DNA from: Cytophagales bacterium
Lineage (GTDB): Bacteria > Bacteroidota > Bacteroidia > Cytophagales > Cyclobacteriaceae
Length of the DNA: 39,639 bases
Assembly: GCA_022360055.1 (NCBI GenBank)
Contig: JAKSDO010000109.1
Span: 1-39,639 of the forward strand
Reading direction: 5' to 3'
The notes below the pieces were generated by a model. That model was given only the letters and a program-made list of their open reading frames with translations. It was not told the origin of the DNA and ran no database searches. Below are positions 1 through 39,639 of the stretch, one piece after another. The translations under genes were made by a program, and so were the position numbers. Every line of letters starts with the position of its first letter. Within the stretch, counting starts at the first letter, position 1.

Positions 1-254
1 AGACTCGTCATGTGGCCTTTGGGAACATCTTTGCCCGGCATTCCGTCAGAAACCATGATCACCGCATCGCCAATTCGCAAACTGGCATGCATTACTTTTT
101 GTTTATAATCATCAGGAACATCCACCGGAGATCCTTCAAAAGGCATAACTTCCAGATTCCCGCCCAAGATCCCTTGGTAAAAATCAAGCGCCTCTTTGCA
201 GTTGCCGGAAAAGAATAAATAAGGATTTACAGAGCGCAGAGATTTGTGTGACAT
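1..254 (-). CDS. PhnB-like VOC (glyoxalase-fold) protein, C-terminus cut by window edge
   Basis: The minus strand reads from an ATG at 254 off the left edge without a stop, giving about 84 residues. The N-terminus has the pattern of PhnB/3-demethylubiquinone-9 methyltransferase-like VOC proteins: 'NPYLFFSGNCKEALDFY' (an early beta strand followed by the 'A..FY' helix), then 'GDAVIMVSDGMPG'. Such proteins are small cytoplasmic dimers of the glyoxalase/bleomycin-resistance fold; their substrates are usually unknown and the PhnB name does not imply a phosphonate role. It lies downstream of asnB on the same strand, 121 bp away, with two small hairpins between. Family assignment is good; function is not determinable. 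Confidence 0.85.
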   Translation of the reverse strand, partial: MSHKSLRSVNPYLFFSGNCKEALDFYQGILGGNLEVMPFEGSPVDVPDDYKQKVMHASLRIGDAVIMVSDGMPGKDVPKGHMTS

Positions 255-323
255 GGTATGTTTGTTTTTGATTACGCAATTTACAAAGTTTAATAATTAC
301 CAATACAAAACAATCTTTTAATG

Positions 324-370
324 TAAAATTATGATGCGGGATAAATACTCCCTGAGCACCCGGGGGGGCT
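324..370 (-). terminator. Possible weak terminator after asnB (two small hairpins)
   Basis: Just beyond the asnB stop there is a GC stem at 355-370 (AGC, bulged A, CCC pairing with GGG GCT) and next to it GGGA/TCCC around a 7-nt loop at 337-351. No T-run follows on the minus strand, so classical intrinsic termination is uncertain. This is the only candidate between asnB and the PhnB-like gene. Confidence 0.25.
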
Positions 371-375
371 TTATC

Positions 376-2043
376 TTAATAACTCTCCACATGAACATTC
401 TTGACCGCCCTGCCCGAGGGATCATTTGCGTTTTTCAAACTCTCATCCCATGCAAGCGCTTCAGGCGTACTGCAAGCGACGGACGGCACGGACGGCACAC
501 AGGAAGCAGCGGAATCGGATGGAAAATGTTCTTCGAAAATTATTCGGTAATAATACTCTTCCTTCGTCATCGGAGGATTAACCGGGAACCTGAATTTTGC
601 ATTCTCCAATTGATCGTCCGTAATTCGTTTGTTTGTCAATTCTTTCAATGTGTCGATCCAGCTATATCCGACACCGTCGGAAAACTGTTCTTTTTGCCTC
701 CATGCAACTTCTTTCGGAAGGTAATCCTCGAATGCTTTTCTGACCACCCACTTTTCAATTCTTCCATTCCGAATGAGCTTATCTTCGGGATTCAGCCGCA
801 TGGCCACATCGATAAATTCTTTGTCCAGGAAAGGAACCCTGCCTTCTACCCCCCAGGCAGCCAGCGATTTATTCGCTCGGAGGCAATCGTACATGTGCAG
901 CTTGCTCAGTTTTCGGTTTGTCTCCTCATGGAATGCCCGGGCATTCGGAGCTTTGTGGAAATACAGGTATCCTCCAAACAATTCATCGGCGCCCTCTCCG
1001 GAAAGCACCATTTTCACACCCATTGACTTGATCACTCTTGCCATTAAATACATAGGCGTCGAAGCGCGAATAGTCGTTACGTCGTAAGTCTCAAGATGGT
1101 ATATGACATCCCGGATTGCGTCCAATCCCTCCTGCACCGTAAAGTGAATTTCATGATGTACGGTGCCTATGTGATCAGCTACTTTTTTTGCGGCGGCCAG
1201 GTCCGGCGAACCGATCAGGCCGACTGCAAATGAGTGAAGCTGCGGCCACCAAGCGGCACTTTGGTCGTAATTTTCCACCCTCATGGCTGCATATTTTTTG
1301 GCTACGGCAGACACCACCGACGAATCCAGGCCGCCTGAGAGCAATACACCATAAGGAACATCGGACATCAGTTGTCTGTGGACAGCGGCCTCGAGCGCTT
1401 CCCTCAATTCCTCGATATTGGTTGGGTTATCTTTGACCGCTTCGAATTTTTCCCAGTCTCTTTTGTACCATTTTACCAGCTCGCCCGGCTGATCGCTTGT
1501 CATATAATGGCCGGGCATGAATTCCTGTATTTTATTGCAATAACCCTCCAGGGCTTTTAATTCGGAGGCAACATAAAAGTTGCCAAACTGATCCCATCCC
1601 ATATAGAGCGGAATAATGCCGATATGATCTCTCGCAATGATGTAAAAATCTTTTTCTTCGTCATACAAGGCAAATGCAAAAATACCATTAAGATCTTCAA
1701 TGAAACCAATCCCTTTTTTGCGGTAAAGCGCCAGAATTACCTCACAATCCGACTGGGTAAGAAATTCATAGGAACCATTTAAATCTTTTCGCAAATTCTG
1801 ATGATTGTAAATCTCACCATTTACGGCCAGTATATGCTTTTTATCCTTACTGTACAAAGGCTGCTTCCCGGACTGTACATCGACGATCGATAACCTTTCA
1901 TGGGCCAATATAGCTTTTTGACCGCAATAAATACCCGACCAGTCCGGCCCTCTGTGTCTAAGCCTTTTGGACATCTTCAATACTTGAGGTCTTAATTTTT
2001 GAGAGTCAACTTTCAGATCAAATACTCCTACAATTCCGCACAT
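376..2043 (-). CDS. asnB: Asparagine synthase B (glutamine-hydrolysing)
   Basis: The 555-residue protein makes asparagine from aspartate, ATP and glutamine in the cytoplasm. It begins MCGIVGVFDL, so after removal of Met the Cys2 nucleophile of the class II glutamine amidotransferase domain is exposed; 'RHRGPDWSG' (about 29-37) and 'NGEIYNH' (75-81) are further parts of that domain. The synthase domain carries the pyrophosphate loop SGGLDSS at 236-242 and 'SGEGADELFGGY' near 350. Length and motifs match E. coli AsnB (about 554 residues). The start is fixed by the obligatory Cys2. On the minus strand it follows the PHP phosphatase after a 313-bp gap, so it is probably transcribed from its own promoter. 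Confidence 0.97.
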   Translation of the reverse strand: MCGIVGVFDLKVDSQKLRPQVLKMSKRLRHRGPDWSGIYCGQKAILAHERLSIVDVQSGKQPLYSKDKKHILAVNGEIYNHQNLRKDLNGSYEFLTQSDCEVILALYRKKGIGFIEDLNGIFAFALYDEEKDFYIIARDHIGIIPLYMGWDQFGNFYVASELKALEGYCNKIQEFMPGHYMTSDQPGELVKWYKRDWEKFEAVKDNPTNIEELREALEAAVHRQLMSDVPYGVLLSGGLDSSVVSAVAKKYAAMRVENYDQSAAWWPQLHSFAVGLIGSPDLAAAKKVADHIGTVHHEIHFTVQEGLDAIRDVIYHLETYDVTTIRASTPMYLMARVIKSMGVKMVLSGEGADELFGGYLYFHKAPNARAFHEETNRKLSKLHMYDCLRANKSLAAWGVEGRVPFLDKEFIDVAMRLNPEDKLIRNGRIEKWVVRKAFEDYLPKEVAWRQKEQFSDGVGYSWIDTLKELTNKRITDDQLENAKFRFPVNPPMTKEEYYYRIIFEEHFPSDSAASCVPSVPSVACSTPEALAWDESLKNANDPSGRAVKNVHVESY

Positions 2044-2356
2044 TTTACTTTGGTCTTATTTATATTTTGAAAATCAAATTTATTAATTCAAATGCCTGCC
2101 GATTTAACTATGGATGATTTCATGCCGTTCTCATGAAAAGACTTTCCGACCTATTAAGGAAAGTTGTAAATTTCACTAATATTTATACCCTTTATTGAAA
2201 ATCGGGCATGAAAGTAATATTTTGATTTAAATTCTCTAAATAAATTTCAAAAAATAGTACGAATTTTTTAAAATAAATTTCAGAATTATGAAATTGGCAG
2301 ATTTTTTATCGAAAAATTATGGATTTAGTAAAAAAATATGCGGGCCTCTCCTTTTT
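2044..2356. other. AT-rich intergenic region, no gene seen
   Basis: This 313-bp stretch between the PHP gene and asnB is very A+T rich. Apart from the -7 candidate near asnB, I see no reading frame, RNA gene or strong palindrome. The A-run/T-run pair around 2331-2361 flanking 'gcgggcctctcc' could weakly terminate the PHP gene but has no convincing stem. Confidence 0.5.
2075..2082 (-). promoter_or_regulatory. Possible Bacteroidota -7 box upstream of asnB
   Basis: The minus strand reads TAAATTTG, an exact match to the Bacteroidota -7 consensus TAnnTTTG, 31 nt before the asnB ATG. I do not see a TTTG -33 element at the expected distance, so this is a candidate only. Confidence 0.3.
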
Positions 2357-3217
2357 TTATGGTCGCATCAGCCCGTTTTTATTAAATTTTAACAAATTCC
2401 ACTCGCCATCGATGAGCACGTTTAGCGCTCTGAAGCCAAGGTCGTAGATGAGTTCTGCCGTATCGGCAAAATGACTGGTAATTTCCCGGGGTGTATGTGC
2501 GTCTGAGTTGATATGAACGGGTATGCCCATATCTCGAATTTGCTTCAGCGCCCACAGGCCCGGATAGGGCTCTTTAACCAACTTCTTATACAAACCTCGG
2601 GTGTTGATCTCAATGGTTGCAGATGCCGATCGAATCTCTTCCAAGGTGGCGAGAATTTCACTGCGGTACCAATCGGCATCTTCGTCCCAAAGGCCACGAT
2701 TTTGCATCTTTATTTTATCGAGGTGTCCAACGATATCGGGGCGGGTTTCCCGTACCATTTGCCTGTTTAACCTGAAGAAATCAGCAACCAATTGTCGAAT
2801 ATCTCCGCAATATATATGCTCCAATCCATGAAGAAATCCGGTGTGTGTGCCATCTACTTCTCCCGGAGAACCGTTCTCGTAAAAACCGGTGAAGTGCACC
2901 GAACCGATCACGTAATCCAAATGCAGATTTTTAATCCATAAATCGCCCGGACTTATGATTCCGGGAATGTAGTCTATTTCCATACTTTTATAGATTTGAA
3001 TCCGGTCCCCGTATTTTTCCCGGGCATGGTCGATGTCCCGAAAATATTGATTCAGATCTTCCGTTTTCATACACCAGTGATTTTCAAACGAGACGGGACA
3101 ATGTCCTGAAAATCCAATGCTTTTTACGTGCTGATCGATGGCGGCGGTCACATGCTCTTCGACGGTATTTTTGCCATCGTCGTATTGGCTGTGATTATGA
3201 TAATTTGTCCAAAACAT
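2357..3217 (-). CDS. PHP-domain phosphatase, histidinol-phosphatase (HisK)-like
   Basis: This 286-residue cytoplasmic protein is of the PHP metal-dependent phosphoesterase superfamily. It opens with the metal-binding 'NYHNHSQYDDGKNTVEEH', the HxH...D signature of the family, and has 'GFSGHCPVSFE', 'EIDYIPG', 'VIGSVHF', 'DIVGHLDKIK' and 'VHINSDAHTPREI', which supply the other expected His/Asp/Glu metal ligands of HisK/HisJ-type histidinol phosphatases. The frame is open to a TTG at 3226, but the ATG at 3217 (MFWTNYHNHS) places the HxH correctly near the N-terminus, so I chose it. No his genes are nearby, so the true substrate may be another small phosphate ester. Confidence 0.85.
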   Translation of the reverse strand: MFWTNYHNHSQYDDGKNTVEEHVTAAIDQHVKSIGFSGHCPVSFENHWCMKTEDLNQYFRDIDHAREKYGDRIQIYKSMEIDYIPGIISPGDLWIKNLHLDYVIGSVHFTGFYENGSPGEVDGTHTGFLHGLEHIYCGDIRQLVADFFRLNRQMVRETRPDIVGHLDKIKMQNRGLWDEDADWYRSEILATLEEIRSASATIEINTRGLYKKLVKEPYPGLWALKQIRDMGIPVHINSDAHTPREITSHFADTAELIYDLGFRALNVLIDGEWNLLKFNKNGLMRP

Positions 3218-3327
3218 AGAGCTCAAAAATAAATATTGATTCCATTAAAAATTCAAATATCAATTATTTAATGTTTGTTTAATATTCAGGTAATTGGTTA
3301 ATCGGGGTTTTTTCCATATTTCGGCCA

Positions 3328-4416
3328 TTGCAAAAATATTTAAGTTTGGGGAAAGCCAAAATCAAATTGATTTATACACAGTTGGACGAACTATTCGATT
3401 CATCCGACAAACTTGACTGTACCGGGGATAATAAATTTGTCATTTTCAGCGACCTGCACATGGGGGATGGAAGCGCCAAGGATGATTTCAGGCAGAATTC
3501 CGAACTTTTCAAAACGGCGATCGAAGGGTATTACTTTAAAAAAAAATATCATTTGATTCTCAACGGTGACGTGGAGGAACTGCAACGGTTCTCTTTAAAA
3601 AAGATATTTAAAAAATGGGAGGATGTTTATTCGATCTTTGATCGTTTCCACGAAGACCTCAGATTGTACAAACTCATCGGAAATCATGACCTGGCGTTGT
3701 GTTTGCCAAAATGGCCCTCGAAATATAAGATTCATCACGGCATCACACTCAATACAAAAGCCGGGGATATATTGATTTTTCATGGGCACCAGGCGTCTAT
3801 GGCCTACAAGAGACTAAACAAGCTGGTTGGTTATACCCTGAGATATCTGGCAAACCCCTTGAGAATAAGAAACTATTCTGTCGCACACGACAGCAGGAAA
3901 CAGTATGCCATCGAAAGGCGGGTCTACCATCACAGCAGTTTCCGAAAGCGCGTGTCCATTATTGGGCATACGCACCGCCCTCTTTTTGAATCACTTACAA
4001 AAGCGGAACGGCTAAAATACAAAATTGAACAATTGTGCCGGAAATATGCCAGATCACAGAGTGACCTGAAAAAGAAACCTATTAAAAAACTCATTAAAAG
4101 TCATAAAAAGGAATTGCAGAAAATATTCTCGAAAGGTAAAAGAAAGTCTATTGACAGCAACCTTTACCATTCAATTTTTCATATTCCCTGTTTATTTAAT
4201 TCGGGATGTGTCATCGGCAAGCGAGGCATGACATGTCTTGAAATTGATAAAAATGAAATTGCACTTGTGCATTGGTTTGATAAGAAAATCAGCCGGAAAT
4301 ACCTCGACAAGAAAGGATATGAGCCGGAACAATTTGAGGATACCGATTATTTCCGAATGGTGCTCAATATTGAAAACCTGAAATACATCTTTTCACGGAT
4401 CAATTTGCTGAGTTGA
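3328..4416 (+). CDS. Calcineurin-like metallophosphoesterase
   Basis: This 362-residue protein has all metal-binding blocks of the calcineurin-like phosphoesterase superfamily in order: 'FSDLHMGDG' (D-x-H), 'LNGDVEEL' (GD), 'IGNHDLAL' (GNHD), 'IFHGHQ' and 'IIGHTHRPL' (GHxH). It resembles the branch containing LpxH-like and uncharacterised phosphohydrolases; the substrate cannot be told. No ATG precedes the first motif, so translation probably begins at a TTG: 3328 (used here) or 3346. An in-frame stop at 3280 bounds the frame. The C-terminal third, rich in Lys and Arg (about residues 230-270), is unlike the core and may be a binding extension. It is divergent from the PHP gene. Confidence 0.85.
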   Translation: MQKYLSLGKAKIKLIYTQLDELFDSSDKLDCTGDNKFVIFSDLHMGDGSAKDDFRQNSELFKTAIEGYYFKKKYHLILNGDVEELQRFSLKKIFKKWEDVYSIFDRFHEDLRLYKLIGNHDLALCLPKWPSKYKIHHGITLNTKAGDILIFHGHQASMAYKRLNKLVGYTLRYLANPLRIRNYSVAHDSRKQYAIERRVYHHSSFRKRVSIIGHTHRPLFESLTKAERLKYKIEQLCRKYARSQSDLKKKPIKKLIKSHKKELQKIFSKGKRKSIDSNLYHSIFHIPCLFNSGCVIGKRGMTCLEIDKNEIALVHWFDKKISRKYLDKKGYEPEQFEDTDYFRMVLNIENLKYIFSRINLLS

Positions 4417-4486
4417 TTCCTAATTCAAGAAAATTTTGTAATTTCATCTCGGATAAAAACCGATCATTTTTACAATATAAGCTATT

Positions 4487-5875
4487 ATGAGAATACTGAT
4501 TTTTTTACATGCCATCCCCTTCGTTTTATTTTCGATTTCATGTTCCACTTCAAAGAAAGATCCTGTGGAAGGCGATAGCCCCGCACCGGCTTTTCAGTTG
4601 ATGACTCTGGATCCAGGGCATTTTCATGCTGCGCTGGTACAAAAGATGCAACTTGAAGGTGTTGATCCGACCGTATATGTCTACGCCCCCGAAGGATCCG
4701 ATGTACAGGATCACCTAAACAGGATAAAAGGTTTTAATACAAGAGCCGAAAATCCCACAAGTTGGGTAGAGGAGGTTTATACGGGGCCGGACTTTTTTGA
4801 GAAGATGATCCGGGATAAACCGGGCAATATCATGGTTGTTTCCGGGAATAATGCAAAAAAGACAGAATACATCAAAAAGGCCGTGGAAGCGGGTATTAAT
4901 GTATTGGCCGATAAGCCGATGGTGATCTCGGGTGACGATTTTGAAATGCTTAAAGAGGCATTTGAATTGGCTGAGAAAAACAAGGTCTTACTGTATGATA
5001 TTATGACCGAGCGCTATGAGATCACTACGATGATTCAGAAAGAATTGTCGCAAATCCCGGAAGTGTTTGGCGAATTGGAAAAAGGATCTTTGGAAAACCC
5101 TGCGGTTACGAAAGAAAGCGTGCACCACTTCTTTAAATATGTCTCCGGCAATCCGATAAAGCGGCCTGCATGGTTTTTTGACGTGACGCAGCAGGGAGAA
5201 GGGGTTGTCGATGTCAATACCCACCTTGTGGATTTAATCCAATGGGAGTGTTTCCCGGAGCAAATCATTGATTATAAAAAAGACATCGAAGTGCTTTCTG
5301 CCAAAAGGTGGGCAACGGACTTAACACCTTCCATGTTCAACAGGGTAACCCATTTGGACGCCTATCCGGATTATCTGAAGAAAGACATCATTAAGGATTC
5401 CGTGTTGAGCGTCTATTCCAACGGAGAGATCAACTATACGCTGAAGGGTGTGCATGCGAAAGCGTCGGTTATATGGAATTATGAAGCTCCTGAAGGAGCC
5501 AAAGATACCCACTATTCCATCATGCGAGGCACGAAAGCGAACCTGATAATTAATCAGGGGGCCAAAGAAGATTACCAGGCGACTTTGTATGTCGAAAAGA
5601 CGGGTAACGGTTCCGATGAAGAATTCATGAATCATCTTAAAGCGGCCATCGATAAATTGCAATCGACATATCCGGGGCTGAAGGTTGTTCGAAGTGGAAA
5701 TGATATTACCATAAGTATTCCGGACAAATACAAAGTCGGCCATGAAGCACATTTCACCCAGGTGACCGAGAAATATCTGGAATACCTCAAAGCAGGTAAA
5801 CTCCCGGATTGGGAAGTCCCGAATATGATCGCCAAGTATTATACGACGACCAGAGGGTATGAGATGAGCAGGTGA
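4487..5875 (+). CDS. Exported lipoprotein of the Gfo/Idh/MocA oxidoreductase family
   Basis: This 462-residue protein has a lipoprotein signal peptide with lipobox SISC (Cys19), so it should be anchored in a membrane outside the cytoplasm. The rest is Gfo/Idh/MocA-like: 'MVVSGNNAKKTEYIKKAVEAG' then 'NVLADKPM', the last being the EKP-like motif of the Rossmann domain, followed by a substrate domain containing 'GVVDVNTHLVDLIQWE'. Lipid-anchored or periplasmic members are common in Bacteroidota and often associated with sugar derivatives. A Rossmann enzyme outside the cytoplasm needs either tightly carried NAD(P) or has lost redox function. It stands alone on the plus strand, 70 bp after the phosphoesterase. 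Confidence 0.85.
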   Translation: MRILIFLHAIPFVLFSISCSTSKKDPVEGDSPAPAFQLMTLDPGHFHAALVQKMQLEGVDPTVYVYAPEGSDVQDHLNRIKGFNTRAENPTSWVEEVYTGPDFFEKMIRDKPGNIMVVSGNNAKKTEYIKKAVEAGINVLADKPMVISGDDFEMLKEAFELAEKNKVLLYDIMTERYEITTMIQKELSQIPEVFGELEKGSLENPAVTKESVHHFFKYVSGNPIKRPAWFFDVTQQGEGVVDVNTHLVDLIQWECFPEQIIDYKKDIEVLSAKRWATDLTPSMFNRVTHLDAYPDYLKKDIIKDSVLSVYSNGEINYTLKGVHAKASVIWNYEAPEGAKDTHYSIMRGTKANLIINQGAKEDYQATLYVEKTGNGSDEEFMNHLKAAIDKLQSTYPGLKVVRSGNDITISIPDKYKVGHEAHFTQVTEKYLEYLKAGKLPDWEVPNMIAKYYTTTRGYEMSR

Positions 5876-6240
5876 TTTTTCCCATTTTCAATGGCATCAA
5901 CCTAGCAGGTAAGCCATGAAGCCGATATCTGGTCGAACCGGTGGATTTCATGTAATCAAATTGCAAAACAACCGAACAGACACAAAATGTATCGAGCTTA
6001 ACCAATGGTTACGATGTCGGAGCGGCGCTCCTAAATTCCGTTTCGGAAACTTTGTATGGAAGGTTTTTATGACGGGCAAACGATAAAAGTAAATTTGTTA
6101 TGAATCCTCGGCCGGGTGCCGGGCGGCCGAACCTCGTTTGTGATGAGTGCCCACTTATGTGAACGCTTATATCGGTTGAAACCGGGGGCACTGGTCCCGG
6201 GGAGCCTAGCCTGGGGCAATCGGAATGAATTGCCAAGAGT
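5876..6240. other. Gene-free, GC-rich palindromic intergenic region
   Basis: No convincing reading frame exists here. The first 120 bp are ordinary, with one small hairpin (CCATT-TTC-AATGG, 5882-5894) just after the lipoprotein gene. From about 6010 the sequence is markedly more GC-rich and full of inverted repeats: GGAGCG-G-CGCTCC (6019-6031), TTCCG-TTT-CGGAA (6036-6048), and a long-range AGTGCCC/GGGCACT pair around 6147-6193 that encloses a GGTT/AACC stem. It lies between two convergent genes. It may be a remnant repeat (REP-like), a bidirectional terminator, or a structured RNA; I cannot decide. Confidence 0.5.
6019..6048. repeat. Adjacent palindromes (REP-like)
   Basis: Two perfect hairpins lie 4 nt apart: a 13-nt palindrome with a single-base centre (GGAGCGGCGCTCC, 6019-6031) and a 5-bp stem with TTT loop (6036-6048). 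The paired arrangement resembles REP-type intergenic palindromes, but I found no second copy in this window and no RAYT transposase, so the class is not proven. Confidence 0.45.
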
Positions 6241-6858
6241 TTACGGGCAAAGATCATTTTCCTTTAAAAATTGCAATACGGGCTTTAAGACGCCGGAATA
6301 TTCGGTTTTTGGGAGATGATCGATCTCCCGATAAACGGGAAGTCTCATCTCGTATTCGTTTCCGGTTCTGGTAAATTGAGCGTCGAGCTCGATAAACCGA
6401 TTTATTAATTTCGCATTGTCGGAAAGTATAAGTCCTGTAAACACCTCAATTCCCAGTTTCCCAGCCAAATAGTACATGATCCCCAGCAAAATAGTCCCGA
6501 CACCTTTGTTCTGATATTCGTCGATTACGGTTAAGCCCAGCTCAGCTTCATTGGGATTTGTGGCCGATCTTTTAAATCTGCCCACACCGACACCAAATGT
6601 TTCTTCCCCTGCAAAATCAAATGCTGCCCATGCTATATGATCTCTTTTATCCGTATCCAACAATTCGTCCACCTGTTTGTCGGTCAGCTCCTTCAGAAAT
6701 CCAAAAAAACGGTTATATATCGATTTGCTGGAAAGTTTCTTAAATCCGGCCAGATATTTCTCTTTGTCATTTTTATCGATAGTTTTGAAACACAGGTATA
6801 TATTACCTTTAATGGGATAAAAGAAAGAATTTCCTGCGAATACTTTGTAATCAAGCAT
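6241..6858 (-). CDS. GNAT-family N-acetyltransferase
   Basis: This 205-residue protein has the GNAT fold: an acceptor-side N-terminal half ('LSSKSIYNRFFGFL', typical of the PatZ-type and related acyltransferases), the strand 'GVGVGRFKR', 'EAELGLTVIDEYQNKGVGTILL', which is the acetyl-CoA pyrophosphate loop (here Q-N-K-G-V-G for Q/RxxGxG/A), and a C-terminal strand region. It transfers an acetyl group from acetyl-CoA to an unknown amine or protein lysine. It is 16 bp downstream of the amidase gene on the same strand, so the two are probably co-transcribed; the context gives no substrate. Confidence 0.85.
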   Translation of the reverse strand: MLDYKVFAGNSFFYPIKGNIYLCFKTIDKNDKEKYLAGFKKLSSKSIYNRFFGFLKELTDKQVDELLDTDKRDHIAWAAFDFAGEETFGVGVGRFKRSATNPNEAELGLTVIDEYQNKGVGTILLGIMYYLAGKLGIEVFTGLILSDNAKLINRFIELDAQFTRTGNEYEMRLPVYREIDHLPKTEYSGVLKPVLQFLKENDLCP

Positions 6859-6874
6859 AGCTGGCTTAAAGGTG

Positions 6875-8500
6875 TTAATTGTCTAATTGATGGTTAAAAG
6901 TAGGAATAAATTCCGGAGGTTTCCTATGTTTTGTCGCCTGTTCATAAGCATAAGCGATACTTATTAATTTCGGTTCGCTGAATGCTTCGGCGAAAAAAGA
7001 AATTCCCACAGGCAAACCGTGAACAAATCCCATGGGCACGGTGATATTGGGATAACCCGATCGTGCGGCAGGAGAGGAACTGCCGCCCACATAATGATCT
7101 CCATTGATAACATCTATCGGCCAGGCCGGGGTTCCGGTCGGTGCGATGATTGCATCTATATCATATTTATCCAACACCCGGTCAATTCCTTCACGACCGT
7201 TGGACCTTAAAACATTTTTCAGGGCTTTTTTGTATCTGCCGGAATTGAGGTTGCCCTTTTTCTGGGCTTCGATCAATATTTCCTGACCAAAGAAGGGCAT
7301 CTCGGCACTTGAGTGATCTTTGTTGAATTTTATCAATTCTTGCAGGGATCGAACCTTAATCGGGGCGGCGCAATCTTCGAAATATTTGTTTAAGTCATGT
7401 TTAAACTCATATAACAAAACCTCATAGGCATTGTCCGAGCTTGTCCCGTTTAATTCTTCCCGGTCCAATTCGACGATGATCGCGCCCAGGTCTTGCAGGT
7501 CTTTTACGGCCTGTGTGACCAGCAGATCAACTTCGCTGTGAAAACCGGAGAATTGTCTGGCGACGCCAAGTCTTTTTCCTGACAGGGCCTCTTTGTTTAG
7601 AAACCGGGTGTAATCGGCGTAAAATTTACTTTCACTTCTTTTTGTATAAGGGTCTTTCGGATCAATGCCGGTCAGGGCCCCAAGGATGATGGCAGCATCC
7701 TCAACCGTTCGGCTCATAGGTCCTGACGTATCGTGACTGTGGGCGATCGGTACAATTCCCGCCCTGCTCACCAAGCCGACTGTTGGTTTAAGTCCGACGA
7801 TGCCGTTTGCCGAAGCAGGACATACAATTGATCCGTTGGTTTCGGTTCCGATAGCGGCAAGGCACAAATTTGCCGACACGGCCACGCCCGACCCGGAACT
7901 CGAACCGCATGGATTCCTGTCGGTAATATAGGGATTCCTTGTTTGACCTCCTCTGCCGCTCCAGCCGCTGCTCGATCTGACCGATCTGAAATTGGCCCAC
8001 TCGCTTAAGTTTGTCTTTGCAATTATTAATGCTCCGGCATCCTCGAGCTTTTGAGCGACCCATGCGTTTTTTACAGCTAAATTTCCCTCCAGGGCCAATG
8101 AGCCTGCTGTAGTCATCATATTTCCGGCCGTATCGATGTTGTCCTTCAGCATGATCGGTATCCCGTGCAACGGACCTTTTAACTTTCCTTCTTTTCTTAG
8201 ATCATCCAATTTTGCGGCAACACGCCGTACATCCGGATTTATTTCGATTACTGCATTTAACGAAGGGCCATTCTTATCAATCTCCCGGATGCGGTTCAGG
8301 TAAAGTCGCGCAACTTCCCTGCAGGACAAGCTCCCGTTTTTGTAAGCACCCAGAACATCCGAAATCGTTCTTTCATTTAAGACAAAGTCAATATAGTTCT
8401 CTGCGCTTACTTTTTTCTGAGGGGCATCGGATCGACATGCATGTACACTTAAAATAGCACCGGAAGCAATGCCGTTTTTAAGAAAGGACCTTCTTTTCAT
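6875..8500 (-). CDS. Exported amidase of the amidase-signature family
   Basis: This 541-residue protein begins MKRRSFLKNG, a twin-arginine-like motif, and has a lipobox-like VHAC with Cys22, suggesting Tat export and possible lipidation. The amidase-signature catalytic triad is recognisable: Lys in 'HGIPIMLKDNIDTAG', the cis-Ser in 'NPCGSSSGSGVAVSA' and the nucleophile Ser in 'IGTETNGSIVCPAS'. It hydrolyses an amide bond; exported relatives include peptide amidases and enzymes acting on C-terminal amides. Its ATG lies directly after an 89-bp repeated leader (8501-8589), which itself holds a 27-codon reading frame. The GNAT gene follows 16 bp downstream. Confidence 0.9.
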   Translation of the reverse strand: MKRRSFLKNGIASGAILSVHACRSDAPQKKVSAENYIDFVLNERTISDVLGAYKNGSLSCREVARLYLNRIREIDKNGPSLNAVIEINPDVRRVAAKLDDLRKEGKLKGPLHGIPIMLKDNIDTAGNMMTTAGSLALEGNLAVKNAWVAQKLEDAGALIIAKTNLSEWANFRSVRSSSGWSGRGGQTRNPYITDRNPCGSSSGSGVAVSANLCLAAIGTETNGSIVCPASANGIVGLKPTVGLVSRAGIVPIAHSHDTSGPMSRTVEDAAIILGALTGIDPKDPYTKRSESKFYADYTRFLNKEALSGKRLGVARQFSGFHSEVDLLVTQAVKDLQDLGAIIVELDREELNGTSSDNAYEVLLYEFKHDLNKYFEDCAAPIKVRSLQELIKFNKDHSSAEMPFFGQEILIEAQKKGNLNSGRYKKALKNVLRSNGREGIDRVLDKYDIDAIIAPTGTPAWPIDVINGDHYVGGSSSPAARSGYPNITVPMGFVHGLPVGISFFAEAFSEPKLISIAYAYEQATKHRKPPEFIPTFNHQLDN

Positions 8501-8589
8501 CTGTTTTATTTTTTTAAGTTGCTGACAAACAGGGCAATATAATCATGCTTATGTGTGTTCCGAATTTGCTCCGGTCCCACCGGTTTCAT
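8501..8589 (-). repeat. 89-bp leader element, copy D (before amidase)
   Basis: On the minus strand this copy runs from an ATG at 8589 up to the base before the amidase ATG at 8500. It aligns without large gaps to copies at 16921, 18569 and 18657: conserved ATGAAACCGGT, ACCGGAGCAAATTCG, GCATGATTATATTGC and GTCAGCAAC followed by an A-rich tail. The hairpin CCGGT-GGG-ACCGG keeps the stem seen in the other copies but changes the loop. Unlike the others, this copy has no TGA at codon 5, so it reads as 27 codons ending TAA at 8506, five bases before the amidase start. Confidence 0.85.
8506..8589 (-). CDS. Possible 27-residue leader peptide before the amidase
   Basis: The frame starts with ATG at 8589 and ends TAA at 8508-8506, encoding MKPVGPEQIRNTHKHD followed by YIALFVSNLKK. 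Against copy C (18657) several differences fall at synonymous sites (CAC/CAT, GCG/GCC, AAT/AAC, CTA/TTA), which hints that the family descends from coding DNA. Translation is not shown by anything else in the sequence; no ribosome site is evident. It could instead be a chance open frame in a non-coding element. Confidence 0.3.
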   Translation of the reverse strand: MKPVGPEQIRNTHKHDYIALFVSNLKK

Positions 8590-8595
8590 TTTTAA

Positions 8596-8624
8596 TTTCT
8601 TTGAAAGTACACCATTCAAAGAAA
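8596..8624. repeat. Perfect 10-bp inverted repeat, possible terminator
   Basis: TTTCTTTGAA and TTCAAAGAAA form a perfect 10-bp stem around a 9-nt loop. It lies 84 bp beyond the stop of the minus-strand VOC gene and 7 bp before copy D of the leader repeat. It may terminate transcription coming from the VOC gene, or be an operator for the amidase transcript. The stem is A/T rich and lacks a clean T-tract on the minus strand. Confidence 0.45.
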
Positions 8625-8707
8625 CAAAAATTTAGTCAATTGTGTAAAACAGACGATGAAACTTCATGGCCCGGGATGCATGTATAGCGCATAGCCCAAG
8701 CATAAAA

Positions 8708-9097
8708 CTATTCCATGATCTCTACCTTATTGCCATCGGGATCAAGAACGACACTTTCATAGTAACCGTCGCCGGTTACCCGCGGTTCGCCGATGACTTT
8801 ATACCCGTCCGACCGGAGCTGCTCTGTTAAATGATCGACCTTTGATCGGTCTCCTGTCGATATGGCAAAGTGTGTAATCCCCAGGTAATTTTCAACATCA
8901 TCGTGCAGCTTGGCGTCTACTTCCAGCTTCTCCATCAACTCCAACCGTGTACCGGAATCAAACTCCACAAAATACGATTCAAAATTCTTCCGGGGATTCA
9001 AGTATTTTTCACCGGCTTTACCCCCAAAATAATATTCGTAGAAACGCTTCATTTTTTCCAGATGCTGGGTCCAGATAGCGATATGATCGATTCTCAT
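8708..9097 (-). CDS. VOC-family (glyoxalase-like) protein
   Basis: This 129-residue protein is a single vicinal-oxygen-chelate unit pair: 'MRIDHIAIWTQHLEKMKRFYEYYFGG' at the N-terminus, 'LGITHFAISTGDRSKVDHLTEQL' at the repeat, and 'YESVVLDPDGNKVEIME' at the C-terminus. His4/5 region, the mid His and the C-terminal Glu are in the places of the metal ligands of glyoxalase I-type proteins. The frame extends upstream to 9196, but the ATG at 9097 starts exactly at the fold's first strand, and the longer form would overlap the epimerase gene, so 9097 is chosen. It is last in a probable minus-strand operon behind the epimerase. The substrate is unknown. Confidence 0.87.
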   Translation of the reverse strand: MRIDHIAIWTQHLEKMKRFYEYYFGGKAGEKYLNPRKNFESYFVEFDSGTRLELMEKLEVDAKLHDDVENYLGITHFAISTGDRSKVDHLTEQLRSDGYKVIGEPRVTGDGYYESVVLDPDGNKVEIME

Positions 9098-9165
9098 AGC
9101 AAATTTGTTTACATATATTTCGTAAGTGAAAATTAATAAAAACAGATGAAAAAGCAGACACCGGG

Positions 9166-10131
9166 CTACTTCAGGGAATAATGCTCTTTTGCCCATGCGA
9201 GCGTTTTGGCAATGCCTGTGGAATAATCGGTCGATGGTATCGGGCCAATCACGTTATTGAATTTCTGCCCGCTGAGAATCAGTTTCTCCCTTTTGAGATA
9301 AAGCATTTCTACCAATTCCTTTACCACGGGATTAAATAATCCGAAGATCTTAAAAAAGAGATCGGAATTGACCGTGCCGAATTTGCTGCGGACGCCGGAC
9401 GCGTCGACAATTTCCTGTAAAAACTTTCTCGATGAGGTGATCCCCTGACCCGGAACGTTGAACACTTCACCGTTGCTCTGGTCATTCAAAGCCGCCATAA
9501 CCATGCTTTCGCCGGCATCTTCGATATAGATCATTTCCAATTCCACATCCAGGTTGCCCACCCAGCGCAGGATCTTGCCTTTGATGGCATTGATAAATAG
9601 TTGCTCGGAAAACCCATTGATCACATAAGGCCCGTAAAAGTCCGGCATGCGGATTATCGTATAATCCAGGCCTTCATCTTTGCGGGCCAAAGCCAGCATC
9701 TCTTCCATTTCCATCCGGATTTGCCCCTTTTTGGTATGGGCAGCATGAGGGTGTTTTTCATCCACAGGATTGTACCTGGCATGTCCGTACACATATACAT
9801 TTCCGGGGAAAACCAATTTGATTTTATGCCCGACCGCGGCATCTACGCAATTTTTGAGCAATCGCAATGCTTTCGCCTCCCATTGATGATATGGCATATT
9901 TATGCAATAGTGCACAATATCCGCTTCTTCAAAGGTTTTTTTTAAGTCCCCGGGATTTGCAGCATCCCCTTCAACGATATGGAGGTTTTTCAAGCCATTC
10001 GCATATTTTTCGGCTTTTTTACGGTCGCGCACCAGGACTTTGATTGAGATGTCTCTCTTGCTCAGGGCGTGGGCAACGGCTCTTCCGATACCTCCGGTAA
10101 ATCCAAGGATCAAATGCGTTTGATTTTTCAT
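9166..10131 (-). CDS. NAD(P)-dependent epimerase/dehydratase-like protein (extended SDR)
   Basis: This 321-residue protein has an N-terminal Rossmann nucleotide-binding loop (GFTGGIGRAV), the acidic-strand region 'VEGDAANPGDL', and later 'VFPGNVYVYG', 'TIIRMPDFYGPYV' and 'YIEDAGESM', which are blocks of NAD-dependent epimerases and related reductases. The usual YxxxK is not obvious: the Tyr of 'YVYGHARY' lacks a Lys four residues on, so catalysis may be atypical or purely binding. It begins 10 bp after the aminotransferase stop, so it is probably part of one transcript with the sulfotransferase-like and aminotransferase genes. Confidence 0.85.
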   Translation of the reverse strand: MKNQTHLILGFTGGIGRAVAHALSKRDISIKVLVRDRKKAEKYANGLKNLHIVEGDAANPGDLKKTFEEADIVHYCINMPYHQWEAKALRLLKNCVDAAVGHKIKLVFPGNVYVYGHARYNPVDEKHPHAAHTKKGQIRMEMEEMLALARKDEGLDYTIIRMPDFYGPYVINGFSEQLFINAIKGKILRWVGNLDVELEMIYIEDAGESMVMAALNDQSNGEVFNVPGQGITSSRKFLQEIVDASGVRSKFGTVNSDLFFKIFGLFNPVVKELVEMLYLKREKLILSGQKFNNVIGPIPSTDYSTGIAKTLAWAKEHYSLK

Positions 10132-10141
10132 AGGAAGTTTC

Positions 10142-11044
10142 TTAGGGTAATTTCTCGCAATACTTGGGAATTATCTTTTGAAATGAATTCCGCAATTTTT
10201 CGGTTATGTTTGTATCAGAGTTGTTTTCGATTCTTCTTCCGTCAATTTCATATAACGGTGTAAGCTCTCCCATGGTTCCACAAGCGAAAACTTCATCGGC
10301 ATTGTAAAATTCTGTCAATGAAAGGTTTCTTTCAGTCCATGGTATTCCCAAATCTCCGGCCAACTCGATCACAAGCTGTCTTGTAATGCCATGAAGGCAA
10401 TTATCGGCATAGGGAGTAAACATTTGGCCATCTTTGATCAGGAAAAGGTTCGTGTCGTTTAACTCGGAAACAAATCCGCGTTCATCCAGCATAATGGCCG
10501 CATCAGCGCCGGCCGCATTGGCCTGTATTTTGGCAATTATATTATTGAGGAGGTTGTTGTGGTGGATTTTTGAATCCAGGAATTGAGGGCTATTCCTTCT
10601 TTGGGATGAAGTAATAACCTTTATCCCGGATTGGTTGTCATAAACCGGAGGTTTCCATTCGGCCAGCACGATAAGGCACGATCCTTTTTGATTTAAGCGG
10701 GGATCCATTCCCGAGGTTATTTTTTCTCCTCTGGTAAGCGTCAGACGAATATGGGTCTCATCGCGCATTCCATTTGCCGCTAAAGTATCGAAGATTGCCT
10801 TTTTAATTTCATCTTTTGAAGGAATATGTGAAAATGCCAGGGCTTTAGCGGATTCGTGAAGCCGATTCAGATGTCTGTCAAGACAAAGTATTCCCCCCTC
10901 ATATACCCGTAAACCTTCCCATACGGCGTCGCCGCCTTGTACCACACTGTCGAATACGGAAACCTTGGCATCTTTTCTTGACAACAGCACTCCATTTACA
11001 TGTACCAGGATGTCGGCATTTTTCGGATTGTATTGTTGTAGCAT
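10142..11044 (-). CDS. Class IV (BCAT/D-alanine-type) aminotransferase
   Basis: This 300-residue PLP enzyme has fold-type IV features: 'SVFDSVVQGGDAVWEGLRVYEG' (the family's first block), 'RHLNRLHESAKAL', Lys159 in 'LDSKIHHNNLLNNI' (aligned with the PLP Lys of IlvE), 'FVSELNDTNLFLIKDG' with the carboxylate that contacts PLP, and 'HGITRQLVIELA'. It transfers an amino group, probably between an amino acid and 2-oxoglutarate. IlvE is possible, but the non-canonical SKIHHNN and the neighbours argue for a specialised substrate. Its ATG directly follows the stop codon of the sulfotransferase-like gene with no intervening base, so translation is probably coupled. Confidence 0.9.
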   Translation of the reverse strand: MLQQYNPKNADILVHVNGVLLSRKDAKVSVFDSVVQGGDAVWEGLRVYEGGILCLDRHLNRLHESAKALAFSHIPSKDEIKKAIFDTLAANGMRDETHIRLTLTRGEKITSGMDPRLNQKGSCLIVLAEWKPPVYDNQSGIKVITSSQRRNSPQFLDSKIHHNNLLNNIIAKIQANAAGADAAIMLDERGFVSELNDTNLFLIKDGQMFTPYADNCLHGITRQLVIELAGDLGIPWTERNLSLTEFYNADEVFACGTMGELTPLYEIDGRRIENNSDTNITEKLRNSFQKIIPKYCEKLP

Positions 11045-11761
11045 TTAGTTGTACTTGATAGAAACTTTGAACAATTCATTGTAGTATTTGGCAGCTTCCG
11101 TGCAGACAGATTCCAGGGCAGCGGGAACCACTACCTCTTTTGGTTCCGATTTAATGAAACCGGTGGATTTATGCAAATTATGGTACCAGTATTCCGCCCA
11201 TATACCGTCTTCTTTTCTGGGACCTGCGGGCCAGGTCAGCATTTTGACATCGAACGAAATACCGATATGCCCACATAGTTTTTTGAGCATTAACTCAGGA
11301 TCCTTGAGAAGCTCTCCGCTGTCGATTACCGCAGGAATTACCTCGGCTTCCTTCAGCTCCCGGTACAATTCCCAGCTTTTCCTGATGCCAATGTCATCCA
11401 ACGACGGATCTTTAATAACCTTAGAGAATGAAACCAGCAGTTCGGCAGGATTTCTAATTAAGAATACATTTTTTGAAGCAAGCAGGAATTTCTTATCCAC
11501 ATTTATATGGTGATGGGCCATATTTTTAACAAAAATTATCCGGTCTTTGTGATTTTGATCCAACAGTTCATTTGTGATCCGGCCGATATCTGTCGATAAA
11601 GAATTCATGATCCTTTTTCTTCCGGGATGAATGACTCCGGTCAATTTCAAATAGTAACCGTAAAAAGGCTCGTCTTTTACGGTAGTATCGCTGCGTTGAG
11701 CGAAAGCATACATCAGTGCGGTAGACACATTTCTCGGTCCTGAAATCAGATTAATAATCAT
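11045..11761 (-). CDS. Sulfotransferase-like P-loop protein
   Basis: This 238-residue protein begins 'INLISGPRNVSTALMYAF', a form of the 5'-phosphosulfate-binding loop (normally xPRSGTT), and has 'FLIRNPAELLVSFSK', matching the 3'-phosphate-binding block with R, N-P and a following S. 'IIFVKNMAHHH' precedes it. The family transfers sulfate from PAPS, but members without a canonical loop may act on other ligands. It is the first gene of a minus-strand unit, abutting the aminotransferase. I recall plant BCAT-like proteins that fuse a similar P-loop domain to a class IV aminotransferase, which makes this adjacency look functional rather than random. Confidence 0.8.
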   Translation of the reverse strand: MIINLISGPRNVSTALMYAFAQRSDTTVKDEPFYGYYLKLTGVIHPGRKRIMNSLSTDIGRITNELLDQNHKDRIIFVKNMAHHHINVDKKFLLASKNVFLIRNPAELLVSFSKVIKDPSLDDIGIRKSWELYRELKEAEVIPAVIDSGELLKDPELMLKKLCGHIGISFDVKMLTWPAGPRKEDGIWAEYWYHNLHKSTGFIKSEPKEVVVPAALESVCTEAAKYYNELFKVSIKYN

Positions 11762-11932
11762 TGAAAGATCAAATATTGTTCATGGGCTGAATACAAGATT
11801 CCGTAAAATTATATCAATGCGCAAATAATTATTTGAACGGCGTGATTTTTTTCAACGAAAAACTTAGTTTTAGGCAAATAAATTTCTCCTAATATCGTTT
11901 AACGTGAATACTACCAGACTTCCTGTTTGATC

Positions 11933-13213
11933 ATGAAAAAGAAAATCATCATTTTTATTTCTATTGCCGCAGTTTTACTCCTGGCATTTGCTTTACAGAA
12001 AATTAACAATAAATCGTCGGACAGTTCCGAAATTTATACCGAGGTAAGCAAAGGGTTGTTTAAAATCGAGGTCACCGCTTCCGGGGAGCTTGATGCGAAA
12101 AACTCTGTTGAGATTATGGGACCCGACGGTCTTAGGACTGCACAGATCTGGCAGGTGAAAGTCGACCATATTGTCGAAGAAGGTACCGTGGTAGAAAAAG
12201 GGGGCTACATTGCGCGGTTGGATCAATCCGAATTGGGAGATAAAATACAGAAAAAGCAAACTGACCTTCAGCAAACGATGTCGCAATTTACGCAGGCCAA
12301 GCTCGATACCGCGCTGGAATTGCGAAAAGCCCGCGATGAACTGATCAATCAGAAGTACGACATCGAAGAAAAGGAAATTATTTTGCAACAGTCCCAGTTT
12401 GAACCTCCGGCCGAAATAAAGAAAGCCGAAATTAATGTGGAAAAGGCGCGCAGAACCTACAATCAATCGCAGGAAAATTATCGCTTACAAAAGGAGAAGG
12501 CCCTTGCAGAGGTTGAAGAGGCTGCAGCCAAAATGATGAATGATAAAAATCAATTGACTTTTTTGCAGGGGCTGGCTCAGAAATTTACTGTTACAGCGCC
12601 GGAACCGGGCATGGTCATTTACAGAAGGAACTGGCGGGGACAAAAGCAGGGCGTCGGTTCCACATTATCACCTTGGGATCCTGTGGTTGCCAAATTGCCT
12701 GATTTGAGTAAAATGGTCTCCAAGACATACATCAATGAAGTGGATATTAATACGGTGAAAATCGACCAAAAAGTTGAAATTGGTTTGGATGCGTTCCCGG
12801 AAAAAAAACTGACCGGAAAGGTCATTGAGGTAGCCAATGTCGGAGAACAAAAGCCGAATTCCGATGCCAAAGTATTTCAGCTTCTCATTGAAATTAATGA
12901 ATCGGACACTACGCTGCGGCCCGGTATGACTACGAGTAATACAATTATATCGGGAGAGATCGAAGACGTATTGTTCGTGCCTGTCGAAGCGCTTCATTCC
13001 CAGGGGGATTCGATCTCTTATGTGTACAAAAAGGAAGGGATCGGAATATCCAAACAGGAGGTATTTTTGGGACAATCCAATTCCGATGAAGTCATCATAC
13101 TCAAAGGTTTGGAAGAGCATGATGTTGTATATCTGTCTGATCCTGATGGCGTGACGGACAAGAAAATAAACCGTTTGGAAGGTTCTCCCGATCAATTGGC
13201 CGCTCAAAATTAA
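11933..13213 (+). CDS. HlyD/MacA-type membrane-fusion (periplasmic adaptor) protein
   Basis: This 426-residue protein has an N-terminal membrane anchor (residues about 4-21), a split lipoyl/barrel-sandwich domain ('VEEGTVVEKGGYIARLD' and 'FTVTAPEPGMVIYR'), a long Gln/Glu/Lys-rich alpha-helical hairpin between them (about 95-210), and a beta-barrel with 'LTGKVIEVANVG' and 'LRPGMTTSNTII'. This is the order of RND/ABC-type adaptors such as MacA. It bridges an inner-membrane exporter and an outer-membrane channel. The ATG at 11933 is used; an in-frame TTG two codons upstream is less likely. It is followed 4 bp later by a MacB-type permease, so they form one unit. Confidence 0.92.
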   Translation: MKKKIIIFISIAAVLLLAFALQKINNKSSDSSEIYTEVSKGLFKIEVTASGELDAKNSVEIMGPDGLRTAQIWQVKVDHIVEEGTVVEKGGYIARLDQSELGDKIQKKQTDLQQTMSQFTQAKLDTALELRKARDELINQKYDIEEKEIILQQSQFEPPAEIKKAEINVEKARRTYNQSQENYRLQKEKALAEVEEAAAKMMNDKNQLTFLQGLAQKFTVTAPEPGMVIYRRNWRGQKQGVGSTLSPWDPVVAKLPDLSKMVSKTYINEVDINTVKIDQKVEIGLDAFPEKKLTGKVIEVANVGEQKPNSDAKVFQLLIEINESDTTLRPGMTTSNTIISGEIEDVLFVPVEALHSQGDSISYVYKKEGIGISKQEVFLGQSNSDEVIILKGLEEHDVVYLSDPDGVTDKKINRLEGSPDQLAAQN

Positions 13214-13217
13214 GATC

Positions 13218-14546
13218 ATGTATCAAAGAATTCTGGCAAACTTCAGCATTGCACTTGAGGCCGTGCTCGCCAACAAACTGCGATCATTACTCACGGGGCT
13301 GGGAATAATATTTGGTGTAGCCGCCGTAATTTCCATGATGGCTATCGGGTCCGGGGCACAGGAAGAAATACTGGAGCAGATTCGCCTGGTAGGGGTAAAT
13401 AATATTGTAATTACTCCTATCGTGGAACAGGAAGAATCCGAACTTGGTGAAGGAGAAAGCGAAGAAGGCGAGGAGAAAAACCTGTCTTCCGGATTAACGA
13501 TCCTGGATACCCGCAGCATCGAAAAAACAATACCTGGTGTTAAAAGTGTATCTCCCGAAATAATTATTGACACATATATCATAAAAAATGCGCGAAGAAG
13601 GTCGGCAAAATTGGTTGGAGTGGAGAATAAGTATTTTGACCTTTCCGGTTTTCGATTGGATCAGGGAAAATATTTTAATAAAGATCATCTGGAATATGGA
13701 AAGCCTGTTTGCGTAATTGGCAAAAGTATAAAGTCAAAGTTTTTCAGCAAGGAAGATCCGATCGGAAAGAAAATCAAAGTCGGAAGTCACTGGTTAAAGG
13801 TAATCGGAGTTTTGGAAGAACGACACATTTCCAAAAAGAGCATCTCAAATCTGGGTATCAGAGATTATAATATGGATGTGTATGCGCCGCTTCAAACTGT
13901 GCTGATAAGGTATGAAAACCGTGCTTTGGTCACCGAGGCCAGGATAAAATTGTATAATCGTTCGAACCCTGAAGAGCGGGAGAAATTCCCGAATTATCAC
14001 CAGTTGGATCGTTTGGTAGTTCAGGTGGCGGAAACGAACCGGCTAAACGGAGTCGCACAGGTAATTTCAAAGCTTCTTAAGCGAAGGCATAATGGCATTG
14101 TCGATTATGAAATCACAATTCCGGAGCTGTTGCTCAAACAACAGCAGCGCACAAAAAGTATTTTCAATTTTGTACTTGGCGCTATCGCCGGCATATCCTT
14201 GCTGGTGGGTGGTATCGGAATCATGAATATTATGCTGGCGTCGGTGCTTGAACGAATCAAGGAAATAGGCCTGAGGATGTCGATCGGTGCAAAAAAAGCT
14301 GACATAGCTTACCAGTTTTTGCTGGAAGCAGTGATGATCTCCGTTACGGGCGGACTGGCAGGGGTAATCCTGGGAAGCGCCATAGCCATCGGAGTATCCG
14401 AAGTGGCGGACATCCCGACTATTCTGAGTTTTGGTTCCATTATTCTTTCATTCGGTGTGGCAGTCTCCGTAGGGGTTGTTTTTGGTTATACGCCGGCTAA
14501 ACGGGCCGCCAATCAGGATCCGATCACTTCCTTGAGGTATGAGTGA
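13218..14546 (+). CDS. MacB-type ABC transporter permease
   Basis: This 442-residue protein has the four-helix MacB/FtsX topology: a first helix ('SLLTGLGIIFGVAAVISMM'), a large periplasmic MacB-PCD domain (about 45-285), and three C-terminal helices beginning 'FVLGAIAGISLLVGGIGIMN' followed by 'EIGLRMSIGAKKADI', the FtsX signature. No ATP-binding domain is fused to it, and no ATPase gene lies in the unit. The periplasmic domain contains an unusual Glu/Gly/Ser-rich stretch at about residues 71-90. Together with the adaptor it should form part of a tripartite export or lipoprotein-extraction machine. Confidence 0.92.
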   Translation: MYQRILANFSIALEAVLANKLRSLLTGLGIIFGVAAVISMMAIGSGAQEEILEQIRLVGVNNIVITPIVEQEESELGEGESEEGEEKNLSSGLTILDTRSIEKTIPGVKSVSPEIIIDTYIIKNARRRSAKLVGVENKYFDLSGFRLDQGKYFNKDHLEYGKPVCVIGKSIKSKFFSKEDPIGKKIKVGSHWLKVIGVLEERHISKKSISNLGIRDYNMDVYAPLQTVLIRYENRALVTEARIKLYNRSNPEEREKFPNYHQLDRLVVQVAETNRLNGVAQVISKLLKRRHNGIVDYEITIPELLLKQQQRTKSIFNFVLGAIAGISLLVGGIGIMNIMLASVLERIKEIGLRMSIGAKKADIAYQFLLEAVMISVTGGLAGVILGSAIAIGVSEVADIPTILSFGSIILSFGVAVSVGVVFGYTPAKRAANQDPITSLRYE

Positions 14547-14640
14547 CGGTTGCCCTGCGGTTTTAGACATCCGTATTATATCTTTCCGGAATTTCCCGCG
14601 AATTATCGACCGGAATAGATTACTTTTTCGATGGTTGAGT

Positions 14641-15216
14641 ATGAAGCGGTATCATGGAATTTTTCTTTGCGCATTCTTACTCACAGGCATCAGCAACGGG
14701 CAATCGAATTTGTCCGACGCCGCCATTTCCGTGATCAATCGAAACATCGTCTATGATCCGGCATATTTCTCGATCGGCTACCCGAATGGGGATGTGCCGG
14801 CAGACCGGGGGGTGTGTACCGATGTGGTGGTCCGGGCCTACCGAAAGCTGGGAATCGATTTGCAGGAAGAGGTTCATAACGATATGAAGGCCAATTTTGA
14901 ATCTTATCCCGGGAATTGGGGTTTGAAAAGCACGGACAAAAACATTGATCACAGGCGGGTTCCAAATCTCATGACATTCTTTTCAAGGAAAGGAAGCGAA
15001 AAACCGATAAGCAGCAACCCGGCGGATTATGTGCCGGGGGATCTTGTTTGCTGGGATTTGGGGAGCGGCCTCACACACATTGGAATTGTTGTGGATAGAA
15101 GGTCCCCGGACAGACAGCGTTTTTTAATCGTTCACAATATTGGCCGGGGTCAGATAGCAGAGGACATCTTATTCAATTTTAAGATTATAGGACATTATAA
15201 ATATCCGGCAAACTGA
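14641..15216 (+). CDS. DUF1287 protein, exported NlpC/P60-like candidate hydrolase
   Basis: This 191-residue protein has a Sec signal peptide ending near Gly20, then a DUF1287 domain: 'VYDPAYFSIGYPNGDVPADR', 'GVCTDVVVRAYRKLGIDLQ', 'NIDHRRVPNL', 'YVPGDLVCWDLGSGLTHIGIVVD' and 'HNIGRG'. Cys59 and the His of THIG occupy the positions expected for a papain-like/NlpC-P60 Cys-His pair, suggesting amide hydrolysis in the periplasm, possibly on peptidoglycan peptides, but the activity is unproven for the family. The frame is open back to 14539, overlapping the permease; the ATG at 14641 starts at the signal peptide and is preferred. Confidence 0.87.
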   Translation: MKRYHGIFLCAFLLTGISNGQSNLSDAAISVINRNIVYDPAYFSIGYPNGDVPADRGVCTDVVVRAYRKLGIDLQEEVHNDMKANFESYPGNWGLKSTDKNIDHRRVPNLMTFFSRKGSEKPISSNPADYVPGDLVCWDLGSGLTHIGIVVDRRSPDRQRFLIVHNIGRGQIAEDILFNFKIIGHYKYPAN

Positions 15217-15342
15217 CCATCGAACCCGTGTCTGTTCAAATTTGGATTTATAAAGATTTAAACCCGAATTGAATTGACACTTTAATCTCATTTTGTGAAC
15301 TTTAATCCGTATTTAAATCTTCAGAATATTTAAGATAAGATC

Positions 15343-16836
15343 ATGGCTGATTTGCACAAAACAACTCAATCCCGGCGACAATTTATAAAAACCGGTTCTG
15401 CGCTGGCGGCCGGTTTAGCTCTAGCGCCCCAGATAAAGTGCTCGACAAACAAAGTGACAGAACTCATGAGGCGTCCGTTTGGTAAAACAGGACGAGATGT
15501 AACCACCTTCGGTCTGGGTGGTCAGGCCTCGATACAGTGGACGCCAACCGATGTCGATCCTGTAAACATAATTTTAAAGACATTCGATCAGGGCGTAAAT
15601 TATTTTGATACTTCCAACCTGTATGGACCCAGCCAGCTTAATTTTGGAAAAGCGTTCAAAGAATTGTCGTTGATCCCAGGGCGAGCCGGATACGATGAGC
15701 CACTGCGCCGGTCTGTTTTTTTAACATCCAAAACGCATCTAAGATGGGCGAAAGGAGGAGAAGATCGCGATGGAGTACGAAACCGGACCAACGGGGTTCC
15801 GGGTTCATTTACCGTGGATGATCTGAAGAGGAGTTTGTCTCAGATCTTTGGAGACGGAGCCGGGAATTATCCGAAAGGGGCGTATTTGGACATGATGTTA
15901 ATTCACAATCTTAACACGCACGCGGAGGTCGATGCCCTATATACCGGTTATGGCAATCCCGATCCAGGTGATGAATCGATAGGTGCGCTGGCGGCTTTGC
16001 TGGATTATCGCGATGGCACCAACAATACCGGGTTGAATCCGAATGAAGAAAAACTCATAAATCATATTGGATTTAGCGGGCACTACTCTGCCGCGGTCAT
16101 GATGGATATGATTCAAAGGGACTACAACAATATACTTGACGCCATGTTGGTGGCTGTAAATGCCAACGACAAGCTCAACTTTAATATGCAAAACAACGTG
16201 ATCCCCGTAGCGAAGGCCAAGAATATGGGCATCATCGCGATGAAGGTATTTGCCGATGGGGCAATGTACACCAAGCCGGCAGGATGGTCGAATGAGCCAA
16301 GGCATGTTGTTCGGGGGGTGGGCAGTAAGAAATTACCTAGTCGTCCTTTGATCGAATATTCCCTGAGTACTCCCGGAATTAGCACGGCAATTATCGGCAT
16401 TGGAGAAATCAATGATGATCCGACCAGATGTCAACTTGCTCAGAACATATCTTCAGCCCAGATCGGAACGGAGGGTCTGTCTGAGGTTGACCGCGCCGAT
16501 ATCGAAAAACTTGCACTTCATGCTAAAGAAGGTAAAACGAATTACTTCCAGGTGCATGAAGGCGGTCTGACAAGTGTACATGATCTCAGTGCACTCAGAG
16601 CGGATGATGCCATAAACCTTACCTGGAATTCCGCATTTGCCGGAAATGATCCGCTTAAAATCTATGAGATTTTCCGAGATGATAAATTGGTGGGCAAAAT
16701 AGATCACAAGCCGCAAACGTCTAAAAAGCCTTTTGCATATGTGGATAAAATAACCCGGGAAGTCAAGCCCGTTTATAAGGTAGTTGCAATTGACGATAAA
16801 GGGAATCGTATGGAGTCTGTAGAAGTTTCGGCCTGA
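15343..16836 (+). CDS. Tat-exported aldo/keto reductase with C-terminal FN3-like extension
   Basis: This 497-residue protein begins with a twin-arginine signal (SRRQFIKTGSALAAGLAL) and so is probably exported folded with its NADP(H). The AKR barrel shows 'RRPFGKTGRDVTTFGLGG', catalytic Asp and Tyr in 'NYFDTSNLYG', Lys in 'FLTSKTHL' and His in 'MMLIHNL', i.e. the D-Y-K-H tetrad. After about residue 410 the chain leaves the barrel and has 'INLTWNSAF...YEIFRDDKLVGKI...YVDK...YKVVAIDDKGN', the pattern of a fibronectin type III domain. The barrel is longer than usual because of inserts around 115-150. It stands alone with 126 bp upstream. Confidence 0.88.
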   Translation: MADLHKTTQSRRQFIKTGSALAAGLALAPQIKCSTNKVTELMRRPFGKTGRDVTTFGLGGQASIQWTPTDVDPVNIILKTFDQGVNYFDTSNLYGPSQLNFGKAFKELSLIPGRAGYDEPLRRSVFLTSKTHLRWAKGGEDRDGVRNRTNGVPGSFTVDDLKRSLSQIFGDGAGNYPKGAYLDMMLIHNLNTHAEVDALYTGYGNPDPGDESIGALAALLDYRDGTNNTGLNPNEEKLINHIGFSGHYSAAVMMDMIQRDYNNILDAMLVAVNANDKLNFNMQNNVIPVAKAKNMGIIAMKVFADGAMYTKPAGWSNEPRHVVRGVGSKKLPSRPLIEYSLSTPGISTAIIGIGEINDDPTRCQLAQNISSAQIGTEGLSEVDRADIEKLALHAKEGKTNYFQVHEGGLTSVHDLSALRADDAINLTWNSAFAGNDPLKIYEIFRDDKLVGKIDHKPQTSKKPFAYVDKITREVKPVYKVVAIDDKGNRMESVEVSA

Positions 16837-16852
16837 CCGGCTGTCATTGATT

Positions 16853-16884
16853 GACAATTATGCGCGTACCGGTAATCAATTGTC
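16853..16884 (+). terminator. Possible terminator hairpin after the aldo/keto reductase
   Basis: GACAATT and AATTGTC can pair (7 bp) around an 18-nt loop that begins 17 bp after the reductase stop codon. There is no following T-run, so the call is weak. Confidence 0.25.
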
Positions 16885-16920
16885 TGTACGATATAAAAAG
16901 CCTTATGAATAGAAAACGAA

Positions 16921-17009
16921 ATGAAACCGGTATGACCGAAGCAAATTCGGGACACATATGAGCATGATTTATTTCTCTGTGCGTCAGCAACTTAGAAAAA
17001 TATAAACGG
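16921..17009 (+). repeat. 89-bp leader element, copy A (before small membrane protein)
   Basis: This copy shares most bases with copies B, C and D: ATGAAACCGGTATGACCG, AGCAAATTCGGGACACATAT, GAGCATGATTTATT and GTGCGTCAGCAAC, then an A-rich tail ending ATAAACGG. The CCGGT-ATG-ACCG hairpin has one mismatch at its base. Codon 5 of the ATG-initiated frame is TGA, and one base is missing relative to copies C and D after GATTTATT. It is followed directly by ATGAATG and, 8 nt later, by the start of the 57-residue glycine-rich protein. Confidence 0.85.
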
Positions 17010-17017
17010 ATGAATGT

Positions 17018-17191
17018 ATGCAATTTCATGGTGAATATTTTGGAATGGCAATTGCTCTTGGGATAGGGGTAGGCGTATCTTTGGGCGTCGTCCTGAATAG
17101 CCTGGCGATGGGCATAGCGCTTGGAGGCGGCTTGGGCACCACCCTTGGAATAATCCTGGCTACTCAGTTAAAAGGTAGAAAAAAGCAATGA
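17018..17191 (+). CDS. Small glycine-rich membrane protein (57 aa)
   Basis: ATG at 17018 opens a 57-residue frame ending TGA at 17191. After MQFHGEYFG the protein is nearly all Gly, Ala, Ile, Leu and Val in a repeating G-x-G or G-xxx-G pattern ('GIGVGVSLGVV', 'ALGGGLGTTLGI') and ends with a basic tail (QLKGRKKQ). This predicts one hairpin or two short membrane helices of glycine-zipper type with a cytoplasmic positive end. Small proteins of this composition recur in bacteria without known function. It sits right behind leader copy A. An alternative ATG at 17010 gives only a short unrelated frame. Confidence 0.7.
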   Translation: MQFHGEYFGMAIALGIGVGVSLGVVLNSLAMGIALGGGLGTTLGIILATQLKGRKKQ

Positions 17192-17371
17192 AATCCGGGT
17201 TTTTAGCACTCAGTTTGAGAAGATACCCATTCCCCGGTTTGTTTTTAATCTTTTGAATTTCATTCGGGGCTGCTTGACATCAATCTGTCAAACTGCAACA
17301 TCCGAATGGAGAATATGCATTTTCACTGAGCGCGGATGAAAAGCTCCAATGTTATGTTCCATGGCAATCGA

Positions 17372-18397
17372 TCAGTCAAGGCGACAGACTTCGATGCGAT
17401 AAGCCTTTGCCGGGTTTTTCATTAACAACTGATCAATATCATTATCTGAAAATCCATTTTCTTTAAGGCGCGGGATCAACTGATCGAAAATAGCCGAATA
17501 CGGACTGCCGTATCTTTTGAAGCCGATGTCCCCATTTTCCGTTTGAACTACCGACCAATAGGCATCCTGAGAAATTAAGGTTTTGTTGATCAGATTTTTC
17601 TTTTTCAGGACAAGTAAAAAATTTAAATATTTCTCCTGGGACGAGGGCGTAGCATTGATGCCATCCAGGCTAATCCAGGCGCCGGTTTTTGCAATTTGGA
17701 TTTGTTCTTCGATAGACATATTTTGAGCATGTACAACGATCAAAGCGTCGGGAGCAACGCCCACTGTGCGCAATATCTCTACTTCGTCCCTGGCTGCCAT
17801 AAAACTTCCGGTGTGAATGGCGATTTTCAATCCGGTTTTCAAATGCGTCATTGCTCCTGCCCTTACAATCTTCTGTTCGATGGAATCGAGGCGATCCCTA
17901 CCTACTCCAAGCTTAATAAACCCAGGTTTAATGCCGGTTTCGTCTATTCCGTTCTCCCACTCATCGATCCATTTTTCAGCCAGTTTTTCAGCGGCATTGT
18001 CGTAAGCATGCGCCGGCAGGAATTTTTTGCCAGCGGCCGCGTAATAGCCGGTGTTTGTAAGAATATTCAATCCGGATTGTTCGGATATTGCCCTGAGAAG
18101 CCGGACATCCCGGCCAATAAATTTGGGGGTGCAATCAATAAGGGTTTCAACTCCTTTGGATTTTAGCCGGACAAAATAGGGGAGAAGAGAATCCAGGGCA
18201 TCGTTTAAATGGTACTGCGGCTGAGATACCTTTTCAGCTCCGATAAAATCCACCACCACATGTTCGTGCTCCAGCGTGATTCCCATGGAAACAGTTTCAA
18301 TGGTTCCATTTACCGTCATTATTTTGTAAATACCTCCTTTATCCGGAGAATTACATGATAGTATGATAAACAAGGGAACAGATAAAACCCACTTCAT
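17372..18397 (-). CDS. Phosphotriesterase-family lipoprotein
   Basis: This 341-residue protein has a lipoprotein signal with lipobox ILSC (Cys15). The rest is a phosphotriesterase-like TIM barrel of the amidohydrolase superfamily: 'GITLEHEHVVVDF' gives the HxH (His44, His46), 'GFIKLGVG' the bridging Lys, 'KIAIHTGSF' and 'IVVHAQNM' the two His ligands, and 'TLISQDAYW' the Asp. All metal ligands therefore appear intact. Family members hydrolyse lactones, esters or phosphotriesters; the substrate is unknown. It is on the minus strand between leader copies A and B/C, which face the other way. Confidence 0.9.
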   Translation of the reverse strand: MKWVLSVPLFIILSCNSPDKGGIYKIMTVNGTIETVSMGITLEHEHVVVDFIGAEKVSQPQYHLNDALDSLLPYFVRLKSKGVETLIDCTPKFIGRDVRLLRAISEQSGLNILTNTGYYAAAGKKFLPAHAYDNAAEKLAEKWIDEWENGIDETGIKPGFIKLGVGRDRLDSIEQKIVRAGAMTHLKTGLKIAIHTGSFMAARDEVEILRTVGVAPDALIVVHAQNMSIEEQIQIAKTGAWISLDGINATPSSQEKYLNFLLVLKKKNLINKTLISQDAYWSVVQTENGDIGFKRYGSPYSAIFDQLIPRLKENGFSDNDIDQLLMKNPAKAYRIEVCRLD

Positions 18398-18568
18398 AAT
18401 GTCCTAAATGTTTCGAAAAAAGGATAGCGCTAAATTAAATTTATAAACTTAGATTTGGGTGATTTTTAGCAATTATATTAAAGGTTGTATTGAAAACAGC
18501 ATAAAAATGTGCCATTGAGCCGATGGCGGGTTGACAGAAGACTGATTGTTTGATGATCTCATAGCGAT
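18398..18568. other. Intergenic region upstream of PTE-like gene and leader repeats
   Basis: This region holds the divergent upstream regions of the phosphotriesterase-like gene (minus) and of the tandem leader copies (plus). It is A+T rich near 18430-18480, where minus-strand TAAATTTA and TAAGTTTA each differ by one base from the -7 consensus. No reading frame is supported. Confidence 0.4.
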
Positions 18569-18656
18569 ATGAAACCGGTATGACCGGAGCAAATTCGGGA
18601 CACATATGAGCATGATTTATTCCTCTGTGCGTCAGCAACCTATTAAAAATAAACGG
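18569..18656 (+). repeat. 89-bp leader element, copy B (tandem with C)
   Basis: This 88-bp copy is almost identical to copy A in its first 70 bases (CCGGAGCAAATTCGGGACAC rather than CCGAAG...). Its hairpin CCGGT-ATG-ACCGG is perfect. The second stem pairs GACAC.TA with TGTGCGTC imperfectly. It is joined head to tail with copy C without spacer, so its downstream ATG is the first codon of copy C. Confidence 0.85.
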
Positions 18657-18745
18657 ATGAAACCGGTATGACCGGAGCAAATTCGAGACGCACACGGGTG
18701 TGATTATATTGCGCTGTGTGTCAGCAATCTATTAAATATAAACGT
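18657..18745 (+). repeat. 89-bp leader element, copy C (before PLP decarboxylase)
   Basis: This copy is more diverged in the middle (GAGACGCACACGGGTGTGAT, then TATATTGCGCTGTG, which matches copy D better than A or B). The second stem is almost complete here: GACGCACA with TGTGTGTC, 8 pairs including one G-T. The unit ends at 18745, the base before the decarboxylase ATG. Codon 5 is TGA, as in A and B. Confidence 0.85.
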
Positions 18746-19978
18746 ATGAAGTATTGGAAGAAATTAAGCGAAAATGAGTTGCGCGAAAGAGTAGCCGATG
18801 CATTGGATAGAAATGTTGACTATAGAAATAAGACCATTCTGGGGGTGCCGGCTTCCCATCTGGATGAAAAAGTCTTTTATGGAAACGCATCATTTTTAAA
18901 AGATGCCCCTTTTCTTTCAACGATGATCCACAATCCAAATCATATCGGCTGTCACACACTAGGTGAATCCGAAAGTTTTTTCGCCGGCACTCAGAAAATT
19001 GAGAAGGAGTTGATTGCTCTGGTGGCCGAGGACATATTAAAAGGCGAGACGGATGGTCAGGACGGTTATGTCGCTTCCGGTGGAACAGAGGCAAATATTC
19101 AAGCCATCTGGATCTACCGCAATTACTTTGTAAAAGCACATGGAGCAACGATGGATGAGATTTGCATCATCGGCTCGGAAGATTGCCACTACTCCCTGGA
19201 TAAGGCGGCAAATCTTCTGAATCTTCAGTTTTACAAATCAAAAGTAAATCATCTCGATCGAACGGTTTCCCCCGCAAACTTCGAGCGGACTGTCGACGAT
19301 GCAATATCAAATGGAATAAAATACGTCATAGGCGTAGCCAATATGATGACCACTATGTTTGGCTCGGTAGATGATATTGAAATGATGACGGACTTGCTTT
19401 CCGGTAAAAACCTCGAATACAAGATCCATGTCGACGGCGCCTACGGCGGATTTGTGTATCCGTTCAGTTGCAAACAAAGTAAGCTTGATTTTTCAAATCC
19501 CAATGTGGGCTCTATCACACTCGACGCACATAAAATGGTTCAGGCCCCGTTTGGAACCGGAATTTTTCTGGCAAAAAAAGGATTCATGCGGTATGTTTAT
19601 ACGGAAGAGGCGCAATACGTCCAGGGACTCGACGCAACGTTGATCGGAAGCAGGTCGGGAGCCAATGCAATTGCCGTATGGATGATATTGATGTCGTACG
19701 GCCCTCACGGGTGGTTTGAAAAGATTCATATTCTCCAATACCGCACAGATTGGTTATGCAACCGGTTAAAAGAGAAGGGAATATCCTACTTCCGCCAACC
19801 TTACTCCAACCAGGTAGCGATTGAAAGTCGATTTCTTACCAAGGAAATAGTGGAAAAATACGGATTAGTTCCCGACACGCACACCAATACGCCATCCTGG
19901 TATAAAATTGTGGTCATGGAACATGTAACCGTGGATGTGCTTGCGCCATTTATTGAGGAGATTCTAACTCGGGTTTAA
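18746..19978 (+). CDS. PLP-dependent group II (glutamate/aromatic/histidine-type) decarboxylase
   Basis: This 410-residue protein has the group II decarboxylase plan: 'YVASGGTEANIQAIW' (phosphate-binding block), 'CHYSLDKAANLL' (the His that stacks on PLP), 'HVDGAYGGFVYP' (the Asp that salt-bridges the pyridine nitrogen) and 'ITLDAHKMVQAPFGTGIF' with the Schiff-base Lys. It removes CO2 from an amino acid, producing an amine; the substrate (Glu, Asp, Tyr, His or other) cannot be assigned. The frame is open to 18716 inside leader copy C, but the ATG at 18746 just after the repeat is the natural start. The preceding tandem leader copies may regulate it. Confidence 0.88.
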   Translation: MKYWKKLSENELRERVADALDRNVDYRNKTILGVPASHLDEKVFYGNASFLKDAPFLSTMIHNPNHIGCHTLGESESFFAGTQKIEKELIALVAEDILKGETDGQDGYVASGGTEANIQAIWIYRNYFVKAHGATMDEICIIGSEDCHYSLDKAANLLNLQFYKSKVNHLDRTVSPANFERTVDDAISNGIKYVIGVANMMTTMFGSVDDIEMMTDLLSGKNLEYKIHVDGAYGGFVYPFSCKQSKLDFSNPNVGSITLDAHKMVQAPFGTGIFLAKKGFMRYVYTEEAQYVQGLDATLIGSRSGANAIAVWMILMSYGPHGWFEKIHILQYRTDWLCNRLKEKGISYFRQPYSNQVAIESRFLTKEIVEKYGLVPDTHTNTPSWYKIVVMEHVTVDVLAPFIEEILTRV

Positions 19979-19996
19979 AAGACGTCGGGAAAAGGG

Positions 19997-20458
19997 TCAG
20001 TCACCCAGAATACCGGCGGAGACAGATTCGGTCCAGTCCGTGACCGTCTTTATTTCATCGTCCGACAGAATGGCGTCTCTGTGAATTACCGTATAAATCT
20101 TTAATGGCATGTTCCTTTCTTCCATCTCCTCTGCCATTTCGTTGAGTACTTTAATTTTCTTTCGCTTACTCAGATCACTCCAATCAGACAGGTTGAGCTC
20201 TTCCCGGCCTATCCTGGTGTCTCTTGAAACTAACCACGAAATCGGGGCCACATAAGAATACCAGGGATAGTTGGTTTGATTCGAATGGCAGTCGTAGCAC
20301 GCCTTTGACAGAATCTGTTTCACCTTATCCGGTGCACGTTCAGCGACCACAAGATCCCTGCTCAGATCATTGTTGTTTTCAGGAAGGTTTGCAGGAATAA
20401 ATTGAATAAGAAAAAATGCGGCGATCAGCACATAAATCAGATACTTGAGCAATTTCAT
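19997..20458 (-). CDS. Haem-binding-domain protein with CXXCH
   Basis: This 153-residue protein has an N-terminal membrane segment (about 4-22), then 'SKACYDCHSNQTNYPWYSYV', a CXXCH covalent-haem motif followed by the NxTxxPWY signature typical of the Bacteroidota haem-bd family, and 'EEMEERNMPLKIYTVIHRDA' with a Met that may be the second axial ligand. It should face the periplasm and carry electrons or sense redox state. It is the second gene of a pair; the other, 20503-20916, lies 44 bp upstream on the same strand. Confidence 0.88.
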   Translation of the reverse strand: MKLLKYLIYVLIAAFFLIQFIPANLPENNNDLSRDLVVAERAPDKVKQILSKACYDCHSNQTNYPWYSYVAPISWLVSRDTRIGREELNLSDWSDLSKRKKIKVLNEMAEEMEERNMPLKIYTVIHRDAILSDDEIKTVTDWTESVSAGILGD

Positions 20459-20502
20459 TGGATTACAGTGCGATAAATGACCTCATTCGAGGTCATGAAA
20501 TG

Positions 20503-20916
20503 TTAATCTAAAAGTTTATCAGCTTCTTTTTCAGCCCATTTGGCGAGCGTCTCATATTCTTTTTCCGAGGGTTTGAGATCCGGCTTTTTTTCGAGCATTT
20601 TCTTCGGGGGCATTTCTTGTTTTTCGACCACCTCGATAATTTCATCCATAACCGATACGAGCTTAGACTTATCATATTCGTCCATCAGATCCCAGCGAAG
20701 CGCTTCTTTGGCATCGTCGGATTTGCCTTTCTCACTGTGACATCCGTAGCAGGATTTGTCAATTACAGCTTTTACTTTTTTGGGAAACTTATATCCTTCT
20801 TTGACTTCATCGGTTGTGGCAGAAGTAGTGTTTCCGGTAATATTCATCTGAATAAAGACGGCAATCGTAAATGCGGAAATGACCAATAATATTCCTAATC
20901 GTTTCATTTGTGGCAA
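20503..20916 (-). CDS. Second haem-binding CXXCH protein
   Basis: This 137-residue protein has a hydrophobic N-terminus (about 8-25), probably a signal or anchor, then 'DKSCYGCHSEKGKS' (CXXCH) and 'KQEMPPKKMLEKKPDLKPSE', the 'EMPP' Met being a plausible distal haem ligand. It shares its plan with the downstream gene but lacks the PWYSY signature, and its Lys/Glu content is high. The two genes are close together and co-directed, so a two-haem relay or a duplicated sensor is likely. Partner oxidase or hydrogenase genes are not in the window. Confidence 0.85.
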   Translation of the reverse strand: MPQMKRLGILLVISAFTIAVFIQMNITGNTTSATTDEVKEGYKFPKKVKAVIDKSCYGCHSEKGKSDDAKEALRWDLMDEYDKSKLVSVMDEIIEVVEKQEMPPKKMLEKKPDLKPSEKEYETLAKWAEKEADKLLD

Positions 20917-21091
20917 GGTTTCGTAGTTAATATCTTGTTAAAATAAATATTACTAATTAAATAATAAATGATTTTCTTAAAATACTACCTGAAAATTGAC
21001 TTTATATTTTTTTTGCTTCATTTTCGAGCGGATGTTATAATACGTTTTTATTAGTGATAAATTTTCCGGATAAAGATTTTTCTTGAAGTCT

Positions 21092-21895
21092 ATGGGAAAA
21101 GTTGTTTTAGTCACCGGAGCTTCATCCGGTATTGGGTTAGAAATTGCGGAATACCTTGCAAAAGAGGGTTACAACGTCTATGGAGGCAGCCGAACAGCTC
21201 CATCCAACGATTTTTTTACAGCATTGAGTCTTGATGTAACGAGTGCTGAAAGCATACACCGGGCGATCGAAAGCGTGATGCGGAAAGAAGGCCGAATTGA
21301 TGTACTGATCAACAATGCGGGTGTGGGCTCTGCAGGAGCCGTAGAAAAAACTCCGGTTGAAGATATCAAAAAGTCATTTGAGATCAATTTTTACGGTGTG
21401 GTTCGGATGTGCCAGGGAGTTTTACCGCATATGCGCATGCAGAATTATGGTAGAATAATAAATATAAGTACCCTCGGATCGATGATTGGCTTGCCATTTC
21501 GTGCATTTTACAGCTCCAGTAAAGGCGCTATGGACTTAATGACCGAATCCCTCAGACTTGAAGTTGAAAGATATGGCATCCAGGCGTGTACGATTCATCC
21601 CGGGGAAATTAAAACAAATATCGCGGCACACAGGGTTATATCCACGACGGAACAGGATGAAATCTATGGTAAGACAATCAAGAAGGCGTTTGATCAGTTA
21701 AACGCCTCCGTTGATCACGGAAAAGATCCCGCGCTGTTTGGTCCCTACATAGATAAGGTCATTCGCTCCCAAAAATTAAGGCGAAATTACTACATAGGTA
21801 CATTTAGCGAACTGCTGGGGATCAAGCTGAAAAAGTTTCTTCCGTATTACATTTATGAATGGATTTTAAGGGCTTATTTTAAAGCGAAAGATTAG
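21092..21895 (+). CDS. Short-chain dehydrogenase/reductase (classical SDR)
   Basis: This 267-residue cytoplasmic oxidoreductase has 'VVLVTGASSGIGLEIAEYL' (the TGxxxGxG cofactor loop), 'DVLINNAGVGSAG' (NNAG), 'GRIINISTLGS' (catalytic Ser) and 'YSSSKGAMDLM' (YxxxK). A basic residue after the second strand ('GGSRTAPS') suggests NADP preference. The ATG at 21092 is preferred over a TTG three codons earlier. Its substrate is not inferable. It is divergent from the haem-protein pair and convergent with the DUF4861 gene. Confidence 0.92.
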   Translation: MGKVVLVTGASSGIGLEIAEYLAKEGYNVYGGSRTAPSNDFFTALSLDVTSAESIHRAIESVMRKEGRIDVLINNAGVGSAGAVEKTPVEDIKKSFEINFYGVVRMCQGVLPHMRMQNYGRIINISTLGSMIGLPFRAFYSSSKGAMDLMTESLRLEVERYGIQACTIHPGEIKTNIAAHRVISTTEQDEIYGKTIKKAFDQLNASVDHGKDPALFGPYIDKVIRSQKLRRNYYIGTFSELLGIKLKKFLPYYIYEWILRAYFKAKD

Positions 21896-21908
21896 ATCAC
21901 CTGCCACA

Positions 21909-23105
21909 TTAATCCTGAATTTCCACGGCCAGCGGCGAAGCCAGGCGTTCGGAAAAAATTTCCAGATACCTGTCGAAACCGTTCGGCAACTCAAACTGAT
22001 TACTTTTTTTCCACGCAAATCCTGCGTAATAGGTGAGCTCGGAAGCGGGTTCGCAAACAGCAAGCAAATTGCTGTGATCTTTTTCTTCAACCCTGTGATC
22101 GATATATTCTTTCACAATAGCCGGATCGACTACAATTGCCGTGGACAGCTCGGAGCCATCGTGAGGTTCCCAGTATCTCAACCATCCCTTTTCATCGTCA
22201 ACTTTTACTTCTCCCGCTTTTTCGTGCAATGTGATGCCGAGTGCGATGTTTGGAAGTTCATCATAATTGCCCAGCAGCAGGGTGCATTTGTACAAATTAC
22301 TTCCGAGGTCTATGGATATCCTTTTTATTTCGCGCACAGACAGCCCATTGGCATCCCATAGACCATAATCAAGTTCGAAAATCGTTCGGATGGGGCCATT
22401 GGCGATGAGTTTCCAACTCCGGAAGTTTTTGGAAATTGCGAGTTCGCCATCCTTCCAGACGCCGATGCCACCGGTACCCCGGCTCGGGCCAACATGGTAA
22501 TTGTCCAAACCCTCCCCATGGTCTTCGTGGTACGATCTCCCCTCCTGGAGATCCTGCTTATACCATTTATCAATGATCGGATATTCCACTCTTTTCAGCC
22601 AGCAGTCAATCCCGCTCGATAAGGTTCCTCCCGGTTTGCCGGATTCCGCGATTTGTTGTGCCGTTGGTCCGTATGTACGAAAAGCAACTTTATCGTTCTC
22701 CCAGGCAAAATCGTCAATTCGCTCCGGTACAAATCTGGCATACGCAGATGCGGCCGGCTCGGGTATTATTATTTCTTCCTTTGAGCCTTCAATGTGAAAA
22801 TGCTTTTGCTCATTTGGTGCGAAATCACTCTGAAATATCAATTGGTCCGGGCTATCGTCTCCGTCCAGGTCTATGAGTTGACTCTGTAACACCTGATTGC
22901 TTTTTCCATCCCTTACCAAAAGTTCCCGGGGATTGAAACTGGCCAGAAGTTTTGAAAGACTTTTCAGATCTATTTCGATGGTTTCATGAGATCGCTCCGT
23001 ATTCAGGTTGTTCTTTATGTTTAGCTCGATCATCGGCGGAGCCGATGTGCACGCATAAAGGAAGAGACATGAAAAGGCTGAAATCAGGTTTCGCAAAGTA
23101 TTCAT
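21909..23105 (-). CDS. DUF4861-family lipoprotein
   Basis: This 398-residue protein has a lipobox LYAC (Cys19) after a hydrophobic segment. The body matches my recollection of DUF4861: 'HETIEIDLKSLSKLL', 'LVRDGKSNQVLQSQLIDLDG', 'DDSPDQLIFQSDFAPNEQK', 'EDHGEGLDNYHVGPSRGTGG' and 'YYAGFAWKKSNQF'. Members occur with polysaccharide-use genes in Bacteroidota and are predicted beta-rich; an enzymatic role is suspected but I know no established one. No polysaccharide locus (SusCD, glycoside hydrolases) is near here. It is convergent with the SDR gene, 13 bp apart. Confidence 0.75.
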   Translation of the reverse strand: MNTLRNLISAFSCLFLYACTSAPPMIELNIKNNLNTERSHETIEIDLKSLSKLLASFNPRELLVRDGKSNQVLQSQLIDLDGDDSPDQLIFQSDFAPNEQKHFHIEGSKEEIIIPEPAASAYARFVPERIDDFAWENDKVAFRTYGPTAQQIAESGKPGGTLSSGIDCWLKRVEYPIIDKWYKQDLQEGRSYHEDHGEGLDNYHVGPSRGTGGIGVWKDGELAISKNFRSWKLIANGPIRTIFELDYGLWDANGLSVREIKRISIDLGSNLYKCTLLLGNYDELPNIALGITLHEKAGEVKVDDEKGWLRYWEPHDGSELSTAIVVDPAIVKEYIDHRVEEKDHSNLLAVCEPASELTYYAGFAWKKSNQFELPNGFDRYLEIFSERLASPLAVEIQD

Positions 23106-23581
23106 TGTTGTAGAGTTTATCGTGATAAAAAATTGCCTTCTAAAGATTTTTTAGTGAATATAATGAGTTGTACTCAAATATGCGCATCACATCAATTGTA
23201 TAATGGCTGACATTGCCTCTATTGATGTACGGAATAAGTACGCTCCATATTCCATCATTGCTTTTACAATCAAATAATGCCATAAATTTCGAAAGAAAAT
23301 CCGAAATATCCAGTAAAGGAAGTTCGTTGCCCCGTACAAGACCATCGAGCGGATGAGGCTTGGCGCCAGAAGACGTATGAAACCGCCGTGTTGGCAAAAT
23401 GGAAATATTCTGCCGAACCGCCAACACGGGTAAAATCAATATTCGATCATGAAAAGACTACATCAAAACCTGTCAAAAGAATTCATGCCTTGCCAAAATG
23501 AGGATTTTCGGCCTGAAGTCCAGGGCAATTAAAAGTAATTTTTTCCGGCAAGGGCCGGCTTGATATTGACGGGCGTATGTC
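23106..23581. other. Intergenic region with a long inverted repeat
   Basis: This 476-bp gap separates the DUF4861 and barrel genes. A minus-strand frame of 99 codons (23140-23439) exists, with some protein-like spacing in its second half ('DGIWSVLIPYINRGNV'), but I recognise no family and the first half looks random, so I do not call it a gene. The frame begins inside a 10-bp inverted repeat, CCGTGTTGGC (23386-23395) and GCCAACACGG (23420-23429), with a 24-nt loop. Confidence 0.35.
23386..23429. repeat. 10-bp inverted repeat with 24-nt loop
   Basis: CCGTGTTGGC and GCCAACACGG are exact complements. The element lies about 150 bp beyond the barrel gene's stop on the minus strand. No T-run follows, so it may be a protein-binding site or a mobile-element end rather than a terminator. 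Confidence 0.4.
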
Positions 23582-24559
23582 TTATCTGAAAATATCTTCT
23601 GCCTCCGCTTCTTTTTTTGCCTTAAAAGATCTATTCCCGCCGATGATCCAGTGTAATCCGAGTTGGGCACCGACCAGGAGGTTTGCGCGGTTATTAAAGA
23701 TGCTCGTAATGTCTTCATCGCCGATCATATCTATGAGATCCTGATTCCTCATATCGGTAAAGCTGTAATTTGCCCGTACATTTGCCGATATGTAAAAGTG
23801 TTTGAGCACATCAATATCCATCCCCAAACCAAATGCCAACTGAACTTCTTTCTCTTTAAATTTCTGAATCCCGGATTCTACCTCACTATTCATTAACGTC
23901 ATCATGGAATTTTCCGGCATATTGTATTGGCCCGGATTTTCCATATCTTCAAAATACGATATAGGTATTTCAAGCTCGTTATTACTCGGAGGCGAAACCT
24001 CTCCGCTGGCCAGAGCCTGCCGGTATTCCAAAGGAACATCGGATGAGTTCTCAACAATTACCGTTGTAACGTCCAACGGGATATCCCCGCCCTCTTCAAG
24101 ATTGATATTTGCATCCTTGACACATTTCATGACCTCCGAACCGGAGTTGAGCAGCGAGAGCTGCGGGCCTATCTGAAAATTGAAACGCGCCGGTCCGTTG
24201 CCACCACTCATCATTTTCATCAACAATGGAAGTTGGATATAGCTCAGGTCAATATTTCTTTCGGCAATCATGGTTTTGATGTTTTGCGCCGTTTCGATCA
24301 TTTGGTAAATCTGACCCTGGGCGGCTTTGATGGATTCGATCTGGAGTCCGAACCTGTTGGTGAAATCGATCCCGGCCGATGCTCCGACGGGAGCCCATTC
24401 GTAGTTTGCCTTTGCTACATATCTCGGGTCGGTGGAAAGCCCTTTGTCAAGTACATGGGTCGAATTGAATCCTGTGGTAATTCCAAGATGTACTCTGGGT
24501 TGTGCGAAAGATGCTCCTGCGAGGAAAATCAACGCTAGAATTTCGATGCCTGTTTTCAT
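23582..24559 (-). CDS. Outer-membrane beta-barrel protein (PorT/OmpW-like)
   Basis: This 325-residue protein has a Sec signal peptide ending 'GASFAQ', followed at once by 'RVHLGITTGFN', the first strand typical of PorT-family and OmpA-like small barrels in Bacteroidota. Alternating hydrophobic strands follow: 'GASAGIDFTNRFGLQIESI', 'LSYIQLPLLMKMM', 'FNFQIGPQLSLL', 'QLAFGLGMDIDVL', 'FYISANVRANYSF' and the last strand 'NLLVGAQLGLHWII'. The middle (about 150-235) is a long acidic loop. The frame is open to 24631, but the ATG at 24559 begins the signal peptide. No partner genes are obvious. Confidence 0.85.
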   Translation of the reverse strand: MKTGIEILALIFLAGASFAQPRVHLGITTGFNSTHVLDKGLSTDPRYVAKANYEWAPVGASAGIDFTNRFGLQIESIKAAQGQIYQMIETAQNIKTMIAERNIDLSYIQLPLLMKMMSGGNGPARFNFQIGPQLSLLNSGSEVMKCVKDANINLEEGGDIPLDVTTVIVENSSDVPLEYRQALASGEVSPPSNNELEIPISYFEDMENPGQYNMPENSMMTLMNSEVESGIQKFKEKEVQLAFGLGMDIDVLKHFYISANVRANYSFTDMRNQDLIDMIGDEDITSIFNNRANLLVGAQLGLHWIIGGNRSFKAKKEAEAEDIFR

Positions 24560-24776
24560 AATTTTAGGGTAATGTACGTGATTCAACTTTTGTATGACAT
24601 GTATACAGCTATTGATGACCTGGTAAATCACAGTTGACGGACTCGTTATAGGAATATCTTACACAGGTGTTTAATTTTGAATTATTGAAGGATGGATTTC
24701 GATCATGGATAGATCAGGTTGTCCCAAATTGCCGTAAGCGTAATATGAATTTGAGCATGAGTGACCTATTAACAGA

Positions 24777-25634
24777 ATGAGCATCGATTTCGGATCGGAG
24801 GTGATTGACTTTATAAGGATAAACTGTAAAGGGTGCGGATTTCAGACCGGAATCCGCGGTAAGGATGGGTTTGATATCCGCATCGCCAATTTAAAAACGG
24901 CCATAAAGTTCCACCGGCCGGGAGACGACGGATCTGAATCAAAAGAGATACATCCGGATGACCCTCCGGCACTTATTGAAGATTACAGATTAATTCATAT
25001 CTGGGAAGATCAGTGGGTCCATGAGCAGGATAAGATAAGATCAAGGATCAGGTCTGTCATCGGCCTAACGAACAGGATATATGGAAGAGAAACGAAGGTC
25101 GTCAATCTGAATAACGACCGACTAAAGGCTTTTCTTGATAAGAATCATCTGAATATTCCGCTCAAAGCAAAATATAAATATGGTTTGGAATACCGTGATG
25201 AACTCGTCGCTGTGATGTCGTTTAGCAGAGGCAGAAAGATGTACAGGGACGGCGAATTTTATAATTCGTTTGAACTGCTGAGATTTTGCAATAAACTGAA
25301 TACAACGGTTGTAGGAGGGTTTGGCAAGCTGCTGAATCATTTCATTACGCAAATTCATCCGGACGATATTATGACGTATGTAGATGCCGATTGGTCTGAC
25401 GGGAAATACTTAAAACTCTTTGGATTTCAATTTGTGGGTTATAAGAAACCTTTGAGCTTCTGGCTGAATGCGAAAACCGGGAAGAGGGTGTATCCTCATA
25501 AAATGCCCGAGCAACACGGCACGCTTGCCAAATCGGGACACGACAACGCCGATAAAGGGAAGTATATTTTAAATAATGTGTATTTAAAGGTATACAATTC
25601 AGGTAGTTATAAATACATATTAAAGCTGAAATGA
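24777..25634 (+). CDS. Phage Hef-like (Vsr/EDxHD-fold) homing-endonuclease relative
   Basis: I recognise this 285-residue protein by pattern as a relative of phage Hef-type endonucleases. Residues 31-44 (GFDIRIANLKTAIK) fit the consensus 'ELDIYIPxLxxAIE', and 'YRLIHIWEDQW' (70-80) fits the next block. The C-terminal part has the typical 'YGLEYRDELVAVMSFSRGR', 'ELLRFCNKLNTTVVGGFGKL' and 'GKYLKLFGFQFV'. The usual Glu of AIE is Lys44 and the conserved EYNG/YWH block is altered, so cleavage may be lost. CKGC (17-20) could be half a zinc site. It is a single gene between minus-strand neighbours with no phage genes beside it. Confidence 0.65.
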   Translation: MSIDFGSEVIDFIRINCKGCGFQTGIRGKDGFDIRIANLKTAIKFHRPGDDGSESKEIHPDDPPALIEDYRLIHIWEDQWVHEQDKIRSRIRSVIGLTNRIYGRETKVVNLNNDRLKAFLDKNHLNIPLKAKYKYGLEYRDELVAVMSFSRGRKMYRDGEFYNSFELLRFCNKLNTTVVGGFGKLLNHFITQIHPDDIMTYVDADWSDGKYLKLFGFQFVGYKKPLSFWLNAKTGKRVYPHKMPEQHGTLAKSGHDNADKGKYILNNVYLKVYNSGSYKYILKLK

Positions 25635-25639
25635 ACGGA

Positions 25640-26482
25640 TTACTTCCCGACGAGTTCCGGGTGACCATCCTTGATTAGCTGAACGATCTCAGCGTCAAAT
25701 TTTGCCAGGTAAAGGGTCTTTGCCACAGCCAATGCTTCAATTGTCAATCCCTTGGCGCCTCTGAAATCAGCTTTGTATAAATTGGCATTGGTGAAGTCGG
25801 CCCCCGTCAGATAAGCTTTTTGAAGGTTTGCCTCCATTAGAAACGCGTTTCTAAAATCGGCTTTGATCAGGAATGCATTTTCAAAATTGGCTTTAATTAA
25901 GTAGGTGTCTTTGAATACTGCTCCGTTTGCATACGCTTTTCTGAGCAGGGACTGATTCATGTTGCAATTTTCAAAATTAGTCTGATTAAGCCTCGCATTT
26001 TCAAGGTTTATATCGATCAGCGCCGAATTAAAGACATTGGCATAATTTAAATTAGCGCCAATTAGTTTTACATAGTTCAGGTTGGTTTTTACCAGATAGG
26101 AATGGGCGAGATTGATGTTGTACAATTTATGGCGGTTCAGCCTTTTGATATTTCCAACCGTTCTGAATGCGGCTTCTTCCGATTCCCACAAACGAAAGTC
26201 ATCGATTTCATCCTTGTATGTTCGGATTCTGGATCGCTTTTCACCTGTTTTGTTTAACCATAATATGAGGATACCGATTACTGCTATGTCAAATATCATC
26301 CCGTGCGCTTCGGCCAGCACCTGGCCAAAAAAAACGTGAAAGTTTTCATTGTAATATGGCAGACTGGCCAGGATAACAATTATTCCAACGACTATTAAAA
26401 CAATTGTAGATGTTAGTATCGGCCTTTCGGATATTGAATAAATCTTCTTCCCAATCTCATTTAATCGTTCCTTAAAATTCAT
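25640..26482 (-). CDS. Membrane-anchored pentapeptide-repeat protein
   Basis: This 280-residue protein has two predicted N-terminal membrane helices ('PILTSTIVLIVVGIIVILAS' and 'GMIFDIAVIGILILWL') followed by a soluble part with about 25 pentapeptide repeats, A(D/N)LxX type, e.g. 'LIGANLNYANVFNSALIDIN', 'LIKADFRNAFLMEANLQKAY' and 'LTGADFTNANLYKADFRGAK'. These build a right-handed quadrilateral beta-helix. A short alpha-helical tail follows. Its role is unknown; some pentapeptide proteins mimic DNA or act in membranes, which cannot be decided. It ends the minus-strand run behind the hydroxyacid dehydrogenase, 23 bp away. Confidence 0.9.
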   Translation of the reverse strand: MNFKERLNEIGKKIYSISERPILTSTIVLIVVGIIVILASLPYYNENFHVFFGQVLAEAHGMIFDIAVIGILILWLNKTGEKRSRIRTYKDEIDDFRLWESEEAAFRTVGNIKRLNRHKLYNINLAHSYLVKTNLNYVKLIGANLNYANVFNSALIDINLENARLNQTNFENCNMNQSLLRKAYANGAVFKDTYLIKANFENAFLIKADFRNAFLMEANLQKAYLTGADFTNANLYKADFRGAKGLTIEALAVAKTLYLAKFDAEIVQLIKDGHPELVGK

Positions 26483-26505
26483 CTATTCAGCCTTTTAATC
26501 CCACA

Positions 26506-27450
26506 TTACTCACCCACTAATTTAAGAGCTTTAATTTTTCTGCCAAGAGTTTCACTGATTTTTATATAAGATTCCGTAGTCCACCCACCTACGTGCGGGG
26601 TGAACAAAACATTGTCCATTTTAAACAATTCCGCCATCAATTCCTCCTGCTCAATCGACAGTTTTGCCATTTTTTCATTTTCGAGCACATCCAGTCCGGC
26701 AGCTAAAATTTTTCCCGATGTTAGGTGTTTTACCAGTGACTTTAAGGGTAATATTTCGCCTCTGGCCGTGTTAAGTAAGATTATATTCTTTTTAAAACTT
26801 TTTATAAAATCATCATTTACGTAAAACCTTGTTTCCGGGGTTAGAGGAACATGGAAGCTGACGATGTCGGCTCTCAATTTCAATTCTTCCAGCGACACTT
26901 CTTCGACATAATCATTTGCAAATCCCGACTTATATTTATCGTAGGCGATTATCTTACAACCAAAACCGGACAATCTTTTCGATACGGCTTCTCCCATATT
27001 CCCAAAACCGATGATCCCGAAGGTTCTATGCATAAGTTCTACGCCCCGGTTTCCTTCACGGTCCCAGATTTTTTGTCTTACCTGTGCATCGGAATTCCTC
27101 ATTTTATTGATCAGGTTTAACAAAAGCCCCACCGTATGCTCGGCTACGGCGTCCCTGTTTCCCTCCGGAGCATTAAGCAGGGTAAGGTTTTTGTTTCTGG
27201 CATATTCAACGTCCACCTGATCCATTCCGGCACCGGATCTCGCGATGAATTTGAGGTCGGTTCCGGCGTCGATGAATTCCCGGTCTTGAGGTGTTTTACT
27301 TCGCACGATAACACCAATATAATTTGGCAATCTTTCCAGGATTTCCTTTCGGCCAATATGGGGTTCATAGTGTACTTCAAAACCGGATTCCTCCAAGATA
27401 GGCAATACGCATTCATGTATTGTTTCGGTAATTAAAATTTTAGGTTTCAT
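26506..27450 (-). CDS. D-2-hydroxyacid dehydrogenase (phosphoglycerate-dehydrogenase-like)
   Basis: This 314-residue NAD-dependent enzyme has 'FIARSGAGMDQVDVEYAR', 'NAPEGNRDAVAEHTVGLLL', the Rossmann loop 'FGIIGFGNMGEAV', 'LLNTARGEIL' (catalytic Arg), 'AAGLDVLENE' (Glu) and 'LFTPHVGGWT' (His). This is the complete R-E-H set of the D-isomer-specific family. It lacks a C-terminal ACT domain, as in short SerA forms. The best guess is 3-phosphoglycerate to 3-phosphohydroxypyruvate in serine synthesis, but glyoxylate or other 2-oxoacid reduction is equally compatible. It follows mgtE by 48 bp. Confidence 0.88.
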   Translation of the reverse strand: MKPKILITETIHECVLPILEESGFEVHYEPHIGRKEILERLPNYIGVIVRSKTPQDREFIDAGTDLKFIARSGAGMDQVDVEYARNKNLTLLNAPEGNRDAVAEHTVGLLLNLINKMRNSDAQVRQKIWDREGNRGVELMHRTFGIIGFGNMGEAVSKRLSGFGCKIIAYDKYKSGFANDYVEEVSLEELKLRADIVSFHVPLTPETRFYVNDDFIKSFKKNIILLNTARGEILPLKSLVKHLTSGKILAAGLDVLENEKMAKLSIEQEELMAELFKMDNVLFTPHVGGWTTESYIKISETLGRKIKALKLVGE

Positions 27451-27498
27451 GAAAAATCAATAAAGTAATTTGAATCATTAAGATGCCCCTCAAAGTTC

Positions 27499-28860
27499 TT
27501 AAAAATTATACAACAAATGAGCGACAACAAAATAGACGGCAAGTCCTAAAAGATCTATGGTGGTTGTAATAAATGGTCCGGAGGCCAGGGCCGGATTGAA
27601 TCCAAGCCGGTCAAGCAATAATGGAATGGCTGTACCCAGCAACGAAGCAAGCATAACGACAGAAAACAGGGCGATGCTAACTACAAAGGCAAGGGTGGAA
27701 TCGTATGAAAAAAAGACGAAAACATAGACCAATCCGGCCAGCACAATGCCGTTAAGAATGGCCACGAGTATGGTTTTTAAAAACTTGCTCCAGCTACTGG
27801 TTTCGAAAGCCGTTATCGAGGCGAGGCTTTGCACAACCAGGGCCGAAGACTGAATGCCCACATTTCCTCCCGTAGCCATAATAAGAGGAATAAAAAAAGC
27901 TAAAGATGCAACTTTTAGCAGGTCTTCTTCGAAAATTCCGATGAACCGTGCACCGACAAACCCGCCCAGCAATCCAATGACCAGCCAGGGCAGACGCGCC
28001 CTGGACAATACCCACACAGTGTCATCTTCTTCAACATCTTCGGCAATCCCGGCCATCAACTTTCTTTCCTGATCCGCCAGCTCCGTGATTACATCAATGA
28101 TGTCGTCGACAGTAATGCGTCCTACGAGCTTTCCCTGCACATTTACTACCGGAGCGGCCTCCAGATCGTACTTTTGCATGAGATCCGCTATTTCTTCTTC
28201 TTTTTGGTAGGTGTAAACAGAGATGATCTCCGAATTATAAATATCCGCAATTTTAGTAGAAGAGCGAGCGAGGATGATTTCTTTCAATGAAACTCTTCCA
28301 AGCAGCTTATCGTTGTCGTCCACCACATAAACAGCGTATATTTTCTCCACATTTTCTGCCTGCCGCCGGATTTCTTCGATACACTGAACGACATTCCAGT
28401 TTACATTGGCTTTGATGAGTTCCTTGGCCATTAATCCGCCGGCGCAATCTTCGTCGTACCGCAAAAGCTCAATGATATGAGACGCCTTTTCGTAGTTTTC
28501 CAGGTTGGCGATTACTTCTTCTCTGACTTTAACCGGCAAATCGTTGAGAATATCAGCAGCATCGTCGGTCTCCATACCCTCTACATATTCGGCGATTTCG
28601 GTAGGACTAAATACCGTGAGAAATTTTGCCCGGGTATCTTCGTCAAGATCCTCGATCACATCAGACGCCACCTCTTTTTCCAGTAGCTCCAGAACATACT
28701 TTGACTGTTCTGCATTGAATTCTTCAAGCAATGCAGATACGTCTTCATGACGTACGGATCCAAGGCTTTCCCGGATAAATGCGTCATCGCGTTGCTCTAC
28801 GGCCTCACGAAACCTTTCGAGATATTCCTGACTGAGTTCGAATGAAGCTACGTGTTCCAA
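27499..28860 (-). CDS. mgtE: MgtE magnesium transporter
   Basis: This 453-residue inner-membrane Mg2+ channel has the full MgtE plan: a helical N-domain (about 25-125; 'LNDLPVKVREEVIANLENYE'), two CBS domains (about 135-255; 'ILARSSTKIADIYN', 'APVVNVQGKLVGRITVDDII'), the connecting region, and a C-terminal pore domain starting near 285 with 'RLPWLVIGLLGGFVGARFIG', 'FIPLIMATGGNVGIQSSALV' and a last helix 'TTTIDLLGLAVYFVVAHLLY'. The GGNxGxQ motif lines the pore. It overlaps the end of rsmA by 13 bp, so the two are translationally linked. Confidence 0.96.
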   Translation of the reverse strand: MEHVASFELSQEYLERFREAVEQRDDAFIRESLGSVRHEDVSALLEEFNAEQSKYVLELLEKEVASDVIEDLDEDTRAKFLTVFSPTEIAEYVEGMETDDAADILNDLPVKVREEVIANLENYEKASHIIELLRYDEDCAGGLMAKELIKANVNWNVVQCIEEIRRQAENVEKIYAVYVVDDNDKLLGRVSLKEIILARSSTKIADIYNSEIISVYTYQKEEEIADLMQKYDLEAAPVVNVQGKLVGRITVDDIIDVITELADQERKLMAGIAEDVEEDDTVWVLSRARLPWLVIGLLGGFVGARFIGIFEEDLLKVASLAFFIPLIMATGGNVGIQSSALVVQSLASITAFETSSWSKFLKTILVAILNGIVLAGLVYVFVFFSYDSTLAFVVSIALFSVVMLASLLGTAIPLLLDRLGFNPALASGPFITTTIDLLGLAVYFVVAHLLYNF

Positions 28861-29630
28861 TTTTCAATTTTTTTTGTGAGCTCTACGAAATCGTCGACAG
28901 AGAGTTGTTCAGCCCTTTTGTCAAAGACTTTTTCCCTGGTCAATTCAATTGGCAAAAATATTGGTTTTAATGCGTTGCGCAAGGTTTTGCGACGATTTTG
29001 GAATCCCTGCTTTACGATTTTAGCGAATAAGGCCTCATCGTATGACAAATCGGAACGATCCATTCTTTTTAATCGAATAACGGCTGACTCTACTTTCGGA
29101 GGAGGATTAAAAACCCCCGGTGAAACTTTAAACAGCATTTCCCTTTCGAAGCTGGCGCCGATTAGCACACTCAGAATTCCGTATATTTTATTTCCGTGTC
29201 CGGAACAGATTCGATCCGCGACTTCTTTTTGGATCATGCATACCACCTCATTTACATGATCTTTCAATTCCAATATTTTGAAAAATATCTGGCTGGAGAT
29301 GTTATATGGGAAATTACCGATAATGGAGAATGAAGAATTGGTCAGATCATTGATATTTAACTTCAGGAAATCGGCCTGGATAATTTTCACCCCGGAATCT
29401 CCCAGGTTTTTCCGGAGAAATGCTACCGAGTCGCGATCGATTTCAACGAGAATAAGTTCACCGATATTTTTCTTCAGAAGTAATTCGGAGAGCACGCCGG
29501 TTCCCGGGCCAATCTCAATGACCGTTTGATTCTTGTCGGTAATCGTAAGAGCGTCAACTATTTTCGAGGCAATATTTTGATCTTCCAGAAAATGTTGTCC
29601 TAAAAACTTTTTAGGTCGTACTCCTTGCAT
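28848..29630 (-). CDS. rsmA: 16S rRNA dimethyladenosine transferase
   Basis: This 260-residue SAM-dependent methyltransferase dimethylates two adjacent adenosines of the 16S rRNA 3'-end helix during small-subunit maturation. It has 'RPKKFLGQHFLEDQNIASKI', the SAM loop 'VIEIGPGTGVLSELLL', 'LVEIDRDSVAFL', 'IIQADFLKL' and the catalytic 'SIIGNFPYNISSQIFFK' (NLPY-type motif, here NFPY). The C-terminal domain has 'VFNPPPKVESAVIRLKR' and 'GFQNRRKTLRNAL'. It heads the minus-strand run and diverges from pdxA across 93 bp. Confidence 0.97.
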   Translation of the reverse strand: MQGVRPKKFLGQHFLEDQNIASKIVDALTITDKNQTVIEIGPGTGVLSELLLKKNIGELILVEIDRDSVAFLRKNLGDSGVKIIQADFLKLNINDLTNSSFSIIGNFPYNISSQIFFKILELKDHVNEVVCMIQKEVADRICSGHGNKIYGILSVLIGASFEREMLFKVSPGVFNPPPKVESAVIRLKRMDRSDLSYDEALFAKIVKQGFQNRRKTLRNALKPIFLPIELTREKVFDKRAEQLSVDDFVELTKKIENWNT

Positions 29631-29723
29631 GTTAAATTTCCGTTAAATTGCGGTCGCAAAATGCAGATTAAAAATCATTTTTGTATCGATTCAATAATAA
29701 ATATATACTACTGAAAGACGATC

Positions 29724-30761
29724 ATGGAAGCAGCAGCAAAAAAGGCAAGAGCCAAAAAGCCGGTAATCGGTATCTCAATTGGCGATATAAATGGCATAGG
29801 GCCCGAAGTAATTATTAAGGCACTCTCGGATTCAAGGATTCTTAATCATATTACACCGGTCATTTTCGGGTCAACCAAGGTGTTGTCGTATTATCGAAAA
29901 ATGATGAAGTTTGACGATTTTCACTATAGCCAGCTTAGGTCGATAAATGAATTGAATCCCCGGAAGGTGAATGTTGTGAACTGTTGGCACGACATGGTCG
30001 AAATAAAAGTAGGTCAGGTAACTCCCGAAGCCGGGAACTGCGCGTACCTTGCACTAAGAGAAGCAACCAATTACTTAAAAGAGGATAAGATCCATGCAAT
30101 CGTTACGGCTCCGATCAATAAAAAAAACATACAGCGCGATGATTTCAAATTTGTCGGGCACACGGATTTCATTACTGAGGAGTTGGGAGCACCGGATAGC
30201 CTGATGCTGATGGTAAACGAAAAGCTTAGGATCGGCGTTGTAACAGCCCACATTCCGGTGAATGAAATAAGTAAGAACCTTACTCGGGAAGCTGTCGAGA
30301 AAAAACTGGACATCATGATCAAATCACTAAAAAATGATTTTGGCATTGAAAAGCCCAGGGTGGCTTTGCTGGGATTGAACCCTCATGCAGGTGAGGACGG
30401 ACTGCTTGGAAAAGAAGAAGCAGAGATCATCGAACCTGTGATCGCTTCCAACAAAAATAAGGGGAAACTTGTGTTTGGCCCGTTTCCATCCGATGGTTTT
30501 TTCGGAACCCTGCAATATCAAAAATTCGACGGTATACTGGCTATGTACCACGATCAGGGACTTATTCCCTTCAAAATGCTCGGATTCGAAAGCGGTGTCA
30601 ACTATACGGCCGGGATTCCGAAGGTACGAACTTCGCCGGATCACGGAACCGCTTATAGTCTTGCAGGTAAGAATGCTGCCAATCCGGATTCCATGCGCGC
30701 GGCCATTTATCTTGCTGCCGAAACAGTAAAGATCAGGAACCAGGCTGAAATCCCGGTTTAA
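29724..30761 (+). CDS. pdxA: 4-hydroxythreonine-4-phosphate dehydrogenase
   Basis: This 345-residue enzyme oxidises 4-phosphohydroxy-L-threonine for pyridoxal phosphate synthesis. Landmarks are 'PVIGISIGDINGIGPEVIIK', 'AIVTAPINKKNI', 'VGHTDFITEELG' (metal-site His), 'LGLNPHAGEDGLLGKEE', 'MYHDQGLIPFKMLGF' (metal-site His, Asp) and 'RTSPDHGTAY'. Length and motifs match the family. It is divergent from rsmA, a common arrangement of these two housekeeping genes. The start ATG follows GATC, a feature shared with several other starts here. Confidence 0.96.
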   Translation: MEAAAKKARAKKPVIGISIGDINGIGPEVIIKALSDSRILNHITPVIFGSTKVLSYYRKMMKFDDFHYSQLRSINELNPRKVNVVNCWHDMVEIKVGQVTPEAGNCAYLALREATNYLKEDKIHAIVTAPINKKNIQRDDFKFVGHTDFITEELGAPDSLMLMVNEKLRIGVVTAHIPVNEISKNLTREAVEKKLDIMIKSLKNDFGIEKPRVALLGLNPHAGEDGLLGKEEAEIIEPVIASNKNKGKLVFGPFPSDGFFGTLQYQKFDGILAMYHDQGLIPFKMLGFESGVNYTAGIPKVRTSPDHGTAYSLAGKNAANPDSMRAAIYLAAETVKIRNQAEIPV

Positions 30762-30857
30762 TATGAAAAATTAACTTATTGAATTGCGGATATGGCCGGC
30801 GAATCATACGGGCTAAATTTTTGCAGATAAATTATAGGTGGAGAAACATATAATTTT

Positions 30858-30865
30858 TACCTTTG
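30858..30865 (+). promoter_or_regulatory. Candidate -7 box for the arginine cluster
   Basis: TACCTTTG fits the Bacteroidota TAnnTTTG -7 consensus exactly, about 150 bp before the first gene of the arginine cluster. I see no TTTG at the usual -33 distance (the nearest TTG, 30821, is too far), so the element stands on the -7 match alone. It would leave a leader of about 140 nt. Confidence 0.4.
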
Positions 30866-30930
30866 CACTTCTAAAATCGAAATACATTGGATATAAAAAC
30901 GTCTTGTCAGCCTTACGTTAGTTTTTTCAG

Positions 30931-30943
30931 GCCCTTCGGGGGC
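30931..30943 (+). promoter_or_regulatory. UUCG-type hairpin in the arginine-cluster leader
   Basis: GCCC-TTCGG-GGGC forms a short, stable hairpin in the putative 5' leader of the arginine cluster. A 24-codon frame (30954-31028) follows and overlaps the GNAT start, but it is not Arg-rich. This may be an attenuator or just a structured leader. Confidence 0.3.
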
Positions 30944-31014
30944 TAATATTTCAATGATTGCCTACGCGGTAATTACTTATCCGATCTTTTGTATTTTCTT
31001 CAATTCTTTAGGTA

Positions 31015-31662
31015 ATGACACAATTTGAGGTGCTGGTTGCGACCAGTGAACATGTAAAATATGCAAATGAGATCAGCAAGGTCATCGAATCATCGGCTGC
31101 GGCCAGAGGTACGGGGATCGCGAAGAGGTCCCCTGAATATATAATCAATAAGATCGAGGAAGGAAAAGCGGTAATTGCAATTTCAAAGAAGGGAGCGTTT
31201 GCCGGGTTTTGCTATATCGAATCGTGGGGGAAGAAATTTGCTGCCAATTCAGGTTTGATCGTCGTGGAGAAATTTCGAAAAAAGGGACTTGCGATGCAAA
31301 TTAAGCGAAAGGCATTCGAGCTTTCACGAGAAAAATTCCCCGATACAAAATTGTTCGGGCTCACCACGAGTTTGGCGGTTATGAAGATAAACTCCGAATT
31401 GGGTTACCGGCCCGTTACATTTTCCGAGCTGACCGATGATGAACAGTTCTGGAAAGGTTGTCAGAGTTGTGTAAATTACGATATATTAACCCGGACCAAA
31501 AGAAAACATTGCCTTTGTACGGGCATGCTGTATGATCCGGTAGAAAAATACAAACATCAAAAGAAGTCATTCAAGGAATACAAAGACAAGTATGCTAAAT
31601 GGCTGCGGATAAAGAAGAATTTATTGCTGAAGAAGTTTAAAAAAGTAAATGTATTTATATAA
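31015..31662 (+). CDS. GNAT acyltransferase of the arginine cluster (ArgA-like)
   Basis: This 215-residue GNAT protein has an N-acetylglutamate-synthase-like core: 'AVIAISKKGAFAGFCYIESW', 'NSGLIVVEKFRKKGLAMQIK' (acyl-CoA loop, here K-F-R-K-K-G-L-A) and 'LFGLTTSLAVMKINSELGY', the last strand-helix of the fold. A C-terminal Cys-rich segment ('CQSCVNYDIL', 'KRKHCLCTGML') might bind metal. Its place directly before argG suggests it acylates glutamate as the first step of arginine synthesis, with acetyl- or succinyl-CoA as donor. Bacteroidota lack classical argA and use such proteins; this assignment rests on context. Confidence 0.75.
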   Translation: MTQFEVLVATSEHVKYANEISKVIESSAAARGTGIAKRSPEYIINKIEEGKAVIAISKKGAFAGFCYIESWGKKFAANSGLIVVEKFRKKGLAMQIKRKAFELSREKFPDTKLFGLTTSLAVMKINSELGYRPVTFSELTDDEQFWKGCQSCVNYDILTRTKRKHCLCTGMLYDPVEKYKHQKKSFKEYKDKYAKWLRIKKNLLLKKFKKVNVFI

Positions 31663-31674
31663 TATTTTTTGATC

Positions 31675-32880
31675 ATGGATAATAAAACTGTTGTTCTGGC
31701 GTACAGTGGTGGACTTGATACATCGTATTGCGTGAAATATTTGTCGGAGGACAAGGGATATGAGGTTTATTCCGTTTTAGTCGATACAGGTGGATTTTCG
31801 GCCGACGAACTAAAGGAAGTTGAAGAACGAGCATATTTTATGGGTGTGAAAAAGCATGAAAATATCATTGCTACGGATGATTTTTATCAAAATTGCATTA
31901 AGTACATGATATTCGGAAATACGCTCAGAAACAATACCTACCCGCTTTCGGTTAGTGCAGAGCGCGTCTTCCAGGCCAAATCCATTGCCGAATATGTCCG
32001 AAAGGTCGGTGCCGATGCCGTGGCGCACGGAAGTACCGGTGCCGGAAATGATCAGGTCCGTTTCGATATGATTTTTAATATTATGATCCCGGATGTAGAG
32101 ATCATCACACCTATTCGGGATTTACAGTTGTCCAGGGAAGAAGAGATCGGATACCTTAAGAAAAAGGGGGTGGAAATGGATTGGTCAAAAGCCGTTTATT
32201 CGATCAACCAGGGCATCTGGGGGACGTCTGTTGGAGGAAAGGAAACCTTGGTTTCGGATCGGGCCCTGCCGGAAGCGGCATATCCGAACCAATGTGTGCA
32301 GGACGGCGAGGAGATCCTTGAAATTAAATTTGAAAAAGGCGAACCGGTAGGATTGAATGATGAAAGATTTGACAATCCCGTCGATGCCATTCAGAAATTA
32401 AATGCCATTGCTTCAGCCTATGCGATTGGCCGTGATATACATGTCGGAGATACGATCATTGGAATTAAAGGGAGGGTAGGTTTTGAAGCTGCGGCTCCTC
32501 TGATCCTCATTAAGGCGCACCATTTGTTGGAGAAGCATGTACTTACCAAGTGGCAGCAGTACTGGAAGGAGCAATTGGGAAGCTGGTACGGCATGTTGGT
32601 ACACGAAGGGCAGTTTTTAGAACCTGTTTTGAGGAATGTTGAGAAATTTCTGGAAGATACTCAGCATCATGTGACCGGCGAGGTGATCGTAAAACTGGAG
32701 CCTTACAGATTTACGCTTCAGGGGATAAGGTCGAGTTATGATTTAATGGCATCGGAATTCGGATCGTACGGTGAAATGAACAAAGGATACACCGGAGAAG
32801 ATGTGAAAGGATTCTCGAAAATGCTTTCCAATCAGGTAATGATCTACAATAAAGTAAAAGAGGTAAATGAACAAAGTTAA
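31675..32880 (+). CDS. argG: Argininosuccinate synthase
   Basis: This 401-residue enzyme joins citrulline and aspartate with ATP. The PP-loop 'VVLAYSGGLDTSYCVKYL' opens the protein, followed by 'VAHGSTGAGNDQVRFD' and 'QGIWGTSVGGKETLV', which bind citrulline and aspartate. The ATG at 31675 is used; the open frame includes a TTG two codons earlier. The gene is 12 bp behind the GNAT and overlaps argC by 14 bp, so they are one operon. Confidence 0.96.
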   Translation: MDNKTVVLAYSGGLDTSYCVKYLSEDKGYEVYSVLVDTGGFSADELKEVEERAYFMGVKKHENIIATDDFYQNCIKYMIFGNTLRNNTYPLSVSAERVFQAKSIAEYVRKVGADAVAHGSTGAGNDQVRFDMIFNIMIPDVEIITPIRDLQLSREEEIGYLKKKGVEMDWSKAVYSINQGIWGTSVGGKETLVSDRALPEAAYPNQCVQDGEEILEIKFEKGEPVGLNDERFDNPVDAIQKLNAIASAYAIGRDIHVGDTIIGIKGRVGFEAAAPLILIKAHHLLEKHVLTKWQQYWKEQLGSWYGMLVHEGQFLEPVLRNVEKFLEDTQHHVTGEVIVKLEPYRFTLQGIRSSYDLMASEFGSYGEMNKGYTGEDVKGFSKMLSNQVMIYNKVKEVNEQS

Positions 32881-33847
32881 AGTAGGTGTGATCGGCGGGG
32901 CCGGATATACGGGAGGGGAACTCATTCGAATATTGCTAAATCATCCCGGTGCGGAGTTGACCTTTGTACACAGCGCAAGTAATGGTGGAAATCCGTTTCA
33001 CCAGGTCCATAAGGACCTGATCGGAGAAACCGAAAAAACCTTTACGGACCGGTTTGACGATCGCGAAATTGATGTGCTTTTTTTGTGTTCCGGGCATGGT
33101 CAGTCCAAACTGTTTCTGGAAGAACACAAGGTGCGGGGTGATGTGAAAATCATTGATCTGAGTCAGGATTTCAGGCTACACGATCCGGATCATCTGCGAC
33201 CGTTTACCTACGGATTGGTTGAGGCTGAATATGAAGCGATAAAAAAGGCTGAAAATATTGCCAATCCGGGATGTTTTGCAACCTGTATTCAATTGGGGCT
33301 GGTTCCACTGGGAAAAGCCGGAAAGCTGAACGCCGAAATACATGTGAGCGCTATGACGGGCTCGACCGGGGCCGGACAAAGACCCACGGCTACCTCCCAT
33401 TTTTCCTGGAGAAATAATAATATTTCCGTGTATAAAGCATTCACCCATCAACATTTACTGGAGATCAATCAAAGCATCCGCGAGTGGCAAGCGGACTTTT
33501 GCCAGGAGATTAATTTTGTTCCGTTCAGGGGAAATTTTACAAGAGGTATCCTGGCTTCGATCTATTTGGATACTGATTTGAGTGCGTCAGAATTGACAGA
33601 TTTGTATAAAGGGTATTACGAACCCCATCCATTTGTACATATTTCAGATGAGCATATCGATTTAAAGCAAGTGGTGAATACGAACAAAGGCTTGCTGCAT
33701 ATCGAAAAGCATGGGAGCAAAGCTTTTATTCTATCGGCAATCGATAACCTCGTAAAGGGTGCTTCCGGCCAGGCCGTGCAAAACATGAACTTGATGTGCG
33801 GATTGGATGAAACCGCCGGATTGAATCTGAAGCCGGTGGCGTTTTAG
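32867..33847 (+). CDS. argC: N-acyl-gamma-glutamyl-phosphate reductase
   Basis: This 326-residue NADPH enzyme reduces N-acyl-glutamyl phosphate to the semialdehyde. It has 'VGVIGGAGYTGGELIRIL' (cofactor loop), 'ENIANPGCFATCIQLGL' with the catalytic Cys136, and 'GASGQAVQNMNLM' near the end. It overlaps argG at 32867-32880. Its stop is followed by a 439-bp gap before argF', where argD would be expected. Confidence 0.95.
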   Translation: MNKVKVGVIGGAGYTGGELIRILLNHPGAELTFVHSASNGGNPFHQVHKDLIGETEKTFTDRFDDREIDVLFLCSGHGQSKLFLEEHKVRGDVKIIDLSQDFRLHDPDHLRPFTYGLVEAEYEAIKKAENIANPGCFATCIQLGLVPLGKAGKLNAEIHVSAMTGSTGAGQRPTATSHFSWRNNNISVYKAFTHQHLLEINQSIREWQADFCQEINFVPFRGNFTRGILASIYLDTDLSASELTDLYKGYYEPHPFVHISDEHIDLKQVVNTNKGLLHIEKHGSKAFILSAIDNLVKGASGQAVQNMNLMCGLDETAGLNLKPVAF

Positions 33848-34286
33848 CGGATTGATCATGCGTCGAAGATCAAAGGTGATCCGACAATGATCTCCAATAT
33901 TCGGGATATACAACCAAAAACGGGGTATGTGGATAATTAAGTGTCATTTCAAACTTTGTGAGAAATCCGGTTCAATCGACACCGGGCCACCACGAATAAG
34001 CCGGATCTCTCCTGACGTCGAGATGACAGGGTAGGAGCCTCGAAATAACATAAACGTCGTTTTTAATTTTACTTAACATGAGTTGAGTAACTGCGACATA
34101 AAACCGAATGGCTGCTTTTGTTATGACTCCCTTTAAAGAAGACATAAGGAAAGCGTCGTTATAAAAATCGATTGTTGAACATCGAGGACCGGACTTAACT
34201 ATTGAAAAGATAAATACTCGAACGGAGCCGGAAATGCTTGTTATAAAAGTTTTAACGAGCTGCTTTCGGCTCATAGCATAAAGCAA
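33848..34286. other. Non-coding gap in the arginine cluster, argD absent
   Basis: This 439-bp region between argC and argF' contains no supported gene. It carries a repeat (33990-34076) found again at 39460-39628. I find no trace of a PLP aminotransferase in any frame, so argD seems absent rather than degraded. The stretch 34080-34286 upstream of argF' is ordinary mixed sequence and must carry a promoter if argF' is not read through from argC. Confidence 0.6.
34019..34076 (+). repeat. Intergenic repeat, copy 1
   Basis: The sequence from CGAGATGACAGGGTAGG to GTTTTTAATTTTACTTAA recurs at 39578-39628 with 7 bases missing and few substitutions; shared core AAATAACATAAACG. Upstream, TCTCTCCTGACGT...GATGAC (from 33996) also recurs at 39471. 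The family is widespread-looking junk of the kind seen between Bacteroidota genes; I cannot name it. Confidence 0.75.
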
Positions 34287-35234
34287 ATGAAGAACTTTTT
34301 AAACGTACACGATGTAGAAGACATCCATGCACTGGTGGATGGAGCATTACTTTGCAAACAAAATCCAAGGGCGGATCATGAGCTTGGAAAAGGGAAGACC
34401 TTGGGATTGATTTTCATGAATCCGAGTTTAAGAACAAGGCTTTCGACACAAAAAGCAGGACGGAATCTGGGGATGGATGTAATGGTCATGAATTTCTCGG
34501 GAGAAGGCTGGGCCCTGGAAACCGAAGAAGGAGTGATCATGAACGGCGATAAGGCAGAGCACATCAAGGAAGCAGCCGCCGTAATTGGCGCCTATTGTGA
34601 TATCATTGGGTTGAGGTCTTTTCCGTCTCTGAAAGACAGAAAGTCGGATTATACCGATCACGTAATTAATGAATTTGTGCGGTATGCCGGTGTGCCCATC
34701 GTCAACCTGGAATCGGCAACGGTACATCCCTGCCAAAGCCTGGCTGATGTGCTTACCATTGAAGAGACTAAAGAAGCCGGCAAACCGAAAGTAGTGCTGA
34801 CCTGGGTCCCGCACCCAAGGCCCCTGCCGCAATCTGTTGGTAATTCCTTTGCGGAATGGATCAATCGTGCCGGCTATGAGTTCGTAATCGCCAATCCGGA
34901 AGGGTACGATCTGTCCGGAGATTTTACCGGAAATGCTGCGGTAGTTCACGAGCCGGAGGAAGCATACGCCGGGGCAGACTATATTTATGCCAAGAACTGG
35001 TCCTCTTATGAGCAGTATGGCCAGGTGCTTTCCCAGGATGAAAAATGGATGGTGGACGAAAGAAAAATGAATTTAACCAACAATGCAAAATTCATGCACT
35101 GCCTTCCCGTGAGAAGAAATGTGGTAGTTAGCGATGCGGTGATCGACAGTGAAAACTCCGTTGTAATCCGTGAAGCGGCCAACAGGGAATTTGCTGCCCA
35201 GGCTGTTTTAAAACAAATACTGTCCCATGGTTAG
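34287..35234 (+). CDS. argF': N-acylornithine carbamoyltransferase (argF'-type)
   Basis: This 315-residue transcarbamylase acts on acylated ornithine to give acylcitrulline. It has 'MNPSLRTRLSTQKAGRNLGM' (carbamoyl-phosphate loop, in place of STRT), 'ALETEEGVIMNGDKAEHIKE', 'HPCQSLADVLTI', 'TWVPHPRPLPQSVGNSFAEW' and 'FMHCLPVRRN'. The HPRPLPQ block and missing classical STRT distinguish this family from ordinary ArgF. Ala90 sits at the residue that is Pro in B. fragilis succinylornithine transcarbamylase and Glu in Xanthomonas acetylornithine transcarbamylase. It overlaps argB by 8 bp. Confidence 0.93.
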   Translation: MKNFLNVHDVEDIHALVDGALLCKQNPRADHELGKGKTLGLIFMNPSLRTRLSTQKAGRNLGMDVMVMNFSGEGWALETEEGVIMNGDKAEHIKEAAAVIGAYCDIIGLRSFPSLKDRKSDYTDHVINEFVRYAGVPIVNLESATVHPCQSLADVLTIEETKEAGKPKVVLTWVPHPRPLPQSVGNSFAEWINRAGYEFVIANPEGYDLSGDFTGNAAVVHEPEEAYAGADYIYAKNWSSYEQYGQVLSQDEKWMVDERKMNLTNNAKFMHCLPVRRNVVVSDAVIDSENSVVIREAANREFAAQAVLKQILSHG

Positions 35235-36024
35235 ACGATCGCTTCAAGTATTTAAAATAGGAGGGAAAGTCGTTGAGGATGAGGCTCAATTGACTGTTTT
35301 TTTGGAAGCGTTTTCACGGCTTTCCAAGCCTAAAATCCTGATCCACGGAGGCGGGAAATGGGTATCCGAAATGTGCCGAAAGTTGGGCATAGAAGTGAAA
35401 ATGGTCGATGGGCGCAGGATTACGGATGCCCCTACACTCGAGGTCGTAAAAATGATGCTGGCAGGTGTGGCGAATAAAAATGTCGTGAGCAAACTTCAGG
35501 GTTTTGGCTGCAATGCCGTAGGGCTTACAGGGGCGGACGGAAATACCATTTTGGCAAAAAAAAGGCCTGTAAAAAATGGGATGGACTTTGGTTTTGTCGG
35601 GGATGTAAAAAAAGTGGACGGTCGGGTAATCCGAAATTTGATCGATGCGGGATTGGTTCCGGTGTTTGCGGCAATGACCCACGACGGGCAGGGCAATCTT
35701 TTCAATACGAATGCCGATACGATCGCATCCGCTGTGGCCGTTGGGATGTCCGCTGAATTTGATGTGGAGCTAAACTATTGTTTTGAACTGAATGGAGTTC
35801 TGAAGGATATTAAAGATCCTTTGAGCGTAATTTCCGATATAACTGAGACCACATACCCAAAATTGAAGCATCAGGGCATTATCAATTCCGGTATGATCCC
35901 CAAAATAGGCAATGCATTCGATGCGTTGAAAGCCGGAGTGAAAGCTGTCCGGATCATGAATTCGCAGCACCTCCCCAAGCTGGCTGAGGGCGGTGAAGAG
36001 GTAGGAACTGTAATTCGTAAATAA
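35227..36024 (+). CDS. argB: N-acylglutamate kinase
   Basis: This 265-residue amino-acid kinase phosphorylates the gamma-carboxyl of N-acylglutamate. It has 'LQVFKIGGKVVED' (N-terminal Lys, GG), 'ILIHGGGKWVSEMCRKLGI' (nucleotide-binding Gly loop), 'VDGRRITDAPTLEVVKMMLA' (acylglutamate site Arg) and 'LFNTNADTIASAVAVGM'. Its start overlaps argF' (ATGGTTAG), and argE begins directly after its TAA, so translation is coupled on both sides. Confidence 0.95.
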   Translation: MVRRSLQVFKIGGKVVEDEAQLTVFLEAFSRLSKPKILIHGGGKWVSEMCRKLGIEVKMVDGRRITDAPTLEVVKMMLAGVANKNVVSKLQGFGCNAVGLTGADGNTILAKKRPVKNGMDFGFVGDVKKVDGRVIRNLIDAGLVPVFAAMTHDGQGNLFNTNADTIASAVAVGMSAEFDVELNYCFELNGVLKDIKDPLSVISDITETTYPKLKHQGIINSGMIPKIGNAFDALKAGVKAVRIMNSQHLPKLAEGGEEVGTVIRK

Positions 36025-37083
36025 TTGAAAGATAGAGTCGAAGAATATATTGCATTGCTGAAAAAGCTGATTGAAACTCCTTCTCCCAGTAAGGGGGAAG
36101 AGGACACGGCAGCGATCATTGATGACTTTTTTAATAAAAGATCCGTGGAAACCCGGCGGGTAAAAAACAATGTAATAGCCAGAAACAAGCATTTTGACCC
36201 GTCGAGACCGACCATTCTGCTCAATTCACATCACGATACCGTCCGGCCAAATGCCTCTTGGAAAATGGATCCGTTTGGGCCTGTCGTGGTTGATGAGAAG
36301 CTGTATGGTCTCGGGAGCAACGACGCAGGCGGCTGCCTGGTATCCTTGATGGCAGCCTTCATTGACTTTTATGATGATGAAGATTTAAAATATAATCTGG
36401 TACTGGTAGCGTCCGGAGAAGAAGAAATAAGCGGCAGGGATGGAGTAGAACTTGTGTTGAAGGAGTTGAGTGGGATTGAATTTGCCATTGTGGGAGAACC
36501 GACCGGGCTGAACATGGCCGTTGCCGAAAAAGGTTTGATGGTTCTGGATTGTATGACAAAAGGTGTTTCCGGGCATGCCGCGCGATACGAAGGAGAGAAC
36601 GCGATTTACAAAGCATTGAAAGATATTGAATGGTTCCGGACTTTTGAATTTGATAAAAGATCGGAGTCCCTCGGAGCGGTTAAAATGAGTGTGACCGTGA
36701 TCGATGCCGGAACGCACCACAACGTGGTCCCGGACGAGTGCCGGTTTGTGGTGGATGTGCGCAGTACAGATGCTTATTCCAATGAAGAGATTTTGGATAT
36801 TGTGCGGCAAAATGTGGATGGTGAAGTCACCCCGAGGTCAACAAGGCTTCAGGCATCCGGACTTCCGGCAGATCATAAGTTGAGAAAAAGCGCAGAAGCG
36901 TTGAAGATCAAGACTTTCGGATCGCCGACACTGTCCGATCAGGCTTTGATGCCTTTTCCGTCTGTAAAGATTGGACCGGGAGATTCCGCCCGCTCGCATA
37001 CCGCGGATGAGTACATCGGTATTCAGGAGATCAAAGACGGGATTAGTTTGTATATTGGGCTGTTGGAAAAATTGATCTTTTAA
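36025..37083 (+). CDS. argE: M20-family N-acylornithine/acylcitrulline deacylase
   Basis: This 352-residue metalloamidase has 'ILLNSHHDTVRPNASW' (metal-binding HxD), 'YGLGSNDAGGCLVSLMAAF' (bridging Asp), 'ASGEEEISGRDG' (catalytic Glu and metal Glu), and 'PGDSARSHTADEYI' (C-terminal His). It removes the acyl group, from acylcitrulline in this pathway. The only usable start is TTG at 36025, the base after the argB stop; no ATG occurs in frame before the first motif. A second TTG (36061) is possible but would cut the first helix. Confidence 0.9.
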   Translation: MKDRVEEYIALLKKLIETPSPSKGEEDTAAIIDDFFNKRSVETRRVKNNVIARNKHFDPSRPTILLNSHHDTVRPNASWKMDPFGPVVVDEKLYGLGSNDAGGCLVSLMAAFIDFYDDEDLKYNLVLVASGEEEISGRDGVELVLKELSGIEFAIVGEPTGLNMAVAEKGLMVLDCMTKGVSGHAARYEGENAIYKALKDIEWFRTFEFDKRSESLGAVKMSVTVIDAGTHHNVVPDECRFVVDVRSTDAYSNEEILDIVRQNVDGEVTPRSTRLQASGLPADHKLRKSAEALKIKTFGSPTLSDQALMPFPSVKIGPGDSARSHTADEYIGIQEIKDGISLYIGLLEKLIF

Positions 37084-37192
37084 GGGCACCGTGATCCTCT
37101 ATGGCATTTTGTGAAACTCGATTGACGATTTCATGCCGCACTGCAGATTTGCCGGCGGCGAAGACACAGCGCATCTCGAAGAAATAAAGGAT

Positions 37193-38563
37193 ATGACTGA
37201 AAAAAATAAACTCTGGCACAAGAATGTTTCCGTTCATGAAGAAATCGACAGATTCACTGTCGGAATGGACAGGCAGCTTGACTTATCGTTGGCAAAATAT
37301 GATGTTTTAGGCTCCCTGGCTCACATCAGGATGTTGGAATCCATAGATCTGTTGGAGCCGGTTGAACTTGAGACTTTGTCTGTGGCACTGTCAAAAATCT
37401 ATAATGAAATAGAAACCGGCAACTTCGCCATTGAGGAAGGAGTAGAAGACGTTCACTCCCAGGTAGAATTGATGTTAACCAACAAACTGGGGGATATCGG
37501 CAAAAAAATCCATTCCGGCAGATCTCGAAACGACCAGGTATTGCTGGATTTAAAGCTATTTATGCGCGCTGAAGTTTTTGAAATCGCGGAATTGATTCAA
37601 AAGCTTTTTGACCGCCTGATCGCTTTAAGCGATCGGCACAAGGATGTTTTGCTGCCGGGCTATACCCATCTACAGGTAGCGATGCCTTCTTCATTCGGAC
37701 TCTGGTTTGGCGCGTATGCCGAATCGCTCGCCGATGATCTTGCCATATTAAAATCGGCTTACGACATTGTGAATCGAAATCCGTTGGGATCGGCGGCAGG
37801 TTACGGATCCTCTTTTCCGTTAAACCGGCAGATGACGACCGACCTCCTGGGCTTTGAGTCCATGAATTACAACGTGGTCTACGCACAAATGGGAAGGGGT
37901 AAAGCTGAAAAAATTCTGGCCAATTCAATGGCTACAATTGCCGAGACCATCGGTAAATTTGCCATGGACATTTGTTTGTACATGGGGCAGAACCACGGTT
38001 TTATCAGCTTCCCGGACGAATACACAACCGGGTCCAGCATAATGCCGCACAAGAAGAATCCCGACGTATTCGAATTGATCAGGGCCCGGTCAAACAAAAT
38101 CAAAGCCCTGCCCAATGAGATTGCAATGATCACCGCCAATTTACCTTCCGGTTATCACCGGGATCTTCAGATGATTAAGGAGAATTTCATGCCTGCGTTC
38201 GTCAACCTGAAAGAATGCCTGCATATGACCTGGTTTATGTTGCAAAAGATCCGGGTGAAGAACGACATCCTCAAGGACGAAAAATACAAATACTTGTTTA
38301 GTGTTGAAATTGTAAACCAACTGGTACTTGAGGGGATGCCATTCCGGGATGCCTATGTTGAAGTGGGAAGAAGAATTGAAAAAGGGGATTTTGCAATTCC
38401 CGATCATCTCGATCATACCCATGAAGGCAGTCTTGGAAATTTGTGCAACAAGGAGATTGAGCGGAGATTCCGTTCGATCCGTAAAGGATTTGAAACTCAA
38501 CAGGAAGAAATTGGCCTTAAGTATTCAATGCTTTTAAAAACCGGGAATTCGTTACCTGCATAA
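37193..38563 (+). CDS. argH: Argininosuccinate lyase
   Basis: This 456-residue enzyme splits argininosuccinate into arginine and fumarate. It has 'VHSQVELMLTNKLGDIGKKI', 'HSGRSRNDQVLLDLKLFMR', 'PGYTHLQVAMPSSFGLWF' (general base region), 'NPLGSAAGYGSSFPL' and 'TGSSIMPHKKNPDVFELIR', the fumarase-superfamily signature with the catalytic Ser. The frame is open to 37133, but MTEKNKLWHKN at 37193 matches the usual start of the family. It is 109 bp behind argE, and its stop is 2 bp before the SDR gene. Confidence 0.96.
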   Translation: MTEKNKLWHKNVSVHEEIDRFTVGMDRQLDLSLAKYDVLGSLAHIRMLESIDLLEPVELETLSVALSKIYNEIETGNFAIEEGVEDVHSQVELMLTNKLGDIGKKIHSGRSRNDQVLLDLKLFMRAEVFEIAELIQKLFDRLIALSDRHKDVLLPGYTHLQVAMPSSFGLWFGAYAESLADDLAILKSAYDIVNRNPLGSAAGYGSSFPLNRQMTTDLLGFESMNYNVVYAQMGRGKAEKILANSMATIAETIGKFAMDICLYMGQNHGFISFPDEYTTGSSIMPHKKNPDVFELIRARSNKIKALPNEIAMITANLPSGYHRDLQMIKENFMPAFVNLKECLHMTWFMLQKIRVKNDILKDEKYKYLFSVEIVNQLVLEGMPFRDAYVEVGRRIEKGDFAIPDHLDHTHEGSLGNLCNKEIERRFRSIRKGFETQQEEIGLKYSMLLKTGNSLPA

Positions 38564-38565
38564 AT

Positions 38566-39324
38566 ATGAAACTGCAAAATCAAACTGCAATCATAACCGG
38601 AGCCACAAGTGGGATGGGAGCCGCTATAGCAAAGTTGTTTGCCAGGGAAGGAGCAAGGGTAGTCGTCAACGGCAGAAACCCTGAGCGCGGTGAAAAAGTA
38701 GCTTCGGAAATTCAAGAAGAAAACGGAAGCGCAGTCTTTGTTCCAAGTGACATATCGGCCGGAGAAGGAAACTCCCTCTTGGTCGAAGAAACGCTCAAGG
38801 CATTCGGCGGAATAGATATTGTCGTAGCCAATGCCGGATTTCTCGGATTAGGGCGCATAACTGAAATATCTGCTGAAACATGGCATAAAACCATGGATAC
38901 AAACCTGAACAGCATTTACTATCTGTTGAGATCAGCCATCCCTGAAATGCAAAAACAGCCAAGAGGAAATATAATTGTAAATGGTTCAATAGCCGCGTTT
39001 AAAAGTTTTCCAAATCATGCGGCCTACTGCGCATCAAAAGGGGCTTTGGTCCCTCTGATTAAGCAAATTGCGATGGATTATGGCCCGCATATCCGGGCCA
39101 ATCTTATTTGTCCGGGGCCGATAGATACCCCGTTGATCCGGGATTCGGCCAAAGCATTTCCGGACCCGGACCGGGCCGTTGCCGACGCTGCGGATGCTAC
39201 CCTGCTAAAACGCCTGGGAACGCCCGAAGATGTGGCCGGGGCCGCTTTGTTTTTAGCATCGGATGACTCGTCGTTTATTACAGGTGCCTCAATAACGGTA
39301 GATGGGGGTATTATGAGTAAGTAG
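38566..39324 (+). CDS. Short-chain dehydrogenase/reductase after argH
   Basis: This 252-residue classical SDR has 'AIITGATSGMGAAIAKLFA' (TGxxxGxG), 'DIVVANAGFLG' (NAG), 'NIIVNGSIAAF' (catalytic Ser), 'YCASKGALVPL' (YxxxK) and 'PGPIDTPLI'. 'NGRNPERG' after the second strand favours NADP. The ATG is 2 bp after the argH stop, so it is probably co-transcribed with the arginine genes, though an arginine-related role is not established. The chain ends 'GASITVDGGIMSK', as in 3-oxoacyl-reductase-like members. Confidence 0.92.
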   Translation: MKLQNQTAIITGATSGMGAAIAKLFAREGARVVVNGRNPERGEKVASEIQEENGSAVFVPSDISAGEGNSLLVEETLKAFGGIDIVVANAGFLGLGRITEISAETWHKTMDTNLNSIYYLLRSAIPEMQKQPRGNIIVNGSIAAFKSFPNHAAYCASKGALVPLIKQIAMDYGPHIRANLICPGPIDTPLIRDSAKAFPDPDRAVADAADATLLKRLGTPEDVAGAALFLASDDSSFITGASITVDGGIMSK

Positions 39325-39639
39325 CAAATAGGAATTATACGTCACCGCTTTCCGCATTTTTACCCGTAAGTCAGTTTCAAGTCTTTGCGAGGCGCCGTAA
39401 TTCATGGGGCAGTTTGCCGAATAAGCTTTTCGCGGATCCATCGGTTTGTCAGTGTGTATAAGGCAATCAGATCTCTCCTGACGTACCGATGACGTGTTTT
39501 TATAATAATCTGTAAATCAAATAAATACACAAGAATACGTCATTCAAATTTGTGCATTTTGAAAAAAAGTTAGGCCTCGAGATGACAAGGTAGGAAATAA
39601 CATAAACGCCGTTTTTAATTTTACTTAATTTGAGCATCT
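39325..39639. other. Intergenic region with second copy of the intergenic repeat
   Basis: There is no supported gene in the last 315 bp. 'CAGATCTCTCCTGACGTACCGATGAC' begins near 39467 (core 39471-39493) and resembles 33996-34026; the sequence from 39578 to 39628 repeats 34019-34076. Between them is an AT-rich insertion absent from copy 1. Confidence 0.55.
39578..39628 (+). repeat. Intergenic repeat, copy 2
   Basis: CGAGATGACAAGGTAGG, then AAATAACATAAACGCCG and TTTTTAATTTTACTTAA match copy 1 at 34019-34076, in the same orientation. Copy 2 lacks the 7 bases (about GAGCCTC) after GTAG in copy 1. Confidence 0.75.

What the first reader, a model, noticed from the sequence alone, without database searches (positions are those of the whole stretch)
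8501..18745. Four-copy ~89-bp leader element placed directly before unrelated genes
Seen directly: copies at 8501-8589 (minus), 16921-17009, 18569-18656 and 18657-18745 (plus). Each starts ATGAAACCGGT and runs to an A-rich tail. Two end at the base before an ATG of a real gene (exported amidase, PLP decarboxylase), a third lies 8 nt before a small membrane protein, and the fourth is tandem with the third plus-strand copy. A CCGGT-N3-ACCGG hairpin is kept while its loop varies (ATG or GGG), and a second stem (GACGCACA with TGTGTGTC in copy C) is partly kept. Inference: a mobile or duplicated structured 5'-UTR that would put unrelated genes under one control, perhaps with the first hairpin as a binding site. 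No known riboswitch or Bacteroidota leader that I can name matches it.
Basis: partly seen in the sequence, partly recalled or inferred. Interest (0 to 1): 0.78.

Follow-up and report, generated by a model that had tools for sequence, protein, structure and literature searches.

The report
Mobile repeat inserting at start codons
A roughly 90-letter mobile DNA element, present in over 200 copies in this bacterium's genome, sits mostly at the start codons of unrelated genes and appears to give each gene a new, more open translation start instead of breaking it.

Summary
The four copies are real and belong to a large family. The genome (7.55 Mb; same-genus relatives are Cyclobacteriaceae MAGs) has 220 matches to the left end, plus a related second family. 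In 1.90 Mb examined, 194 elements form 141 arrays; 95 of 139 scorable arrays end at the ATG/GTG of a coding-like ORF, one of them (L167) being on inspection an in-frame insertion inside a gene. In a blind 392 kb, 9 of 51 gene-start ATGAAA sites are filled against 2 of 103 other non-coding ones by one rule, 5 of 36 against 4 of 116 by a stricter one. Four orthologous empty sites place insertion at the ATG. Divergent versions in other genera, and in another family of the order, are also mostly at gene starts. Hairpin 1 covaries; hairpin 2 does not; the frame is not selected. Predicted folding closes the old start and opens the new one. I read it as a non-autonomous mobile element that targets ATGAAA start codons and brings a replacement translation start. 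Shared regulation is not shown. The enzyme that moves it was not found.

The parts
8501..8589 (-). Element copy A (family F1, 89 nt), ends at the base before the amidase ATG
8571..8583 (-). Hairpin 1 of copy A, CCGGT-GGG-ACCGG
   Evidence: sequence; covariation of this hairpin in the family
6875..8500 (-). Host gene of copy A: exported amidase (PF01425), start ATGAAAAG
   Evidence: the G003 ortholog starts with the same ATGAAAAG and shows no element in the 160 nt upstream
16921..17009 (+). Element copy B (F1, 89 nt), followed at once by ATGAATG
16927..16939 (+). Hairpin 1 of copy B, CCGGT-ATG-ACCGA (outermost pair broken)
17018..17191 (+). 57-aa ORF after copy B, marginal coding score, no Pfam hit
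18569..18656 (+). Element copy C1 (F1, 88 nt), first of a tandem pair
18575..18587 (+). Hairpin 1 of copy C1, CCGGT-ATG-ACCGG
18657..18745 (+). Element copy C2 (F1, 89 nt), ends at the base before the PLP decarboxylase ATG
18663..18675 (+). Hairpin 1 of copy C2, CCGGT-ATG-ACCGG
18746..19978 (+). Host gene of C2: PLP-dependent decarboxylase (PF00282), start ATGAAG

Best explanation
A short (usually 88-91 nt), non-autonomous mobile element targets the sequence ATGAAA, preferentially where it is a gene's start codon. The element carries ATGAAA at its own left end and inserts directly 5' of the target, giving [ATGAAA-hairpin-...-TATAAACRG]-ATGAAA-gene, so the gene keeps its full coding sequence and ATG. 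Inferred step: in the mRNA, the hairpin that starts directly after the first ATGAAA closes the old start, while the A-rich, little-paired 3' end presents the gene's ATG as a new, more open initiation site. Insertion is therefore tolerated at start codons, which lets the family reach hundreds of copies, stack in tandem and turn over between species. Shown: copy number, placement, enrichment over other non-coding ATGAAA sites, empty sites, hairpin-1 covariation. Inferred: the effect on translation. Unknown: the enzyme that moves it.
For: Copy number: 220 matches to the left end in the genome, 0 for the reversed pattern; 194 elements in 1.90 Mb. Placement: 95 of 139 arrays end at the ATG/GTG of an ORF of 60 aa or more with coding score over 8. 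My stricter genome-wide caller puts a gene start exactly there in 53 of the 95, inside the array in 12, left of it in 3, right of it in 1, and calls no gene in 26. Enrichment with one rule for filled and unfilled ATGAAA sites: blind 392 kb, 9 of 51 starts against 2 of 103 other non-coding sites (p 9e-4); stricter caller 5 of 36 against 4 of 116 (p 0.035). Target: +6 is A in 97% of filled starts against 52% of element-free ATGAA starts. Left flanks are A-rich at -12/-11 like native leaders (61/56% against 53/46%). Empty sites: L061/L124, L213/L102, L070/L156, L251/L143; in the last a TA-ATG stop/start overlap is preserved. In 7 of 8 filled starts whose right flank is not ATGAAA, the left end still is (the window copy's left end). 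Hairpin 1: 16 compensatory cells against a shuffle maximum of 11 and C-G to A-U between families. Opening cost medians: old ATG 8.8, gene ATG 3.9, flanks joined 6.0, element-free ATGAAA starts 5.8 kcal/mol; 74 of 95 loci scored. Initiation in Flavobacterium is tuned by structure and upstream adenines (PMC6847099, abstract and passages).
Against: 44 of 139 arrays are not at such an ORF start; 8 of these have no start codon at their end. At least one array (L167) lies in frame inside a gene. With the stricter caller the enrichment is modest. The 16 compensatory cells are all at one pair, the loop-closing one, in related copies, and that pair is broken in some copies (7 C-A of 72; 6 of 38). Arrays away from gene starts also show 50% A at -13. 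At -3 the element has C in 94%, not the favoured A. No mobilising enzyme and no expression data. The gene caller is my own script.
Confidence: 0.66

Rival explanations
1. An ordinary short repeat that inserts at any ATGAAA; start codons stand out only because insertions elsewhere are removed by selection.
For: Almost no array lies inside a gene although some 2400 unfilled coding ATGAAA sites exist in the same 1.9 Mb; 33 arrays are plainly intergenic. With the stricter caller the bias against other non-coding sites is only 4.5-fold in the blind stretch and 3-fold in all.
Against: Non-coding ATGAAA sites away from starts are also filled less often (2 of 103 against 9 of 51), which selection against broken genes alone does not predict.
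Confidence: 0.33
2. A mobile cis-regulatory leader kept because it puts many genes under one signal.
For: Covarying hairpin 1; a core near ACACANGRRCATGATTA recurs across most families seen; two orthologs are filled in both of two species.
Against: 20 sampled host proteins are mixed; 4 of 6 orthologs compared are empty in the other species; families differ between genera in hairpin and middle; the second stem is not kept.
Confidence: 0.2
3. A coding module: a 30-codon in-frame N-terminal extension, internal insertion or leader peptide.
For: The 90-nt consensus is open and in frame with the gene; 42 of 123 F1 elements with both ATGs would fuse. In L167 a 90-nt copy lies in frame between an N-terminal FecR/STN-like part and an outer-membrane barrel domain.
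Against: Among 72 ungapped copies: synonymous changes 166 (expected 166.5), nonsense 57 (expected 34.5), so no coding constraint. 81 of 123 do not read through.
Confidence: 0.04
4. A translational-bypass element: ribosomes hop from the first ATGAAA over the hairpin to the second.
For: Identical ATGAAA on both sides with a hairpin directly after the first, which resembles bypass elements (recalled; one search gave search listings only).
Against: The landing site is itself a start codon in an open, A-rich context, so hopping is not needed.
Confidence: 0.03

Closest known systems
REP / BIME elements mobilised by TnpA-REP (RAYT)
   Same: Short, hairpin-bearing, over 100 copies per genome, non-coding, genome-specific families, clustered copies.
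   Different: About 90 nt rather than 21-65 nt; no GTAG/GTGG tag before the hairpin; not beside the Y1 genes examined (34 of 46 hits); mostly at start codons rather than anywhere between genes.
MITEs (for example MITEAba12 and the Porphyromonas MITEs; search listing and start of abstract only)
   Same: Short non-autonomous mobile DNA.
   Different: No terminal inverted repeats seen by eye; no full target duplication; fixed orientation to the target; start-codon target.
IS200/IS605-derived ends
   Same: Subterminal left hairpin, fixed orientation, short defined target.
   Different: There the target flanks the left end; here the left ATGAAA is constant and the right side varies. No covarying right hairpin.
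Rickettsia palindromic elements (recalled)
   Same: Short repeats tolerated in or at protein-coding genes; L167 is one in-frame case here.
   Different: Those lie in frame inside genes (recalled); this family lies mostly before the ATG and shows no coding constraint.

Membership tests
REP / RAYT (REPtron) | GTAG or GTGG guide tetranucleotide 0-2 nt 5' of the hairpin (definition from passages of PMC6006769) | tested here: not met
   In the 38 aligned elements the hairpin is preceded by ATGAAA or, in three rows, a single-base variant of it. The same paper describes Bacteroidetes Y1 genes with 'atypical' structures, so an unusual relative is not excluded
REP / RAYT (REPtron) | Cognate Y1 transposase gene flanked by copies | tested here: not met
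   34 of 46 Y1 hits examined with up to 1.5 kb flanks: 4 own with the F1 model, 30 of 42 in nine other genomes with two end motifs: no element. The carrier G015 has no Y1 hit. 12 hits were not examined
REP / RAYT (REPtron) | Size 21-65 nt | tested here: not met
   87-91 nt in 143 of the 148 F1 and F2 elements with both ATGs
MITE | Terminal inverted repeats | tested here: not met
   By eye only: left ATGAAACCGG, right end read backwards CYGTTTATA; no repeat tool was run
MITE | Target-site duplication | tested here: not met
   In 7 of 8 filled starts whose right flank is not ATGAAA the left end is still ATGAAA; a shorter ATG or ATGA duplication cannot be excluded
IS200/IS605-derived element | Hairpins at both ends | tested here: inconclusive
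   Left hairpin covaries at its loop-closing pair; the right hairpin of F1 does not exceed shuffles
Known riboswitch or cis-regulatory RNA | Match to an Rfam family | tested here: not met
   No hit at gathering in the window or in 8 loci of other genomes; two weak hits at E 1-2.5
Protein-coding repeat (RPE-like) | Constraint on the reading frame | tested here: not met
   one in-frame internal copy exists (L167)

The most novel reading that the evidence does not exclude
A new class of mobile element of the Cytophagales that recognises translation start sites as its target and carries a portable initiation region, so that insertion replaces the host gene's start instead of disrupting it, moved by a mechanism not yet described (perhaps one that sees mRNA or the open start region).
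Probability: 0.33. Interest if true: 0.9.

Novelty: new variant of a known kind. Interest (0 to 1): 0.75.

Why it matters
A mobile element that uses start codons as a safe haven would show how selfish DNA can pass 200 copies in a gene-dense genome. In the blind stretch it sits at between 5 of 36 and 9 of 51 of the gene starts that read ATGAAA, so it could rewire translation genome-wide and mislead start-site annotation. It also offers natural before/after pairs for testing what sets initiation strength in bacteria that do without Shine-Dalgarno pairing.

Tried and rejected
Rejected or unsupported: coding element; RNA known to Rfam; carriage on plasmids or phages (no match to the window copies in two collections; no exact match to one left-end pattern in viral contigs); Y1 transposase as driver in the usual flanked arrangement. 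A pairing of the core GATTATAAT with the A-rich 3' end is only suggestive across families (293 of 5000 permutations as good) and absent within F1. Hairpin 2 of F1 folds well but its changes are no better paired than shuffles.

Corrected on re-check: the first enrichment figure (9 of 37 against 2 of 107) mixed a loose rule for filled with a strict rule for unfilled sites; one search uses one rule for both and gives weaker values, which I report instead. One search found no array with both flanks in one gene, but it tested only the 44 arrays not scored as gene starts; searches then showed that L167 lies inside a gene.

Dropped rows: the L332 matches (49% identity, one filled and one empty) as probable paralogs; matches of 33-37% identity. 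One search aligned the wrong coordinates and is unused. The G059 match did not show the left motif and is unconfirmed. Literature: search listings in an open-access library showed no paper describing a repeat placed at start codons in this group; subscription journals were not searched.
Full report
WHAT IS THERE. The four copies exist as described, above chance for their first 11 bases alone. Copy A abuts the ATG of an amidase and C2 that of a PLP decarboxylase. Copy B is followed at once by an ATG that opens only 18 codons; the 57-aa ORF 8 nt further on is marginal.

IT IS A HIGH-COPY FAMILY. The genome that holds the window (7.55 Mb, 300 contigs) has 184 or 220 matches to the 29-nt left end with up to 3 mismatches, depending on the last base of the pattern, and none for the reversed control. 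I call this family F1. A second family, F2, has the same layout with another hairpin (CAGGC-CAT-GCCTG instead of CCGGY-NNN-RCCGG); 22 copies match its left end, an undercount because my pattern was three bases off. In 1.90 Mb fetched (mostly chosen because they hold copies, except 392 kb taken blindly from C203 and C130) nhmmer finds 160 F1 and 34 F2 elements in 141 arrays: 97 single, 35 double, 9 triple, F1 and F2 in either order. In the blind stretch the F1 score gap is sharp: 16 hits there and the 4 in the window have E of 5e-21 or better, the next hit E = 1. Of the 194 hits, 12 miss an end of the model.

PLACEMENT. Genes were called with my own codon-usage script. Of 139 arrays not at a contig or stretch edge, 95 end at the start codon of an ORF of 60 aa or more with coding score over 8; 90 of those starts are ATGAA. 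The other 44: 33 intergenic, 6 with the left flank in the 3' end of a gene, 5 with the right flank in a gene that does not start there; 8 of the 44 have no start codon at their end. The 95 has errors both ways. An array before yidD was scored 'short' although Pfam confirms YidD. L167, counted as a start, is on inspection a 90-nt copy lying in frame inside a gene, between a FecR/STN-like N-terminal part (below Pfam's cut-offs) and an outer-membrane barrel domain. The stricter genome-wide caller puts a start exactly at the array end in 53 of the 95, inside the array (in-frame upstream ATG) in 12, left of it in 3, right of it in 1, and calls no gene in 26. Ten of the 95 have a same-strand gene in the left flank.

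ENRICHMENT. Counting filled and unfilled ATGAAA sites by one rule: in the blind 392 kb, 9 of 51 gene-start sites are filled against 2 of 103 other non-coding sites (odds ratio 10.8, p 9e-4); with the strict caller 5 of 36 against 4 of 116 (4.5, p 0.035). In all 1.90 Mb, which is enriched for copies, 87 of 329 against 24 of 554 (7.9), or strictly 46 of 225 against 50 of 643 (3.0). Of the blind stretch's 13 arrays, 11 are at gene starts by the loose rule. The sixth base of filled starts is A in 97%, against 52% of element-free ATGAA starts, so the target is ATGAAA. Left of the gene-start arrays A reaches 61/56% at -12/-11, as in native leaders (53/46%); arrays elsewhere have 32/27% there, though 50% at -13.

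HOW IT INSERTED. Relatives' filled genes were compared with the held part of the window's genome. Of 43 filled relatives' genes, six had one convincing ortholog (58-87% identity): four are empty in the window's genome (L061/L124, L213/L102, L070/L156, L251/L143) and two are filled in both (L069/L106, L316/L076; in the second pair the array abutting the gene is of another family). L332 gave two 49% matches, one filled and one empty, and was dropped. In L251/L143 the flank is shared right up to the ATG; in L061/L124 the distance from shared sequence to ATG is equal but the last stretch has diverged; L213/L102 is colinear with a 2-nt difference; in L070/L156 only the end of the upstream gene is shared. 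L251/L143 sits on a TA-ATG overlap of stop and start, and the element's first A keeps the upstream stop. In the window's own genome three arrays (L108, L191, L177) lie where the upstream gene's stop overlaps the left ATGA. The amidase ortholog of copy A in G003 starts at the same ATGAAAAG with no element in 160 nt, but its leader is not alignable by eye. Where the right flank is not ATGAAA (8 of 95), the left end still is in 7, the eighth hit being truncated, which suggests that the left ATGAAA belongs to the element.

STRUCTURE AND CODING. Hairpin 1 (5 bp, 3-nt loop, directly after ATGAAA) shows 16 compensatory cells in 72 ungapped F1 copies, shuffle mean 5.9 and maximum 11; all lie at the loop-closing pair (T-A to C-G) in related copies, and 7 copies have an unpaired C-A there. 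Between families another pair changes C-G to A-U (6 of 38 rows). Hairpin 2 folds well in the F1 consensus but its variation is no better paired than shuffles, and no second stem appears in the consensus of three families. The frame from the left ATG is not constrained: synonymous 166 observed, 166.5 expected; nonsense 57 against 34.5. Of 123 F1 elements with both ATGs, 42 read in frame into the gene, 17 stop within 3 nt of its ATG, 36 stop 4-24 nt before it and 28 stop earlier.

PROPOSED FUNCTION. Opening the 30 nt around the start costs a median of 8.8 kcal/mol at the old ATG, 3.9 at the gene's ATG after the element, 6.0 at the in-silico joined empty site and 5.8 at 167 element-free ATGAAA starts. 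The gene's ATG is easier to open than the old one at 66 of 74 loci and than the joined site at 57 of 74 (21 of the 95 arrays lacked flank or an intact left ATGAAA). In Flavobacterium initiation is tuned by structure near the start and by adenines at -3, -6, -12 and -13 (PMC6847099, abstract and passages). The element's 3' end is A-rich but has C at -3, so it is a good though not ideal site. This is a prediction, not a measurement.

DISTRIBUTION. In the genus the covariance model R1 finds 150 matches in the window's genome (all 150 candidates scored, so a floor), 33 in G001, 17 in G003, 16 in G005, 4 in G004 and none in G002 or G006. In 148 genomes of the family, 8 match at E 0.01, from 6 genera of 84; the weakest, G059, is unconfirmed. 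In 390 genomes of the order, 4 match at E 0.001: the window's own, G436, G461 and G250; G250 is in another family and has seven copies, six at gene starts. In 395 genomes drawn from the phylum only the window's own matches. Large runs use stricter filters, so these are lower bounds. Most copies inspected in other genomes abut an ORF or another module, but I counted no fraction. The families seen share ATGAAA at the left, mostly a core near ACACANGRRCATGATTA, and TATAAACAG or similar before ATGAAA. Named carriers are two Cyclobacteriaceae MAGs (WGED01, DAOVVI01) and one Bacteroidia MAG (JAUHYU01), whose contig lengths equal those of G004, G005 and G001; the window's own record is not named. Twenty host proteins, drawn at random from those of 100-700 aa, have mixed Pfam families (19 with a hit) and no transposase among them.

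DRIVER. None identified. Y1 transposases occur in carriers and in the two non-carriers alike, the carrier G015 has none, and the 34 of 46 Y1 hits examined are not flanked by the element. Two of the four in the window's genome have palindromes of their own.

VERDICT. A real, mobile repeat family with a preference for ATGAAA start codons. Translation replacement is the best-supported function but untested. Common regulation of the host genes is not supported beyond location.

Noticed in passing
L167:9940-10029 (minus): A 90-nt F1 copy lying in frame inside a gene, adding 30 residues between a FecR/STN-like part and an outer-membrane barrel domain; the only internal insertion I recognised.
   Followed up: partly
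L225 (G015, another genus), about 1501-1695: An F1-like element scoring 94.6 bits, close to the window's own copies, followed by a module of a quite different family (G107 type). Possible horizontal transfer.
   Followed up: partly
L096 and L097 (window's genome): Y1 transposase genes flanked by their own palindromes (GTCTTAGCG...CGCTAAGAC; CTGTCGGATA type), apparently separate REP families.
   Followed up: partly
L194 (G000) and L305 (G250): yidD genes (PF01809 in both) in two different families of the order both have elements at their start codons.
   Followed up: partly
L136:5811-5928, L190 minus strand, L191:4505-4546: Rearranged copies: an internal duplication, an F1/F2 chimera, and a roughly 40-nt short form that still ends at an ATGAAA.
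   Followed up: no
L202, L214, L219, L251 (G003) and L222 (G005): Versions whose first hairpin is enlarged by an inserted GC-rich palindrome while the ends stay intact.
   Followed up: no
window 11154-11164: Isolated exact ATGAAACCGGT that is not an element.
   Followed up: no
element core and 3' end, several families: The core GATTATAAT could pair with ATTATAAAC near the gene's ATG; family-level support is weak (293 of 5000 permutations).
   Followed up: partly
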